Assembly: GCF_003945765.1 (NCBI RefSeq)
Contig: NZ_CP027712.1
Coordinates: 6,448,001-6,512,000 of the forward strand
DNA length: 64,000 nt
Origin: Pseudomonas chlororaphis subsp. chlororaphis
GTDB lineage: Bacteria; Pseudomonadota; Gammaproteobacteria; Pseudomonadales; Pseudomonadaceae
Direction of reading: 5' to 3'
Positions 1 to 64,000 of this stretch are shown here, one piece after another. The translations under genes and the position numbers were made by a program. Each line of letters opens with the position of its first letter. Within the stretch, counting starts at the first letter, position 1. The notes beneath the pieces are model-generated. The model was not told where the DNA came from and did no database searches. It saw only the letters and a list, made by a program, of their open reading frames with translations.

Positions 1-50
1 ACCGGGAAATGAATACGGGTACCGTCGACATACTGGTGCTGATAGCTCAT
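1..50 (-). CDS. Fumarylacetoacetate hydrolase family protein, N-terminal fragment
   Basis: Only the first 16 codons are inside the window; the gene runs off the left edge. The minus-strand reading starts MSYQHQYVDGTRIHFPV. I recognise this as the N-terminus of the FAH-family protein (YcgM-like acylpyruvate hydrolase type) usually found beside the D-2-hydroxyglutarate dehydrogenase in Pseudomonas. An AGGAG Shine-Dalgarno lies 6 bases upstream of the ATG, which supports the start. It would be transcribed after the dehydrogenase gene on the same strand, 55 bases downstream of it. The assignment rests on a very short peptide plus context. Confidence 0.6.
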   Translation of the reverse strand, partial: MSYQHQYVDGTRIHFP

Positions 51-105
51 TACCGACTCCTGCTCGTTTGGTTCATCAGGTACCGCTGCTTGAGTGACCC
101 TGAGG

Positions 106-1500
106 TCAAACAGCGAAAATCTTGCCCGGGTTCATGATGCCGTTCGGGTCGAACACAGCCTTGACCGCCTTCATGTAGTCGATTTCCACCGGCGAACGGC
201 TGTAGGTCAGGTAATCGCGCTTGGTCATGCCCACCCCGTGCTCGGCGGAAATCGAGCCGTTGTACTTCTCGACAGTCTCGAACACCCACTTGTTGACGGT
301 GGCGCACTTTGCGAAGAACTCGTCTTTGCTCAGGTCGTCCGGCTTGAGGATGTTCAGGTGCAGGTTGCCGTCGCCGATGTGGCCATACCAGACCACTTCG
401 AAGTCCGGGTAGTTTTTCGCGACAATCGCGTCAATATCCTTCAGGAAAGCCGGCACCTTCGACACCGTGACCGAAATGTCGTTCTTGTACGGGGTCCAAT
501 GCGAGATGGTCTCGGAGATGTACTCGCGCAATTTCCACAGGTTCTGCAGTTGCTGCTCGCTCTGGCTCATCACGCCGTCCAGCACCCAGCCCTGCTCCAC
601 GCAATGCTCGAAGGTGGCCAGGGCGTCGTTGGCCACGTCCTCGTTGCTGGCTTCGAACTCCAGCAACACATAGAACGGGCAGTCGGTCTCGAACGGCGCC
701 GGGACGTCGCCGCGGCCGAGGATCTTGGCCAGGGCCTTGTCGGAGAAAAATTCGAAGGCGGTCAGGTCGAGCTTGCCCTGGAAGGCATGCAGCACCGGCA
801 TGATCGAGTCGAAATCCGGCGTACCGAGCACCATCGCCGTGAGGTTGTTCGGCGCGCGTTCCAGGCGCATGGTGGCCTCGACCACGAAGCCCAGGGTGCC
901 CTCGGCACCGATGAACAGCTGGCGCAGGTCATAGCCGGTGGCGTTCTTGACCAGGTCCTTGTTCAGCTCCAGCAGGTCGCCCTTGCCGGTGACCACTTTC
1001 AGACCGGCCACCCAGTTGCGGGTCATGCCGTAGCGAATCACCTTGATCCCGCCGGCATTGGTAGCGATATTGCCGCCAATCTGGCTGGAACCGGCGGAAG
1101 CGAAGTCCACCGGGTAATACAGGCCGCTTTCTTCGGCGCGGTTCTGCAACTGCTCGGTCACCACGCCCGGCTGGCAGACCGCGGTGCGGTCGGTCAGGTT
1201 CAGGTCGAGGATCTGGTTCATGTAGTCGAAAGACACCACCACTTCGCCATTGGCCGCCACGGCGGCAGCCGACAGGCCGGTACGGCCGCCGGACGGCACC
1301 AGCGCGACCTGGTGCCGGTTGGCCCAGCGCACGATGGCCTGGACCTGCTCGATGCTCTTGGGAAAGACGATGGCGCTCGGCGCCGGCGCGAAGTGTTTGG
1401 TCCAATCCTTGCCGTAAGCATTCAGGGAGTCGGCATCGGTCAGGACCTTGCCAGCCTCGACCAGGGTCTTCAGCTCATCAATCAGCGCAGGATTGGTCAT
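106..1500 (-). CDS. FAD-binding D-2-hydroxyglutarate dehydrogenase
   Basis: This FAD-linked oxidase of the GlcD/D2HGDH family has 464 residues from the chosen ATG. The N-terminal PCMH-type FAD-binding domain shows PSGGRTGLS (about residues 69-77) and GGNIATNAGG. The C-terminal substrate domain carries GHIGDGNLHLN and SAEHGVGMTKR, the usual metal and substrate loops. The enzyme oxidises D-2-hydroxyglutarate to 2-oxoglutarate and passes electrons to the respiratory chain, probably via an electron-transfer flavoprotein. It lies divergent to serA, and in pseudomonads this pair is known to be metabolically coupled because SerA makes D-2-hydroxyglutarate from 2-oxoglutarate. An ATG ten codons upstream (1530) is possible, but the family usually starts at MTNPALID. 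A D-lactate or glycolate oxidase is the main alternative. Confidence 0.85.
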   Translation of the reverse strand: MTNPALIDELKTLVEAGKVLTDADSLNAYGKDWTKHFAPAPSAIVFPKSIEQVQAIVRWANRHQVALVPSGGRTGLSAAAVAANGEVVVSFDYMNQILDLNLTDRTAVCQPGVVTEQLQNRAEESGLYYPVDFASAGSSQIGGNIATNAGGIKVIRYGMTRNWVAGLKVVTGKGDLLELNKDLVKNATGYDLRQLFIGAEGTLGFVVEATMRLERAPNNLTAMVLGTPDFDSIMPVLHAFQGKLDLTAFEFFSDKALAKILGRGDVPAPFETDCPFYVLLEFEASNEDVANDALATFEHCVEQGWVLDGVMSQSEQQLQNLWKLREYISETISHWTPYKNDISVTVSKVPAFLKDIDAIVAKNYPDFEVVWYGHIGDGNLHLNILKPDDLSKDEFFAKCATVNKWVFETVEKYNGSISAEHGVGMTKRDYLTYSRSPVEIDYMKAVKAVFDPNGIMNPGKIFAV

Positions 1501-1704
1501 CGACAGAACTCTCGAACAATTCATGGTCATCCTGAGAACGCTTCACGTCGCAGGAACGAGTGTTTCGCGGGGTCCGTATGCTAGCATACGCCCCCCCGCA
1601 GAATAGTGCCGAAGGGCGTTCTGCGGCGACGGCTTTCCTGCCGTCCGGGTCAGCATCTGTTGACCATTTCCTGCCATTTTTCTCCGGGACACAGGTTTAC
1701 GCAG

Positions 1705-2934
1705 ATGAGCAAGACTTCTCTCGATAAGAGCAAGATCAAGTTCCTTCTTCTCGAAGGCGTCCACCAATCGGCTGTCGACGTCCTCAAGGCCGCGGGCTAC
1801 ACCAGTATCGAGTACCTCACCGGTTCTCTGCCGGAAGCCCAACTGAAGGAAAAGATCGCCGATGCGCACTTCATCGGCATTCGCTCCCGCACCCAACTGA
1901 CTGAAGAAATCTTCGATCACGCGAAGAAGCTCGTCGCTGTTGGCTGCTTCTGCATCGGCACCAACCAGGTCGACCTCGACGCGGCTCGCGAGCGCGGTAT
2001 CGCGGTGTTCAACGCACCGTACTCCAACACCCGTTCCGTAGCCGAACTGGTGCTGGCCGAAGCGATCCTGCTGCTGCGCGGTATCCCGGAGAAGAACGCC
2101 TCCTGCCACCGTGGCGGATGGATCAAGAGCGCGGCCAACTCCTTCGAGATCCGTGGCAAGAAACTGGGCATCGTCGGCTACGGCTCGATCGGCACCCAAC
2201 TGTCGGTCCTGGCCGAAGGCCTGGGCATGCAGGTGTTCTTCTACGACACCGTGACCAAGCTGCCACTGGGTAACGCCACCCAGGTCGGCAACCTGCACGA
2301 GCTGCTGGGCATGTCCGACATCGTCACCCTGCACGTTCCGGAAACCGCTGCCACCCAGTGGATGATCGGCGAGAAGGAAATCCGCGCCATCAAGAAAGGC
2401 GGCATCCTGATCAACGCCGCCCGCGGCACCGTGGTCGAACTGGACCACCTGGCCGCAGCGATCAAGGACAAGCACCTGATCGGCGCCGCCATCGACGTGT
2501 TCCCGGTGGAGCCACGCTCCAACGACGAAGAGTTCGAAAGCCCGCTGCGCGGCCTGGACAACGTGATCCTGACCCCGCACATCGGCGGCTCGACCGCCGA
2601 AGCCCAGGCCAACATCGGCCTGGAAGTGGCGGAGAAGCTGGTCAAGTACAGCGACAACGGTACTTCGGTATCGTCCGTGAACTTCCCGGAAGTGGCCCTG
2701 CCGGCTCACCCTGGCAAGCACCGTCTGCTGCACATCCACGAGAACATCCCGGGTGTGATGAGCGAGATCAACAAGGTCTTCGCCGAAAACGGCATCAACA
2801 TCTCCGGTCAGTTCCTGCAGACCAACGAGAAGGTTGGCTACGTGGTGATCGACGTCGACGCCGAATACTCGGAGCTGGCGCAAGAGAAGCTGCAACACGT
2901 CAACGGCACCATCCGCAGCCGCGTGCTGTTCTAA
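1705..2934 (+). CDS. serA: D-3-phosphoglycerate dehydrogenase
   Basis: The 409-residue product oxidises 3-phosphoglycerate to 3-phosphohydroxypyruvate, the first step of serine synthesis, and is cytosolic. The Rossmann motif GIVGYGSIGTQ, the catalytic arginine and glutamate region (NAARGTVVEL) and the catalytic histidine in LTPHIGGST are all present. The C-terminus carries an ACT domain (from about residue 335, HRLLHIHENIPGVMSEINK) that in the E. coli enzyme binds L-serine for feedback inhibition. The short E. coli-like length, without the ASB domain of long PGDHs, fits. The ATG giving MSKTSLDKS matches family N-termini. It ends in a strong terminator and is divergent from the D-2-hydroxyglutarate dehydrogenase gene. 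Confidence 0.95.
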   Translation: MSKTSLDKSKIKFLLLEGVHQSAVDVLKAAGYTSIEYLTGSLPEAQLKEKIADAHFIGIRSRTQLTEEIFDHAKKLVAVGCFCIGTNQVDLDAARERGIAVFNAPYSNTRSVAELVLAEAILLLRGIPEKNASCHRGGWIKSAANSFEIRGKKLGIVGYGSIGTQLSVLAEGLGMQVFFYDTVTKLPLGNATQVGNLHELLGMSDIVTLHVPETAATQWMIGEKEIRAIKKGGILINAARGTVVELDHLAAAIKDKHLIGAAIDVFPVEPRSNDEEFESPLRGLDNVILTPHIGGSTAEAQANIGLEVAEKLVKYSDNGTSVSSVNFPEVALPAHPGKHRLLHIHENIPGVMSEINKVFAENGINISGQFLQTNEKVGYVVIDVDAEYSELAQEKLQHVNGTIRSRVLF

Positions 2935-2948
2935 GCACTCGCTGGCAA

Positions 2949-2979
2949 TAAAAAGGGAGGCCCTGGGGCCTCCCTTTTT
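2949..2979. terminator. Rho-independent terminator after serA
   Basis: A perfect GC-rich stem (AGGGAGGCC / GGCCTCCCT, loop CTGG) is flanked by A5 on the left and T5 on the right. It therefore works as a terminator in both directions, ending serA on the plus strand and the DUF4399 gene that converges on it from the right. Confidence 0.9.
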
Positions 2980-3010
2980 GTTTACAGGCAGTTTCGTTTA
3001 CAGGCAGTTT
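2980..3010. repeat. Short tandem duplication after the serA terminator
   Basis: GTTTACAGGCAGTTT occurs at 2980-2994 and again at 2996-3010, separated by one base. It looks like a local replication-slippage duplication between the terminator and the stop codon of the next convergent gene. No function is suggested. Confidence 0.8.
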
Positions 3011-3023
3011 TTACCGCCCGCGC

Positions 3024-3461
3024 TTACTTGACGGTGATGGTGATCTTTTCCGAAACGATTGGCGGGTCGAACGGCACGTGGTTCTTGTCGCCCAGCTCCA
3101 GCTGCAGGGTGTGCTTGCCCGGGGCCAGGGTCAGCTCGGTTTCGGTCTGGGCCTTGCCGAAGTGGATATGCTGGGCGTCGGCCGGGATCGGCATGTTTTC
3201 GGCTGGCAGCTTGTCGACGTCGACCAGCAGGTGGTGGTGCCCGGTGTGCGGAGTCTGGTCGCCGGCGGGCGCCAGGGAGATGTCGCTGACGCCGAACTTG
3301 ACCTTGAAGGTCTTGGCCACGGTATCGCCATTGACCGGGGTGACGATAAATACAGAAGCGCCTTCCGGCGCCTTGGTGCGAGGAATATCCGCCGCACAAG
3401 CCAGCATAGAAGCCCCCAGCATCAGGCCGGTCAACGCAGCACGAGATATAAAGGTTTTCAT
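3024..3461 (-). CDS. DUF4399 domain-containing periplasmic protein
   Basis: The product is a small exported protein of 145 residues. An N-terminal signal peptide (about residues 1-23, ending LACAAD) is followed by a single beta-rich DUF4399 domain with TGHHHLLVD near residues 75-83 and a C-terminal beta strand. The histidine-rich HHH suggests, but does not prove, metal binding. The function of the family is not established. The start has GGAG 8 bases upstream. An extended reading to 3533 has a non-signal-like N-terminus and was rejected. It is convergent with serA and divergent from the substrate-binding protein gene at 3595. Confidence 0.8.
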   Translation of the reverse strand: MKTFISRAALTGLMLGASMLACAADIPRTKAPEGASVFIVTPVNGDTVAKTFKVKFGVSDISLAPAGDQTPHTGHHHLLVDVDKLPAENMPIPADAQHIHFGKAQTETELTLAPGKHTLQLELGDKNHVPFDPPIVSEKITITVK

Positions 3462-3594
3462 TCTATTCTCCAGTTTTTCCGCAAAATCGGTACGGTTATG
3501 ACAACTTCGTGGCATATCGTTGTCGAAGGGCAATCAACACCATAGCAAAGCGAGCCTGAACAGCGCATCGCACATATAAATTCAAGGAGTGACC

Positions 3595-4368
3595 ATGCGT
3601 TTCCTGCCTGGCCTGATACTTTTGCTACCTCTTGTGAGCACTTACGCTCAAGCCGAACTGATCGACGATGTGAACGATCGCGGGGAACTGCGTATCGCGC
3701 TGGAAGCCAACACCCCGCCCTTCAACTTCAAGGACGACGGCAAACTCACCGGCTTCGAAGTCGAGCTGGGCCAACTGCTCGCCCGGGAACTGGATGTGCG
3801 GGCGGACTTCGTGGTCGCCGACGCTGCCGACCTGCTACCTGGCGTCGAAAGCGGCCGCTACGACATCGCCATCAATCACGTAGCAATGACCCCGGAACTC
3901 AAGGATCGTTTCGACTTCAGCGAGCCTTACAGTTATTCCAGTGCACAATTGATCGTACGCAAGGAAGAAGCGCGCGCGTTGGGCAGCCTGCAGGCGCTCC
4001 AGGGCCAGGCCCTCGGTGTGGCCCAGGGCAGCCAGTTCGCCGAGCAGGCACGCACCGTTGAAGGCATCGACCTGCGCAGCTACCCGAACGCCCAGCAACC
4101 CATCAAGGATGTGGCCGACAAGCAGCTCGACGCGGCCATCAGCGATCGCCTGCTGATCCCCTACGCCATTCGCGACAGCCGCTTGCCGGTGAAGGAAGGC
4201 GCCAAGGTCGGGCCGACCCTGAGCCTGGCGATCCCGTTCCAGAAAGGTAACCCGGCGTTCCAGGCGAGCCTCGATGGCGCGCTGCAGCGCATCAAGGCCG
4301 ATGGTCGGTTGATGGCGTTGTCGGAAAAATGGTTCGGCATGGATGCGAGCAAGCCGCCCAAGCCTTGA
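3595..4368 (+). CDS. Amino-acid ABC transporter periplasmic substrate-binding protein (orphan)
   Basis: The 257-residue protein has a clear signal peptide (about residues 1-21) and a complete SBP_bac_3 domain. It contains GELRIALEANTPPFNFKDDGKLTGFEVELG, cited here only for its opening GELRIALEANTPPFNFKD, followed by the usual DAAISD hinge segment. The family binds polar amino acids; the closest group is the FliY/cystine-type binding proteins. AAGGAG lies 5 bases before the ATG; a GTG two codons upstream is less likely. No permease or ATPase gene follows, whereas in P. aeruginosa the related gene heads a transporter cluster. It must therefore share a permease encoded elsewhere or act independently. 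Ligand identity is uncertain. Confidence 0.8.
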   Translation: MRFLPGLILLLPLVSTYAQAELIDDVNDRGELRIALEANTPPFNFKDDGKLTGFEVELGQLLARELDVRADFVVADAADLLPGVESGRYDIAINHVAMTPELKDRFDFSEPYSYSSAQLIVRKEEARALGSLQALQGQALGVAQGSQFAEQARTVEGIDLRSYPNAQQPIKDVADKQLDAAISDRLLIPYAIRDSRLPVKEGAKVGPTLSLAIPFQKGNPAFQASLDGALQRIKADGRLMALSEKWFGMDASKPPKP

Positions 4369-4371
4369 TGC

Positions 4372-4472
4372 TGTAGTCGCTGCCGCAAGGCCGAGATCGG
4401 CCGGTACGGCCGCGTCGAACGTGGTATCGCTGAGCTCCTGCGGAGCTTTCGCAGCCTGCGGCAGCGGCTACA
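4372..4472. repeat. Inverted-repeat element, TGTAGCCGCTGCCGC family
   Basis: The left end TGTAGTCGCTGCCGCAAGG and right end CCTGCGGCAGCGGCTACA are near-perfect inverted copies flanking about 60 bases. The same ends occur at 6527-6639 and 22613-22774. It looks like a REP/BIME-type intergenic element; lying between convergent genes it may also help end transcription. Confidence 0.75.
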
Positions 4473-4476
4473 GGGG

Positions 4477-4959
4477 CTAGAGCGCCGCCAGGGCCGCGGC
4501 GGCCTCGGCCAGTTCCAGCTCGCTGAACACTTGCACCCCGGCGCGCTTGAGCAAGGCGGCGGTGACGCCCTCGCCGCTGACCTTGACCCCGCTGAAGCTG
4601 CCGTCATAGGTCAGCAGGTTGCCGCAGGACGGGCTGTTGGCCTTGAGCACGGCGATGCGAATCCCATGCTCGCGTACCAACTCCAGCGCCTGCCGGGCGC
4701 CGCTGAGGAACTCGGCGCTGACATCCTCGCCCTCGGTAGTAATGACCTGCGCCAGGCCATCGAGCACTTCGCCGCCCTGCCCGCCGGGTATTTCCGCGGC
4801 CGCCCGTGGCGTCGGCAAGCCGCCGGCGACTTCCGGACACAGTGCGACCACCCGGCCCTCGGCCTGCCAGCGCGCCAATTGATCGAACGGCCCGCTGGCC
4901 GCCCCGTCGTAACGCACGCGATGGCCCAACAGGCAGCGACTGACCAGGATCTTGTGCAT
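4477..4959 (-). CDS. DUF523 domain-containing protein
   Basis: This small cytosolic protein of 160 residues is in the DUF523 family. The conserved cysteine motifs are intact: CLLGHRVRYDG near the N-terminus, CPEVAGGL around residues 40-47 and NSPSCG around residues 108-113. These cysteines suggest a metal- or cluster-binding site, but no reaction is established. The start codon lies 2 bases downstream of the stop of the 2OG-oxygenase gene, so the two genes form an operon and are probably translationally coupled. A repeat element follows immediately downstream. Confidence 0.8.
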   Translation of the reverse strand: MHKILVSRCLLGHRVRYDGAASGPFDQLARWQAEGRVVALCPEVAGGLPTPRAAAEIPGGQGGEVLDGLAQVITTEGEDVSAEFLSGARQALELVREHGIRIAVLKANSPSCGNLLTYDGSFSGVKVSGEGVTAALLKRAGVQVFSELELAEAAAALAAL

Positions 4960-4961
4960 GA

Positions 4962-5594
4962 TCAGAACGGCTCGTTGCCACGACGGCGGAACCAGCCCGT
5001 CAAGGACAGGCGCTCCCGGGTCGCGGGCAGGACTTCGTGGGGCACCTCGCCGGAGAGGAACACCACCAGCCGGCCGCCGGCGGGATCCACGTCGTATTCG
5101 CTCTCGCCATCGAAGTACATGCGCAGTTGCCCGCCCTGCTCCGGCAGCCAGTCCTGGTTGAGGTAGATCACCGCCGACACCATGCGCCGGTCATCGTCGC
5201 GGAAACGGTCGACGTGCTTGAGGTAGAACGCCCCTGGCGGGTACAGCGCGAAATGGCTTTCGAAGTCTTCCAGGCCGAGGAACAGCCCGCGGTTCAGCGC
5301 CTCGCGCAGGCTGTCCATCAACCCCAGGTAGGTATCGCAGCAGTCGGCCTGGCCGGGCTCGAGCCACTGGATGTGATCGCCACGGATCCCCTCGCGAATC
5401 TCCTGCGCCGGACCACGGCCAACCGCCGCCGGCGCCAGCTCGCCTTCGGCCGCGCGCTTACGGCACTCGGCCGCCAGCTCCAGGGTCAGGGCTTCTGGCA
5501 GGAAGATGTTCTGCTGCGACCAGCCACGGGTGGCCAGGTCATCGACAATGCGTAACAGCAGGGGGTGATCAGAGGGTATTTGCATGGCGCGCAT
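4962..5594 (-). CDS. 2-oxoglutarate/Fe(II)-dependent oxygenase
   Basis: This is a prolyl-4-hydroxylase-like member of the 2OG-Fe(II) oxygenase family with about 210 residues. The facial triad is visible as H-V-D in YLKHVDRFRD and a distal H in GEVPHEVLPA, followed by the 2-oxoglutarate-binding arginine in RERLSLTGWF. Such enzymes hydroxylate proteins or small molecules; the substrate is not known. The start at 5594 has GGAT 4 bases upstream, and the internal ATG at 5585 (MQIPSDHP) is an alternative. It is the first gene of a two-gene operon with the DUF523 protein and is divergent from the DUF2059 gene. Confidence 0.8.
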   Translation of the reverse strand: MRAMQIPSDHPLLLRIVDDLATRGWSQQNIFLPEALTLELAAECRKRAAEGELAPAAVGRGPAQEIREGIRGDHIQWLEPGQADCCDTYLGLMDSLREALNRGLFLGLEDFESHFALYPPGAFYLKHVDRFRDDDRRMVSAVIYLNQDWLPEQGGQLRMYFDGESEYDVDPAGGRLVVFLSGEVPHEVLPATRERLSLTGWFRRRGNEPF

Positions 5595-5765
5595 AGTATC
5601 CACACCCAGATGAATCCGACAGATCCGCGAGAGAATTCTGACCAAGCAGCCTGGCGCCGCCTCTGTTCGTCGTTCGATCGAACAGTTTGCGTACTGAACC
5701 TGATACGAATTCTCGACAACCATCGCCTCGCCCCGGAGAATAGTGGGCTGCCGACAGGAGTCCTT

Positions 5766-6518
5766 ATGCGCCGTTTGCTTTTTTCACTGTTGATGTTCTG
5801 TGTGTTGCCCGCCTGGGCAGACGGCCACGACCAGTTGTACAAGGTCGCCGGCTGGCCGGAACAACGCGCGCATTTCAACGATGCTCTTACCGCCGCCCAG
5901 CAGCGTTACCAGAATAGCCTGCCGCCAGCGGTCTATCAGGCCCTGGTCAATAACAGCAACCAGCGCTTCGCGCCGCAGGCCATGGACCGCCGCGCCCAGG
6001 CGCAGCTGCGGCAGAATCTCGCCGACCCGAAACCGGCCCTGGCGTTTTTCCAGTCGCCGCTGGGGCGCAAGATCGTTGCCGCCGAACTGCTGGCGACCCG
6101 CCGCGACCAACTGGCGAAGAATGCCCAAGGCTTGCCGAAGATGCAGGCCAGCGATACCCGTCAATTGATTATCGGCCACCTGGCCCAGGCGCTGCCGGCC
6201 CGTGAAGCCGGCGCGGAAGTCAGCCTGGCCATCGCCGGGGTGGCTGCCGACAGCCTGAGCCAGATGATCCCCGGCCTGCTGGGGGCCGGCCAGGCGCAGA
6301 ACATGCTCAACGGCCAGCGCCAGCGGCTGATGGTGCAGATCGGCAACGACCTGAACAACACCCTGCTGTACGTCTATCGCGACCTGTCCGACCCCGAGCT
6401 GGAAGAGTTCGCCAACTTCGCCGAGTCCGCCGAAGGCAAGGCCTACTACCAAGCCGCCCTCGCCGCGATCCGCGCCGGGCTGGCCGTCGGCCAGAGCACT
6501 TCGAGCCTCGCGCCCTAG
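5766..6518 (+). CDS. DUF2059 domain-containing exported protein
   Basis: The 250-residue protein has a clear signal peptide (MRRLLFSLLMFCVLPAWA) and two DUF2059-like alpha-helical segments: one with QNLADPKPALAFFQSPLGRK around residues 82-101, and a C-terminal one with YVYRDLSDPELEEFANFAES. DUF2059 proteins are exported and helical, with no assigned reaction. AGGAG lies 5 bases before the ATG. The gene is alone on its strand, divergent from the oxygenase gene, and is followed at once by a repeat element. Confidence 0.8.
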   Translation: MRRLLFSLLMFCVLPAWADGHDQLYKVAGWPEQRAHFNDALTAAQQRYQNSLPPAVYQALVNNSNQRFAPQAMDRRAQAQLRQNLADPKPALAFFQSPLGRKIVAAELLATRRDQLAKNAQGLPKMQASDTRQLIIGHLAQALPAREAGAEVSLAIAGVAADSLSQMIPGLLGAGQAQNMLNGQRQRLMVQIGNDLNNTLLYVYRDLSDPELEEFANFAESAEGKAYYQAALAAIRAGLAVGQSTSSLAP

Positions 6519-6526
6519 GCGCCCCT

Positions 6527-6639
6527 TGTAGCCGCTGCCGCAGGCTCGGGCCGCGTTCGGACGATCACCGGTACGGTCGCGCCGATCTTGCGACCACTGA
6601 GGTCCTACGGACCTGTCGCAGCCTTCGGCAGCGGCTACA
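6527..6639. repeat. Inverted-repeat element, TGTAGCCGCTGCCGC family
   Basis: It begins TGTAGCCGCTGCCGCAGGCT and ends CAGCCTTCGGCAGCGGCTACA, with an internal GATCTTGCGACC segment. It starts only 9 bases after the stop of the DUF2059 gene and ends 16 bases from the convergent hydrolase stop. It is the second copy of the element seen at 4372. Confidence 0.75.
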
Positions 6640-6654
6640 GGCGCGTAAATCCAT

Positions 6655-7578
6655 TCAAAGATGCTGGTTCAGGAAGGCGAAGTATTCCTGGCGAATGCAC
6701 GCCGCCTCGTTCGCCAGGTGATGCCGCGCCTCGGGCAGCATCAGCACCTGGGGCTGCTGGAACTTCTGCCGGATCACCTGCAGGTTGTGCTGCCAATCCA
6801 CTGTCATGTCCGCCTGCCCCTGAACGATCAGCGGCTGCCGGCTACTGCGCGGGGCCAGCTCGATGCGCTTGATCCACTGCGCCAGCGCGCCGACCCAGGC
6901 GGTCGGCAGGCGCAGGGGTTGCAACGGGTCGCGCTGCAGGAACGGCAGGAAATCGGGGTCGGTGGAGTTCTCGCTGAAGCGCCGGGCGATGCCTTTGACA
7001 AAAGGCCGGAGCATGTAATAGCTGAGCTTCGACCAGCCCCAGGCACGCGGGCGCACCAGCGGCGAGAGCAGGATCACCTGGCCCTGGGCCGGGCTCTGCG
7101 TGCCCTGGTTGAGCAAGTGATCGATCACGATCGCCCCGCCCGTGCTTTGCCCGCACAGGTGCCAGGGCTGGGGCAGATCGAGGGACCGGGCTTCGTCGAA
7201 CAAGCCTTGCAGCACCGCCTGGTACACCGCGAAATCATCGATGCTGGCGCGCTCGCCGCTGGACAGGCCATGACCCGGCAGGTCGCAGGCAATCACCACC
7301 CACTGCCGCTGCAGCGCCCACTCGATCACATGCCGGTACAAGCCCATGTGATCGTAGAAACCGTGCAACAGAAACAAGGTCGCCACCGGCTGCTCGGGCC
7401 ACCAGACCTGGCCAACCACCTCAAAACCATCGACCGCGAAACGCCCCAGTCCACGCTTGACCGGCAGATCCAGCCCATAGAAACGCTGATAGGCCTGCGC
7501 CTGGGCCGAGAGCGGCTGCGCCTCGGCCAAGGGCCGCAGGCTGGCGCGCAGAAGGTCGGGGTCGAAGGTCGCAGACAT
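6655..7578 (-). CDS. Alpha/beta hydrolase (lysophospholipase-type, serine aminopeptidase S33 fold)
   Basis: The 307-residue product is a soluble alpha/beta hydrolase. LFLLHGFYDHMGLY forms the oxyanion-hole segment and CGQSTGGA is the nucleophile elbow with the catalytic serine. QADMTVDW supplies the likely aspartate and EARHHLANE the catalytic histidine near the C-terminus. The closest family is the monoacylglycerol lipase/lysophospholipase group, so a lipid ester is the likely substrate. The start MSATFDPDLL avoids a non-conserved upstream extension. The gene is divergent from the DUF6436 gene at 7687. The precise substrate is not predictable from sequence. Confidence 0.8.
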   Translation of the reverse strand: MSATFDPDLLRASLRPLAEAQPLSAQAQAYQRFYGLDLPVKRGLGRFAVDGFEVVGQVWWPEQPVATLFLLHGFYDHMGLYRHVIEWALQRQWVVIACDLPGHGLSSGERASIDDFAVYQAVLQGLFDEARSLDLPQPWHLCGQSTGGAIVIDHLLNQGTQSPAQGQVILLSPLVRPRAWGWSKLSYYMLRPFVKGIARRFSENSTDPDFLPFLQRDPLQPLRLPTAWVGALAQWIKRIELAPRSSRQPLIVQGQADMTVDWQHNLQVIRQKFQQPQVLMLPEARHHLANEAACIRQEYFAFLNQHL

Positions 7579-7686
7579 AAGGGTTTCCCAGGGTGGCGCG
7601 GAACGCGAAACAGGCTTTATCGGCCTGCGATATTCATCTGTCGGGGCAAGCATGGCAAGCTACGCGACCTTCGAGGAATGATCCGT

Positions 7687-8265
7687 ATGCGTCTGCCCTA
7701 CCGCACGACCCTGCTTGCCAGCCTGCTCGCCCTCCTGTGCGCCGGGGTGCTGTGGGTCGCCTACGACTGGTTCCAGGGACGTTTTCTGCGCACCTTCAGC
7801 GAACACACCGCGGTGTTTTCCGGCGACCCGCTGCAACTGCCGCCCGGGCTGGCCGGCAAAGGCGCCATCCGCCTGGTGCATTTCTGGGACCCGGCCTGCC
7901 CGTGCAATGTCGGTAACCAGCAGCATCTGGCCGAGCTGATCGAACACTACGGCCCGCAGGGCGTGGAGTTCTACTCGGTGCAGAAGGCCGGCAGCCACGG
8001 CCAGTTGCCCGCCACCCTGAGCCGTCTGAAAATCCTCGACGGCTTGCCCGGCTCGGAGCAGATCCCCGCCAGCCCGGCCGTGGCGATCTGGGACCGCAAC
8101 GGCACCCTGGCCTATTTCGGCCCCTACAGCGAAGGCCTGACCTGCAATTCCAGCAACAGTTTTATCGAACCTATCCTCCAGGCCCTGCACGAAGGCCGCG
8201 CGGTCAGCGCCACCCACACCTTGGCGGTGGGCTGTTATTGTCCATGGCCGAAACAGACGGATTAA
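7687..8265 (+). CDS. DUF6436 thioredoxin-fold membrane-anchored protein
   Basis: The 192-residue protein has one N-terminal membrane segment (about residues 8-27) and a thioredoxin-like periplasmic domain. The active-site-like motif is HFWDPACPCN, i.e. C-P-C rather than the canonical C-x-x-C. Three or more cysteines also occur near the C-terminus (LTCNSS and VGCYCPW). These suggest a redox or metal role, but the partner is unknown. The ATG at 7687 sits about 10 bases after GAGG; an ATG at 7678 has no room for a ribosome site. It precedes the acylase gene on the same strand with a gap of 106 bases. Confidence 0.7.
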   Translation: MRLPYRTTLLASLLALLCAGVLWVAYDWFQGRFLRTFSEHTAVFSGDPLQLPPGLAGKGAIRLVHFWDPACPCNVGNQQHLAELIEHYGPQGVEFYSVQKAGSHGQLPATLSRLKILDGLPGSEQIPASPAVAIWDRNGTLAYFGPYSEGLTCNSSNSFIEPILQALHEGRAVSATHTLAVGCYCPWPKQTD

Positions 8266-8371
8266 GGCATTCCTGACTTTTCGCAGACAACGGATGCCCG
8301 GCACAGAAGGCCTGTGCTAAATGTTTGCCTTCCCCACGGCAGGCAAATCGCAGAAAGAACAAGGAGTCGCC

Positions 8372-10783
8372 ATGAAACGCAGCCTGACCGTACTCGTCGT
8401 CCTGATCCTTGCCCTTGCTGCGGGAGGGGGCTGGTACCTGTACAGCAAGCAGCCGTCGCGCCAGGGCCAGGTCGAACTGGAGCGCCTGCAGGGCTCGGTC
8501 ACGGTGCGCTACGACGAACGCGGCGTGCCGCATATCCGCGCGGAAAACGAAACCGACCTGTACCGCGCGCTGGGTTATGTCCACGCCCAGGACCGGCTGT
8601 TCCAGATGGAAGTCATGCGGCGCCTGGCCCGCGGCGAGCTGGCCGAGATACTCGGCCCCAAACTGCTCGACACCGACAAACTGTTCCGCAGCCTGCGCAT
8701 CCGCGAGCGCGCCGACAGCTATGTCGCCGGGCTGGATCGCCAGTCCCCTGCCTGGAAGGGCCTGCAAGCCTACCTGGACGGGGTCAACCAGTATCAGAAC
8801 AGCCATCCGCAACCGATCGAATTTGATGTCCTCGGCATTCCCAAGCGTTCCTTCACTGCCGAAGACAGCATCAGCGTCGCCGGCTACATGGCCTACAGCT
8901 TCGCCGCGGCCTTCCGCACCGAACCGCTGCTGACCTACGTGCGCGACCAGCTCGGCAGCGACTACCTGAAAGTCTTCGACCTCGACTGGCAGCCCAAGGG
9001 CGCCCTGGCCAAGGGCCGTGGCCCGCTGGCGCCAAGCCTGGCCTCCAGCGACTGGCAGGACCTGGGCGCCATCGCCCGGCTGAGCGAGCAGGCCCTGGCC
9101 GACGCCGGCCTGCCGCAATTCGAGGGCAGCAACGCCTGGGCGGTGTCCGGCAGCCGCACCAAGAGCGGCAAACCGTTGCTGGCCGGCGACCCGCACATCC
9201 GCTTCGCGGTGCCGTCGGTGTGGTACGAGGCCCAGCTGTCGGCACCGGGCTTCGAACTCTACGGTCATCACCAGGCGCTGGTGCCCTTCGCCTTTCTCGG
9301 CCACAACCTGGACTTCGGCTGGAGCCTGACCATGTTCCAGAACGACGATCTGGACCTGATCGCCGAGAAGGTCAACCCGAACAACGCCAACCAGGTCTGG
9401 TACCGCGGCAAGTGGGTCGACCTGGTCAACAGCGAGCAGCAGATCGCGGTGAAGGGGCAGCCGCCGGTCACCCAGATCCTGCGCCAGTCGCCCCACGGGC
9501 CGATCGTCAACGACGTGCTCGGGGCCAATGCCGGCAAGACGCCGATCGCCATGTGGTGGGCCTTCCTCGAGACGCCGAACCCGATCCTCGACGGCTTCTA
9601 CCAGCTCAACCGCGCCGACACCCTGGCCAAGGCCCGCAGTGCCGCGTCCAAGGTCCAGGCGCCGGGCTTGAACATCGTCTGGGCCAACGCCAAGGGCGAC
9701 ATCGGCTGGTGGGCCGCGGCACTGCTGCCGAAACGCCCGATCGGCGCCAAGGGCACGTTCATCCTCGACGGCAGCACTTCGCTGGCGGACAAAGAGGGCT
9801 TCTACCCATTCAGCGCCAACCCCCAGGAAGAAAACCCGGCGCGCGGCTATATCGTTTCGGCCAACTTCCAGCCGGTCTCACCCACCGGCATGGAGATTCC
9901 CGGCTACTACAACCTCGCCGACCGTGGCCAGCAACTGGACCGCCAGCTCGGCGACAAGAGCGTGAAATGGGATATCGACGCCAGCCAGAAACTCCAGCTG
10001 GGCACCACCACTGCCTATGGCCCGCGCCTGCTGGCGCCGCTGCTGCCAGTCCTGCGCGAAGTAGTGAGCGACCCGCAGGAGCTCAAGCTGGTGGAGCAAC
10101 TGGCGCAGTGGAAAGGCGACTACCCGCTGGACTCCACCAGCGCCACCCTGTTCAACCAGTTCCTGTTCAACCTCACCGACGCAGCCTTCCATGACGAGCT
10201 GGGCGACGCCTTCTTCGACACCCTGCTGTCCACCCGGGTGATCGACGCCGCGCTGCCACGCCTGGTCGCCTCCGCCGATTCGCCGTGGTGGGACAACCGC
10301 AACACCCTGGGCCAGGAAAGTCGCGCCGACACCGTCAGGGTCGCCTGGCGCGCCAGCCTCGCTCATCTCAAGGCGACCTTTGGCGACGACTCGACGAAGT
10401 GGCTGTGGGGCCAGGCGCATACCCTGACCCACGGTCATCCGCTGGGCCTGCAGAAGCCCCTGGACCGGGTGTTCAACGTCGGCCCGTTCGCCGCGCCGGG
10501 CACCCACGAAGTGCCGAACAATCAATCGGCCAAGATCGGCCCCGCGCCCTGGCCAGTGACCTATGGTCCGTCCACCCGGCGCCTGATCGACTTCGCCGAT
10601 CCGGCCCACAGCCTGAGCATCAACCCGGTCGGGCAAAGCGGCGTGCTGTTCGACAAGCACTATCAGGATCAGGCCGAGGCTTATATCGAAGGGGTGTACC
10701 AGCAGGCGCACTTCAACGAAGAAGAGGTCACGGCCAATACCCACAGCACCCTGAAGCTGTTGCCGGCGCGGACGACGCAGTAA
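8372..10783 (+). CDS. hacB: Penicillin acylase family protein, probable acyl-homoserine-lactone acylase
   Basis: The 803-residue protein is an N-terminal-nucleophile hydrolase precursor. An N-terminal hydrophobic signal or anchor (about residues 4-24) leads to the alpha chain, which contains GYVHAQDRLFQMEVMRRLA. The autocatalytic cleavage site is EGSNAWAVSG, giving Ser253 as the nucleophile at the start of the beta chain (about 550 residues). The enzyme should act in the periplasm on amide-linked acyl groups. In P. aeruginosa the gene at the same position beside spuH is hacB (PA0305), an acylase of long-chain acyl-homoserine lactones; synteny is the reason for the symbol. AAGGAG lies 5 bases before the start. 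Substrate range is inferred. Confidence 0.8.
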   Translation: MKRSLTVLVVLILALAAGGGWYLYSKQPSRQGQVELERLQGSVTVRYDERGVPHIRAENETDLYRALGYVHAQDRLFQMEVMRRLARGELAEILGPKLLDTDKLFRSLRIRERADSYVAGLDRQSPAWKGLQAYLDGVNQYQNSHPQPIEFDVLGIPKRSFTAEDSISVAGYMAYSFAAAFRTEPLLTYVRDQLGSDYLKVFDLDWQPKGALAKGRGPLAPSLASSDWQDLGAIARLSEQALADAGLPQFEGSNAWAVSGSRTKSGKPLLAGDPHIRFAVPSVWYEAQLSAPGFELYGHHQALVPFAFLGHNLDFGWSLTMFQNDDLDLIAEKVNPNNANQVWYRGKWVDLVNSEQQIAVKGQPPVTQILRQSPHGPIVNDVLGANAGKTPIAMWWAFLETPNPILDGFYQLNRADTLAKARSAASKVQAPGLNIVWANAKGDIGWWAAALLPKRPIGAKGTFILDGSTSLADKEGFYPFSANPQEENPARGYIVSANFQPVSPTGMEIPGYYNLADRGQQLDRQLGDKSVKWDIDASQKLQLGTTTAYGPRLLAPLLPVLREVVSDPQELKLVEQLAQWKGDYPLDSTSATLFNQFLFNLTDAAFHDELGDAFFDTLLSTRVIDAALPRLVASADSPWWDNRNTLGQESRADTVRVAWRASLAHLKATFGDDSTKWLWGQAHTLTHGHPLGLQKPLDRVFNVGPFAAPGTHEVPNNQSAKIGPAPWPVTYGPSTRRLIDFADPAHSLSINPVGQSGVLFDKHYQDQAEAYIEGVYQQAHFNEEEVTANTHSTLKLLPARTTQ

Positions 10784-10875
10784 CCCCTGTGGTGAACGAC
10801 GCCTGACCCGCAGCAGCTAGCTTGGCTGGCGATCCAGTCGACGCAGCACTCAAGGCCGGGGCCACCCCCGAAAAC

Positions 10876-10903
10876 GACATCGCCCCTGAACAGGGGCGAT
10901 GTC
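10876..10903 (-). terminator. Terminator-like hairpin between hacB and spuH
   Basis: GACATCGCCCCTG and CAGGGGCGATGTC form a perfect 13-bp stem with a 2-base loop. On the minus strand it is followed by GTTTTC, suiting the end of the spu operon. On the plus strand it is followed by TTGTTG, so it may also end hacB transcription. Confidence 0.75.
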
Positions 10904-10936
10904 TTGTTGCGGTCAACGCCTTGCGGCTGTCGCGTA

Positions 10937-11827
10937 TCAGGCCGCTTCCGGGGCCTGTGCGCGGCGCACGTCCGGCTGCTTCCAGGAATCGGCCGCGGCC
11001 TCTTCGATGGCTTGCTGGATGGCGCGCTTGCGCCGCTCTTCGGCCTGGCGGCTGAAGTACCAGACCAGGAAGGTCACCAGCGACACCGCCAGCAGGATCA
11101 GGCTGGCCACGGCGTTGATTTCCGGTTTCACCCCCAGGCGCACCGCCGAGAACACTTCCATCGGCAAGGTGGTGGAGCCCGGGCCGGAGACGAAGCTCGC
11201 CAGCACCAGGTCGTCCAGGGACAGGGCGAAGGACATCATGCCGCCGGCCGCCAGCGACGGGGCGATCATCGGGATGGTGATCAGGAAGAACACCTTCCAC
11301 GGCCGCGCACCCAGGTCCATGGCCGCCTCTTCGATGGACAAGTCCAGCTCGCGCAGACGCGCCGACACCACCACCGCCACATAGGCCGCGCAGAACGTGG
11401 TGTGGGCGATCCAGATGGTGACGATGCCACGCTCCTGCGGCCAACCGATCATCTGCGCCATGGCCACGAACAGCAGCAACAGCGACAGGCCGGTAATCAC
11501 TTCCGGCATTACCAGCGGCGCGGTGACCAGGCCGCCGAACAGCGTGCGGCCCTTGAAGTGGGTGATACGGGTCAGGACGAAGGCCGCCAGGGTACCCAGG
11601 GCTACCGCGGCGATCGCGGTGTAACAGGCGATCTCCAGGGAACGCACCACCGAGCCCATCAGTTGCGAGTTGTCCAGCAGGCCGACGTACCACTTCACCG
11701 ACCAGCCGCCCCAGACCGTCACCAGCTTGGAGGCGTTGAACGAGTAGATCACCAGGATCAGCATCGGCAGGTAGATGAACAGCAGACCCACCACCAGCAT
11801 CAGGTTCGAGAAACTGAAGCGCTTCAT
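10937..11827 (-). CDS. spuH: Spermidine/putrescine ABC transporter permease SpuH (PotI-like)
   Basis: The 296-residue inner-membrane permease has about six membrane helices, beginning with LMLVVGLLFIYLPMLILVIYS. It carries the cytoplasmic EAA loop IEEAAMDLGARPWKVFFLITIPM that contacts the ATPase. It pairs with SpuG to form the channel of the polyamine importer. The start overlaps the spuG stop in an ATGA arrangement, so the genes are translationally coupled. The C-terminus has a charged tail (EERRKRAIQQAIEEA) typical of Pseudomonas SpuH. It is the last gene of the operon and is followed by a hairpin terminator. Confidence 0.9.
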   Translation of the reverse strand: MKRFSFSNLMLVVGLLFIYLPMLILVIYSFNASKLVTVWGGWSVKWYVGLLDNSQLMGSVVRSLEIACYTAIAAVALGTLAAFVLTRITHFKGRTLFGGLVTAPLVMPEVITGLSLLLLFVAMAQMIGWPQERGIVTIWIAHTTFCAAYVAVVVSARLRELDLSIEEAAMDLGARPWKVFFLITIPMIAPSLAAGGMMSFALSLDDLVLASFVSGPGSTTLPMEVFSAVRLGVKPEINAVASLILLAVSLVTFLVWYFSRQAEERRKRAIQQAIEEAAADSWKQPDVRRAQAPEAA

Positions 11828-12744
11828 TCCTTGCCCTCCATTTCTTTGGCCTGACTGCGGTTGAAGAGGATGATCGGCACAATCAGGATCGCCAGCATCA
11901 CCACTGCCAGGGCCGATGCCACCGGCCAGTCACGGTTGTTGAAGAACTCTTGCCAGAGCACTTTACCGATCATCAGGGTTTCCGGACCGCCGAGCAGTTC
12001 CGGGATCACGAACTCGCCCACCACCGGGATGAACACCAGCATGCAGCCGGCGATGATGCCGTTCTTCGACAGCGGCACGGTGATTTTCCAGAAGCTGTTG
12101 AAAGTGCTCGAACCCAGGTCCGAAGCGGCTTCCAGCAGGCTGGTATCGTGCTTCACCAGGTTGGCGTAGAGCGGCAGGATCATGAACGGCAGGTACGAAT
12201 AGACCACGCCGATATACACCGCCAGGTTGGTGTTGAGGATCTGCAGCGGCTCGTCGATCAAGCCCATGCTCATCAGGAAGCCGTTGAGCAGGCCGTTGTT
12301 GCTGAGGATGCCCATCCAGGCGTAGACGCGGATCAGGATCGCGGTCCAGGTCGGCATCATGATCAGCAGCACCAGCACGGTCTGCAGCTCTTTGCGGGCG
12401 CTGGCGATGGCATAGGCCATCGGGTAGCCGATCAACAGGCACAGCAGGGTGCTGAAGAACGCCATCTTCAACGAGCCGAGGTAGGCGGCGATATACAGCT
12501 CGTCGTCGCCGAGCATCGCGTAGTTGCCTAGGTTGAGCAGCACCTGCAGCTTCTGGTCGATGAAGCTGTAGATCTCGGTGTACGGCGGAATGGCTACGTC
12601 CGCTTCGGCGAAGCTGATCTTCAGGACGATGAAGAACGGCAGCATGAAGAACAGGAACAGCCAGAGGAACGGAACCCCGATGACCATCTGACGGCCACCG
12701 GGAATTATTCGATTGAGTCGGCGCTTGAGCTTTCGCATGTTCAT
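11824..12744 (-). CDS. spuG: Spermidine/putrescine ABC transporter permease SpuG (PotH-like)
   Basis: The 306-residue membrane protein opens with a basic N-terminus (MNMRKLKRRLNRI), followed by about six helices. The EAA loop LLEAASDLGSSTFNSFWKIT is clear. A large periplasmic loop follows the first helix, as in PotH. It forms a heterodimer with SpuH. The ATG overlaps the TGA of spuF by four bases, indicating coupling; a second ATG two codons downstream (12738) is an alternative start. The product is part of the spuABCDEFGH polyamine locus. Confidence 0.9.
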   Translation of the reverse strand: MNMRKLKRRLNRIIPGGRQMVIGVPFLWLFLFFMLPFFIVLKISFAEADVAIPPYTEIYSFIDQKLQVLLNLGNYAMLGDDELYIAAYLGSLKMAFFSTLLCLLIGYPMAYAIASARKELQTVLVLLIMMPTWTAILIRVYAWMGILSNNGLLNGFLMSMGLIDEPLQILNTNLAVYIGVVYSYLPFMILPLYANLVKHDTSLLEAASDLGSSTFNSFWKITVPLSKNGIIAGCMLVFIPVVGEFVIPELLGGPETLMIGKVLWQEFFNNRDWPVASALAVVMLAILIVPIILFNRSQAKEMEGKE

Positions 12745-13883
12745 GAGCGCAGTACCACGCCGCTGTCGTCTTCCCACCAGACGTACACCTGGTCACCCCA
12801 GGTCGGACGCGCGCCGCGACGCTCGGCGTTGGCCACGAACGACTGCACCAGCTTGCCGCTCGGCAGCTCGACGTAGAACACCGAGTGGCCACCCAGGTAG
12901 GCGATGTCGTGCACCTTGCCGCTCGACCAGTTGTATTCGCAGGTCGGCATGTCCGGGGTCACCAGGAGTTTTTCCGGGCGGATGGCGTAGGTCACCGACT
13001 TGTCCTGCACCGAGGTGCTGATGCCGTGGCCCACGTAGATGTTGCGGTCCAGGTCCTTGCAGGTGATGGTGGCGTGGCCTTCGGCGTCGTCGATCACTTC
13101 ACCTTCGAAGATGTTGACGTTGCCGATGAACTCGCAGACCAGGCGGCTGGTCGGGGTTTCGTAGATGTCGATCGGGCTGCCGATCTGGGCGATCCAGCCC
13201 AAGTGCATGATCGCGATACGCTCGGCCATGGTCATGGCTTCTTCCTGGTCGTGGGTCACCATCACGCAGGTCACGCCGACCCGCTCGATGATCTCCACCA
13301 GCTCCAGTTGCATCTGCGAGCGCAGCTTTTTATCCAGGGCGCCCATCGGTTCGTCGAGCAGCAGCAGTTTCGGCCGCTTGGCCAGGGAACGGGCCAGGGC
13401 CACGCGCTGGCGCTGGCCGCCGGACAGCTGGTGCGGCTTGCGCTTGGCGTACTGGCTCATCTGCACCAGCTTGAGCATCTCGGCCACGCGGGCATCGATC
13501 TCGGCCTTGGGAATCTTGTCCTGCTGCAGGCCGAAGGCGATGTTCTGCGCCACGGTCATGTGCGGGAACAAGGCATAGGACTGGAACATCATGTTGATCG
13601 GCCGCTCGTAGGGCGGCATGTCGGTGATATCCACACCGTCCAGGTAGATGCGCCCCTCCGTGGGCCGTTCGAACCCCGCGAGCATCCGCAGCAGGGTGGA
13701 CTTACCCGAGCCAGAACCGCCGAGCAGGGCGAAGATCTCGCCTTTCTTGATTTCCAGGGACACGTCGTCCACGGCAATCGTCTCGTCGAACTTCTTCGTG
13801 ACCCGGTCGATCTTGACCAACACCTGCTTCGGTGTCTGGTCGCCCTCGAGGGCTTTCTTGTAGGCGCCGGAGGCAACTGCCAT
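12741..13883 (-). CDS. spuF: Polyamine ABC transporter ATP-binding protein SpuF (PotG-like)
   Basis: The 380-residue ATPase drives the SpuGH importer. It has Walker A GGSGSGKST (about residues 55-63), Q-loop FQSYALFPHMTV, signature LSGGQRQRVALARSL, Walker B LLLLDEPMGALD and the H-loop in VTHDQEEAM. A C-terminal TOBE domain (about residues 295-380) matches the PotA/PotG group. The start MAVASGAYKK gives a short N-terminal extension before the ABC domain, common in Pseudomonas homologues. It lies 71 bases downstream of spuE and overlaps spuG by 4 bases. Confidence 0.92.
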   Translation of the reverse strand: MAVASGAYKKALEGDQTPKQVLVKIDRVTKKFDETIAVDDVSLEIKKGEIFALLGGSGSGKSTLLRMLAGFERPTEGRIYLDGVDITDMPPYERPINMMFQSYALFPHMTVAQNIAFGLQQDKIPKAEIDARVAEMLKLVQMSQYAKRKPHQLSGGQRQRVALARSLAKRPKLLLLDEPMGALDKKLRSQMQLELVEIIERVGVTCVMVTHDQEEAMTMAERIAIMHLGWIAQIGSPIDIYETPTSRLVCEFIGNVNIFEGEVIDDAEGHATITCKDLDRNIYVGHGISTSVQDKSVTYAIRPEKLLVTPDMPTCEYNWSSGKVHDIAYLGGHSVFYVELPSGKLVQSFVANAERRGARPTWGDQVYVWWEDDSGVVLRS

Positions 13884-13954
13884 TTACGAAACTCCCAACA
13901 GAATTTGCAGTTCGCCCCATGCGGGCGAACTCTGGATAGTTTGAGCGATTGACG

Positions 13955-15061
<1,107 letters not shown>

Positions 15062-15235
15062 TCAACAATTGGGCCTGAGTTGCCCGCACTACATGACAGC
15101 CAAGAGCTGCCCAGCAACAAAACCGGCGCGCAACTTACCTTCGATAAACCGATCCAGCAAAACTTTCTGTCATTTAATTGCACCGCTGACCGCCCTCGCG
15201 GGGACGACGGCCAGCGGTTGCTGCCTCAAACCGGT

Positions 15236-16345
15236 TTATTTGCCGGATTTGATCTTGGTCCAGCTGCGGGTCAGCTCACGCTGGGTAGCGGCCGGCAGAT
15301 CGGCGATCGCATACAGCTTGGCCTGCACGTCGGCTGGCGGGTAGATGCCCGGATCGCTGGTGATGTCTTTTTCTACCAGTGCCGTTGCGGCGGCGTTGCC
15401 GTTCGGGAAACGCACGGCGTTGGTGATGCCGGCCATGACTTCAGGCTTCTGCAGGAAGGTCATGAACTTGTAGGCGCCCTCGACGTTTTCCGCATCCTTG
15501 GGGATAGCGACCATGTCGTAGAAGGTGCCGGCGCCTTCTTTCGGAATGACGTAGCTGACTTTTACCTTGTCGCCGGCTTCGGCGGCGCGGGACTTGGCCT
15601 GCTGCACGTCACCCGAGTAACCGACCGCTACGCAGATGTTGCCGTTGGCCAGGTCCGAGATGTACTTGGAGGAGTGGAAGTAGGTGATCGAAGGACGGAT
15701 CTTGAGGAACAGCTCTTCGGCTTTCTTGATGTCGTCTTTCTTCTGGCTGTCGGTCGGCAGGCCCAGGTAATGCAGGGCGACCGGGATCATTTCGGTTGGC
15801 GAGTCGAGGAAGCTCACGCCGCAGCCCTTGAGCTTGGCGATGTTCTCGGGCTTGAGCAGGGTGTCCCAGGAATCGATCTTGTCGACGCCCAGCGCAGCCT
15901 TGACCTTCTCCGGGTTATAGCCGATGCCGATGGAACCCCACATGTATGGGAAAGCGTGCTTGTTGCCCGGGTCACTGACCGAAACCGCCTTGAGCAGATC
16001 CTGGTTCAGGTTTTTCCAGTTGGGCAACTTGGAGACGTCCAGCTCCTGATAAACACCGGCCTTGATCTGTTTGGCCAGGAAGTTGTTCGACGGCACGACC
16101 ACGTCGTAACCGGACTTGCCTGCCAGCAGTTTCGCTTCCAGGGTCTCGTTGCTATCGAAAACGTCGTAGACCACCTTGATCCCGGACTCTTTCTCGAAGT
16201 TCGCGATGGTGTCAGGTGCGATGTAGTCGGACCAGTTGTAAACGTGCAGCACTTTGTCGTCTGCCTGGGCCACTGCCGCCATCGCGCCCATCAGGGACAT
16301 GGCGAGGAGGGTCTTGCCAGCTTTCTTCATACCTATTGCCTTCAT
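15236..16345 (-). CDS. spuD: Periplasmic putrescine-binding protein SpuD
   Basis: The 369-residue binding protein has a signal peptide ending near AVAQADD and a mature start at [14 protein letters not shown]. It is clearly paralogous to SpuE throughout. At the pocket position where SpuE has W, this protein has F ([10 protein letters not shown]275), which matches the known SpuD/SpuE distinction and supports putrescine preference. GGAG precedes the ATG at 16345 by 8 bases; an ATG five codons downstream (16330) is also possible. It is located between spuC and spuE and is likely expressed at high level from the operon. Confidence 0.88.
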
Positions 16346-16476
16346 GCGTCATGCTCCAATTATTCTTTTTAACCTTGTGTTCAGCGACCGGTTGCCAGGC
16401 AACTAAAAACAGGCGGTAGTCTGGCAAGTTCCAAGGCGGGCTTTCAACAGAAGACCCCATCCTTTATGGCCGCCCC

Positions 16477-16504
16477 GAGCGAAGTACCGCGGGGTACTCC
16501 GCTC
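16477..16504 (-). promoter_or_regulatory. Intercistronic stem-loop between spuC and spuD
   Basis: GAGCGAAGTACC and GGTACTCCGCTC form a 12-bp stem with one A-C mismatch and a 4-base loop. It starts 12 bases downstream of the spuC stop on the minus strand. There is no T-tract, so it is more likely an mRNA-stabilising or partial-termination element separating the catabolic genes from the transport genes. Confidence 0.5.
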
Positions 16505-16516
16505 AGAGCCTAGCAC

Positions 16517-17881
16517 TTAGCCCTGTAACGCACTCAAGGTCAGGTCCAGGCACTTGCGGGCCTTGCTCACCAGCTCATCGATCTCCTCCTTGGTGATCAC
16601 CAGGGGCGGAGCGATGATCATGGTGTCGCCCACGGCGCGCATGATCAGGCCATTGTCGAAGCAGAACTGCCGGCAGATCATGCCGACGCCTTTTCCGACA
16701 TACCGCGCACGGGTGGCCTTGTCCTGAACCAGCTCGATGGCGCCCAACAGGCCGACTCCGCGAACCTCACCCACCAGCGGGTGATCGTTCAGTTCCCGCA
16801 GGCGTTTCTGCAAATAAGGTGCCGTTTCTGCCTTGACGCGCTCGATAATTTTTTCGTCGCGCATGATGCGGATGTTTTCCAGGGCCACGGCGGCGGCCAC
16901 CGGGTGCCCGGAATAGGTGAAACCGTGGTTGAAATCGCCGCCCTCGTTGAGCACCGCCACCACTTCGTCGCGCACGATCAGGCCACCCATGGGGATGTAG
17001 CCGGAGGTCAGGCCCTTGGCGATGGTCATCATGTCCGGCTTGAGGTCGTAGAAATCGCTACCGAACCACTCACCGGTACGCCCGAACCCACAGATCACCT
17101 CGTCGGCGACGAACAGGATGTCGTACTTGGCGAGGATTTCCTTGATCCGCGGCCAGTAGCTTTCTGGCGGCACGATCACGCCGCCCGCGCCCTGGATCGG
17201 CTCGGCGATGAAGGCACCGACGTTATCGACGCCGACTTCGAGAATTTTTTCTTCCAGCTGGTTGGCCGCCCAGATCCCGAACTCGTCCGGGGTCATGTCG
17301 CCGCCTTCGCCGAACCAGTAAGGCTGCGGGATATGCACGATGCCCGGGATCGGCAAGTCGCCCTGTTCGTGCATATAGGTCATGCCGCCCAGGCTCGCGC
17401 CGGCCACGGTGGAGCCGTGATAGCCGTTGACGCGGCTGATGATGGTTTTCTTCTTCGGCTGGCCCTTGATCGCCCAGTAGTGGCGAACCATGCGCAGCAT
17501 GGTGTCGTTGCCTTCGGAACCGGAACCGGTGAAGAACACATGGTTCATGCCCTTGGGGGCCACATCGGAGATGGCCTTGGCCAGTTCCAGCGCCGGCGGG
17601 TGGGCGGTCTGGAAGAACAGGTTGTAGTACGGCAGCTCGCGCATCTGCTTGCTGGCGGCGTCGGCCAGTTCTTCGCGGCCGTAGCCGATGGCCACGCACC
17701 ACAGCCCGGCCATGCCGTCGAGGATCTTGTTGCCCTCGCTGTCCCAGAGATAAACGCCCTCGGCGTTGGTGATGATCCGCGGGCCCTTCTCCTTCAATTG
17801 CTTGAAGTCGCTGAACGGGGCCAGGTGGTGCTCGCTGCTGAGGGTTTGCCACTCACGGGTTTGCGGGTTGTTGCTGGTCAT
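16517..17881 (-). CDS. spuC: Putrescine/polyamine--pyruvate aminotransferase SpuC
   Basis: The 454-residue PLP-dependent class III aminotransferase transfers the amino group of putrescine or related polyamines to pyruvate, giving 4-aminobutanal and alanine. The cofactor-binding GSGSEGNDT segment, the YHGST motif, the DEVICGFGRTG aspartate region and the Schiff-base lysine in TIAKGLTSGY are all present. The length is normal for SpuC-type omega-transaminases. AGGAGA lies 6 bases before the ATG. It is the third gene of the spu operon, 57 bases after spuB. Confidence 0.92.
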   Translation of the reverse strand: MTSNNPQTREWQTLSSEHHLAPFSDFKQLKEKGPRIITNAEGVYLWDSEGNKILDGMAGLWCVAIGYGREELADAASKQMRELPYYNLFFQTAHPPALELAKAISDVAPKGMNHVFFTGSGSEGNDTMLRMVRHYWAIKGQPKKKTIISRVNGYHGSTVAGASLGGMTYMHEQGDLPIPGIVHIPQPYWFGEGGDMTPDEFGIWAANQLEEKILEVGVDNVGAFIAEPIQGAGGVIVPPESYWPRIKEILAKYDILFVADEVICGFGRTGEWFGSDFYDLKPDMMTIAKGLTSGYIPMGGLIVRDEVVAVLNEGGDFNHGFTYSGHPVAAAVALENIRIMRDEKIIERVKAETAPYLQKRLRELNDHPLVGEVRGVGLLGAIELVQDKATRARYVGKGVGMICRQFCFDNGLIMRAVGDTMIIAPPLVITKEEIDELVSKARKCLDLTLSALQG

Positions 17882-17938
17882 TGGAACTCTCCTGATTTTC
17901 CGGTGAGGGCGCCGCCGTTGACGGCGGCGCCCCGCGCA

Positions 17939-19297
17939 TCAGACGGCGAAGAGCAGGAATTCCCGCTCCCACGAACTGATGACGCGCTTGAAGTTTTCAT
18001 GCTCGGCCCGCTTGACCGCGACGTAGCCAGTGATGAATTTCTTGCCCAGGTACTTCTCGATGGTCTTGCTGTTTTCCATGCGCTCCAGGGCGTCCTCGAT
18101 GGTCAACGGCAGGCGCAGATTGCGGCGCTCGTAACCGCGGCCGACCACCGGCGCGCTCGGGTTGTGGCCTTCGACCATGCCGATGAACCCGCACAGCAGG
18201 CTGGCGGCGATGGCCAGGTAAGGGTTGGCGTCGGCGCCCGGCAGGCGGTTTTCCACCCGACGGTTCTGCGGCCCGGCATCCGGCACGCGCAGGCCCACGG
18301 TGCGGTTCTCTTCGCCCCACTCCACGTTCACCGGTGCCGAGGTGTCCGGCAGGAAGCGGCGGAACGAGTTGACGTTGGGCGCGAACAGCGGCAGCAACTC
18401 AGGGATGAACTTCTGCAGGCCGCCGATGTGATTGAGGAACAGCTGGCTCATGGTCCCGTCTTCATTGGAGAAGACGTTCTTGCCGGTCTCGATGTCGATG
18501 ATGCTCTGGTGCAGGTGCATGGCGCTGCCCGGCTCGCCGGTCATCGGCTTGGCCATGAAGGTGGCGGCTACCTCGTGCTTGAGCGCGGCTTCGCGCATGG
18601 TGCGCTTGAACACCAGGATCTGGTCGGCCAGGGACAGGGCATCACCGTGACGGAAGTTGATTTCCATCTGCGCCGTGCCGTCTTCGTGGATCAGCGTGTC
18701 GAGGTCCAGCTCCTGCAGTTCACACCAGTCGTAGACGTCCTCGAACAGCGGGTCGAATTCGTTGGCCGCTTCAATGGAGAACGACTGGCGACCGGTTTCC
18801 GGGCGCCCGGAGCGACCGACCGGTGGCTGCAACGGGTAGTCCGGGTCGTCGCTGCGCTTGGTCAGGTAGAACTCCATCTCCGGCGCCACGATCGGCTGCC
18901 AGCCGTGGTCGGCGTAGAGTTTCAGGACCTTCTTGAGCACGTTGCGCGGCGACAGTTCGATCGGGTTGCCCTGCTTGTCGTAGGTGTCGTGGATCACCTG
19001 GGCGGTCGGCTCGATGGCCCAGGGCACGAGGAATACCGCGTTCTGGTCCGGACGGCAGACCATGTCGATGTCGGCCGGGTCCAGCAGTTCGTAATAGATG
19101 TCGTCTTCGACATAGTCGCCGGTCACCGTCTGCAACAGCACGCTCTCGGGCAGGCGCATGCCTTTTTCGGCGATGAACTTGTTGGTCGGCGAGATCTTGC
19201 CCCGGGTAATCCCGGTCAGATCGCCAATCATGCATTCGACTTCTGTGATCTTGTGGTCTTTCAACCAATCGGTGAGCTGGTCGAGGTTGTTACTCAT
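17939..19297 (-). CDS. spuB: Gamma-glutamylpolyamine synthetase SpuB (glutamine-synthetase family)
   Basis: This 452-residue PuuA/PauA-type enzyme joins glutamate to putrescine or other polyamines using ATP, the first step of the gamma-glutamylation route. Glutamine-synthetase catalytic motifs are present: the metal-binding EMEFYL, GSAMHLHQS, NRTVGLRVP and the ADANPYLA segment. It resembles SpuI at 20394 but belongs to a different paralogue. It sits directly downstream of spuA with 30 bases between. Glutamine synthetase proper is unlikely given the operon and the absence of an adenylylation-loop tyrosine context. Confidence 0.9.
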   Translation of the reverse strand: MSNNLDQLTDWLKDHKITEVECMIGDLTGITRGKISPTNKFIAEKGMRLPESVLLQTVTGDYVEDDIYYELLDPADIDMVCRPDQNAVFLVPWAIEPTAQVIHDTYDKQGNPIELSPRNVLKKVLKLYADHGWQPIVAPEMEFYLTKRSDDPDYPLQPPVGRSGRPETGRQSFSIEAANEFDPLFEDVYDWCELQELDLDTLIHEDGTAQMEINFRHGDALSLADQILVFKRTMREAALKHEVAATFMAKPMTGEPGSAMHLHQSIIDIETGKNVFSNEDGTMSQLFLNHIGGLQKFIPELLPLFAPNVNSFRRFLPDTSAPVNVEWGEENRTVGLRVPDAGPQNRRVENRLPGADANPYLAIAASLLCGFIGMVEGHNPSAPVVGRGYERRNLRLPLTIEDALERMENSKTIEKYLGKKFITGYVAVKRAEHENFKRVISSWEREFLLFAV

Positions 19298-19327
19298 AAA
19301 TGCCTCTAGGCGTGAGTTTCCTGGCTC

Positions 19328-20125
19328 TTATAAGCCAGGTTTTTGTGACGCATTGGCGTCGCGTTGAATGACCCGCTTGCGACAGGCATCGCCAAATGCC
19401 TGGAAGATGGCGAGGTAGTGAGGGTTAGAGCTTACCTGCCATTCGGGGTGCCATTGCACCCCCAAAGCAAAAGCCTTGCCTCCCTCGATCGGCGCCCCCT
19501 CGACAGAGAAGGCCTCAATCAACCCATCGGGTGCCAGGGCCTCTATCTTCAGGCCCGGCGCCAGACGTTCAACGCCTTGGCCATGAATAGAATTGACTTC
19601 AATCTGCGCCGGCAGGCCGAGGCCGGCCAGCACCCCGCCCGGCTGTACATGCAGCGCATGGGCCGGAGCGTATTGCACTTCCACCGGCTGGCTATCGTCC
19701 TCACGGTGGTCCATGAACGGACCGGCTTCGTGGACCCGCTGATGCAGGCTGCCGCCGAAGGCCACGTTCATTTCCTGAAAACCGCGGCAGATCCCCAGTA
19801 CCGGAACCCCGGCCGCCACCGCGGCGCGGATCAGCGGCAGGGTGCTGGCATCACGGGCAGGGTCGTGCGCGGTTCCCGGCGCGCTGGCGGGACCGCTATA
19901 GTGAAAAGGTTCGATATTGGAGGGTGAACCGGTAAAGAGGATGCCATCCAGACCGTCCAGAATATCGGACGGGCTCAGAATATCGGCCAGGGACGGGAGG
20001 ATCATGGGCACGCCCTTGGCGGCTACTGCCACGGCGCGGACGTACTTGTCGCCACTGATGTGATAAGCATGCAGACCGATCTGCCTGGAGCAGGCGGTGA
20101 CGCCGATTAACGGCAGGCGAGACAT
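19328..20125 (-). CDS. spuA: Gamma-glutamyl-GABA hydrolase SpuA (class I glutamine amidotransferase family)
   Basis: The 265-residue PuuD-like hydrolase releases glutamate from gamma-glutamylated intermediates such as gamma-glutamyl-GABA. It has the class I amidotransferase triad: the nucleophile Cys in LGICRGFQEMN and the His and Glu in GVQWHPEW. It is the first gene of the spu operon and is transcribed divergently from spuI. The start has GGGGTG upstream (GGGGTGTTTCATG). The length is standard for the family. Confidence 0.9.
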   Translation of the reverse strand: MSRLPLIGVTACSRQIGLHAYHISGDKYVRAVAVAAKGVPMILPSLADILSPSDILDGLDGILFTGSPSNIEPFHYSGPASAPGTAHDPARDASTLPLIRAAVAAGVPVLGICRGFQEMNVAFGGSLHQRVHEAGPFMDHREDDSQPVEVQYAPAHALHVQPGGVLAGLGLPAQIEVNSIHGQGVERLAPGLKIEALAPDGLIEAFSVEGAPIEGGKAFALGVQWHPEWQVSSNPHYLAIFQAFGDACRKRVIQRDANASQKPGL

Positions 20126-20393
20126 GAAACACCCCGGTATTATTGCTGTTATGGGTTTAAATCGAGCTTAGCCTTGTTCATTTTTTTACACAACACCCCC
20201 GTAAAAAATACAACACGGCCCGCTCAAGGCTGCGGCGGCCAAGCCCTCCGAAGCCAGAAAAGCGCCCCAAAAATGCCCCGCAGGCGCTTTTTTAGGGCAA
20301 AAAAGGCCTCGCTTGACTTCGGCATGCCGTTCGGGTTGACTGAAACCTGAAAAGATCAATGATTGATATTTTTAACAACAAAGGTGTTGCATC
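20126..20393. promoter_or_regulatory. Divergent control region between spuA and spuI
   Basis: These 268 bases contain several signals. ACAACAC occurs at 20190-20196 and 20210-20216, exactly 20 bases apart, on the spuA side. A hairpin with GGCGC stem and T6 (20258-20293) resembles a terminator on either strand. ATCAAT-G-ATTGAT, a perfect 6+1+6 palindrome, lies at 20355-20367. CAACA-N4-TGTTG at 20376-20389 encloses the spuI ribosome-binding AAGG. The region is AT-rich around 20180-20215, where the spuA promoter must lie. The cognate repressor, probably a polyamine-responsive PauR-type protein, is inferred. Confidence 0.6.
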
Positions 20394-21770
20394 ATGTCGG
20401 TACCCCCGCGTGCCGTTCAGCTTAACGAAGCGAACGCGTTCCTTAAGGAACATCCTGAGGTTCTGTACGTTGACCTTCTGATTGCGGATATGAATGGTGT
20501 GGTGCGCGGCAAGCGCATCGAACGCACCAGCCTCCACAAGGTTTACGAGAAAGGCATCAACCTGCCGGCCTCTTTATTTGCTCTGGATATCAATGGCTCG
20601 ACGGTGGAAAGCACCGGCCTGGGCCTGGACATCGGCGACGCCGATCGAATCTGCTATCCAATCCCCGATACCCTGTGCAATGAACCCTGGCAGAAGCGCC
20701 CCACCGCGCAACTGCTGATGACCATGCACGAACTCGAAGGCGACCCTTTCTTCGCCGACCCGCGCGAAGTGCTGCGTCAAGTCGTTGCCAAGTTCGACGA
20801 GCTGGGCCTGACCATCTGCGCGGCTTTCGAGCTGGAGTTCTACCTGATCGACCAGGAGAACGTGAATGGCCGGCCACAGCCGCCCCGCTCGCCAATCTCC
20901 GGCAAGCGCCCGCATTCGACCCAGGTCTACCTGATCGACGACCTCGACGAGTACGTCGACTGCCTGCAGGACATTCTCGAAGGCGCGAAAGAACAAGGCA
21001 TCCCGGCCGACGCCATCGTCAAGGAAAGTGCTCCGGCGCAGTTCGAAGTGAACCTGCACCACGTCGCCGACCCGATCAAGGCTTGCGACTATGCGGTACT
21101 GCTCAAGCGTCTGATCAAGAACATCGCCTACGACCATGAGATGGACACCACCTTCATGGCCAAGCCTTACCCAGGCCAGGCGGGTAATGGTCTGCACGTC
21201 CACATTTCGGTCCTGGACAAGGACGGCAAGAATATTTTTGCCAGCGAGGATCCCGAGCAGAACGCCGCACTGCGTCACGCGATCGGCGGTGTGCTCGAGA
21301 CCCTACCGGCGCAGATGGCTTTCCTCTGCCCGAACGTCAACTCCTACCGTCGTTTCGGCGCGCAGTTCTATGTGCCGAACTCGCCGAGCTGGGGCCTGGA
21401 CAACCGTACCGTGGCCATTCGCGTACCGACCGGTTCTTCCGATGCCGTGCGCATCGAACACCGTGTCGCCGGTGCCGATGCCAACCCGTACCTGCTGATG
21501 GCTTCGGTGCTGGCGGGCGTGCACCACGGTCTGGTCAACAAGGTGGAACCGGGCGCGCCAACCGAAGGCAACTCCTACGAGCAGAACGAGCAGAGCCTGC
21601 CGAACAACCTGCGCGATGCGTTGCGCGAGCTGGACGACAGCGAAGTCATGGCCAAGTACATCGATCCGAAATACATCGATATCTTCGTGGCCTGTAAAGA
21701 AAGCGAGCTGGAGGAGTTCGAGCACTCGATCTCCGACCTCGAGTACAACTGGTACCTGCACACCGTGTAA
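20394..21770 (+). CDS. spuI: Gamma-glutamylpolyamine synthetase SpuI (glutamine-synthetase family)
   Basis: The 458-residue member of the PauA group ligates glutamate to polyamines. Glutamine-synthetase motifs are intact: ELEFYLID, QAGNGLHVHIS, DNRTVAIRVP and GADANPYLL, together with an N-terminal beta-grasp domain. It is divergent from spuABCDEFGH, the arrangement known in P. aeruginosa for spuI (PA0296). AAGG lies 9 bases before the ATG inside a CAACA/TGTTG inverted repeat. A strong terminator follows, so it is probably monocistronic. Which polyamine it prefers cannot be read from sequence. Confidence 0.88.
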   Translation: MSVPPRAVQLNEANAFLKEHPEVLYVDLLIADMNGVVRGKRIERTSLHKVYEKGINLPASLFALDINGSTVESTGLGLDIGDADRICYPIPDTLCNEPWQKRPTAQLLMTMHELEGDPFFADPREVLRQVVAKFDELGLTICAAFELEFYLIDQENVNGRPQPPRSPISGKRPHSTQVYLIDDLDEYVDCLQDILEGAKEQGIPADAIVKESAPAQFEVNLHHVADPIKACDYAVLLKRLIKNIAYDHEMDTTFMAKPYPGQAGNGLHVHISVLDKDGKNIFASEDPEQNAALRHAIGGVLETLPAQMAFLCPNVNSYRRFGAQFYVPNSPSWGLDNRTVAIRVPTGSSDAVRIEHRVAGADANPYLLMASVLAGVHHGLVNKVEPGAPTEGNSYEQNEQSLPNNLRDALRELDDSEVMAKYIDPKYIDIFVACKESELEEFEHSISDLEYNWYLHTV

Positions 21771-21781
21771 GCGGCTGCTGC

Positions 21782-21822
21782 AAAAAAACGCCACCGGCCG
21801 CAAAGGCCCGTGGCGTTTTTTT
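21782..21822 (+). terminator. Rho-independent terminator after spuI
   Basis: ACGCCAC and GTGGCGT form the stem, with an inner GGCC/GGCC pairing, preceded by A7 and followed by T7. It begins 12 bases after the spuI stop codon. Confidence 0.9.
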
Positions 21823-21840
21823 ATGGCCGCCTTGCGGCGG

Positions 21841-21917
21841 ATCGCGGGCAAGCCTCGCTCCTACAGGATCGGAGCGTATGCCATTTCCATCTTGCAGGAG
21901 CGAGGCTTGCCCGCGAA
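21841..21917. repeat. REP-type inverted pair, GTAGGAGCGAGGCTTGCCCGCG family
   Basis: CGCGGGCAAGCCTCGCTCCTAC on the left and the inverted copy GCAGGAGCGAGGCTTGCCCGCG on the right flank about 30 bases. This is the common Pseudomonas REP sequence. Further copies occur at 27715, 34741 and 61923, and a degraded one at 63583. Confidence 0.85.
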
Positions 21918-21981
21918 GGCGTCCTGGCAGACAACACCCGACACGCCTCGTACAATGCCCGCTGCCCCGCAGGAGACTCCC

Positions 21982-22617
21982 ATGACACGCGTAGCCACCC
22001 CCCGCAAACCCCGCGCACGCAGCCAGGCCCGGATCGACTCGATACTCGATGCCGCCCGCACCCTGCTTGCCGCCGAGGGCGTGGCCAGCCTGTCGATCTA
22101 CAGCGTGGCCGAGCGCGCGGAGATTCCGCCCTCCTCGGTCTACCACTTCTTCGCCAGCGTTCCCGCCCTGCTCGAAGCCCTGACCGCCGACGTCCACGCC
22201 GCGTTCCGCGCCTGCCTGCAAGAACCCATCGACCACGCAGCCCTGGGCAACTGGCACGACCTGTCGCGCCTGGTCGAACAGCGCATGCTCGCCATCTACA
22301 GCGCCGACGCCGCGGCCCGCCAGTTGATCCTGGCCCAGCATGGCCTCACCGAGGTCACCCAGGCCGACCGCCAGCACGACATCGAACTGGGCGACCTGAT
22401 GCACAAGCTGTTCGACCAGCACTTCCAGCTGCCAGCGCTGCCCGCGGACGTCGATGTGTTCGCCCTGGCCATGGAACTGGGCGACCGCGTCTACGCGCGC
22501 TCGGTCCAGCAGCATGGGCAAATCACTGAGCGCATGGCCGAGGAAGGCATGCGGGTGTTCGATGCCTACCTGGGGCTGTACCTGCCGCCTTACCTGCCAA
22601 AGCGCACGCCCCTGTAG
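21982..22617 (+). CDS. TetR/AcrR family transcriptional regulator
   Basis: The 211-residue repressor-type protein has an N-terminal helix-turn-helix (about residues 18-65, RIDSILDAARTLLAAEG... SVAERAEIPPSSVYHFF). Its C-terminal helical ligand domain gives no clue to the inducer. GGAG lies 6 bases before the ATG. Its neighbours are spuI upstream and the convergent ssu operon downstream. In P. aeruginosa the TetR regulator aguR lies near this locus, but the agu genes are absent here, so I do not assign that name. The stop codon and the last leucine codon lie inside the repeat element starting at 22613. Confidence 0.8.
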   Translation: MTRVATPRKPRARSQARIDSILDAARTLLAAEGVASLSIYSVAERAEIPPSSVYHFFASVPALLEALTADVHAAFRACLQEPIDHAALGNWHDLSRLVEQRMLAIYSADAAARQLILAQHGLTEVTQADRQHDIELGDLMHKLFDQHFQLPALPADVDVFALAMELGDRVYARSVQQHGQITERMAEEGMRVFDAYLGLYLPPYLPKRTPL

Positions 22618-22774
22618 CCGCTGCCGAGCTCGCGAGGCTGCGTCCGGCCGCAACGCGGCCGCAAAACCAGGCCATGCATGCCCTCGGATAAACCACCGAT
22701 ACCAAGCTTGCAAAGGCTGCGTCGGAATGCCGCCCACCTCGATCGCAGCCTCGCAGGGCTCGGCAGCGGCTACA
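22613..22774. repeat. Inverted-repeat element, TGTAGCCGCTGCCG family
   Basis: The left end TGTAGCCGCTGCCGAG and right end CTCGGCAGCGGCTACA are perfect inverted copies, enclosing about 130 bases with further GCAGCC-type arms. It overlaps the last five bases of the TetR gene, supplying its TAG stop codon. Confidence 0.75.
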
Positions 22775-22788
22775 GCCGTCAGCGCCCA

Positions 22789-22808
22789 CAAAAAAGCCCC
22801 GAAGGGCT
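22789..22808 (-). terminator. Terminator of the ssu operon
   Basis: On the minus strand AGCCC-TTCG-GGGCT is followed by T6, about 30 bases downstream of the ssuF stop. The very stable UUCG tetraloop supports a real terminator. Confidence 0.85.
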
Positions 22809-22840
22809 CACGCCATCCGGGGCCGGTTGTCGCGCACCGG

Positions 22841-23056
22841 TCACAACTTGGCGATCGATACCTCGGTGGATTTCACGAACGCGATCACTTCGCTGCCGAT
22901 CGCCAGCTCCAGCTCCCGCACCGAACGGGTGGTAATCACCGACGTGACGATACCGGAGGCGGTCTGCACGTCGATTTCCGAGAGCACGTCGCCTTCGACG
23001 ATTTCCTTGATGGTGCCTTTGAACTGGTTGCGAACGTTGATGGCCTTGATAGTCAT
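22841..23056 (-). CDS. ssuF: Molybdopterin-binding (TOBE/molbindin) protein SsuF
   Basis: The 71-residue single Mop/TOBE domain protein begins MTIKAINVRNQFKG and contains the molbindin pattern VEGDVLSEIDVQTASGIVTSVIT. Such proteins bind oxyanions such as molybdate; in P. putida SsuF is the last product of ssuEADCBF and is needed for full growth on sulfonates, by an unclear mechanism. It lies 37 bases after ssuB and is followed by the operon terminator. The upstream in-frame extension has no start signal or family match. Confidence 0.88.
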   Translation of the reverse strand: MTIKAINVRNQFKGTIKEIVEGDVLSEIDVQTASGIVTSVITTRSVRELELAIGSEVIAFVKSTEVSIAKL

Positions 23057-23093
23057 GATGTTGATTCCTGTCGTGGTAGAGGGAGTGAGGTTA

Positions 23094-23900
23094 TTACTGA
23101 GCCCAGCGCAATTGCGTGGGCAAGGGTGAAACGGGTTCCGGCTCGGGCGGCGACCCGGGCAGCGACAACACGCGGTTGAGTACTTCGGCTTCCAGCGCCG
23201 CCAATCGATGGGAGCCACGCACCCGTGGGCGCGGCAGCTCCACCAGCAGATCGAGACCGACCTCGCCTTCTTCGATCAGGATCACCCGGTCGGCCACCGC
23301 CACCGCTTCGCTGACATCGTGGGTCACCAGCAGGACGGTGAAACCATGCTGCTGCCACAGGCGCTCGATCAGTTGCTGCATCTCGATCCGGGTCAGGGCA
23401 TCCAGCGCGCCCAGGGGCTCGTCCAGCAGCAACAGGCGTGGCTGGTGAATCAGCGCCCGGGCCAGAGCCACACGCTGCTTCTGGCCACCGGACAAGGCGG
23501 CCGGCCACTCATTGGCGCGGTCGGCCAGGCCCACCGCCTCCAGGGCTTCCAGGGCCTGCGGGCGCCAGTCGCCCGTGAGGCCCAGGCCGACGTTGTCGAT
23601 GACTTTCTTCCAGGGCAGCAGGCGCGCCTCCTGGAACATCAGGCGGGTGTCCTCGATGGCCTGGCTCAGCGGCGCGGCACCGGCCAGCAATTCGCCGCCG
23701 GTGGGTTTGTCGAGGCCGGCCAGCAAGCGCAGCAAGGTGCTCTTGCCGCAGCCGCTACGGCCGACCACCGCGACGAATTGCCCGGCCGGAATATGCAGGT
23801 CGATCTCGCGCAACACCTGGCGCGAACCGAAGGTCTTTTGCAGCTTGCGCACCGCCAGCGGAATACCGCGCAGCAGGCGTGGAGGTTGTTGAGCCGTCAT
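23094..23900 (-). CDS. ssuB: Aliphatic sulfonate ABC transporter ATP-binding protein SsuB
   Basis: The 268-residue ATPase energises sulfonate import. It shows Walker [10 protein letters not shown] (about residues 46-54), the Q-loop region [12 protein letters not shown], signature [15 protein letters not shown], Walker [13 protein letters not shown] and VTHDVSEAV. Length and motifs match the NitT/TauT/SsuB family. GGGAGG lies 6 bases before the ATG, and the start overlaps the ssuC stop by 4 bases. It is encoded with SsuA (binding protein) and SsuC (permease). Confidence 0.92.
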
Positions 23901-24685
23901 TGCGCACCTCCCTTGGCCACTTGATAGGCCGGATGCCAACGCAGCCAGGCACGCTCCAGACCACGCGCGGCGAGGTCCGCCAGTTTGCCGAGCACGGCAT
24001 ACAGGACGATGGCCAGTACCACCACGTCGGTCTGCAGGAACTCCCGGGCGTTCATCGCCAGATAACCGATGCCCGAGCTGGCGGAGATGGTTTCCGCGAC
24101 GATCAGCGTCAGCCACATAAAGCCCAGGGCGAAACGCACGCCCACCAGGATCGAAGGCAAGGCGCCCGGCAGGATCACCTGGCGGAACAGGGCGAAGCCG
24201 GACAGGCCATAGCTGCGCGCCATTTCCACCAGCGCCGGGTCGACGTTGCGGATGCCGTGATAAGTGTTCAGGTAGATCGGGAACAGGGTGCCCAGGGCCA
24301 CCAGGAAAATCTTCGCCGACTCATCGATGCCGAACCACAGGATCACCAGGGGAATCAGCGCCAGGTGCGGCACGTTGCGGATCATCTGCACCGAGCTGTC
24401 CAGCAGGCGCTCGCCCCACTTCGACAGGCCGGTGATAAAGCCCAGGGCCAGGCCGATGCCGCCGCCGATCAGGAAACCGATCGCCGCGCGCCAGCCGCTG
24501 ATAGCCAGGTGGGTCCAGATTTCGCCGCTGCGCACCAGGCCGACCCCGGCTTCGATCACTGCGCTGGGTGCCGGCAGGATCCGCGTCGACAGCCAGCCGG
24601 CCGAGACCGACAACTGCCATACCGCCAGTAACAGCAGCGGCAGGGCCCAGGGCGCCAGGCGATGGAACAAGGTTTGTCTGTTCAT
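23897..24685 (-). CDS. ssuC: Aliphatic sulfonate ABC transporter permease SsuC
   Basis: The 262-residue membrane protein has about six helices, the first being [17 protein letters not shown]. It carries the ATPase-docking loop [19 protein letters not shown], and C-terminal [16 protein letters not shown] is typical of TauC/SsuC permeases. It acts as a homodimer with SsuB. It starts 9 bases after the ssuD stop and overlaps ssuB. Confidence 0.92.
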
Positions 24686-24694
24686 GGCCGCGCC

Positions 24695-25843
24695 TCAGCT
24701 CTGGGACGCAGCTTTGGGGATGATGTCGTTGGCGACCATTTCGCCGAACGGGCTGACGTACCCGGCGCCCTTGGGCAACTCGGGACGTTCGATATCCAGG
24801 TGCGGGAACAGCAGCTCGGCCACCCGGTACGACTCTTCCAGGTGGGGATAACCGGAGAAGATAAAGGTGTCGATACCGAGGTCCGCGTACTCCTGCATCC
24901 GCGCCGCCACGGTCGGGCCATCGCCGACCAGCGCAGTGCCCGCGCCGCCCCGCACCAGGCCAACGCCGGCCCAGAGGTTGGGGCTGACTTCCAGTTTGTC
25001 GCGGCGCCCGCCATGCAGGGCCGCCATGCGTTGCTGGCCGACCGAATCGAAGCGCGCCAGGGACGCCTGGGCGCGGGCGATGGTGTCGTCGTCCAGATGG
25101 GAGATCAGGCGCTCGGCCGCCTGCCAGGCCTCGGCGTTGGTTTCGCGCACGATCACGTGCAGGCGAATGCCAAAGCGCACGCTGCGCCCCTGCTTGGCGG
25201 CCTTGGCCCGGACCTGCTCGATCTTCTCGGCCACCGCGGCCGGTGGTTCGCCCCAGGTCAGGACCATGTCCACCTGCTCGGCGGCCAGGTCCTGCGCGGC
25301 TTCCGAAGAGCCGCCGAAGTACAGCGGCGGACGCGGTTGCTGGATCGGCGGATAAAGCAACTTGGCGCCCTTCACGCTGATGTGCTGGCCGTCGTAATCG
25401 ACGGTTTCGCCTTCCAGCACCCGGCGCCAGATGCGGGTGAATTCCACCGAAGCCTGGTAGCGCTCTTCATGGCTGAGGAACAGGCCGTCGCCGGCCAGTT
25501 CGTCCGGATCGCCGCCGGTCACCAGATTGAACAGCGCCCGGCCACCGGACAGGCGATCCAGGGTCGCCGCCTGGCGCGCCGCCACCGTCGGAGAAATGAT
25601 CCCGGGGCGCAGGGCGACCAGGAACTTCAGGCGCTGGGTCACCGGGATCAGCGAGGCCGCCACCAGCCAGGAGTCCTCGCAGGAGCGTCCGGTGGGGATC
25701 AGCACGCCGCCGAAACCGAGGCGGTCGGCCGCCTGAGCGATCTGCTGCAGATAGCCGTGGTCGACGACGCGAGCGCCTTCGGCGGTGCCAAGGTAATGGC
25801 CGTCGCCGTGGGTGGGCAGGAACCAGAAAATATTGAGGCTCAT
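24695..25843 (-). CDS. ssuD: FMNH2-dependent alkanesulfonate monooxygenase SsuD
   Basis: The 382-residue member of the bacterial luciferase-like flavin monooxygenases uses FMNH2 supplied by SsuE and O2 to cleave alkanesulfonates into aldehyde and sulfite. The N-terminus [19 protein letters not shown] is characteristic, with [15 protein letters not shown] and [15 protein letters not shown] further along. AGGAGA lies 6 bases before the ATG. It is encoded 25 bases after ssuA and is cytosolic. Confidence 0.95.
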
Positions 25844-25868
25844 GGAGTTGTCTCCTAAGGGGATCGAG

Positions 25869-26837
25869 TTACGGCGCTTTGGCAACGGCGGCTGGAGGCG
25901 TCCAGATCACGTCTTTGATACTCAGGGGTTTGGGAATCAGCTTGAGCTGGTGGAAGCTGTCGGCGATTTTCTGCTGGGCCGCCACCACGTCCGGGGTCAG
26001 GAAGTGCGCGCCATAGCCCTGGCGCTTCACCGAGGTCAGGGTGATGTCCGCCGGCAGGCCGAGCAGTGGCGCCACCTGCTGGGTCACTTCGTCCGGGTTG
26101 GCCTTGGACCACTCGCCCACCATGCGCACTTCTTCCACCAGGGTCTTGATCACCTCGGGATGCTGTTGCGCGTAGGGTTTGGTCGCCAGGTAGAACTGGT
26201 GGTTGTCGACGATGCCGCTGCCATCACGCAGGGTGCGGGCTTGCAGCTGCTTCTCGGCCGCCGCCTGATAGGGGTCCCAGATCACCCAGGCATCGACGCT
26301 GCCACGCTCGAAGGCGGCGCGGGCATCGGCGGGCGGCAGGAACACGGTCTGGATGTCGCTGTACTTGAGGCCGGCGTCTTCGAGGGCGCGGACCAGCAGG
26401 TAGTGCACGTTGGAGCCCTTGTTGAGGACCACCTTCTTGCCCTTGAGCTCCGCCACCGACTTGATAGGCGAATCCTTGGGGACCAGGATCGCTTCGCTGG
26501 TCGGCGCCGGTGGCTCGTAGGCCACGTACAACAGGTCGGCACCGGCGGCCTGGGCGAATACGGGAGGAGTCTCGCCGGTGACGCCGAAGTCGATGGAGCC
26601 GACGTTCAGCCCTTCCAGCAGTTGCGGGCCACCGGGGAACTCAGTCCATTGCACCTGCACGCCCTGCTCCGCCAGGCGCTTCTCCAGCGAGCCCTTGGCC
26701 TTGAGCAGCACCAGGGTGCCGTATTTCTGATAGCCGATACGCAGGGTCTCGGCCGCTTGGGCTTGAACGATGGCGCCGAAGGACACAGCCGCAGCAAACA
26801 GAGCGACCAGACCACGACGCAAAATCACAGGGCGCAT
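25869..26837 (-). CDS. ssuA: Aliphatic sulfonate periplasmic binding protein SsuA
   Basis: The 322-residue binding protein has a signal peptide (about residues 1-29, ending AQAAE). It has the NMT1/SsuA fold with [33 protein letters not shown] and [16 protein letters not shown]. It captures aliphatic sulfonates for SsuBC. AAGGAGA lies 6 bases before the ATG. It is the second gene of ssuEADCBF. Confidence 0.93.
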
Positions 26838-26915
26838 GGCGCTCTCCTTTTTGCTGTTGGGTTTTGGCTGCACCTGCTAGGCCGTTGGCGGCTAAGTAAG
26901 GCCAGTACTTCGGAC

Positions 26916-27509
26916 TCAAATGCTCCAGCGAGCACTCAACAAACGGTCATTCAACAGATTCGGGTCCAGCGGCTTGGGACGCCGCGCCATGGCGCTGTGG
27001 AACTGTTCCAGGGCTTCGCGCAGACGCTGCTCCAGCGCTGGCGCCAGCTGCGCCTGGGCGCTGCCTTCGCCGTAGGCGATCTGGCTGTCCTCGGCGAAGA
27101 TGCCCTGGAGCATCTCCTGGGCCTTCAGGGCCGACAGCACCGGCTTGAGCGCGTAGTCCACCGCCAGCATGTGGGCGATGCTGCCGCCCGTGGCCATCGG
27201 CAGCACCACCTTGTGGTTCAGGGCGCGTTCCGGCAGCAGGTCGAGCACGGTTTTCAGCGCGCCGGAAAACGATGCCTTGTAGACCGGGGTGGCGATCAGC
27301 AAGCCGTCGGCCTGTTCGATCTGTTGCAACAGGTCGATCACCATCGGGCTGTCGAAGCGCGCATGGAGCAGGTCCTCGGCCGGGAAATCCCGGACCTGAT
27401 AGTCGACCACTTCCACACCTTGTTGCTGCAACCAGCGTTTGGCGTGTTCCAGCAGCACCCCGGAGCGGGAGCGTTGGCTGGGACTGCCACCGAGTGAGAC
27501 GACCAGCAT
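26916..27509 (-). CDS. ssuE: NAD(P)H-dependent FMN reductase SsuE
   Basis: The 197-residue flavodoxin-like reductase provides FMNH2 to SsuD. The FMN phosphate-binding segment [11 protein letters not shown] and the [13 protein letters not shown] loop identify the family. It is the first gene of the sulfonate operon, starting after an AT-rich leader with a palindrome. AAAGG precedes the ATG by about 10 bases. Regulation by sulfur limitation through CysB or a CysB-like activator is expected from other pseudomonads but not shown here. Confidence 0.92.
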
Positions 27510-27660
27510 GCAGAGGTTTCCTTTAGCGGTAATGGGCGATTCGCGGTTTGCGATCTCGCTGAGCTGAGCAGACCTTAACAGCCTATTTATATATCCATAA
27601 ATCTTATTTTTTCATTTGTTTATTCATTAAATGAATATAAGAAAAGCCATTTTCCAGGCA
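27510..27660 (-). promoter_or_regulatory. Promoter and leader region of ssuE
   Basis: The stretch 27575-27660 is strikingly AT-rich for this chromosome. It contains TATTCATT-A-AATGAATA (27621-27637), an inverted repeat with 8-bp arms, and nearby CATAAATCTTA. This fits an activator site of the LysR (CysB/Cbl) type, but the regulator is inferred. With the lsfA terminator (27661-27690) and the repeat at 27715-27812 it accounts for the whole 312-base gap. Confidence 0.5.
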
Positions 27661-27690
27661 AAAAAATAGGCCGTCGAAACGGCCCAAAAA
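27661..27690 (-). terminator. Terminator of lsfA
   Basis: GGCCGT-TTCG-ACGGCC on the minus strand is followed by TATTTTTT. It lies about 130 bases downstream of the lsfA stop, beyond a repeat element, and isolates lsfA from ssuE. Confidence 0.8.
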
Positions 27691-27714
27691 CCCCTGCTTT
27701 GTGAATACGGCCCC

Positions 27715-27812
27715 GTAGGAGCGAGGCTTGCCCGCGATAGCGTCATCCCTGACCCAGCGCGCCGAATCGCGCTTTTCGCGGGCAAGTCGGATCGCCGCCC
27801 GCTCGCTCCTAC
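27715..27812. repeat. REP-type inverted pair, GTAGGAGCGAGGCTTGCCCGCG family
   Basis: GTAGGAGCGAGGCTTGCCCGCGATAG at the left and CGCGGGCAAGTCGGATCGC...GCTCGCTCCTAC at the right form an inverted pair. The right arm is interrupted by extra bases. It lies immediately downstream of lsfA. Confidence 0.8.
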
Positions 27813-27821
27813 GGTCTTGGG

Positions 27822-28460
27822 TCAGCGATTCGGCTGTGGAGTCAGGCGCAGGTAGGGTTTGACCGCGCGATAACCTTTGGGGAAGCGTTTCTTGATTTCC
27901 TCTTCGTCCTTGAGCGACGGCACGATCACCACTTCATCACCGTCCTGCCAGTTGGCCGGGGTGGCCACCTTGTAGTTGTCGGTGAGTTGCAGCGAGTCGA
28001 TCACCCGCAGGATCTCGTGGAAGTTGCGCCCGGTGCTGGCCGGATAAGTGATGGTCAGGCGCACCTTCTTGTTCGGGTCGATGACGAACAGCGAACGCAC
28101 GGTCAGGGTGTCGTTGGCATTCGGGTGGATCAGGTCGTACAGGTCCGAGACCTTGCGGTCGGCGTCGGCCAGGATCGGGAAGTTGACGAGGGTGTTCTGG
28201 GTTTCGTTGATGTCCTCGATCCACTTGTGGTGCGAGTCCACCGGGTCCACCGACAGGGCAATGGCTTTCACGCCGCGCTGGGCGAACTGGTCCTTGAGCT
28301 TGGCGGTGAATCCCAGTTCGGTGGTGCACACTGGGGTGAAGTCCGCCGGATGGGAAAACAGCACGCCCCAACTGTCGCCGAGCCACTCGTGGAAGCGAAT
28401 CTTGCCGGCACTGGAATCCTGTTCGAAGTCGGGGGCGATGTCGCCAAGTCTGAGGCTCAT
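27822..28460 (-). CDS. lsfA: 1-Cys peroxiredoxin LsfA
   Basis: The 212-residue Prx6-type peroxiredoxin reduces hydrogen peroxide and organic hydroperoxides. The peroxidatic cysteine is in PADFTPVCTTELG (about residue 45), with the conserved Thr and a distal Arg. The C-terminal dimerisation domain is full length and there is no resolving cysteine. In P. putida and P. aeruginosa lsfA lies upstream of ssu genes and responds to sulfate limitation and oxidants. It has its own AT-rich upstream region and a terminator before ssuE. Confidence 0.93.
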   Translation of the reverse strand: MSLRLGDIAPDFEQDSSAGKIRFHEWLGDSWGVLFSHPADFTPVCTTELGFTAKLKDQFAQRGVKAIALSVDPVDSHHKWIEDINETQNTLVNFPILADADRKVSDLYDLIHPNANDTLTVRSLFVIDPNKKVRLTITYPASTGRNFHEILRVIDSLQLTDNYKVATPANWQDGDEVVIVPSLKDEEEIKKRFPKGYRAVKPYLRLTPQPNR

Positions 28461-28691
28461 GTTGCTGCTCCTGTGAGTGCGTTATGAGCCCTACTGTGCC
28501 TGTGCCTGGGAATATTTAAAAAGAATAAATATCGATTTATTTAGACTGTAAAGGAATATTAAAAATCTCTTCACTGGATTCGCGCACGCCCAGGGCACAC
28601 CATCCTCGACAAGGTTCGAGAAGGCCTTGAGTAGCTGTAAAGAGGGGTTTCGGGGAGGACCTGCGGGGGTGGGTCCGACCTGGATGACAAC

Positions 28692-28723
28692 ACCTCGCCC
28701 GGCATTGCGCCGGGCGAGGTTTT
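28692..28723 (-). terminator. Hairpin after the oprE-like porin gene
   Basis: ACCTCGCCCGGC and GCCGGGCGAGGT form a perfect 12-bp stem with a 5-base loop. It begins 10 bases after the porin stop on the minus strand. The T-run is better on the plus strand (TTTT), so it may work in both directions. The rest of the 272-base gap to lsfA is AT-rich (28500-28570), where the lsfA promoter must lie; I see nothing else in it. Confidence 0.7.
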
Positions 28724-28732
28724 AACGTCGGA

Positions 28733-30106
28733 TTACAACAGCGGGATCGAGTAGCTGACGATCAGGCGGTTTTCGTCCTGCGAGCGCTGGCCCGGAATGT
28801 CGTTACGCCACATGGCGTTTTTCCAGGTCAGGCCCAGGTTCTTCAGAGGACCTTCCGGAATCACGTAGGCCACGGTCAGGTCGCGTTCCCACTCGCTGGC
28901 GTTGGTCGCCGAAACAGTCCGCTGAGGGGTAACGGAACCCTCTTTGCCGGAAGTGTCGATGTTATCGCCACGCAGATAGATCACACCAGCGGTCAAGCCG
29001 GGCACGCCTACCTTGGCGAAATCGTAGGAGTAGCGAGCTTGCCAGGTACGTTCGCCAGCACGGGCGAACTTGGCGATCTGCATGTCGGTAGTCAGGTAAG
29101 CCGACGAACCGTCACCCTGGTTCAGCCAAGGGAAATCGCTGTCACCGTTACTGACCTGGTAGCCACCACCGAAGGTATGGCCGGCAACCGAGTACAGGAA
29201 CAAGCCGCTGATCAGGTTGTTATCAACCTTGCCCTTGGTGATGCCGGTACCGTAGTCGCCCGTGGTGTAGTAGGCCGAGTCGTGGCCGTTGGCACCGTCG
29301 TCACGGCTGTTGAAGTAGCGCAGGTCAGACTTCAATACGCCCGGGCCGATAGCCCAGTTGTGCAGCAGGCCAACGAAGTGCTGCTTGTAGAAGTCTTTCA
29401 GGTTGCCGTAGTAGTACTGAGCGGTCAGATCTTTAGTGATCTTGTAGTCACCACCACCGTAGATGAACTTGTTGCTGTCACGACCAGCAGCGGTGTGGGC
29501 GTTGGCGCCGGCAATCGACAGTTCTTCGTTGTTGCTGGAGTTACGCCCCTTGGCATGCTCGATCTGACCGCCAACCAGTGTCAGGTCCTTGATGTCGTTC
29601 GAGGTGATCTGACCGCCCTGGAAGGTTTGCGGCAGCATACGGCCATCGTTGGTCACGATGACTGGCAGTTTTGGCTGCAGGGTACCGAGCTTCAGCTCAG
29701 TCTGAGAGATCTTGGCTTTAGCAGTCAGGCCCAGGCTGGAGTAGTTATCAACTGCTTTGCCGTTGGACTCGCTCGGGAAGACGGTGCCGCCGTAAGAAGT
29801 AGCAGAGGCGCCGTTGGTGCCGCCGCCCGAGTCCAGCTTGATACCCAGCAGGCCGATGGCGTCGAGACCGAAACCAACGGTGCCTTCGGTGTAACCGGAA
29901 ATGAAGTTGAGCTGGAAGCCTTGGCCCCACTCTTCCTGCTTGTTCTGTGCGCCGGACGCCTTGGTATCGGCATCACGGTTATCAGTATTGATATAGAAGT
30001 TACGCAGACCCAGAGTGGCCTTGCTGTCTTCGATGAAACCGGCGGCGCCTGCCTGCTGCGCCAGAACCCCAACGGCCACAGCCAGGGCCAAGGTGGACTT
30101 GTTCAT
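28733..30106 (-). CDS. oprE: OprD-family outer-membrane porin, OprE-like
   Basis: The 457-residue precursor has a signal peptide (MNKSTLALAVAVGVLAQQAGA) and an OprD-family 18-strand beta-barrel. Features are FIEDSKATLGLRNFYINTDNRD near the mature N-terminus, alternating aromatic strands and a C-terminal VSYSIPLL strand for BAM recognition. OprD-family porins take up amino acids or carboxylates. The OprE assignment rests on resemblance and on the P. aeruginosa neighbourhood, where oprE (PA0291) lies next to the agu/spu region. The promoter must lie in the 507-base gap upstream. Its substrate is not determinable here. Confidence 0.8.
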   Translation of the reverse strand: MNKSTLALAVAVGVLAQQAGAAGFIEDSKATLGLRNFYINTDNRDADTKASGAQNKQEEWGQGFQLNFISGYTEGTVGFGLDAIGLLGIKLDSGGGTNGASATSYGGTVFPSESNGKAVDNYSSLGLTAKAKISQTELKLGTLQPKLPVIVTNDGRMLPQTFQGGQITSNDIKDLTLVGGQIEHAKGRNSSNNEELSIAGANAHTAAGRDSNKFIYGGGDYKITKDLTAQYYYGNLKDFYKQHFVGLLHNWAIGPGVLKSDLRYFNSRDDGANGHDSAYYTTGDYGTGITKGKVDNNLISGLFLYSVAGHTFGGGYQVSNGDSDFPWLNQGDGSSAYLTTDMQIAKFARAGERTWQARYSYDFAKVGVPGLTAGVIYLRGDNIDTSGKEGSVTPQRTVSATNASEWERDLTVAYVIPEGPLKNLGLTWKNAMWRNDIPGQRSQDENRLIVSYSIPLL

Positions 30107-30613
30107 GTTTCGCTCCTCTCGTTTCTAATTCTTGTGTACTCAGGCCCAGGGTCTGCTGCCCCGGGTCCATCGGTGGGCGATTAGCGCCAGACCGTGACTC
30201 ATAAGTCAATCGTAACCAACTGTGTCTACGACCAAGGTCTAATCGCGATGATTTGCTCCTTGCAGGGTAATGAGTTTTTCATAATCCCAAAAAGAATTAT
30301 TTCATTCTTTTTCATACCGTTCTGGAATATCAGTAGATATGCCTGCTCGAGCCGTGGCACAAGGTATCGGCGTACCGTCTGATTCCTGAATGGTATTTCC
30401 CCGCTGATCTTTAGATCGATCAGTTAAAACATAAGCCAGATACGTCAACCAGTATCAAAAAGGCGACGCAATAATGGCTTCGCGCCGATGGTCGCGTCAA
30501 TTTGTTACAGTTTTTGTGTCACGCGAATTTATTTTTCTGAAACATAAATCGCTTGCGGCGGGCACAGCAAAAACCCGCTCCTGTCAAGAGCGGGTTGCCG
30601 AAGGGAATGATGC
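30107..30613. other. Intergenic region between oprE-like gene and argA (no gene)
   Basis: These 507 bases hold no convincing coding frame. The part next to the porin gene is AT-rich (30260-30330) and should carry the porin promoter. TAGATCGATCA around 30413-30423 contains the palindrome GATCGATC. The far end holds the argA terminator. This gap is also the junction of two blocks that are far apart in P. aeruginosa. Confidence 0.6.
30568..30597 (-). terminator. Rho-independent terminator of argA
   Basis: On the minus strand AACCCGCTC-TTGACAG-GAGCGGGTT is followed by a T-tract (TTTTTG). It lies 17 bases beyond the argA stop. Confidence 0.9.
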
Positions 30614-31912
30614 TCAGAGGGCTTTTTCGAAGATCTTCGAGTTGCGCTGGTAGTTGTACAGCGAGGCCCGCGCGGAAGGCAGGCGCTCGACACTGCTAGG
30701 TGCGAAACCGCGTTCGCGGAACCAGTGGGCGGTACGGGTGGTGAGGACAAACAGGGTTTTCAGGCCCTGGGCCCGGGCCCGGGTTTCGATCCTTTCCAAC
30801 AGTTCGTCGCCGCGACCGCCGTGGCGGTATTCCGGGTTCACCGCCAGGCAGGCCAGCTCCCCGGCGTCGGAGTCGGCGATCTGGTAGAGCGCGGCACAGG
30901 CGATGATCATCCCCTCGCGCTCGACCACGCTGAACTGTTCGATCTCACGCTCCAGCACCTCGCGGGAACGCCGCACCAGAATCCCCTGTTCTTCCAGCGG
31001 GCTGATCAGATCCAGCAGACCGCCGACGTCCTCGATGGCCGCCTCGCGGACCAGTTCGAACTGCTCCTGGGCCACCAGCGTACCGCCACCGTCACGGGTG
31101 AACAGCTCGGTCAGCAGCGCGCCGTCTTCGGCGTAGCTGACGATATGGCTGCGCCCTACTCCGCCCCGACAGGCTTCGGCCGCGGCATCCAGCAGTTCCG
31201 CCTGATAGTTGCCGCCCAGACGCTGCAAATGCGCCGGCACCTGCTGCGGACGCAGTTCGCGCACCAGGTTGCCGCTTTCATCCAGCAGGCCACGCTCGGC
31301 GCCGAACAGCAGCAGCTTGTCGGCAGCCAGGTCGATGGCCGCGCGGGTGGCGACGTCTTCGCAGGCGAGGTTGAAGATTTCCCCGGTCGGCGAGTAGCCC
31401 AAGGGCGACAGCAGCACGATCGAGCGCTCGTCGAGCAGGCGGTTGATGCCCTTGCGATCAACCCGGCGCACTTCGCCGGTGTGGTGATAGTCGACACCTT
31501 CGAGCACGCCGATCGGCCGGGCGGTCACCAGGTTGCCGCTGGCGACCCGCAGCCGCGAACCCTGCATCGGCGAGGACGCCATGTCCATGGACAACCGCGC
31601 TTCGATGGCGATGCGCAACTGGCCGACGGCGTCGATCACACATTCCAGGGTCGCCGCATCGGTGATGCGCATGCCGTGGTGGTAATGCGGGGTCAGGCCA
31701 CGGGCGGCCAGGCGGGCTTCGATCTGTGGACGCGAGCCGTGCACCAGCACCAGGCGCACACCCATGCTGTGCAGCAGCACCAGGTCATGGACGATGTTGC
31801 CGAAGTTCGGATGTTCTACGCCGTCGCCGGGCAGCATGACCACGAAGGTGCAGTCGCGGTGGGCATTGATATAAGGAGAAGCGTGACGAAGCCAATTGAC
31901 GTAATCGGGCAT
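30614..31912 (-). CDS. argA: Amino-acid N-acetyltransferase (N-acetylglutamate synthase)
   Basis: The 432-residue two-domain ArgA catalyses acetyl-CoA plus glutamate to N-acetylglutamate, the first step of arginine synthesis. Residues 1 to about 290 form an amino-acid-kinase-like domain (VLVHGSRPQIEARLAARG) that senses arginine. The C-terminal GNAT domain carries LACLAVNPEYRHGGRGDELL, the acetyl-CoA binding pattern. The length is typical for the bacterial form. It is monocistronic with its own terminator, and argE lies upstream on the same strand, 145 bases away. Confidence 0.95.
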   Translation of the reverse strand: MPDYVNWLRHASPYINAHRDCTFVVMLPGDGVEHPNFGNIVHDLVLLHSMGVRLVLVHGSRPQIEARLAARGLTPHYHHGMRITDAATLECVIDAVGQLRIAIEARLSMDMASSPMQGSRLRVASGNLVTARPIGVLEGVDYHHTGEVRRVDRKGINRLLDERSIVLLSPLGYSPTGEIFNLACEDVATRAAIDLAADKLLLFGAERGLLDESGNLVRELRPQQVPAHLQRLGGNYQAELLDAAAEACRGGVGRSHIVSYAEDGALLTELFTRDGGGTLVAQEQFELVREAAIEDVGGLLDLISPLEEQGILVRRSREVLEREIEQFSVVEREGMIIACAALYQIADSDAGELACLAVNPEYRHGGRGDELLERIETRARAQGLKTLFVLTTRTAHWFRERGFAPSSVERLPSARASLYNYQRNSKIFEKAL

Positions 31913-32057
31913 AACCTGAGCCTGTAAATAAGAAGCAGCCTATAAAAGGACGAAACGGGAAAACGCACAGCGGGCTGGTGGTTATCGTCGGAACAGGCTT
32001 GGCGACACGCTCGCTCTCCTTGAGGTACGGGCTTGGCCGTCGGTGATTTAGTAGAAA

Positions 32058-33206
32058 TCAGGCCGGCGTCAGGCAGTAATGGTTAATCAGTTCACGTAGT
32101 AGATGCACGGTAGGCTGCAAGCGTGACATTTCGAGGTATTCCCCCGGCTGGTGAGCACAGGCGATGTCGCCCGGGCCCAGCACCACTGTCTCGCAGCCAA
32201 GGCGCTGAAGATAAGGCGCTTCGGTGCCGAACGCCACTGCTTCGGCGCGATGGCCGGTCAGGCGTTCGGCCACCCGCACCAGTTCGCAGTCTTCGGCCTG
32301 CTCGAAGGCCGGCGCTTCGGGGAACAGCGGCGCATAGTCGATCTTCACCTGATGCCGCTCGGCCACGGGCACCAGCTTCTGCCGAATGGCCGCGCGCAGC
32401 GCCTGCGGGTCCATGCCCGGCAACGGCCGCAGGTCGAACTCCAGCGAGCACTGACCGCAGATCCGGTTCGGGTTGTCGCCACCGTGGATACACCCAAGGT
32501 TCAGGGTCGGCTGCGGCACGCTGAACTGCGGGTTACGAAATTCTCGCTGCCACGCCAGGCGCAGGCCGCGCAGTTCACCGATGGCATCGTGCATGGCTTC
32601 CAGGGCGCTATGGCCCAGGCTCGGGTCGGAGGAATGGCCGCTGCGCCCGAGAATATCGATGCGCTCCATCATCACGCCTTTGTGCATGCGGATCGGCCGC
32701 AGCCCGGTCGGCTCGCCGATCACCGCGGCGCGCCCCAGTGGCCGGCCGGCTTCGGCCAGGGCCCGGGCGCCGGCCATGGAGCTTTCCTCGTCACAGGTGG
32801 CGAGGATCAGCAATGGCTGCTTGAAAGGCTGGTCCAGCAGCGGCCGGACCGCCTCGATAACCAGGGCGAAAAAGCCTTTCATGTCGCAGCTGCCCAGACC
32901 GACCCAGCGTCCGTCGACCTCGGTGAGCTTCAGCGGGTCGGTCTGCCACAGCGCGCCGTCGTAGGGCACGGTGTCGCTGTGTCCGGCCAGCACCAGGCCG
33001 CCGGGGCCGCTGCCGAAACTGGCGAGCAGATTGAACTTGCCGGGGCTGACCTGCTGGATATCGCAGGCAAAACCCAGGTCGCCGAGCCAGCTCGCCAGCA
33101 GGTCTATGACCGCACGATTGGACTGATCCAGCGCCGGCTGGGTACAGCTGACCGAAGGTGTGGCAATCAGCGCAGCGAACTGCTCTTTCATGGACGGCAA
33201 TGGCAT
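32058..33206 (-). CDS. argE: Acetylornithine deacetylase
   Basis: The 382-residue M20-family zinc hydrolase removes acetate from N-acetylornithine. Metal and catalytic motifs are present: LAGHSDTVPYDG, GSCDMKGFFA, ATCDEESSMAGAR with the catalytic glutamates, GEPTGL, and CAHQPGEYLEM near the end. GGGAG lies 7 bases before the chosen ATG; longer upstream readings lack family similarity. Pseudomonads also possess argJ, so ArgE may be auxiliary. It is divergent from the CYTH-CHAD gene, 159 bases apart. Confidence 0.9.
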   Translation of the reverse strand: MPLPSMKEQFAALIATPSVSCTQPALDQSNRAVIDLLASWLGDLGFACDIQQVSPGKFNLLASFGSGPGGLVLAGHSDTVPYDGALWQTDPLKLTEVDGRWVGLGSCDMKGFFALVIEAVRPLLDQPFKQPLLILATCDEESSMAGARALAEAGRPLGRAAVIGEPTGLRPIRMHKGVMMERIDILGRSGHSSDPSLGHSALEAMHDAIGELRGLRLAWQREFRNPQFSVPQPTLNLGCIHGGDNPNRICGQCSLEFDLRPLPGMDPQALRAAIRQKLVPVAERHQVKIDYAPLFPEAPAFEQAEDCELVRVAERLTGHRAEAVAFGTEAPYLQRLGCETVVLGPGDIACAHQPGEYLEMSRLQPTVHLLRELINHYCLTPA

Positions 33207-33365
33207 GCGCTGGCTCCCGGGCTCCAAGATGAAGTCCATCATAGAGCCATCCTGCGACAGGAATAAACCGCCACGGCACCTCGACGCGGCGAGTCCTGTA
33301 CACTGCACGGCCTTGGCAGCCACACATTTCCCCCGGCTGCGCTCCCGATCCTGGATTTTCCGGCC

Positions 33366-34733
33366 ATGCAGAAAGAAACCGAAATCAAACTCCGCGTCAG
33401 CCGCGAAACCCTCGCCGCCCTGCGTGAGCACCCGCTCCTGAAAAAACGCAACAAAAGTGGCTGGGAACACCGCGAACTGATGAACCAGTACTTCGACACG
33501 CCCGAGCGCGACCTAGCCCACGCCAAGGTCGCCCTGCGCCTGCGCCGCGACGGCGAAGAAGTGATCCAGACCCTCAAGACCCGCGGCCAGAGCGTCGCCG
33601 GCCTGTCGGAACGCAACGAGTACGACTGGCACCTGGCCAAAGCCAAGCTCGACCTGAAGAAACTCGACGGCGAATGCTGGCCCGAGCAACTGGCCGAGCT
33701 GGACAAGAAGACCCTCAAGCCGATCTTCACCACTGATTTCGTCCGCGAGCGCGCGGAAATCGCCTGGGGCCGCGGCAAGGCCAAGGTGGTGATCGAAGCC
33801 GCCCTGGACCTGGGCCACGTGATCGCCGGCAAGCAGAAGGAAGAGATCTGCGAGCTGGAACTGGAACTGCGCGAAGGCGAACCAGCCGCCCTGCTGGAGC
33901 TGGCCGCCGAACTGGCCGCCACCCTGCCGCTGATGCCCTGCGACATCAGCAAGGCCGAGCGCGGCTACCGCCTGTTCGACGCCAACAGCTACTCCCTGAG
34001 CCTGCCGGCCCCGGAACTGAGCGCACAAACGCCGCTGGACGACGCCTTCGCCGCACTGACCTGGCACCTGCTGGGCAGCAGCCAGCGCCTGGCCGAGCAG
34101 TATCGCTTCAACGGTCACTGGCGCCTGCTGCAGGACTGGGTCGAGAACCTGGCGGAACTGCGCGCCCTGGTCAGCAGCCTGGGCCAGGCCGCGCCGCGCC
34201 AGGCGACCGCCGAGTTGCGCGCGTCGCTGGACGGCCTGCTGGAAGACTGGCGTCCGCTGGTACAAGCCGGCCTGGACGACGAAGACGTGCGCAAGGCCGC
34301 GCCCGAACAGTTCATCGAAGAGCTGCAGGACGTGCGCTGGGGCCTGTTCTCGCTGAACACCTCGCGCTGGTTGCTGGCCCGCAGCTGGACCGCCGAGCGC
34401 AATACCCGTGGCAACCGCCAGGGTGCGGCGCAACTGGGCAGCTGGTTGCCGCGCCTGCTGGCCGACGAAGCCAGCGCCCTGCAACTGCCACGCTACCAGC
34501 AACAGCCGGAAGACCTGGCCGAACAACTGCCGCGCATCGAACGCATCCAGTCCTGGTTGCATCACGCGCGCAACGTGCTGGAAATCCCGGAGCTGGATCG
34601 CCTGTACGGCGAGTTGAACAAGCTGGCGCAGCTGGCCAACGAGCCGATCACCGACGAAACCCTGGATGCCCGCAAGCAACAGGCGATCACGGTGTTCCAG
34701 AACCGCGCATGGAAGACCTTGCTGCGCATGTAA
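33366..34733 (+). CDS. CYTH-CHAD domain inorganic triphosphatase
   Basis: The 455-residue YgiF-like protein has an N-terminal CYTH domain (about residues 1-200) with the hallmark E-T-E-I-K (ExExK) at residues 4-8. The C-terminal CHAD domain (about residues 220-450) is helical and rich in charged residues, containing RIERIQSWLHHARN. The CYTH tunnel hydrolyses inorganic triphosphate; CHAD domains bind polyphosphate. The role in the cell is probably polyphosphate or tripolyphosphate handling. The Shine-Dalgarno is weak. A REP-type repeat follows directly. Confidence 0.85.
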   Translation: MQKETEIKLRVSRETLAALREHPLLKKRNKSGWEHRELMNQYFDTPERDLAHAKVALRLRRDGEEVIQTLKTRGQSVAGLSERNEYDWHLAKAKLDLKKLDGECWPEQLAELDKKTLKPIFTTDFVRERAEIAWGRGKAKVVIEAALDLGHVIAGKQKEEICELELELREGEPAALLELAAELAATLPLMPCDISKAERGYRLFDANSYSLSLPAPELSAQTPLDDAFAALTWHLLGSSQRLAEQYRFNGHWRLLQDWVENLAELRALVSSLGQAAPRQATAELRASLDGLLEDWRPLVQAGLDDEDVRKAAPEQFIEELQDVRWGLFSLNTSRWLLARSWTAERNTRGNRQGAAQLGSWLPRLLADEASALQLPRYQQQPEDLAEQLPRIERIQSWLHHARNVLEIPELDRLYGELNKLAQLANEPITDETLDARKQQAITVFQNRAWKTLLRM

Positions 34734-34740
34734 CGGCCTG

Positions 34741-34806
34741 ATCGCGAGCAAGCTCGCTCCTACAGGTTGGCGGTAACCCCTTGTAGGAACGAGCTTGCTC
34801 GCGATA
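34741..34806. repeat. REP-type inverted pair, GTAGGAACGAGCTTGCTCGCGAT family
   Basis: ATCGCGAGCAAGCTCGCTCCTACA and TTGTAGGAACGAGCTTGCTCGCGAT form a compact inverted pair separated by about 17 bases. It sits between the convergent CYTH-CHAD and Lrp-type genes. Confidence 0.85.
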
Positions 34807-34818
34807 GCGCCAACTGCA

Positions 34819-35289
34819 TCAACGCAGGACGGGCAGGCTGGTCGTGGACTTGATTTCCGACAGCGCCACGATCGAATTCACTTCCTGGATCCCCGGCACC
34901 ATCGACAGTTTCTCGAAGAAGAAACGCTCGTACGCCTCGATGTCCGCCGTGACGATGCGCAACAGGAAATCCACCGCCCCCATCAGCACATAACACTCCA
35001 GCACTTCCGGAAAACCGCGGATCGCCTCGGTGAATTCGGTGAAGTTGGAACGGCCGTGAGCGTTGAGTTTGACCTCGGCGAAGATCTGCGTGTTGAGGCC
35101 GATCTTCTTGCGGTCGAGCAAGGTCACCTGGCCACGGATCACCCCCTCCTCCTTGAGCCGCTGGATCCGCCGCCAGCAAGGTGACTGCGACAAGCCCACC
35201 TGCTCGGCGATCTGCGCGCTGGACAGCGAAGCGTCCTCTTGCAGCAGCGCCAGGATGCGGCGGTCGTAAGCGTCCAGCTCGCTATGCAT
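34819..35289 (-). CDS. Lrp/AsnC family transcriptional regulator
   Basis: The 156-residue feast/famine regulator has an N-terminal winged helix-turn-helix (LDAYDRRILALLQEDASLS...QIAEQVGLSQSPCWRRIQRL, about residues 5-47). The C-terminal RAM/ACT-like ligand domain contains GAVDFLLRIVTADIEAYERFF. It probably senses an amino acid. It is divergent from the 106-residue protein gene at 35414 with a 124-base AT-rich space, so it may control that gene. It is distinct from the bkdR-type regulators only by neighbourhood, and no target is certain. Confidence 0.88.
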   Translation of the reverse strand: MHSELDAYDRRILALLQEDASLSSAQIAEQVGLSQSPCWRRIQRLKEEGVIRGQVTLLDRKKIGLNTQIFAEVKLNAHGRSNFTEFTEAIRGFPEVLECYVLMGAVDFLLRIVTADIEAYERFFFEKLSMVPGIQEVNSIVALSEIKSTTSLPVLR

Positions 35290-35413
35290 AGAAAACCCTC
35301 AATAATCTTTAAAGACGAATTATCCAATTCGATAATCCGGAAAATACGTTCATCTTAGATAAGAAATACCCGCAACCGAATGTAAAAATTTCTCCATTGA
35401 TCTGGAGAACCCC

Positions 35414-35734
35414 ATGCCCTCTCTCGAAGCCGTCAGTTCCCGCGCCGATGTGTGGAATGTCGCCAACACCCATTGCCGGGTGCATTACCAACTGGTCACC
35501 GACGCCGAAGCCGATGTGCTGTGCCGGGTGCTCAATCATTTCGCCTTGCAGTCCCTGCTGCCGCAGCAGGTCCAGGTGCAACAGCAGGACGGCTCGCTGC
35601 TGATGGAAGTGCTGCTCGACGGCCTGAGCTGGCACCGCGCGCAGGTCATCGCGGAAAAACTGCGCAACCTGATCAGCGTGTGTTCGGTACAGCTGCAACT
35701 GGCCGAGCGCGAGCCGTTGCAGGCCGCCGGCTGA
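35414..35734 (+). CDS. Small conserved hypothetical protein, 106 residues
   Basis: I do not recognise a named family. The protein is soluble, without signal peptide or membrane segment, and has one pair of cysteines (CRVHYQ, VLCRVL). Alternating strand-like and helix-like segments (HCRVHYQLVTD, EADVLCRVLNHFA, QVQVQQQDGSLLMEVLLDGL, HRAQVIAEKLRNLI, SVCSVQLQLAE) suggest a small ferredoxin-like or ACT-like fold. GGAG lies 4 bases before the ATG. It is divergent from the Lrp-type regulator, a layout often seen between such regulators and their targets. Confidence 0.65.
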   Translation: MPSLEAVSSRADVWNVANTHCRVHYQLVTDAEADVLCRVLNHFALQSLLPQQVQVQQQDGSLLMEVLLDGLSWHRAQVIAEKLRNLISVCSVQLQLAEREPLQAAG

Positions 35735-35859
35735 GGGCGCCAGGCAAAACCCTGCAACGCTTGGGCGACTGGCGGTCGCCATCCCGGGACTATTCTTGGC
35801 ATTGCGTGGTCAGAGGCGCATCTAACCCGCCTGCTGCCGGATTGTTCAAAGGAGCCCGC

Positions 35860-37638
<1,779 letters not shown>

Positions 37639-37647
37639 GCTATCCCA

Positions 37648-38628
37648 CTACCAGTCGAGTACACCCAACCCGGCATTGGGCTTGATCCACAGCACCGCGC
37701 CGCTTTCCCGGCGTTGCTGTATCGAGTGCCCCGCGTCGAGCGTTTCCCCCGTACGCAGGTTCTGCGCGCGGTCCGACTTGCTCGGGCTGAACATCAGGGT
37801 TCCCGGCGTGTCCTGGCGAACCCTCATGCCGCGGGGGTAGTGCCAATCGCCCAGGGTCAGGTCTTGCGCCAGTTGCCCGCGCCAACGTCCGGGTTGCCGC
37901 TGCTCGTCGAGGTCCAGGCTCAGGTCCGACAGCGCTATCCCCTGGATAACCACCGCCGGTGAAGCCAGACCGATGGTGTCGATGCTGAACCTGCCGTCGT
38001 ACTGCCTGACCTCGCTGGAGTCCGGCCACTTCACCCCGGCCACATCGGCCCCGGTCACCAGGGTGCAGGCAGAGAAGCGCCAGCGGCTGGGCTGCAAGCG
38101 GTCCGCGTCGGCAATGTCCAGCGTTACCCAGGTGCCGCCAGCGCAGGGCCAGCCCGCAACGACCTGGTCACGGCTCAGCAGCATCTTTGAGAAAGGGCCG
38201 CTGCCGTACATCTGCAACTCTGTAACCTCCACACCGTTGATCCTGTGTGGTGCAGCAAATTCGGCGTAATAGAGGCTACGCAGTCCATGAGATTGCGGCC
38301 GGCCTTGCGCATCCAGAGGTTCAAGCGTTCCCAGATTCAGCTTGGCACCTGCGGGCAATTGCAGGCCATCAAGCTGTACGTCCTGCTCAAGTTGCGGGTG
38401 GTGCGCCTTATTCAGTTGATTGTCCCGGTGGATTTTCCACAGTACGCAAACCACGATGATTACGCATACCCCTGCAAGCACACCGAAGTGCAGGGGCTGA
38501 CGACGCATCCGGTGTCGGCAGGCCGGAATGAGCAAGGCAATCAACAGCAAGGGAAGTCCGATAAAGGACAGCAACACCAGGTTCAGCAGGGTTCCATACA
38601 TCATCGCGCCAAAAATCAAGGCAAGCAT
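37648..38628 (-). CDS. Hypothetical membrane-anchored protein
   Basis: I do not recognise this protein. The chosen start gives about 326 residues; ATGs at 38604 and 38601 are alternatives and none has a good ribosome site. Two hydrophobic helices stand at the N-terminus (MLALIFGAMMYGTLLNLVLL... and FGVLAGVCVIIVVCVLW). They are followed by a soluble, beta-rich and probably periplasmic domain with two cysteines (GWPCAGG, FSACTL). It converges with the GspE-like gene, whose stop is 9 bases away. The coding call rests on a long open frame with normal third-position GC. Confidence 0.6.
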   Translation of the reverse strand: MLALIFGAMMYGTLLNLVLLSFIGLPLLLIALLIPACRHRMRRQPLHFGVLAGVCVIIVVCVLWKIHRDNQLNKAHHPQLEQDVQLDGLQLPAGAKLNLGTLEPLDAQGRPQSHGLRSLYYAEFAAPHRINGVEVTELQMYGSGPFSKMLLSRDQVVAGWPCAGGTWVTLDIADADRLQPSRWRFSACTLVTGADVAGVKWPDSSEVRQYDGRFSIDTIGLASPAVVIQGIALSDLSLDLDEQRQPGRWRGQLAQDLTLGDWHYPRGMRVRQDTPGTLMFSPSKSDRAQNLRTGETLDAGHSIQQRRESGAVLWIKPNAGLGVLDW

Positions 38629-38815
38629 CCGTGCAGTCGAGAAAGTCGCCCATGGTGACAAATGCGACTGCTGCGTTCCAGTGCGCCGACTCAGCGCCAA
38701 AGTGCCGCTCAGCCCCTGTCCACACAGGCGAAAGCTTGTTGGAGCAGCAGGGAACTCAATCGGGCCAACGCCTATCAAAGGGCTCAGTTTTCCCCCCTAG
38801 TTGGAGTCACCCACC

Positions 38816-39130
38816 ATGCGTCTCAAAACAGCTGTCGCCACCCTGGCCCTGCTTTCCCTGCCTGTAGGTTCGGCAATGGCCGACAGCTTCTGGCGTAACA
38901 TCCTTTCCACCGGCGCCACCACCGCGTCCACCTACCTGACTTCCAAGGATCACAAGCTGATCGGCGCCGCCCAGGACGACGCCAGCAGCTTCGTCGCCAG
39001 CGAAGGCAACATCCGCGGTCCGTACCTGGAAGCCGCGATGCAGAAAGTCCGGGCCGACAACCCGGGCCTGCAGGCCACCGACATGGAGCTGGCCAACGCG
39101 ATCCTGGCGAAAAACGCCGTCGCCCAGTGA
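38816..39130 (+). CDS. DUF2388 domain-containing exported protein
   Basis: The 104-residue protein has a signal peptide (about residues 1-22, ending GSAMAD) and a single DUF2388 domain. This family is common in Pseudomonas, often in several copies, and no function is known. GGAG lies 9 bases before the ATG; an upstream TTG start would disrupt the signal peptide. A bidirectional terminator follows, separating it from the convergent gcvP. Confidence 0.8.
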   Translation: MRLKTAVATLALLSLPVGSAMADSFWRNILSTGATTASTYLTSKDHKLIGAAQDDASSFVASEGNIRGPYLEAAMQKVRADNPGLQATDMELANAILAKNAVAQ

Positions 39131-39160
39131 CCGCCAGCCTGTAGCCAGGCTGACGCAACG

Positions 39161-39192
39161 AAAAATGCCGCTCACGAGAGCGGCATTTTTTT
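39161..39192. terminator. Bidirectional terminator between DUF2388 gene and gcvP
   Basis: AAAAATGCCGCTC-ACGA-GAGCGGCATTTTTTT is a perfect stem with A5 and T7 flanks, so it can end both convergent genes. Confidence 0.92.
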
Positions 39193-39207
39193 GCCCGCCG
39201 TTCGAGC

Positions 39208-42081
39208 TCAGCGATAGGCATCCACCGGTACGCAGGCGCAGAACAGGTTGCGGTCGCCGTAGACATTGTCGACCCGGTTCACCGTCGGCCAGTACTTGTG
39301 CGCCCTGGCGTGGGGGCTGGGGATCACCGCCTGCTCGATGCTGTAGGGCCGCTCCCAGACCCCGGCGATGTCCGCCAGGGTATGGGGCGAGCGCTTGAGC
39401 GGGTTGTCTTCGGCCGGCCAGTTGCCTTCCTGGACCTGGGCGATTTCGGCGCGAATGCTCAGCATGGCCTCGATAAAACGGTCCAGCTCGGCCTTGGACT
39501 CGCTTTCGGTGGGCTCCACCATCAGCGTGCCCGGCACCGGGAACGACATGGTCGGCGCGTGGAAACCGTAGTCCATCAGGCGCTTGGCCACGTCCTCCTC
39601 GCTGATGCCGGTCTGCGCCTTGAGCGGCCGCAGGTCGAGAATGCATTCGTGGGCGACCCGGCCGTTGCGCCCGCTGTAGAGCACCGCAAAGGCCCCGCTC
39701 AGGTGTTCGGCCAGGTAGTTCGCCGAGAGGATCGCCACCTCGCTGGCATCCGCCAGCTGCGGGCCCATCAGGGCGATGTACATCCAACTGATCGGCAGGA
39801 TGCTCGCGCTGCCCCAGGGCGCCGCGCTGACCGCGCCGTTCTGCGGCAGCGGCCCGTCGATGGCCACCACCGGGTGGTTGGCCACGAACGGCGCCAGGTG
39901 CGCCCGCACGCCGATCGGTCCCATGCCCGGGCCACCGCCGCCGTGGGGAATGCAGAAGGTCTTGTGCAGGTTCATGTGGGAAACGTCGGCGCCGATATCG
40001 GCCGGCCGCGTCAGCCCGACCTGGGCATTGAGGTTGGCGCCGTCCATGTACACCTGGCCGCCGTGACTGTGGATCACCTCGCAGATCTCACTGATGCCCT
40101 CTTCGTACACCCCGTGGGTCGAAGGATAAGTGGCCATCAGGCACGCCAGGTGTCCGCCCGCAATCTGCGCCTTGTCCTTGAGGTCTTGCAGGTCGACGTT
40201 GCCGGCGGCGTCGCAATCGACGATCACCACCTGCATGCCGGCCATCTGCGCCGAGGCCGGGTTGGTGCCGTGGGCCGAGGCGGGAATCAGGCAGATATTG
40301 CGCTCGCCCTGCTGGCGGCTCTCGTGGTATTTGCGGATCGCCAGCAACCCGGCGTACTCGCCCTGGGCCCCGGAGTTGGGCTGCATGCAGATCGCATCGA
40401 AGCCGGTAATGGCGCATAACCAGCGCTCCAGCTCCTCGATCATCAGCGAATAGCCGAGGGCCTGTTCCGGCGGGACAAAGGGATGCAGGTTGGCGAAGCC
40501 AGGCCAGGTGATGGGGATCATCTCGCTGCTGGCATTGAGCTTCATGGTGCAGGAGCCTAGCGGGATCATCGACTGGTTCAGCGCCAGGTCCTTGTTCTCC
40601 AGCTGCTTGAGATAGCGCAGCATCTCGGTTTCGCTGTGATGGCTGTTGAACACCGGATGGTTCAGGTAAGACGTGCTGCGCAGCAGGTCCTGGGGGATGC
40701 CCGGGACCAGGGTTTCAGCATCCAGTTGCGCGACGTCCAGCCCGTGGTCGGCGCCGAGGAACACATCGAACAGCCGGGCGACGGTGCTCTCGTCGCAGGT
40801 TTCATCCAGGCTCAGGCCCAGGTGCCCGCGCCCGAGGATCCGCAGATTGATCTGCGCGGCCTTGGCGCTCTCGATGATGGCCGTCTGGCTACCGCCGACC
40901 TCCAGCGTCAGGGTGTCGAAGAACTGCCGGTTCAGCCGCTCGATGCCCTTGCGTTCAAGGCCGGCGGCGAGGATGCAGGTCAGGCGATGGACGCGCTGGG
41001 CGATGCGCCGCAAGCCTTCCGGGCCGTGATAGACCGCGTAGAAACTGGCGATATTGGCCAGCAGCACCTGGGCGGTGCAGATGTTCGAGTTGGCCTTCTC
41101 GCGACGGATATGCTGCTCGCGGGTCTGCAGGGCCATGCGCAGCGCCACGTTGCCCCGGGCATCCTTGGACACGCCGATGATCCGTCCCGGAATCGCCCGC
41201 TTGTACTCCTCGCGACTGGCGAAGAACGCCGCGTGGGGCCCGCCATAGCCCATGGGCACGCCAAAGCGCTGGGACGAACCGAACACCACGTCGGCCCCCA
41301 GCTCGCCCGGCGGCGTCAGCAGCAACAGGCTCAACAGATCGGCCGCCACGCAGGCCAGCGCCTGCTGCGCGTGCAGGTGATCGATCAGCGGCCGCAGGTC
41401 GCGAATCTCGCCGTGGGTGTCCGGGTATTGCAACAAGGCGCCGAACACCTGGTGCCGCTTGAGGTTGTCCAGGCTGTCGACCACCAGTTCGAAGCCGAAC
41501 CCTTCGGCGCGGGTCTGCACCACCGAGAGGGTCTGCGGATGGCAGTTCTGGTCGACGAAGAACAGATTGCTTTTCGACTTGGCCACGCGCTTGGCCAGGG
41601 CCATGGCTTCGGCGGCGGCCGTGGCTTCGTCCAGCAGCGAGGCGTTGGCCAGTTCCAGGCCGGTGAGGTCGATGGTCAGTTGCTGGAAATTGAGCAGGGC
41701 TTCGAGCCGGCCCTGGGCGATTTCCGGTTGGTAGGGCGTGTAGGCGGTGTACCAACCGGGATTTTCCAGCACGTTGCGCAAGATCACCGTGGGGGTCAGG
41801 GTGCCGTGATAACCCATGCCGATCAGGCTGGTCCAGACCTGGTTCTGCTCGGCGTAACCGCGCAGTTTGGCCAGGGCGGCCTGCTCGTCCAGCGCTGGCG
41901 GCAGGTCCAGCGGACGGTTGAAACGGATGCCCGGCGGCACGGTCTGTTCGATCAGCTCGACCCGGCTGCCCAGGCCCAGGCTGTCGAGCATCGCTTGCTG
42001 CTCGGCGGCGTCGGGCCCGAGGTGACGCCGCAGAAAGGCATTGGGATCGCGTAACTGGCTCAAGGACGGCAACTGGGACAT
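39208..42081 (-). CDS. gcvP: Glycine dehydrogenase (decarboxylating), P protein
   Basis: The 957-residue PLP enzyme decarboxylates glycine and loads the aminomethyl group on the lipoyl arm of GcvH. The PLP lysine lies in [17 protein letters not shown]; the N-terminal half is the catalytically silent copy of the fold, with the usual FLRRHLGP start. The length is normal for the single-chain form. It is encoded on the same strand as gcvH and gcvT but separated from them by 3.4 kb carrying three opposite-strand genes, so it cannot be in one simple operon with them. Confidence 0.95.
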
Positions 42082-42255
42082 GACGGGCTCTCTCTCAGGC
42101 GGCGCTCGGCGTCGATGGAACACGGTCAAAGCAGCATAGCAGCCGATCCCGCACGCCGACGGTCTGGCACCCCGGGCGAACCGGTAGCATGATGCTCGAC
42201 TCCGGCGCGGCCCGCCGCCCTGCCTCGACCACTGTTTATCGGGTATCCCATCGTC

Positions 42256-43398
42256 ATGAGCCAGCTGCCTTTCCTGCCGTTTTCCAAACCCACCATCGAT
42301 GAAGCCACCATCGCCAGCGTTGGCGAAGTGCTGCGTTCGGGCTGGATCACCAGCGGGCCCAAGGTCCAGGCCTTCGAGGCGCAACTCTCGCAGTACTGCG
42401 GCGGGCGCCCGGTGCGCACCTTCAATTCCGGCACCTGCACCATGGAAATCGCCCTGCGTATCGCCGGCATCGGCCCTGGCGATGAAGTCATCACCACGCC
42501 GATCTCCTGGGTGGCCACGGCCAACGTGATTCTCGAGGTCGGCGCCACCCCGGTGTTCGCCGACATCGACCCGATCACCCGCAACATCGACCTGGCCCAG
42601 GTGGAAGCAGCCATCACGCCCCGGACCAAGGCCATCATCCCGGTGTTTCTCGCCGGCCTGCCGGTCGATATGGCACGCCTCTACGCCCTGGCGCGCAAGC
42701 ACGGCCTGCGGGTCGTGGAAGATGCCGCCCAGGCATTGGGCTCAAGCTGGAATGGCGAGCGCATCGGCGCTGGCGGCGACCTGGTCTCTTTCAGTTTCCA
42801 GGCCAACAAGAACGTCACCTGCAGCGAAGGCGGCGCCCTGGTGCTGAACACCGCCGAAGAGGCTCGCCTGGCGGAGAAGTATCGACTGCAGGGCGTGACC
42901 CGACATGGCTTCGACGGCCTGGACGTGGACGTGCTGGGCGGCAAATTCAACATGACCGACGTCGCGGCCGCCATCGGCCTGGGCCAGTTCGCCCACCTCG
43001 AAACCCTCACCGCTCATCGCCGCGAACTGGCCCGGCATTACTTCGAATGCCTGGGCAGCGACTTCGAAACCCGCTACGGCGCCCAACTGCCCCCGGCGGA
43101 CTTCAGCAACAGCAACTGGCACCTGTTCCAGCTGGTACTGCCGCAGCGGCATGACGGCAAACCGGCGCGGGCGACCTTTATGGAGCAGATGCAGGAGCGC
43201 GGGATCGGCATCGGCTATCACTACCCGCCGATTCACCTGCTGAGCCTGTACCGCGAGCGCGGTTTCAAGGAGGGGATGTTCCCGGTGGCGGAACGGGTGG
43301 GACGCCTGATCGTCTCGTTGCCGATGTTCACGGCCATGAGCAAGGGCGATGTCGAACGCTCGGTAGCGACGGTGAAGGCTGTTTTGCAAGAGACATAA
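42256..43398 (+). CDS. DegT/DnrJ/EryC1/StrS family aminotransferase (ArnB-like)
   Basis: The 380-residue PLP-dependent sugar-aminotransferase-type protein is closest in appearance to ArnB/WecE. The cofactor aspartate is in [11 protein letters not shown] and the Schiff-base lysine is in [16 protein letters not shown]. An [11 protein letters not shown] segment marks the C-terminal part. Family members transfer an amino group from glutamate to a nucleotide-linked keto-sugar. No sugar, LPS or arn gene is nearby, so the substrate is unknown. It is divergent from gcvP (174 bases) and ends in its own terminator. It lies inside the stretch that splits the gcv genes. Confidence 0.85.
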
Positions 43399-43442
43399 AT
43401 AGACACCCAGCCCTTGAACGGCTGGTTTCTACACTATTCAAG

Positions 43443-43471
43443 ACGCTCAATATCCCGTTTTGGGCGTTTTT
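43443..43471 (+). terminator. Terminator after the DegT-family gene
   Basis: ACGCTCAA and TTGGGCGT form an 8-bp stem with one G-T pair and a 9-base loop, followed by T5. A smaller stem, CCAGCC/GGCTGG, lies just upstream (43407-43425). Confidence 0.75.
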
Positions 43472-43782
43472 ATTTCAGCAATAAATACAGTTGCCAATAG
43501 TTATATAAATATCCACTTGTCTGATCCTTTGCGCCAAAAACCAGACTCCCGGCGGCACTCACTTTAACCGCACACATAAGCACATGATAAATCAGCACGA
43601 ACCCATACATAAAATTTCCGAAATACAGACGACTTCAAAACAATAGCCAATCATTCTATAGACCAACTTTCCGCCTGCTATGTTTACTTATGACTGCGCC
43701 CTGGAGACAAAAGGCCATTACGCAGTTGCAAAGACCGTCACAAAATCCATGTTTCAATTTATTCGAAATGGAGTTCAAAGAA
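43472..43782. other. AT-rich intergenic region upstream of the first paralogue
   Basis: These 311 bases contain no convincing gene. They are clearly AT-richer than the chromosome average, with TTATATAAATAT (43501-43512) and several TATA-like boxes that could be promoters for the gene at 43783. I see no inverted repeat, attachment site or integrase remnant. Confidence 0.55.
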
Positions 43783-44466
43783 ATGAGCAGCCAACAAATA
43801 GTTGTATACATCGAAGAAGAACAGTTGATTGCGCAAAAGAACAACAACTACAGCCTCTATCTGGCCAAGAAAGTAAATAATGACTTTACGGTCATCTGGC
43901 AATCAAAAGGCCCCGTTGCCACAGTCAACAACCCTAGTTACCAATATAGAAACACCTTTGATATCGCCACCCCGTCCTTCATGGTCAACTTCACCAATGA
44001 CCCGGTCAGCAGTGGCGATGTCACCTTCACCTCCGGCGGGAAAAACCTGCCCATCAGTACTGGCCAGACCACGACGCTCGATGCGAACGGCGTGTTCACT
44101 CCGGCCAAGAATGGCGGCGTACCCTCGGATGTTCTCATCAAAAATGAGCTGCAAGGCAATCCGCATGCAATCCTCCTGGATTCCAACGGCAACAACATCT
44201 GGGTGAACCGTCAGAGCGGCATGAACATCGGCCCTGCGACGCTGACACCAAAGAGCCAATATCAACTCTGGTTCGGCAACATTCAGGAAACCGGTTCGTT
44301 GATCGCCATCAACCTGTCCAACCCCTATGTAGCGACCCTGCAGGATGGCGGCAGCGTCACCATTACCTACACCGACAGTGGCACCTGGGTGACCGGCGAA
44401 CCGGCCAGAGTCCTGAGCGCCTCTGAAGTCAGGGCGCTGCACGCCAGGCTCGGGATCGCGGCCTAG
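43783..44466 (+). CDS. Unrecognised beta-rich protein, paralogue A of a tandem pair
   Basis: I do not recognise this 227-residue protein. It has no signal peptide, membrane segment or cysteine. It begins MSSQQIVVYIEEEQLIAQK and is rich in N, T, S and G with alternating strand patterns, suggesting a beta-sandwich. It shares 44 of the first 61 residues with the protein at 44687, and similarity continues to the C-terminus (GTWVTGEPARVLSASEV against GAWVSGEPATSLTAEEV). GGAG stands 9 bases before the ATG. It is followed by its own terminator. Lectin-like, pore-forming and inclusion-body roles are all conceivable but none is supported by a motif. Confidence 0.75.
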   Translation: MSSQQIVVYIEEEQLIAQKNNNYSLYLAKKVNNDFTVIWQSKGPVATVNNPSYQYRNTFDIATPSFMVNFTNDPVSSGDVTFTSGGKNLPISTGQTTTLDANGVFTPAKNGGVPSDVLIKNELQGNPHAILLDSNGNNIWVNRQSGMNIGPATLTPKSQYQLWFGNIQETGSLIAINLSNPYVATLQDGGSVTITYTDSGTWVTGEPARVLSASEVRALHARLGIAA

Positions 44467-44562
44467 TCCGCCGGGCGGATCGAGCATCGGTTGCGCGAAG
44501 GACTTAGAGCACTGCGCGATGCCATTGGCAGTCTTCCGTTCGCACGTTGCGCTCATGCAAGA

Positions 44563-44597
44563 AAAACCCTGTATATCGTAGATCTACAGGGTTTTTT
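44563..44597 (+). terminator. Terminator between the two paralogues
   Basis: AAAACCCTGTA and TACAGGGTTTT pair perfectly around an 11-base loop, with T6 at the end. Paralogue A therefore ends here, and paralogue B probably has its own promoter in the 90 bases that follow (TATATAAAT at 44650-44658). Confidence 0.9.
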
Positions 44598-44686
44598 ATT
44601 GATGATGTCGAACTCATGGTTGAACGGGCCAGGTGGGGTCGAGACTCTGTATATAAATCATCCACAGGATGAGCGTGAGATTAGCC

Positions 44687-45394
44687 ATGAGTAAGCAAAC
44701 CATAATTGTCTATATTGAAGAAGAGCAACTTGTTGCGCAAAAGATAAATAACTACAGCCTCTACCTGGCCAAGAAAGTAAACAGTTCCTTCACTGTCATC
44801 TGGCTTTCAAAACCGCCATTCGCCGCCCCCAACCAACCGACTTATCAATACAAGAATATCTTTAATATCACCAATGATTCCTACATGGTGAATTTCACCA
44901 ACACACCGCTGCAAGAAGGAGACATCAATTTTACTTCAGGCGGAAAGAACCTACCCATCAACACAGGCCAGATAACCACCCTGGATCAATATGGTGTATT
45001 CAGCCCGGCAAGGAATGCTGGAACGCCAGGAGATGTTTCAATAAATAACGAACTTCCGGCCAACCCCAGCAATATATTATTGGACTCCACCGGACTCAGT
45101 CTCTGGGTGAACCGCTCAGGTGGCATGAATATAGGCATAACCACCATGACCCCCAAAAACGAGTTTCAACTATGGTTCGGTCCAGCCCAGGCAGCGGGTT
45201 CGCTGATCCCCAGCAGTCTGTCCAATCCTTACAACATGAGCGTGAACGACGGAGAAACCAAAACCGTCACCTACAACAATCAGGGCGCCTGGGTTAGCGG
45301 CGAACCCGCGACGAGTTTGACGGCAGAAGAAGTGGCAGAGCTTCACATCAGGGTGAACAAAGCCGTGCTGCGGGCCAGATCGCTCCGCCGCTAG
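44687..45394 (+). CDS. Unrecognised beta-rich protein, paralogue B of a tandem pair
   Basis: This 235-residue protein is the tandem paralogue of the protein at 43783. It begins MSKQTIIVYIEEEQLVAQK and keeps the shared segments NNYSLYLAKKVN, FTSGGKNLPI and SGGMNIG. It has no cysteine and no signal peptide. It differs by a basic C-terminal tail (VNKAVLRARSLRR). The first 60 bases of 44701-44760 contain only 20 G or C, far below the surrounding genes. The ribosome site is poor (GAGCGTGAGATTAGCC before the ATG). Function is unknown. Confidence 0.75.
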   Translation: MSKQTIIVYIEEEQLVAQKINNYSLYLAKKVNSSFTVIWLSKPPFAAPNQPTYQYKNIFNITNDSYMVNFTNTPLQEGDINFTSGGKNLPINTGQITTLDQYGVFSPARNAGTPGDVSINNELPANPSNILLDSTGLSLWVNRSGGMNIGITTMTPKNEFQLWFGPAQAAGSLIPSSLSNPYNMSVNDGETKTVTYNNQGAWVSGEPATSLTAEEVAELHIRVNKAVLRARSLRR

Positions 45395-45423
45395 GCCAGC
45401 CCCCAAGAGGTCGCCTGCAAACG

Positions 45424-45460
45424 AAAAACGCCGCGTACCCGATAAGGGCAGCACGGCGCT
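45424..45460 (-). terminator. Terminator after gcvH
   Basis: On the minus strand GCGCCGTGCTGCCC-TTAT-CGGGTACGCGGCG is an imperfect stem followed by T5. It lies about 29 bases beyond the gcvH stop and also faces paralogue B. Confidence 0.75.
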
Positions 45461-45488
45461 CTTGTAGCGGATTCGCGTCTGGCAGGGA

Positions 45489-45872
45489 TTATTCGCCGAT
45501 AGCGGCCTTATAACCGGCTGCGTCGAGCAGCTTCTCAAGATCAGCAGCGTTGGCCGGCTTGAGCTTGAAGATCCAGGCGCCGTACGGGTCGCTGTTGAGC
45601 AGCTCCGGGCTGCCGCTCAGGTCTTCATTGACCGCGATCACTTCGCCGGCCACTGGCGCGTAGATGTCGGAAGCGGCCTTCACCGATTCCACCACACCGG
45701 CCTGGTCGCCAGCGCCGAAGACATTGCCGACTTCGGTCAGCTCGACGAACACCACGTCGCCCAGGGCTTCCTGAGCGTGGTCGCTGATGCCCACGGTCAC
45801 GGTGCCATCGGCTTCCAGACGGGCCCATTCGTGACTTTCGGCAAAACGCAGGTCAGCAGGGATATCACTCAT
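45489..45872 (-). CDS. gcvH: Glycine cleavage system H protein
   Basis: The 127-residue lipoyl carrier shuttles the aminomethyl intermediate between GcvP and GcvT. The lipoylated lysine lies in [14 protein letters not shown] (about residue 64), and [19 protein letters not shown] is the typical N-terminal part. The ATG at 45872 has GAGG 9 bases upstream. It is 51 bases downstream of gcvT on the same strand and is followed by a terminator. In related species gcvP would follow directly. Confidence 0.95.
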
Positions 45873-45923
45873 GTTCTGTGTCCTCAAGAAGAAATGTCAG
45901 CGGTAGATCCCGCCGGAAATAAG

Positions 45924-47006
45924 TTAGATCAGGGTTTTGCCATGACGCACGAAGGTCGGTTTTACCACCCGGACCGGGTACCACTTGCCACGGATTTCCA
46001 CTTCTGCACGGTCGGCGGTAGCCATGGGCACCCGTGCCAGGGCGATCGATTTGCTAAGCGTAGGAGAGAAACTACCACTGGTGATCTCTCCTTCGCCAAC
46101 ATCGGCGATGCGAACCACCTGATGGGCACGCAGCACGCCGCGTTCTTCCAGCACCAGGCCGACCAGTTTGTGCTTCACCCCACCCGCGCGCTCGGCCTCC
46201 AGCGCGGTGCGCCCGATGAACTTGCGCGACGCCGGCTCCCAGGCGATGCTCCAGGCCATGTTGGCCACCAGCGGTGAAACCTCCTGGTGAATATCCTGAC
46301 CGTACAGGTTCATGCCGGCCTCCAGGCGCAAGGTATCGCGGGCGCCGAGGCCGATCGGCGAGATCCCCGCGCCCACCAGATCGTTGAAGAACGCCGGGGC
46401 CTGGTCGGCCGGCAGGACGATTTCCAGGCCATCCTCACCGGTGTAGCCGGTGCGCGCGATGAACCAGTCGCCATCGGCCTGGCCTTCGAAGGGCTTGAGT
46501 TGCTGGATCAGCGTGCCGCGCGACTGGGTCACCAGCTCGGCGATCTTGTGGCGGGCGTGGGGCCCCTGGATCGCCAGCATCGCCAGCTCGGAGCGTTCGT
46601 GCAGTTGCACCTGGAAAGCGCCCAGTTGCGCCTGCATCCAGGCCATGTCCTGGTCACGGGTGGCGGCGTTGACCACCAGCCGGTAACCGGATTCGGTGCG
46701 GTAGACGATCATGTCGTCGACGATACCGCCGTGCTCGTTGAGCATGGCGCTGTACAAGGCCCTGCCGGGGCTTTGCAGGCGTTCGACATCGTTGGCCAGC
46801 AGGTGCTGGAGCCAGGCCTTGGCCTGGGGGCCGTCGACATCGATCACGGTCATGTGGGATACATCGAAAACCCCGCAATCGCGTCGCACCTGATGGTGCT
46901 CCTCGACCTGCGAGCCGTAATGCAGAGGCATATCCCAACCGCCAAAATCGACCATCTTCGCGCCGAGGGCGAGATGAAGGTCATACAGAGGCGTGCGCTG
47001 TCCCAT
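45924..47006 (-). CDS. gcvT: Glycine cleavage system aminomethyltransferase, T protein
   Basis: The 360-residue folate-dependent enzyme transfers the aminomethyl carbon to tetrahydrofolate, releasing ammonia. Family features include MVDFGGWDMPLHYG near the start, GVFDVSHM, the folate-contacting RTGYTGEDGLEIV and LGARDTLRLEAGM. AAGGAGA lies 6 bases before the ATG. It is the first gene of a gcvT-gcvH unit. The 156-base upstream region shows no glycine riboswitch-like structure. Confidence 0.95.
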   Translation of the reverse strand: MGQRTPLYDLHLALGAKMVDFGGWDMPLHYGSQVEEHHQVRRDCGVFDVSHMTVIDVDGPQAKAWLQHLLANDVERLQSPGRALYSAMLNEHGGIVDDMIVYRTESGYRLVVNAATRDQDMAWMQAQLGAFQVQLHERSELAMLAIQGPHARHKIAELVTQSRGTLIQQLKPFEGQADGDWFIARTGYTGEDGLEIVLPADQAPAFFNDLVGAGISPIGLGARDTLRLEAGMNLYGQDIHQEVSPLVANMAWSIAWEPASRKFIGRTALEAERAGGVKHKLVGLVLEERGVLRAHQVVRIADVGEGEITSGSFSPTLSKSIALARVPMATADRAEVEIRGKWYPVRVVKPTFVRHGKTLI

Positions 47007-47162
47007 GGGTTTCTCCTTCCGGGCGTGGCGAAGGTGCGGGCGGTCGCTGTATGAGCTGGAAGCCTTGAAATAGAAGGCTCTCAGATAATTCAAAAGACCC
47101 GATCAGAAAGATCGACCACACCGAATGCCGCGCATTGTAGCCGCAAGGTGTGACACTGGCAC

Positions 47163-48779
47163 CTAACCGATTCGATGAGCGGAGCGTCGGATCAGTCCGA
47201 TCACCGGCAACAATCCCACCAGGACCAGGGTCAGGGCCGGCAACGCGGCACGCGCCCACTCACCCTCGCTGGTCATCTCGAAGATCCGCACCGCCAGCGT
47301 GTCCCAACCGAACGGGCGCATCAGCAGGGTGGCGGGCATTTCCTTGAGCACATCGACGAATACCAGCAGCGCCGCGCTCAGAGTGCCGGGCAGCAACAGC
47401 GGCAGATACACTTTGAAAAACAGTCGCGGTCCGCTGACCCCCAGGCTGCGCGCCGCTTCCGGCAACGAGGGGCGGATCCGCGCCAGGCTGCTTTCCAGCG
47501 GCCCGTAGGCCACCGCGATAAACCGCACCAGATAGGCCAGCAGCAACGCCGCCAGGCTACCCAGCAGCAACGGCTTGCCCGCCCCACCCAGCCAGCCCGA
47601 CAGCGGGATCACCAGCTCGCGGTCCAGATAACTGAAGGCCAGCATGATCGACACCGCCAGCACCGAACCCGGCAAGGCGTACCCCAGGTTGGCCAGGCTG
47701 ACGCCGGAGCGGATCGCCCGGGTCGGCGCCAGCCGTCGGGCGAACGCCAGCAGCAGGGCCACGCTGACCGTGATCAGGGCCGCCATGGCGCCCAGGTACA
47801 GGGTGTGCAGGATCAGCCCGGCATAACGCTCGTCGAGGTCGAAACGGCCACGCTGCCAGAACCACACCACCAGTTGCAGCACTGGGATGACAAAGGCGCA
47901 GGCAAACACCAACGCGCACCAACTGGTGGCTGCCAGGGCCTTGAGGCCATGCAGGTGGTACAGCGCCTTGCCCCGCGGCCGCTCGTTGCCGGAGCGACTG
48001 GCGCCACGGGCGCGACGCTCGCCGTACAGCACCAGCATCACCGCCAGCAGCAACAGGCTGGCCAGCTGCGCGGCGCTGGACAGGCTGAAGAAGCCATACC
48101 AGGTCTTGTAGATGGCGGTGGTGAAGGTGTCGAAGTTGAACACCGCCACCGCGCCGAAATCGGCCAGGGTTTCCATCAGCGCCAGGGCCACACCGGCACC
48201 GATGGCCGGCCGCGCCATGGGCAGGGCCACGCGCCAGAACGCCTGCCAGGGCGTCTGCCCAAGCACGCGCGCGGCTTCCATCAGGCCTTTGCCCTGGGCC
48301 AAGAACGCAGTGCGCGCCAGCAGGTACACATAGGGATAGAACACCAGCACCAAGACCAGGATCACCCCGCCGGTGGAACGCACCCGCGGCAGGCGCAGGC
48401 CCATGCCGAACCATTCGCGCAGCAGGGTCTGCACCGGGCCGGAAAAATCCAGCAGGCCGACGAAGACAAAGGCCAGCACGTAGGCCGGAATCGCAAAGGG
48501 CAGCATCAGCGCCCAGTCCAGCCAGCGCCTTCCGGGAAACTCGCAGAGGCTGGTCAGCCAGGCCAGGCTCACCCCCAGCAGCGTCACGCCGACACCGACG
48601 CCCAGCACCAGGGTCAGGGTGTTGCCCAGCAGGCGCGGCATCTGGGTCTCCCACAGGTGCGACCAGATCTGCTGGTCGATCACCTGCCACGACAGCAGCA
48701 GCACGCTCAGCGGCAGCAGCACCAGGGCGGCGACGGCAAAAACCAGCGGGTACCAGCGACGTTGGGCGGGATGGGCCAC
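47163..48779 (-). CDS. Ferric-iron ABC transporter permease (FbpB/SfuB type)
   Basis: The roughly 538-residue double permease has two BPD_transp_1 halves. Each carries an ATPase-docking EAA loop: MEAARVLGQTPWQAFWRVALP near residue 175 and EAARSLGVSGPRLFFKVYLP near residue 455. About twelve membrane helices are visible. It imports ferric iron delivered by the binding protein encoded just upstream. I prefer the GTG at 48779, which has GAGAG 6 bases before it, over an in-frame TTG at 48806 lacking a ribosome site. No ATPase gene is adjacent. Confidence 0.85.
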   Translation of the reverse strand: MAHPAQRRWYPLVFAVAALVLLPLSVLLLSWQVIDQQIWSHLWETQMPRLLGNTLTLVLGVGVGVTLLGVSLAWLTSLCEFPGRRWLDWALMLPFAIPAYVLAFVFVGLLDFSGPVQTLLREWFGMGLRLPRVRSTGGVILVLVLVFYPYVYLLARTAFLAQGKGLMEAARVLGQTPWQAFWRVALPMARPAIGAGVALALMETLADFGAVAVFNFDTFTTAIYKTWYGFFSLSSAAQLASLLLLAVMLVLYGERRARGASRSGNERPRGKALYHLHGLKALAATSWCALVFACAFVIPVLQLVVWFWQRGRFDLDERYAGLILHTLYLGAMAALITVSVALLLAFARRLAPTRAIRSGVSLANLGYALPGSVLAVSIMLAFSYLDRELVIPLSGWLGGAGKPLLLGSLAALLLAYLVRFIAVAYGPLESSLARIRPSLPEAARSLGVSGPRLFFKVYLPLLLPGTLSAALLVFVDVLKEMPATLLMRPFGWDTLAVRIFEMTSEGEWARAALPALTLVLVGLLPVIGLIRRSAHRIG

Positions 48780-48837
48780 GAAAGACTCTCGAACGAGATG
48801 GATCAATAAAAGGCAATTACGAACCGGTTAAACAAAA

Positions 48838-48857
48838 CGCCCCGCAAAGGCGGGGCG
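48838..48857 (-). terminator. Hairpin between iron-binding-protein and permease genes
   Basis: CGCCCCGC-CTTT-GCGGGGCG on the minus strand is followed by TTTTGTTT. It lies 16 bases after the binding-protein stop and 58 bases before the permease start. Partial termination here would give more binding protein than permease. Confidence 0.75.
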
Positions 48858-48873
48858 CAGTATAACCAGCGGA

Positions 48874-49875
48874 TCAGTTCCAGCCAGCACGGTCCATCAG
48901 GCGAATGGCCTCGGCCTGGCGCTTGCCGGCGACTTCCACCGGCAGGGTGTCAGCCACGAACTTGCCCCAGGCGGCCACTTCGGCGGACGGCGGCACGCTC
49001 GGGTTGGCCGGGAATTCCTGGTTCACGTCGGCGAAGATCTTCTGCGCTTCCTCGGTGGTCATCCACTCCACCAGGGCCTTGGCGGCTTCCGGGTGCGGTG
49101 CGTGCTTGGTCAGGCCGATGCCCGACAGGTTGACGTGCACGCCGCGGTCGCCCTGGTTCGGCCAGAACAGTTTGACCGGCAGATCCGGCTTCTGCTTGTG
49201 CAGGCGGCCGTAGTAGTAGGTGTTGACGATGCCCACGTCGCACTGGCCGGCGCTGATCGCCTCGAGCACCGCGACGTCGTCGGAGAACACGTCGGTGGAC
49301 AGGTTGTTGACCCAGCCCTTGACGATTTCTTCGGTTTTCGCCGCGCCGTGGGTTTCGATCAGGGTCGCGGTCAGCGACTGGTTGTAGACCTTCTTCGCCG
49401 TGCGCAGGCACAGGCGGCCTTCCCACTGCTTGTCAGCCAGGGCTTCGTAGGTGGTCAGTTCGGACGGTTTCACCCGCGCGGTGGAGTAGGCGATGGTCCG
49501 CGCCCGCAGGCTCAGGCCGGTCCAGGCGTGCGAGGCGGCGCGGTATTGCAGGGGGATGTTGGTGTCGATCACCTTGGAGGTGAACGGCTGCAGGATACCC
49601 ATCTGCTCGGCTTGCCACAGGTTGCCGGCATCGACGGTGAGCAGCAGGTCGGCGGTGGCGTTCTCGCCCTCGGCCTTGATCCGCTGCATCAGCGGCGCTT
49701 CCTTGTCGGTGATGAACTTCACCTGGACCCCGGTTTTCTGGGTGTAGAGATCGAAGACCGGCTTGATCAGCTCGTCGATACGTGAGGAGTAGACCACCAC
49801 TTCGTCGGCTGCCTGGACAGTACCGCCAATGAGGGTGAGGGCCAGGGCGGTCAGTAGACGCTTCGGTGCCAACAT
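48874..49875 (-). CDS. Ferric-iron ABC transporter periplasmic binding protein (FbpA type)
   Basis: The 333-residue binding protein has a signal peptide (about residues 1-22, ending TVQAAD) and the FbpA/HitA fold starting [15 protein letters not shown]. The tandem tyrosines that bind Fe(III) are in [11 protein letters not shown] (about residues 217-219). It delivers periplasmic ferric iron to the permease encoded downstream. A candidate Fur site lies 34 bases upstream of the ATG. The ATPase subunit must be encoded elsewhere. Confidence 0.9.
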
Positions 49876-49908
49876 GGGAGCGGTCTCTCGAAATCAAAGG
49901 GGAGTAAA

Positions 49909-49923
49909 TGATAAGGACTACTA
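49909..49923. promoter_or_regulatory. Candidate Fur box upstream of the iron-binding-protein gene
   Basis: TGATAAG-G-ACTACTA fits the 7-1-7 Fur consensus TGATAAT-N-ATTATCA at 10 of 14 positions, with the left half nearly complete. It is in the right place for iron repression of the transporter. The match is moderate. Confidence 0.4.
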
Positions 49924-50076
49924 TTTAGCTTCTCAAACTGAACCGGAGACCGAGGCGTTACGAGATGTTGCTGATGCATCGCCAGCGTGGGGTTCAGAGC
50001 AGACGCGCGCCCACACATGTCCGCGCGGCCCCTGCGGGAGCCGCCGGTTGAGCGGTTCGACTACTCGCGATAACGG

Positions 50077-51300
50077 TCAGGCCTTGGCCAGTTCCGGCAG
50101 ATCCCCGCTGAGGCCCAACGCCTGGCGCACGAACAGCGCCTTGGCCTCGGGCATCTGGTCGACCATTTTCAACCCGGTATTACGCAACCAGCGCAGCGGC
50201 AGCGGATCGGCCTGGAACAACCGTTCGAAGCCTTCCATCGCCGCCATCAACGCCAGGTTGTGCGGCATGCGCCGCCGCTCGTAACGGCTGAGCACCTTGG
50301 TGTCGGCCAGGTGTTCGCCGCGGCTGGCCGCCTGCAGCAGCACCTCGGCCAGCACCGCGGCATCGAGGAAGCCCAGGTTGACCCCCTGCCCGGCCAGCGG
50401 ATGGATGGTATGGGCCGCGTCGCCGATCAGGGCCAGGCCCTCTGCCACGTAACGCTTGGCATGACGCTGGCGCAACGGCACGCAGAGCCGCGGGTCGGCG
50501 CTCAACACCGCGCCCAGGCGGCCTTCGAAGGCGCGTTCCAGCTCACGGCAGAAGTCGCTGTCGTCCAGCGCCATCAGGCGTTCGGCCTCGCTGGGCGTGG
50601 TCGACCAGACGATCGAACACCAATCGTGCAGCCCGTCGCGCTCCAGCGGCAGGAACGCCAGCGGGCCGTTGTCGGTGAAACGCTGCCAGGCGGTCCTCTG
50701 GTGCGGCTCGGCGCAACGCACGCTGGTGACGATGGCGTGATGCAGGTAATCCCATTCGCGAGTGGCGCAGCCGGTCAGGCGCCGCACCGCCGAATTGGCG
50801 CCGTCGGCGGCGATTACCAGCGGGGCGCGCAGGCTGCGGCCATCGGCCAGGGTCAGTAGCCAGTCGTCGCCGGAACGGCGCATCTGCTCCAGGCGGGCGT
50901 TGGCCAGCAGGCCGATGTCGCAGTTGTGCAGACGCTCCAGCAGCGCGTCCTGGACCACGCGGTTTTCCACGATGTGGCCCAGCGCCTCGGCATGCACGCT
51001 GGCGGCCGAGAAGTGAATCTGCCCGGTGCCGCTGCCATCCCAGACCTGCATCTCGGCATACGGGCTGCAGCGCCGCCGGGTCACCCCTTCCCAGACACCC
51101 AGGCGCTCGAGAATCCGCTGGCTGGCCGCCGACAATGCACTCACCCGCGGCTCGAACGGTGCTTCGTCGTCGAAGGGCTTGACCTTCAGCGGGCTGCCAT
51201 CGAGCAGCAGCACTTCCAGGCCGCTGTCCTGCAACGCCAGCGCCAGGGCGCTCCCGACCATTCCGGCCCCGACAATCAGCAGATCTGCACGCATTTCCAT
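50077..51300 (-). CDS. ubiI: Ubiquinone-biosynthesis FAD-dependent hydroxylase (UbiI/VisC type)
   Basis: The 407-residue UbiH/UbiF/VisC-family monooxygenase hydroxylates the aromatic ring of ubiquinone precursors. FAD motifs are ADLLIVGAGMVGSALAL at the N-terminus, VIAADGANSAVRR in the middle and GDAAHTIHPLAGQGVNLG near residue 290. It is encoded downstream of ubiH, in the order pepP-ubiH-ubiI as in other gammaproteobacteria. Which of the C5/C6 positions it hydroxylates is inferred from the family name only. Confidence 0.85.
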   Translation of the reverse strand: MEMRADLLIVGAGMVGSALALALQDSGLEVLLLDGSPLKVKPFDDEAPFEPRVSALSAASQRILERLGVWEGVTRRRCSPYAEMQVWDGSGTGQIHFSAASVHAEALGHIVENRVVQDALLERLHNCDIGLLANARLEQMRRSGDDWLLTLADGRSLRAPLVIAADGANSAVRRLTGCATREWDYLHHAIVTSVRCAEPHQRTAWQRFTDNGPLAFLPLERDGLHDWCSIVWSTTPSEAERLMALDDSDFCRELERAFEGRLGAVLSADPRLCVPLRQRHAKRYVAEGLALIGDAAHTIHPLAGQGVNLGFLDAAVLAEVLLQAASRGEHLADTKVLSRYERRRMPHNLALMAAMEGFERLFQADPLPLRWLRNTGLKMVDQMPEAKALFVRQALGLSGDLPELAKA

Positions 51301-51303
51301 GCT

Positions 51304-51423
51304 TTAAGCCTGTCTCGCTTGCGGCTTGAGCCGCACGTAAAGGGTTTTGTCGAACCGCGCTACCTGGCTGCCGACACTGTGCTGGATTTCCATGCCCGGT
51401 CGCGGGCTCAGCCACTCACGCAT
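51304..51423 (-). CDS. Possible small protein between ubiH and ubiI, 39 residues
   Basis: This frame fills the 115-base gap between ubiH and ubiI, overlapping the ubiH end by 8 bases and stopping 3 bases before ubiI. It starts MREWLSPRPGMEIQHSVGS and ends in a basic tail (YVRLKPQARQA). It has no membrane segment. There is no good ribosome site, so translation would depend on coupling to ubiH. It could instead be non-coding spacer. Confidence 0.35.
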   Translation of the reverse strand: MREWLSPRPGMEIQHSVGSQVARFDKTLYVRLKPQARQA

Positions 51424-52603
51424 CGGGACGGGTACCCAGGCCCATGGCTTGCCGCGCGAACCAGCGTTTGGCCGGTGGCAGCAGGTCCAGGCCCAGCAGC
51501 CCGATATTGCGCCCCAGGGACACCAGCGGCAGCTTGCTGCCAAACAGCCGGGTGACCTGGTCGGAGAAGCCCACGGTCAGGTCCTGGTCCAGGCGCTGCC
51601 GCTCGCGGTAGGCCTGCAAGATACTGAAATCGCCCGGCGGCGTCGGGCTGACCAGCAAGGCATCGGCCAGCGCCTGGGCGTCGCGCAACGACAGGTTGAA
51701 ACCCTGCCCGGCAATCGGGTGCAGGCTATGGGCGGCGTTGCCCAGCACCACCAGGTGAGGACGCACCTGCTCCTCGGCCTCCACCAGCGCCAGCGGGTAA
51801 AGATGCCGCGCGCCGACCTGTTTCAGGGTGCCCAGGCGATAACCGAATACCCCCTGCAACTCGCCGAGGAAGCTGCGTTCGTCCAGCGCGGCCAGGCGCT
51901 GCGCGTCCATGCCCAGGCGGGTCCAGACCAACGCGCAGCGGTTCTCCGGCAGCGGCAGCAGGGCCATTGGGCCGTCGTCGGTGAAGCGCTCGAAGGCCAT
52001 GCCGTTATGGGCTTCGCTCGGGGTGATATTGGCGATCAGCGCGCTCTGGTTGTAGGGGCGCTTTTTCACCCCGATTCCCAGTTGCTCGCGCAGCCCCGAG
52101 CGACCGCCGTCGGCCAGTACCGCCAGTTCGCAATCCAGGCTGGTTTCATCGTTGAGGGTCAGGCGGTAGCCGTCTTCCAGCGGCTCCATGCGCATGACCT
52201 CGGCCGGGCAGCGCCAGCTCACCACGTCCTTGTCCAGCCCCTGCCACAGGCATTGGCCGAGCCAGGCGTTTTCCACCACATAACCCAGGGCGGGAACGCC
52301 CTCCTCCATGGCCGACAGCCGTGCGGTGGAAAACCGCCCACGGTCGGAGACATGGATCTGTTTGATCGGCTCGGCGCGGCGGGAGATTTCCTGCCACACA
52401 CCCAGCCGTTGATAGATCTGCCGCGCGCCGAACGACAGCGCCGAAGAGCGCGCATCGTAGCTGGGCTGATAGGTATCGCCCGGAGCGAACGGCTCGATCA
52501 GCACGATCTTCCAGCCGCGCTCCTTGGCGCCGGCCTGCAAGGCCAGGGCCAGGCTGGCACCGACCAGGCCACCGCCGATGATCGCCAGATTGACCCGGTT
52601 CAT
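51416..52603 (-). CDS. ubiH: 2-octaprenyl-6-methoxyphenol hydroxylase UbiH
   Basis: The 395-residue FAD monooxygenase of ubiquinone synthesis shows the N-terminal dinucleotide motif VNLAIIGGGLVGASLALAL. It also has LAVLADGGRSGLREQLG and the second FAD motif GNAAHSLHPIAGQGFNLSLRD, with the N in place of D that is normal for UbiH. It overlaps pepP by 4 bases and is followed by ubiI. It works as part of the Ubi complex at the membrane. Confidence 0.92.
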   Translation of the reverse strand: MNRVNLAIIGGGLVGASLALALQAGAKERGWKIVLIEPFAPGDTYQPSYDARSSALSFGARQIYQRLGVWQEISRRAEPIKQIHVSDRGRFSTARLSAMEEGVPALGYVVENAWLGQCLWQGLDKDVVSWRCPAEVMRMEPLEDGYRLTLNDETSLDCELAVLADGGRSGLREQLGIGVKKRPYNQSALIANITPSEAHNGMAFERFTDDGPMALLPLPENRCALVWTRLGMDAQRLAALDERSFLGELQGVFGYRLGTLKQVGARHLYPLALVEAEEQVRPHLVVLGNAAHSLHPIAGQGFNLSLRDAQALADALLVSPTPPGDFSILQAYRERQRLDQDLTVGFSDQVTRLFGSKLPLVSLGRNIGLLGLDLLPPAKRWFARQAMGLGTRPDA

Positions 52604-53934
52604 GCTGCGCAGCTCCGGGCGGCGGCCATCAGGGCCTCGATCTCGGCCACGGTCTTGGGCACGCCACCGGTGAGAATTTCACAGCCTTGCTTGGTTACCA
52701 CCACGTCATCCTCGATGCGCACGCCAATGCCGCGCCATTTCTTCGCCACGTTCTGATTGTCCGGCGCGATGTAGATGCCCGGCTCGACCGTCAGGGCCAT
52801 GCCGACTTCCAGCACCCGCCATTCACCGCCGACCTTGTACTCGCCGACGTCATGTACATCCATGCCCAGCCAGTGGCCGGCGCGGTGCATGTAAAACGCC
52901 TTGTAGGCTTCGCTGGCGATCAACTCGTCCACCTCGCCTTCGAGCAGCCCCAGTCTGACCAACCCGGAGGTGATCACCCTGACGGTCGCTTCATGGGCCT
53001 GGTTCCAGTGCTTGTTCGGCGCGATCTCGGCAAAGGCGGCTTCCTGGGAGGCCAGCACCAGCTCGTAGATCGCCTTCTGCTCGGCGGAAAACCTGCCGTT
53101 CACCGGCCAGGTGCGGGTGATATCGCTGGCATAACAATCGATCTCGCAACCGGCGTCGATCAGCACCAGGTCGCCGTCCTTGAGCAACGCGTCGTTCTGC
53201 TGGTAATGCAGGATGCAGCTGTTGCGCCCGGCGGCGACGATCGAGCCGTAGGCCGGCATCTTCGCCCCGCCCCGGCGGAACTCGTAGTCCAGCTCGGCTT
53301 CCAGGCTGAACTCGTACAGACCGGCGCGGCTGGCCTGCATGGCTCGAATATGGGCCTGGGCGGAAATCCGCGCGGCCTCGCGCATCACCTTCACTTCCGC
53401 CGCCGATTTATACAGACGCATGTCGTGCAGCAGATGATCCAGGGCAACGAATTCGTTCGGCGGCTGAGCGCCCAGGTGCGCCTTGGAGCGGATCACGTTG
53501 ATCCATTCCATCAGGTGGCGATCGAACTCGGGGTTGCTGCCCATGGCCGAATACACCCGGTCGCGGCCTTCGATAAGACCCGGCAGGATGTCGTCGATAT
53601 CGGTAATGGGGAAGGCATCGTCGGCGCCGTAATCGCGGATCGCGCCCTCCTGGCCAGCCCGCAGACCGTCCCAGAGTTCGCGCTCGGCATTACGCTCACG
53701 GCAGAACAGGATGTACTCGCCATGCTCGCGACCGGGCATCAGCACGATCACCGCCTGGGGTTCCGGGAAACCGCTTAGGTACTGGAAATCGCTGTCCTGG
53801 CGGTAGACATGCTCGACGTCGCGGTTGCGGATCGCCACCGCGGCAGCCGGCAGGATCGCGATGCTGTTGGGTTCCATCTGCGCCATGAGCGCCTTGCGGC
53901 GGCGGGTGTATTCCGATTTCGGGATATGGATCAT
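52600..53934 (-). CDS. pepP: Xaa-Pro aminopeptidase
   Basis: The 444-residue M24B metallopeptidase removes N-terminal residues preceding proline. The dinuclear metal ligands are visible: D in VLIDAGCEID and ASDITRTW, H in MHRAGHWLGMDVHD, E in LTVEPGIY and E in VRIEDDVVV. The N-terminal creatinase-like domain is complete. It is located between ygfB and ubiH, overlapping ubiH by 4 bases, an order conserved in many gammaproteobacteria. Confidence 0.95.
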   Translation of the reverse strand: MIHIPKSEYTRRRKALMAQMEPNSIAILPAAAVAIRNRDVEHVYRQDSDFQYLSGFPEPQAVIVLMPGREHGEYILFCRERNAERELWDGLRAGQEGAIRDYGADDAFPITDIDDILPGLIEGRDRVYSAMGSNPEFDRHLMEWINVIRSKAHLGAQPPNEFVALDHLLHDMRLYKSAAEVKVMREAARISAQAHIRAMQASRAGLYEFSLEAELDYEFRRGGAKMPAYGSIVAAGRNSCILHYQQNDALLKDGDLVLIDAGCEIDCYASDITRTWPVNGRFSAEQKAIYELVLASQEAAFAEIAPNKHWNQAHEATVRVITSGLVRLGLLEGEVDELIASEAYKAFYMHRAGHWLGMDVHDVGEYKVGGEWRVLEVGMALTVEPGIYIAPDNQNVAKKWRGIGVRIEDDVVVTKQGCEILTGGVPKTVAEIEALMAAARSCAA

Positions 53935-53961
53935 GGGCAGACGGATTTCCCTATCGAGCGA

Positions 53962-54519
53962 TCAGTGCAGAGAAGGCTTGGCGGCCGGTTCAACCGTCTT
54001 GTTGGTCTCGGTGAACAGCAGCAGCGGGGCGACCCGCAGGTATTCCATCACTTCCATGTAGTCGCTTTCGCCGTCGTCGGACTCTTCCAGCGCGTCCTGT
54101 ACCTGGGCGATCGCCGCCAGGTCCTGCAGCACTTCCGTGGCCTCGGTGCTCAGGGCACTGCTGTCGCGGGAGTTCAGGCCGAAGCCGGTGAGGAAACCCT
54201 GGCACCACTGCCCCAGGGCCGCGGCGCGCTCGGCCAGTGGGGCGTCGTCGGTGGGCAGCAGCAGGACGACAGTCATGTCATCGCTGGTCAGCTCGCCCTT
54301 GACCATTTCCTGCAGGCCGATCAAGGCGTTGCGAACATTGTCCTGCGGCTCGCCTTCGAGCAGCTCGGCGGCGTCGATCAGCCAGCCGTCGACTTCGAAG
54401 CCGGCGCCGGCGCAGCTGCGCCCCAGCAACAGGCCATGCAATTCGGCGGGCGAGACAGGGTGACCGCTGCTGCTGAGCAGGGTGGCGAAGGCGTTGTACG
54501 GGGAATTCTGAATGGGCAT
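53962..54519 (-). CDS. ygfB: UPF0149 family protein YgfB
   Basis: The 185-residue helical protein of the YgfB/YecA family contains [18 protein letters not shown] near the start and [11 protein letters not shown] in the middle. In P. aeruginosa YgfB suppresses ampDh3 expression through AlpA and so raises beta-lactam resistance; the same role here is an inference. It is the first gene of ygfB-pepP-ubiH-ubiI and is divergent from the zapB-like/zapA pair. Its product lacks the SEC-C metal motif seen in longer relatives. Confidence 0.88.
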
Positions 54520-54659
54520 GGGCAGCTAGGCGCCAAGCGGCGCAATGTCTAGAATGGAGGCCTTGTATCCTAGCATCGGCAGACGCGCCAAGACCATCGA
54601 GGCCGTCAACTCGTTTGCCCAGGCAGTTGCCACTCATCAGACAAATCCAGTGGGATCCA

Positions 54660-54869
54660 ATGGAAGACACCGATCTGCAAGCGCTGATGGCTAGACTCGA
54701 ACTGCTAATTGGCCGGGTCGAGCAACTAAAGAGTCAAAACGCACTCTTATTAGCTCAGGAAAAGACTTGGCGCGAGGAACGCGCGCACCTCATTGAAAAA
54801 AACGAAATCGCCCGGCGTAAGGTCGAATCGATGATTTCGCGCCTCAAGGCCCTGGAGCAAGACTCATGA
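54660..54869 (+). CDS. Small coiled-coil protein, TIGR02449 family (ZapB-like)
   Basis: The 69-residue protein is almost entirely one coiled coil (LQALMARLELLIGRVEQLKSQ and onwards, heptad leucines and isoleucines throughout). It precedes zapA with a 4-base overlap, as in other pseudomonads. The family is regarded as cell-division related by context with ZapA, but its role is not proved. The start MEDTDLQ has a weak ribosome site. Confidence 0.85.
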   Translation: MEDTDLQALMARLELLIGRVEQLKSQNALLLAQEKTWREERAHLIEKNEIARRKVESMISRLKALEQDS

Positions 54870-55189
54870 GTTCAAGCAATAGCGTTACCGTGCAGATCCT
54901 CGACAAAGAGTATTCGATCATCTGCCCCCAGGAAGAGCGTAGCAATCTGGTGAGCGCCGCCCGGTACCTGGATGGCAAGATGCGCGAGATCCGCAGCAGC
55001 GGCAAAGTCATTGGCGCCGATCGTATCGCGGTGATGGCCGCCCTCAATATCACCCACGATCTGCTGCACAAGCAGGACCGCCCTGACGTGCAAGCCAGCG
55101 GTTCGACCCGCGAACAGGTGCGCGACCTGCTCGAACGCGTGGATCTGGTGCTCGCCACCGACACCGATACAACCAAGGCTGATTCCTGA
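54866..55189 (+). CDS. zapA: Cell division protein ZapA
   Basis: The 107-residue protein binds and bundles FtsZ at midcell. The N-terminal globular part carries VTVQILDKEYSIICPQEE, and the C-terminal helix supports dimer and tetramer formation. The length and the RIAVMAALNITHDLL segment are typical. It overlaps the ZapB-like gene and ends 25 bases before the 6S RNA, an arrangement conserved across gammaproteobacteria. Confidence 0.93.
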   Translation: MSSSNSVTVQILDKEYSIICPQEERSNLVSAARYLDGKMREIRSSGKVIGADRIAVMAALNITHDLLHKQDRPDVQASGSTREQVRDLLERVDLVLATDTDTTKADS

Positions 55190-55201
55190 GGGTGGTTGCG
55201 G

Positions 55202-55207
55202 TATAAT
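55202..55207 (+). promoter_or_regulatory. Sigma-70 -10 element of the 6S RNA promoter
   Basis: A perfect TATAAT lies 7 bases before the inferred 6S RNA 5' end and 12 bases after the zapA stop codon. The -35 region (around 55179, CTGATT) is weak. Confidence 0.75.
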
Positions 55208-55213
55208 CCCCAC

Positions 55214-55391
55214 CACTCCCTGGGGTGCTTGCCAGTTGGCGATGTCCCTGAGCCGATTCGCACTACCCTGGAAGTTGCACGTTGGGCCGGTGTGCATGTC
55301 CGCTAGACGGAAAGCCTTAACGCCTACTGCATCTTCCGCCTTGAACTTTCGGGTTCAAGGGCTAAGTCGACAGCGGTTCATCCGGGGAGCC
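55214..55391 (+). ncRNA. ssrS: 6S RNA
   Basis: This 6S RNA of about 178 nucleotides binds sigma-70 RNA polymerase and mimics an open promoter. The closing-stem ends ACTCCCTGGGG and CCGGGGAGC pair. Internal landmarks match Pseudomonas ssrS, including GATGTCCCTGAGCCGAT, GTGTGCATGTCCGC, GACGGAAAGCCTTAA and CCTTGAACTTTCGGGTTCAAGG. It lies between zapA and the 5-formyl-THF cyclo-ligase gene, the classical position. The ends are estimated from the stem. Confidence 0.93.
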
Positions 55392-55404
55392 TGAATTCCA
55401 TGCC

Positions 55405-55439
55405 AATGCCAGCTATGCAAATAGCTGGCATTGTTTTTT
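55405..55439 (+). terminator. Terminator after 6S RNA
   Basis: AATGCCAGCTAT-GCAA-ATAGCTGGCATT is a perfect 12-bp stem followed by G and T6. It separates 6S RNA from the downstream gene, although read-through could give a joint transcript as in E. coli ssrS-ygfA. Confidence 0.92.
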
Positions 55440-55443
55440 GGGG

Positions 55444-55486
55444 CTCCGCTTTTTCGGTTCCGTTTTTTTCGGCTCCGTTTTTTTCG
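55444..55486. repeat. Short T-rich tandem repeats before the cyclo-ligase gene
   Basis: Three related units (TCCGCTTTTTCGG, TCCGTTTTTTTCGG, TCCGTTTTTTTCGA) stand in tandem directly after the 6S RNA terminator. Variation in the T-runs suggests slippage. Their place between terminator and gene suggests an extra terminator or leader function, unproved. Confidence 0.6.
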
Positions 55487-55541
55487 ATCAAGGGTTATTT
55501 GGTACGCTGTCCTGCCGTACCCGACCCGGACCCGAGCGACC

Positions 55542-56147
55542 ATGACCGAACCGGCGCCGCTTTCCCGCCCGCAACTTCGACGCATACTGCGCAAAGCCCG
55601 CCGCGCCCTCACCGCCAGCGAACAACGCCAGGCCTCTCGTGGGCTGTATCGACAACTGGCGCAGCATCCGTTGTTCCGCCGCGCCAAACACATCTCCCTT
55701 TACCTGCCCATGGACGGTGAAATCGACCCGCGCCCGCTGCTGCTGGCTGCGCAACGCCGGGGCAAGGCGACTTATCTGCCGGTGCTCAGCGCCTGGCCAC
55801 GGACCAAGATGGTGTTTCAGCGGGTTCGCCCCGGCGAAAAGCTGCGCCCCAATCGCTTCCGCATTCCCGAGCCACGGGTGAGCCTGGCCCGGCAACGCAA
55901 GGTCTGGGCCCTGGATCTGGTGCTGTTGCCGCTGGTCGGCTTCGATGAGGCGGGCGGACGCCTGGGAATGGGCGGTGGTTTCTATGATCGCAGCCTGGCC
56001 TATCTGGCGCGGCGCAAAAGCTGGCGCAAGCCGACGCTACTGGGGCTGGCCCACGAATGTCAGAAAGTCGCGCAACTGGATCAGGCGAGCTGGGATGTAC
56101 CGCTGCAAGGAACGGTGACTGACAAGAAATGGTATTTCGCGAAATAG
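55542..56147 (+). CDS. ygfA: 5-formyltetrahydrofolate cyclo-ligase
   Basis: The 201-residue enzyme converts 5-formyl-THF to 5,10-methenyl-THF using ATP. The ATP and folate loop GRLGMGGGFYDRSL (about residues 146-159) and the basic N-terminal RKARRAL segment are present. It follows 6S RNA as in many gammaproteobacteria, where the gene takes part in persister formation in E. coli. The ATG at 55542 has GAGCGACC before it, a weak ribosome site. Confidence 0.92.
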   Translation: MTEPAPLSRPQLRRILRKARRALTASEQRQASRGLYRQLAQHPLFRRAKHISLYLPMDGEIDPRPLLLAAQRRGKATYLPVLSAWPRTKMVFQRVRPGEKLRPNRFRIPEPRVSLARQRKVWALDLVLLPLVGFDEAGGRLGMGGGFYDRSLAYLARRKSWRKPTLLGLAHECQKVAQLDQASWDVPLQGTVTDKKWYFAK

Positions 56148-56181
56148 GCGCCACCAGGAGAGAGCGGCGCCTTGGAAGGAA

Positions 56182-56328
56182 TCAACGCTTGTAAGGCTGC
56201 TGCTGTTGCGCGAGCTCGACCGATGCGTCGGTCTTGTTGGCCCACAGGCTCTGCGCATAACCGGTTGTCACTACGCCCAAACCGAACAAAATAACCAAAA
56301 TCCATAGTAAATCCGGTTTGCGTTGCAT
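56182..56328 (-). CDS. Small single-pass membrane protein, 48 residues
   Basis: Translation gives MQRKPDLLWILVILFGLGV as the first 19 residues, i.e. a short basic start and one membrane helix (about residues 7-25). A polar tail ends QQQQPYKR. A G-rich ribosome site (GAGGGGGG) lies 6 bases before the ATG. It converges with the cyclo-ligase gene and is divergent from the EVE-domain gene. Similar tiny proteins at this place occur in other Pseudomonas genomes as far as I recall. Function is unknown. Confidence 0.7.
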   Translation of the reverse strand: MQRKPDLLWILVILFGLGVVTTGYAQSLWANKTDASVELAQQQQPYKR

Positions 56329-56523
56329 CGATTGCCCCCCTCAGGCAAATCCCACACGATGACAGCGACGGTTTCCATAACAGGCCGTGCAGCAGCGTCA
56401 AGCTTAAAATCCCGGCATTCTGCGATAACGTGAACCGACACGCAAATGCTGGCGTCAACCGACTGTCGGTTTGTCATAAAATTGCCCGACAGCTTGCCCA
56501 CGTCCCTCTGGAGAGCACAGAAA

Positions 56524-56973
56524 ATGGCCTATTGGCTGATGAAATCCGAACCGGAAGAACTCTCGATCGAGGGCCTGGCGCTCAAGAAACAGGCGCGCTG
56601 GGACGGCGTACGCAACTACCAGGCACGAAACTTCCTGCGCAACATGGCGGTGGGTGACCAATTCTTCTTTTATCACTCCAGCTGTCCCGAACCGGGCATC
56701 GCCGGGATCGGCCAAATCATCGAGGCCGCCTACCCCGACCCGACCGCCCTGGAACCGGAAAACCCGCATTTCGATCCCAAGGCCAGCGCCGAGAAAAACG
56801 CCTGGAGCGCCGTCGACGTCGCCCATGTCGAAACCTTCCCCAAGGTGCTGCGCCTGGATTATCTGAAGCAGCAAACCGCCCTCGCCGAACTGCCCCTGGT
56901 GCAGAAAGGCAGCCGGCTGTCCGTGATGCCAGTGACCGCCGAACAGTGGGCGGCGGTACTCGCGCTGCGCTGA
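56524..56973 (+). CDS. EVE domain-containing protein (PUA-like)
   Basis: The 149-residue single EVE (YTH/PUA-like) domain protein begins MAYWLMKSEPEELS and shows RWDGVRNYQARNFLRNM and FFYHSSCPEPGIAGIG, the family hallmarks. EVE domains bind modified bases in RNA or DNA; the target is unknown. GGAGAG lies 7 bases before the ATG. It is divergent from the small membrane-protein gene and upstream of the exporter operon by 135 bases. Confidence 0.88.
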   Translation: MAYWLMKSEPEELSIEGLALKKQARWDGVRNYQARNFLRNMAVGDQFFFYHSSCPEPGIAGIGQIIEAAYPDPTALEPENPHFDPKASAEKNAWSAVDVAHVETFPKVLRLDYLKQQTALAELPLVQKGSRLSVMPVTAEQWAAVLALR

Positions 56974-57108
56974 ACAGGCCGCAAGCGATACTCAGGCAGG
57001 TATCTCGCGCACAACGTACTAGGCTTGCCCGTTCATTTGACGGACATCAAGTCGCCCAACGGCTTGAGCCGCCAGACTAGGACGCTATAGCCGCAGGGAT
57101 GCCCCCCA

Positions 57109-58074
57109 ATGCCGACGAATCACCGCTCCTCCCGCCTTTTTGCCTTCGCCTTGCTGGCATTGCTGCTGATCGCGGGCGGCTTTGGTTACTGGAAGTCCAC
57201 CCTGGACCGCCTGCCCGAAGGCCTGAGCATGGGCAACGGCCGGCTTGAAGCCACAGAGGTGCAGATCGCCAGCAAGACGCCCGGACGCCTGGCTGAAGTG
57301 CTCGTCGACGAAGGCGACAGAGTGTCCAAGGACCAGCTGCTGGCCCGCATGGATACCCGCACCCTGGAGGCCCAGCGCGCCCAGGCCGAGGCCGACGTGG
57401 TGCGCACCCGGGAAAACCTCGCGGCGGCCGAAGCCAATGTGCAGCTGCGCCAGAGCGAACTGCTGCTGGCCAACCAGGAACTCAAGCGTTCCCGGGAACT
57501 GTTCAACCGTGGTTACGCCAGCCAGCAGATCATCGACCAGCAGCAGGCGCGCCTGAACACCGGCAACGCCGCCGTCCAGGCAGCCCAGGCCCAGGTCGCC
57601 GCAGTGCGCGCCGCCATTGGCTCGGCCAAGGCCATGGTCGCCCAGCTGACCAGCGAGATCGACGACAGCAGCCTGCGCGCGCCCATCGACGGCATCATCC
57701 AGTTGCGCCTGGCCGAACCGGGCGAGGTGCTGGGCGCCGGCGGTCGGGTGTTGCTGCTGATCGACCCGAGCGACCAGTACATGAACCTCTACCTGTCCGC
57801 CTCGGTGACCGGCCGCCTGGCTGTCGGCAGCGAGGCGCGGATCCTGCTCGACGCCCTGCCCGATCAGCCGCTGCCGGCGAAGATCAGCTTTGTCGCGGCC
57901 AAGTCCCAATTCACCCCCAAGGAAGTGGAAACCCGCGATGAGCGCCAAAAACTGGTGTTCCGCGTCAAGCTGCGGCTGACCCAACCCAGCGCCGTACCGC
58001 AGGCCAAGCCGGGCATGCCCGGCGCCGGTTACGTGCGCACCGCGACCGTGGCCTGGCCGGCCAACCTGCAATGA
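57109..58074 (+). CDS. HlyD-family periplasmic adaptor subunit
   Basis: The 321-residue membrane-fusion protein has an N-terminal anchor (about residues 10-27). The first lipoyl half is GRLEATEVQIASKTPGRLAEV, followed by an alpha-hairpin coiled coil (about residues 80-180, many A/Q/E) and the second lipoyl half DDSSLRAPIDGIIQLR. It resembles YhiI, the adaptor of the YhiI-RbbA-YhhJ system. It would link the ABC transporter encoded downstream to an outer-membrane channel. It overlaps the next gene by 4 bases. The exported compound is unknown. Confidence 0.88.
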   Translation: MPTNHRSSRLFAFALLALLLIAGGFGYWKSTLDRLPEGLSMGNGRLEATEVQIASKTPGRLAEVLVDEGDRVSKDQLLARMDTRTLEAQRAQAEADVVRTRENLAAAEANVQLRQSELLLANQELKRSRELFNRGYASQQIIDQQQARLNTGNAAVQAAQAQVAAVRAAIGSAKAMVAQLTSEIDDSSLRAPIDGIIQLRLAEPGEVLGAGGRVLLLIDPSDQYMNLYLSASVTGRLAVGSEARILLDALPDQPLPAKISFVAAKSQFTPKEVETRDERQKLVFRVKLRLTQPSAVPQAKPGMPGAGYVRTATVAWPANLQ

Positions 58075-60791
58075 ACGAACTGGCGCTGCAGGCCACGGGC
58101 ATCAACCACCGTTATGGCTCGCAACAGGCCCTGGTCGACCTTGCCTTCAGCCTGCCCGGCGGCACCCGCTGCGGATTGATCGGCCCGGATGGCGCCGGCA
58201 AGTCGAGCCTGCTGGGCTTGATCGCCGGGGTGAAGAAGTTGCAGCAGGGTCAACTGCAGGTGCTCGGCGGCTCCATCGAACAACGCCGCCATCGCAACAG
58301 CCTGTACGCGCGGATCGCCTTCATGCCTCAGGGCCTGGGTGGCAACCTGTATCCCGAGCTGTCGATCGAGGAAAACATTCGCTTCTTCGCCACCCTGTTC
58401 GGCCTGTCGAAAACCGAATGTGAACAGCGCATGCGCAACCTGTTGCTGGCCACCGACCTGCTGCGTTTCGCCGAACGGCCCGCGGGCAAGCTGTCCGGCG
58501 GGATGAAGCAGAAGCTCGGGCTGTGCTGCGCATTGATCCATGAGCCAGACCTGCTGATCCTCGACGAACCCACCACGGGCGTCGATCCGCTGTCCCGCCG
58601 GCGCTTCTGGGAACTGGTGGACGAGGTTCGCCGCCAGCGCCCGCAACTGACGCTGCTGGTGGCCACCGCCTATATGGAGGAAGCCGAGCAGTTCGAGCAC
58701 TGCCTGATGCTCGACCGCGGCCGGCTGATTGCCCAGGGCTTGAGCCGGGAACTGGCCATCGCTACGCCCAGCGGCAAGCTCGACGATGCCTTCACCCACT
58801 TTCAAGGCGACAGCGGGCACGACAACCAGCCGCTGGTGATCCCGCCAAGAACCACGGACAACCAACAAATTGCTATCGAAGCCCATGAGCTGACCCTGCG
58901 TTTCGGCGACTTCACGGCCGTGAACAAGGTCAGCTTCGCCATTGGCCGGGGCGAGATTTTCGGCTTTCTCGGCTCCAACGGCTGCGGCAAGACCACCACC
59001 ATGAAGGTCCTGACCGGGTTGATGCCGGCCACCGAAGGCAGCGCCAGGCTGCTGGGCAATCCGGTGGACGCCAGGGACCTGGCCACCCGCAAGCGCGTGG
59101 GTTTCATGTCCCAGAGCTTTTCGCTGTACGGCGAACTCAGCGTGCGCCAGAACCTGGTGCTGCACGCCCGGCTGTTCGACCTGCCCAAGGCCGAGAGCGG
59201 CCCGCGGATCGAAGAGCTGATCCGCCGCTTCACTCTCCAGGAGATCGCCGATCAACCCTCCGGCTCCCTGCCCCTGGGCTTGCGCCAACGCCTGTCCCTG
59301 GCGGTGGCGGTGCTGCACCGCCCGGAAGTGTTGATTCTCGACGAGCCGACCTCGGGCGTGGACCCGGCGGCCCGCGACGACTTCTGGCGGCTGTTGATCG
59401 AGCTGTCGCGGGAACAGGAGGTAACGATCTTCCTGTCCACCCACTTCATGAACGAAGCCCAGCGCTGCGACCGCATCTCGCTGATGCACGCCGGCAAGGT
59501 ACTGGCCTGCGATACACCGACCGCCCTGCAGCAACAGTTCGCCGGGGAAACCCTGGAAGCCGCTTTTGTCCGCTGCCTGGAAGACGCCCAGGGCGCGCCG
59601 GAACCTGCTCCCCCGGCGACCGCCCAACCCGAAGTCAGCAGCGCCATTCACAGCGACAGTCGGCGCTTGCGCCTGTCGCGCCTGATCGCCGTCGCCACCC
59701 GCGAAGGCAAGGAGCTGTTGCGCGACCGGGTGCGCCTGGGGTTCGCCTTGCTCGGGGCGCTGTTCATGATGGTGATCTTTGGCTACGGCATTTCCCTGGA
59801 CGTGGAAAACCTCGCCTTCGCCGTCTACGACCAGGACCAGACCCCGCAAAGCCGCGCTTACCTGGAAGCCTTCCGCAGCTCCCGCTACTTCAAGGAGCAG
59901 CAGCCGATCCGCGATGCCGCCGAACTGCATCGGCGCCTGCAACGCTCGGAGATCAAGCTGGCCCTGGAGATTCCCCCCGGTTTCGGTCGCGACCTGTACG
60001 CCGGGCGCCAGCCCGCGGTGGCCGCCTGGCTCGACGGCGGCATGCCGTTTCGCGCCGAGACCAGCCGCAACTATGTCGAGGCGGTGCATCAGGCCAATAT
60101 CGAATTGCTCGCCGAACACAGCAGCCCGGCCCTGGGGCGAGCACCCGCGGCCCGCCTGGAAACCCGCTTTCGCTACAACCAGGACGTGGTCAGCGTGAAT
60201 GCCATCGGCCCTGGCGTGATGGCGCTGATCCTGGCGTTCATCCCGGCGATGCTCACGGCGCTGGGCATCGTGCGCGAGAAGGAGCTGGGCTCGATCACCA
60301 ATTTCTACGCCACGCCACTCAAGCGCCTGGAGTTTCTCCTGGGTAAGCAGGCGCCCTACCTGGGCCTGAGCCTGATCAACCTGGCGCTGCTGGTGGCCAT
60401 GAACCGCTGGCTGTTCGGCGTACCCTTCAAGGGCAGCGGCCTGACCCTGGCCTTCGGCGGCCTGCTGTATGTGCTCGCCACCACCAGCCTGGGCCTGCTG
60501 ATTTCCGCATTCACCCGTACCCAGATCGCGGCGATCCTCGGCACCATGATCATCACCAGCCTGCCGACCATCCAGTTCTCCGGGCTGATCGTGCCGCGCT
60601 CGTCGCTGGACGGCGCCGCGGCGCTGATGGGGCAGCTGTTCCCCGCCGGTTACTTCCTCGACATTGCCGTCGGCACCTTCACCAAGGCCCTGGACCTGCG
60701 CCAGCTGTGGCCGCAGTGTCTGGCGCTGTTCGGGTTCTTCCTCGGGTTCACCGGGCTGAGCCTGGCGATGCTGAAAAAACAGGAGGCCTGA
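58071..60791 (+). CDS. ABC transporter ATPase-permease fusion, RbbA/YhiH-like
   Basis: The 906-residue protein has two ATPase domains fused to a membrane domain. ABC1 (residues 1 to about 230) has GPDGAGKSS, LSGGMKQKLG and ILDEPTTGVDP. ABC2 (about 265-500) has GSNGCGKTT and ILDEPTSGVDP but a deviating signature, LPLGLRQRLS instead of LSGGQ. The C-terminal ABC2-type domain (about 540-906) has a large extracellular loop and six helices. It resembles RbbA, once described as ribosome-associated, but the operon points to export. It overlaps both neighbours. Confidence 0.88.
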   Translation: MNELALQATGINHRYGSQQALVDLAFSLPGGTRCGLIGPDGAGKSSLLGLIAGVKKLQQGQLQVLGGSIEQRRHRNSLYARIAFMPQGLGGNLYPELSIEENIRFFATLFGLSKTECEQRMRNLLLATDLLRFAERPAGKLSGGMKQKLGLCCALIHEPDLLILDEPTTGVDPLSRRRFWELVDEVRRQRPQLTLLVATAYMEEAEQFEHCLMLDRGRLIAQGLSRELAIATPSGKLDDAFTHFQGDSGHDNQPLVIPPRTTDNQQIAIEAHELTLRFGDFTAVNKVSFAIGRGEIFGFLGSNGCGKTTTMKVLTGLMPATEGSARLLGNPVDARDLATRKRVGFMSQSFSLYGELSVRQNLVLHARLFDLPKAESGPRIEELIRRFTLQEIADQPSGSLPLGLRQRLSLAVAVLHRPEVLILDEPTSGVDPAARDDFWRLLIELSREQEVTIFLSTHFMNEAQRCDRISLMHAGKVLACDTPTALQQQFAGETLEAAFVRCLEDAQGAPEPAPPATAQPEVSSAIHSDSRRLRLSRLIAVATREGKELLRDRVRLGFALLGALFMMVIFGYGISLDVENLAFAVYDQDQTPQSRAYLEAFRSSRYFKEQQPIRDAAELHRRLQRSEIKLALEIPPGFGRDLYAGRQPAVAAWLDGGMPFRAETSRNYVEAVHQANIELLAEHSSPALGRAPAARLETRFRYNQDVVSVNAIGPGVMALILAFIPAMLTALGIVREKELGSITNFYATPLKRLEFLLGKQAPYLGLSLINLALLVAMNRWLFGVPFKGSGLTLAFGGLLYVLATTSLGLLISAFTRTQIAAILGTMIITSLPTIQFSGLIVPRSSLDGAAALMGQLFPAGYFLDIAVGTFTKALDLRQLWPQCLALFGFFLGFTGLSLAMLKKQEA

Positions 60792-61906
60792 TGCACCGGT
60801 TCAACCACATCCTGCGCCTGGGCCTCAAGGAGCTCACCAGCCTGCGACACGACAGCGTGTTGCTGCTGTTTCTACTGTACGCCTTCACCGTGGCCATCTA
60901 CATGCCGGCGGCCGGTTCGGTGATCGGCGTGCACAACGCCAGCGTGGCGCTGGTGGACGAAGACCACAGCCAGCTCTCGCGCCAGCTGGCCGAGGCCCTG
61001 CAACCACCGGAATTCCAGAGCCCGGTGCAGTTGCCCTACGACCAGTTGGACCAGGTCCTGGACAGCGGCCAGTTCACCTTCGTCATCAATGTGCCGGCCA
61101 ACTTCCAGAGCGATCTACTGGCCGGGCGCCAACCCAGCGTGCAAGTGAATGTCGACGCCACGGCCATGAGCCAGGCCTTCATGGGCGCCGGTTATATCGG
61201 GCGGATTTTCCAGCGCGAACTGCTCAACTACAGCCAGGCCGACCCGGCGAGCCGGATGCCCGCACTGTTGACCAGTCGCGCGCTGTTCAACACCAATCTG
61301 CAGGGCGGCTGGTTTCTCGCGGTGATTCAGATCGTCAACAACATCACCATCCTGGCCATTGTCCTGACCGGCACGGCGCTGCTGCGCGAGCGCGAGCACG
61401 GCACCCTCGACCATCTGCTGGTGCTGCCGCTGACCGCCCTGGAAATCATGCTGGCGAAGATCTGGAGCAACATGCTGGTGGTGGTGCTCTGCACCTGGGT
61501 GTCGCTGGAGGTGATCGTCAAGGGTGTGCTGGGCGTGCCGCTTGCCGGCTCGCTGGCGCTGTTCCTCGCGGTGACCGGGCTTTACCTGTTCGCCAGCACC
61601 GCGCTGGGGATCTTTCTCGCCACGCTGGCGCGCTCGACCCCGCAATTCGGCTTGCTGGCGATTCCGGTGATCATCCCGATGTTGCTGCTGTCGGGCGGCA
61701 GCACCCCGCTGGACAGCATGCCCCAGTGGCTGCAATGGGTGATGCAGGGCTCGCCGTCGACCCACTTCGTCAGCCTCAGCGCCGCGATCCTGTTTCGCGA
61801 CGCCGGCATTGAAGTGGTCTGGCCAGACCTGCTAGCCCTGGCGGTGATCGGCCTGCTGTTCTTCGGCATCGCCTTGGCGCGGTTCCGCAAGAGCCTGGCG
61901 TCCTGA
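60791..61906 (+). CDS. ABC-2 type transporter permease (YhhJ-like)
   Basis: The 371-residue permease has one N-terminal helix (LLLLFLLYAFTVAIYMPAAG), a large periplasmic loop and five C-terminal helices with the ABC-2 signature REREHGTLDHLLVLPLTALEI. It is homologous to the membrane half of the preceding fusion protein, with which it should form the channel. The ATG shares one base with the stop of the upstream gene. It is the last gene of the HlyD-RbbA-YhhJ operon and is followed by a repeat element. Confidence 0.88.
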   Translation: MHRFNHILRLGLKELTSLRHDSVLLLFLLYAFTVAIYMPAAGSVIGVHNASVALVDEDHSQLSRQLAEALQPPEFQSPVQLPYDQLDQVLDSGQFTFVINVPANFQSDLLAGRQPSVQVNVDATAMSQAFMGAGYIGRIFQRELLNYSQADPASRMPALLTSRALFNTNLQGGWFLAVIQIVNNITILAIVLTGTALLREREHGTLDHLLVLPLTALEIMLAKIWSNMLVVVLCTWVSLEVIVKGVLGVPLAGSLALFLAVTGLYLFASTALGIFLATLARSTPQFGLLAIPVIIPMLLLSGGSTPLDSMPQWLQWVMQGSPSTHFVSLSAAILFRDAGIEVVWPDLLALAVIGLLFFGIALARFRKSLAS

Positions 61907-61922
61907 GGTGATCTCGATGACT

Positions 61923-62013
61923 TGTAGGAGCGAAGCTTGCTCGCGATCAGCCGCCAGGCTGGAACTGGGCGGGGCTCGCCCTATTGCTATCGCAGGCAAG
62001 CCTCGCTCCTACA
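61923..62013. repeat. REP-type inverted pair, GTAGGAGCGAAGCTTGCTCGCGAT family
   Basis: TTGTAGGAGCGAAGCTTGCTCGCGAT on the left and TATCGCAGGCAAGCCTCGCTCCTACA on the right form an inverted pair around about 40 bases. It lies between convergent genes. Confidence 0.8.
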
Positions 62014-62022
62014 GATCCAGCA

Positions 62023-62430
62023 TTACTGGATGATCAGGTTATTGAACAGCAGGTCTTCCACCACCGGCTTGCCGGTTTCGTCGTTCATCACCTGCTGGGT
62101 CTGCTTCAGGGCTTCCTGACGCAGTTTTTCCTTGGCTTCGACGTTGTTCATGGTTTCCGTGGTCTGCTGGGCGAACAGCGCCACCAGCTGGTTGCGGATC
62201 AACGGCTCGTTGGCCTTCACCGCCTGGGCGGCGGCATCGCCGGTCACCCGCAGGGCGACGTCGGCCTTGTACACCTTGAGCTTCGGGCCACCATCCAGAC
62301 CGTAGTTGCCCACGAACGGCGGGTTCAGGCTGATGTAACTGACTTTCGGTGCTTCGCCCTCTTTGGCTTCCTCGGCCATGGCTGCCATCGGCAGAGACAG
62401 GGCCAGCATCAACATGATCCACGCTTTCAC
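62023..62430 (-). CDS. FliL-like exported protein
   Basis: The 135-residue protein has a signal peptide (about residues 1-20, ending AAMAEEA) and a domain resembling the C-terminal part of flagellar FliL. It contains YISLNPPFVGNY, YKADVALRVTGD and a C-terminal VVEDLLFNNLIIQ. No flagellar gene is nearby, so a flagellar role is not implied. The start is GTG with AAGGAG 6 bases upstream. It is divergent from the quinone oxidoreductase gene. Confidence 0.8.
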   Translation of the reverse strand: MKAWIMLMLALSLPMAAMAEEAKEGEAPKVSYISLNPPFVGNYGLDGGPKLKVYKADVALRVTGDAAAQAVKANEPLIRNQLVALFAQQTTETMNNVEAKEKLRQEALKQTQQVMNDETGKPVVEDLLFNNLIIQ

Positions 62431-62588
62431 AATTCGCTCCTTATCCGGTAGGCGGTCTAGCATAAAGGCCCCTGCGCCTGTGCCCAAGCACAAAGCTTAT
62501 GGCTGGCTATCAGGCCGGGGCATGCTCGTTGACCGCGTTATTCACCCACCTACACTTATCGGCCATCACTCCCAAAGGAATAGCCCTG

Positions 62589-63566
62589 ATGAAAGCCGTG
62601 CTGTGCAAAGCCTTCGGCCCCGCCGAAACGCTGGTGCTGGAAGACGTCGCGAGTCCTGTGCCGAAGAAGAACGAAATCCTGCTGCAAGTGCACGCGGCCG
62701 GGGTGAACTTCCCGGACACGCTGATCATCGAGGGCAAATACCAGTTCAAGCCGCCCTTCCCGTTCTCGCCCGGTGGCGAGGCCGCGGGGGTGGTCGGCGC
62801 CGTCGGCGAGAAGGTCGGCCACCTCAAGGTCGGCGACCGGGTCATGGCGCTGACCGGCTGGGGCAGCTTTGCCGAGGAAGTAGCGGTACCGGGCTACAAC
62901 GTGCTGCCGATTCCAGCGTCGATGGACTTCAACACCGCCGCCGCCTTCAGCATGACCTACGGCACCTCGATGCATGCCCTCAAGCAACGCGGCAACCTGC
63001 AGCCGGGTGAAACCCTGCTGGTGCTCGGCGCTTCCGGCGGTGTCGGCCTGGCGGCGGTGGAAATCGGCAAGGCCATGGGCGCCCGGGTCATCGCCGCCGC
63101 CAGCAGCGCCGAGAAACTCGCGGTGGCCAAGGCCGCCGGCGCCGACGAATTGATCAACTACAGCGAAACCAGCCTGAAGGACGAGATCAAGCGCCTGACC
63201 GACGGCCAGGGCGCCGATGTGATCTACGACCCGGTCGGCGGCGACCTGTTCGACCAGGCCATCCGCGCCATCGCCTGGAACGGCCGGCTGCTGGTGGTGG
63301 GTTTCGCCAGCGGGCGCATTCCCGAGCTGCCGGTCAACCTGGCGCTGCTCAAGGGCGCCGCGGTGATCGGCGTGTTCTGGGGTTCGTTCGCCCAGCGCCA
63401 GCCCCAGGACAACGCGGCGAACTTCCAGCAGCTGTTCGGCTGGTTCGCCGAAGGCAAGTTGAAACCGCTGGTCTCGCAGGTCTACCCGCTGAGCAACGCC
63501 GCCAGCGCCATCAATGATCTTGGCCAGCGCAAGGCGGTGGGCAAGGTGGTGGTCCAGGTTCGCTGA
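62589..63566 (+). CDS. NADPH:quinone oxidoreductase family protein
   Basis: The 325-residue zinc-independent MDR-family reductase starts MKAVLCKAFGPAETL. It has the Rossmann motif GASGGVGLAAVEIGKAMGA (about residues 145-163) and the family segment GWGSFAEEVAVPG. It probably reduces quinones or enoyl-type carbonyls with NADPH. The ribosome site AAAGGAA precedes the ATG. It is divergent from the FliL-like gene and followed by a degraded repeat element. Confidence 0.88.
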   Translation: MKAVLCKAFGPAETLVLEDVASPVPKKNEILLQVHAAGVNFPDTLIIEGKYQFKPPFPFSPGGEAAGVVGAVGEKVGHLKVGDRVMALTGWGSFAEEVAVPGYNVLPIPASMDFNTAAAFSMTYGTSMHALKQRGNLQPGETLLVLGASGGVGLAAVEIGKAMGARVIAAASSAEKLAVAKAAGADELINYSETSLKDEIKRLTDGQGADVIYDPVGGDLFDQAIRAIAWNGRLLVVGFASGRIPELPVNLALLKGAAVIGVFWGSFAQRQPQDNAANFQQLFGWFAEGKLKPLVSQVYPLSNAASAINDLGQRKAVGKVVVQVR

Positions 63567-63582
63567 ATCCCTTCTGCTTTAT

Positions 63583-63645
63583 AGAAGCTTGCTCGCGATA
63601 ACGGGCTGACCGTCAGCCGCAACGGCGACTCGCGAGCAAGCGCTC
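63583..63645. repeat. Degraded REP-type inverted pair
   Basis: AGAAGCTTGCTCGCGA at the left and TCGCGAGCAAGCGCTCT at the right are inverted copies of the GAGCTTGCTCGCGAT core. The outer GTAGG and CCTAC ends are lost. Confidence 0.65.
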
Positions 63646-63828
63646 TTCTCCCCAACCGCAGCCGCCGGCACCAGAAACGCCCCCTACTTGTCTTTAAGCG
63701 ACATGTTCGTAAAAGAACATGCAAATGCTCCAGCGTTGCGTGCTCCCAGATAAGATGCAGTGCTATTTTCGGTAACGAAACTGTAACATTCGCATCCGCA
63801 GTCAAAACAAGAAATTTGGAGCTCTTGA

Positions 63829-64000
63829 ATGTTTGCTTTCTTTCGACCTGCCGCACATCAGGCGCCCCTGCCTGACGAAAAAATAGACAGTACCTACCGC
63901 CGCCTGCGCTGGCAGATCTTCGCCGGGATCTTCATCGGCTACGCCGGCTACTACCTGCTGCGCAAGAACTTCTCCCTGGCCATGCCGTACCTGATCGAAG
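63829..64000 (+). CDS. glpT: Glycerol-3-phosphate transporter, N-terminal fragment
   Basis: Only the first 57 codons are inside the window. The N-terminus [19 protein letters not shown] is followed by [31 protein letters not shown]. This is the first helix and conserved arginine region of GlpT/UhpT organophosphate:phosphate antiporters. GGAG lies 8 bases before the ATG. The preceding gap (63646-63828) holds the promoter and nothing else recognisable. UhpT is the alternative, but gene order in P. aeruginosa supports glpT. Confidence 0.85.

Follow-up and report, generated by a model that had tools for sequence, protein, structure and literature searches.

Two diverged tandem proteins at the gcv locus of Pseudomonas chlororaphis belong to a patchily distributed superfamily of predicted beta-sandwich proteins

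The stretch of the Pseudomonas chlororaphis subsp. chlororaphis genome analyzed here (64,000 nucleotides, hereafter the window) contains two adjacent, similar genes whose products resemble no familiar protein, which raises the question of what kind of protein they encode and why two diverged copies of it are kept side by side. The features concerned are as follows, the names of the two flanking genes being those that we presume from their sequences rather than from a family call.

42256..43398, + strand: left flank, an open reading frame (ORF) presumably for a DegT-type aminotransferase; the same flank is found in L017 and L047; outside the system
43399..45488, no strand: lineage-specific insert with both genes, recognized by flanks that lie next to each other in 12 of 29 loci of relatives and by G+C content
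43783..44466, + strand: copy A, 227 aa, without a signal peptide and mostly beta by prediction (translation and orthologues)
44558..44601, + strand: hairpin with a T-run in the A-B spacer (folding energy −18.7 kcal/mol, z −5.55, equaled by 0 of 200 shuffles)
44687..45394, + strand: copy B, 235 aa, a paralogue of A with 62% identity (translation and orthologues)
45489..45887, − strand: right flank, an ORF presumably for gcvH (glycine cleavage H protein); outside the system

The reading frames of A and B are both open and intact. Longer ORFs begin at 43690 and 44669, respectively, and the starts at 43783 and 44687 were used instead because the aligned homologues begin there too. Alignment of the two proteins gave 141 identical residues among 227, distributed over successive 40-column blocks as 32, 22, 28, 24, and 21, with 14 in the last 35 columns. 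These values agree with an earlier note, made from the letters of the window, which described two adjacent genes for proteins of 227 and 235 residues with 44 of the 61 N-terminal columns identical, a peak of conservation at the N-terminus, and a conserved FTSGGKNLPI block, the last of which is the same in A and B. The absence of cysteines, membrane segments, and signal peptides that it reported was borne out as well: the sequences lack cysteine, and the maxima of the 19-residue Kyte-Doolittle mean are as low as 0.58 and 0.66 and therefore speak against membrane segments or hydrophobic signal peptides in either protein. Asn, Thr, Ser, and Gly are abundant in both proteins.

The insertion of the pair became evident from the surroundings of gcvH, which was matched in 40 of 40 genomes of the genus. 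Among the best 30 of these 40 loci, one of which is that of P. chlororaphis itself, the 29 others were compared. The aminotransferase gene adjoins gcvH, with 70 to 258 bases between them, in 12 of the 29, and the 2.1 kb carrying A and B is thus a lineage-specific insert; gcvP adjoins gcvH in 11, and neither gene was seen within 1.5 kb of gcvH, or before the contig end, in 6. The G+C contents of A and B (0.54 and 0.49) lie below those of three neighboring genes (0.61–0.65). The hairpin between the two genes is a probable intrinsic terminator of A, though it is absent from the list given by a consensus terminator scan, and A and B therefore need not be made in a fixed proportion. A consensus scan for sigma-70-type promoter-like sites found none at the locus, a result that carries little weight. 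What stands between gcvH and gcvP (39208–43398 of the window) also varies within the genus: the aminotransferase gene is the neighbor of gcvH in 12 of the 29 loci, and gcvP directly takes that place in 11. Elsewhere in the window, Rfam matches to the Pseudomonas sRNA P1 and to 6S RNA lie at 20131–20300 (+) and 55214–55392 (+).

A and B are the only members of their family found on the host contig, which is single and 6.81 Mb long. In two other Pseudomonas, G108 and P. brassicacearum 48H11 (L017), which thus carries the A-B pair too, the orthologues of A and B are adjacent at the same locus. Across six orthologue pairs, dN/dS was 0.07–0.17 at dS of 1.2–3.0, which is near saturation, and several A-B or G186 pairs gave no computable dS; judged by these ratios, both A and B are under purifying selection. 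The side-by-side conservation at one locus in two genomes, along with the low dN/dS, makes the A-B pair more than a matter of chance.

Within the genus, a family member was found in 25 of 398 sampled genomes, including that of P. chlororaphis. The type present in the window occurs in 3 of the 25 (G000, which is the genome under study, G108, and G186), and a second type, designated group 2 and about 28% identical to the first, occurs in 22. The single member of G186 (L046:9555-10526) is extended at its C-terminus by about 90 residues that include a hydrophobic stretch. The reach of all these counts is bounded by the initial pass of the genome search, so unmatched genomes are not thereby proven free of members. 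In a family-level sample of 99 genomes, 89 of them from other genera, the sole match was the genome under study, and in the class-level sample 2 of 369 matched, namely this genome and one hit that was dropped. At the phylum level, wider profiles matched 2 of 378 genomes (this one and G1203), a second sample gave 4 of 299 (this one, G853, G905, and G930), and a search of 60 relatives of G1203 matched 2, G1203 and another dropped hit. The two candidates rejected were G595, whose match covers an unconvincing 73 residues inside an 860-aa ORF, and G1276, which looks like a shadow ORF. On plasmids, six Aminobacter records carry a protein with 49% identity to a group-2 member, and members were also found in Rhizobium rhizoryzae, Skermanella, R. 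etli, and Vibrio. A set of broken plasmid copies (L067/L078) was seen as well: the frame of the Ensifer copy is broken, and the Alicyclobacillus copy is interrupted by an IS200/IS605-type tnpB gene.

To judge whether such distant proteins are homologous, four branches covering 34 of 36 aligned rows (the divergent L076b and L095c were left out) were compared using hhalign, with 40 column shuffles each and reversed profiles as controls. Scores between branches were 33.7–101.3, against shuffled maxima of 18.3–26.5 and reversed scores of at most 15.1, and the profile-profile match that places the pair in the superfamily thus exceeds both kinds of control. The window type scored 101.3 with group 2 (shuffled maximum 21.5) and 60.8 with the branch of G1203, G853, G905, G930, and R. 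rhizoryzae (26.5). Its direct link to the branch of Skermanella, R. etli, and Vibrio is the weakest (33.7, best shuffle 24.8), but it is bridged via group 2, which scored 96.7 with the G1203 branch, and via the G1203 branch, which scored 99.7 with the Skermanella branch. By these profiles, A and B are not orphans but are tied to a patchy superfamily of Pseudomonas and other Proteobacteria. W39, G94, N121, and Y196 are conserved in 35 of the 36 rows and P156 in 34, and a basic residue occupies the position of K29 in 34. These positions look structural rather than like a polar catalytic set.

Genes of the family lie side by side in many, not all, of the sampled bacteria that carry them. Outside the branch of group 2 and Aminobacter, two or more copies within 8 kb were found in 10 of 13 genomes or records: pairs in G000, G108, P. 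brassicacearum, R. rhizoryzae, Skermanella rosea, S. mucosa (adjacent), G905, and G930, three near copies in G853, and three in G1203, one of them shortened. The single-copy cases among the 13 are G186, R. etli, and Vibrio, and the count takes in neither other nearby copies around the R. etli and Vibrio plasmid hits nor the two broken copies. The members in group 2 and Aminobacter, which together make up one branch of the tree, occur singly, with tandem copies in 0 of 22 genomes and one place in each Aminobacter record. In the 36-row tree, the A copies from the three genomes with the pair at the gcv locus fall into one clade and the B copies into another (support 92/88 and 96/96), which places the A/B split before these three genomes. 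The earlier proposal of selection for two versions is supported in part. Elsewhere, copies pair within lineages, as in S. rosea (95/79), R. rhizoryzae (95/89), and two of the copies of G853 (100/100), and together with the A and B clades this pattern suggests at least four separate duplications in the superfamily. The duplication in G905 and G930 may be older than both genomes, with weak support (94/52), and long branches leave the deep joins of the tree unsure.

The description of the proteins as unrecognized withstood the search of known families, since none in Pfam, NCBIfam, or PDB was matched convincingly. The best Pfam match of copy A was Reg_prop, below the cut-off (E 0.033), and 23 members searched against Pfam-A at E≤1 gave 14 families, including DUF6266 in one member (E 0.001). 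NCBIfam gave matches in 4 of the 23 (best E 0.006) and none for A or B, PHROGs in 2 of 14 proteins (best E 0.026), and PADLOC none for 6 proteins. Among PDB sequences, the best E value for copy A was 0.22; nothing fell below E 1 with profiles A1, A2, and A8 or with the Aminobacter protein, and no chain was found at E≤10 with A8. No paper was returned by a full-text literature search for the peptide motifs of the family or by one on tandem paralogs and beta-sandwiches. As judged by these literature searches and profile libraries, the superfamily is undescribed. Two proteins from the literature were noted alongside: PIP-47Aa, of 295 aa (PMC5787824), and an all-helical protein of 85 aa (PMC7726476).

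The claim that the proteins are beta-rich gained from structure prediction, in which copy A is predicted to be mostly beta and one relative is modeled confidently (pLDDT 88) as a beta-sandwich. The fold is predicted to be an Ig/transthyretin/CnaB-like sandwich with extra strands. The earlier note had advised a Foldseek check of predicted structures, and for copy A and the relative this gave no clear solved match and nothing at E≤0.001; with copy A, whose AlphaFold model is weak, no match at all was obtained, and the good model of the relative found nothing at E≤0.001 among PDB or viral models, although families absent from such lists are not thereby excluded. The near systems listed are transthyretin/CnaB-like sandwiches (the PepT2 extracellular domain, Gram-positive pilins, TssJ/IglE, and HIU hydrolase/PucM), with which about 72–94 residues align at TM of at most 0.28 among the matches listed, none of them at E≤0.001. 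Candidate structural neighbors of the weak model from the window pair itself are the CBM41/CBM25 starch-binding modules; CBM profiles were sought among the Pfam matches of the 23 members (E≤1), and none was present.

The neighborhoods of the relatives often contain regulators. In group 2, a convergent regulator-like gene adjoins the member in all 22 loci (L048-L065, L072-L075); its product has weak, sub-threshold similarity to Trans_reg_C and 31% identity to a wHTH-TPR regulator of Aminobacter, and the gene ends at the contig end in L072 and looks interrupted in L050. In R. rhizoryzae, R. etli, and Aminobacter, the member is preceded by a regulator of AraC type; G905 has one of Crp type upstream, and a 1100-aa wHTH-nSTAND1 protein is encoded between family copies in G853 (L095:8532-11834). 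Small genes recur too. One for 78–82 aa (one partial) lies upstream of the group-2 member in 13 of 22 loci, with no Pfam match for the one copy scanned and no match on plasmids, and one for 98 aa lies upstream of both tandem pairs of G905 and G930 (L096:8675-8971, L097:7158-7448; 61% identical), with no Pfam match. Homology of the small group-2 partner to the N-terminal extension of the R. etli member was considered and is unsupported (hhalign 12.8, shuffled maximum 23.2). In G1203, the gene between two copies (L071:6279-6749) encodes a protein of 157 aa that has a hydrophobic segment close to the C-terminus and matches nothing in Pfam. Downstream of the pairs of both S. rosea and S. mucosa (L077, L128) lie NRPS genes and a gene for a phosphopantetheinyl transferase. 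On the other side the two loci differ: one has a type I secretion-like cassette and a gene annotated as terminase, the other glycosyltransferases. For the window pair, no homologue of the group-2 regulator or small partner was found in the window, and no recognizable regulator among the flanking ORFs.

From these findings, A and B are very probably long-kept versions of one member of a superfamily of soluble, signal-less beta-sandwich proteins belonging to the bacterial accessory genome. As to how they work, we tentatively favor a non-enzymatic mechanism in which A and B act together, a proposal more likely wrong than right. Because the conserved W, G, N, P, and Y and one basic residue make no obvious catalytic set, binding or assembly seems likelier than catalysis, and the repeated fixing of two diverged copies suggests two versions working together. 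A and B might be produced under particular conditions and associate with each other, or bind two related ligands, to give a working particle, which would stay in the cell or be freed by lysis; its target might lie outside the cell, on the surface of a host or competitor. The homology across the four branches, the recurrent tandem copies, the age of the A/B split, the low dN/dS, the regulators adjoining many relatives, and the confident model of one relative count for this reading. Against it count the hairpin that separates A from B, the single-copy members (the 22 group-2 genomes, G186, R. etli, Vibrio, and Aminobacter), whose existence means that pairing is not obligatory, the lack of a recognizable regulator or of the group-2 small partner beside the window pair, and the weakest homology link, at 33.7 versus 24.8 for the best shuffle.

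Another possibility, somewhat less probable than joint action, is that both proteins act individually as lectins or toxin components, roles also named in the earlier note, against insects, nematodes, or other eukaryotes after release by lysis, in which case the pair would widen the range of ligands. Pfam holds the beta-rich toxin families (aegerolysin, ETX/MTX2, thermostable direct haemolysin, and others), and none of them was matched by A or B at E≤10 or by the 23 members at E≤1. We regard as unlikely that the proteins are intracellular inclusion or storage/stress proteins made in bulk in stationary phase, by analogy with PixA/AidA, inclusion body proteins that are signal-less, accessory, regulated, and of similar size. 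The lack of a signal peptide, the abundance of Asn, Thr, Ser, and Gly, and the regulators beside many relatives would fit, but the PixA/AidA family, which Pfam also holds, is not among the 14 families listed for the 23 members at E≤1. A structural role in a phage or another mobile element, like that of a tail fibre, is very improbable: weak Phage_fiber_2 matches in 3 of the 23 members (below the cut-off where shown, best E 0.0034) and a gene annotated as terminase small subunit, with its paralogue, beside the S. rosea pair, though absent beside that of S. mucosa, are outweighed by searches of 50,697 phage records with three of the members, which matched nothing, by five scans of viral contigs that gave no confirmed relative, and by window flanks that look like housekeeping genes.

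Returning to joint action of A and B, a broader and distinctly speculative extension is that the superfamily represents a new and widespread class of two-version self-assembling proteins, in which tandem beta-sandwich copies arose separately in several lineages because the working particle would be built of two chains related to each other, in many cases joined by a small partner (about 80–98 residues) that is encoded upstream or fused N-terminally. Through the present study, what had been two hypothetical proteins become part of a defined superfamily that has a confident model for one member, a core of conserved positions, and a gene arrangement that recurs, and a single structure or pull-down would therefore inform many species. 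That diverged copies have been fixed in twos repeatedly and separately points, in a way that can be tested, to a need for both versions.
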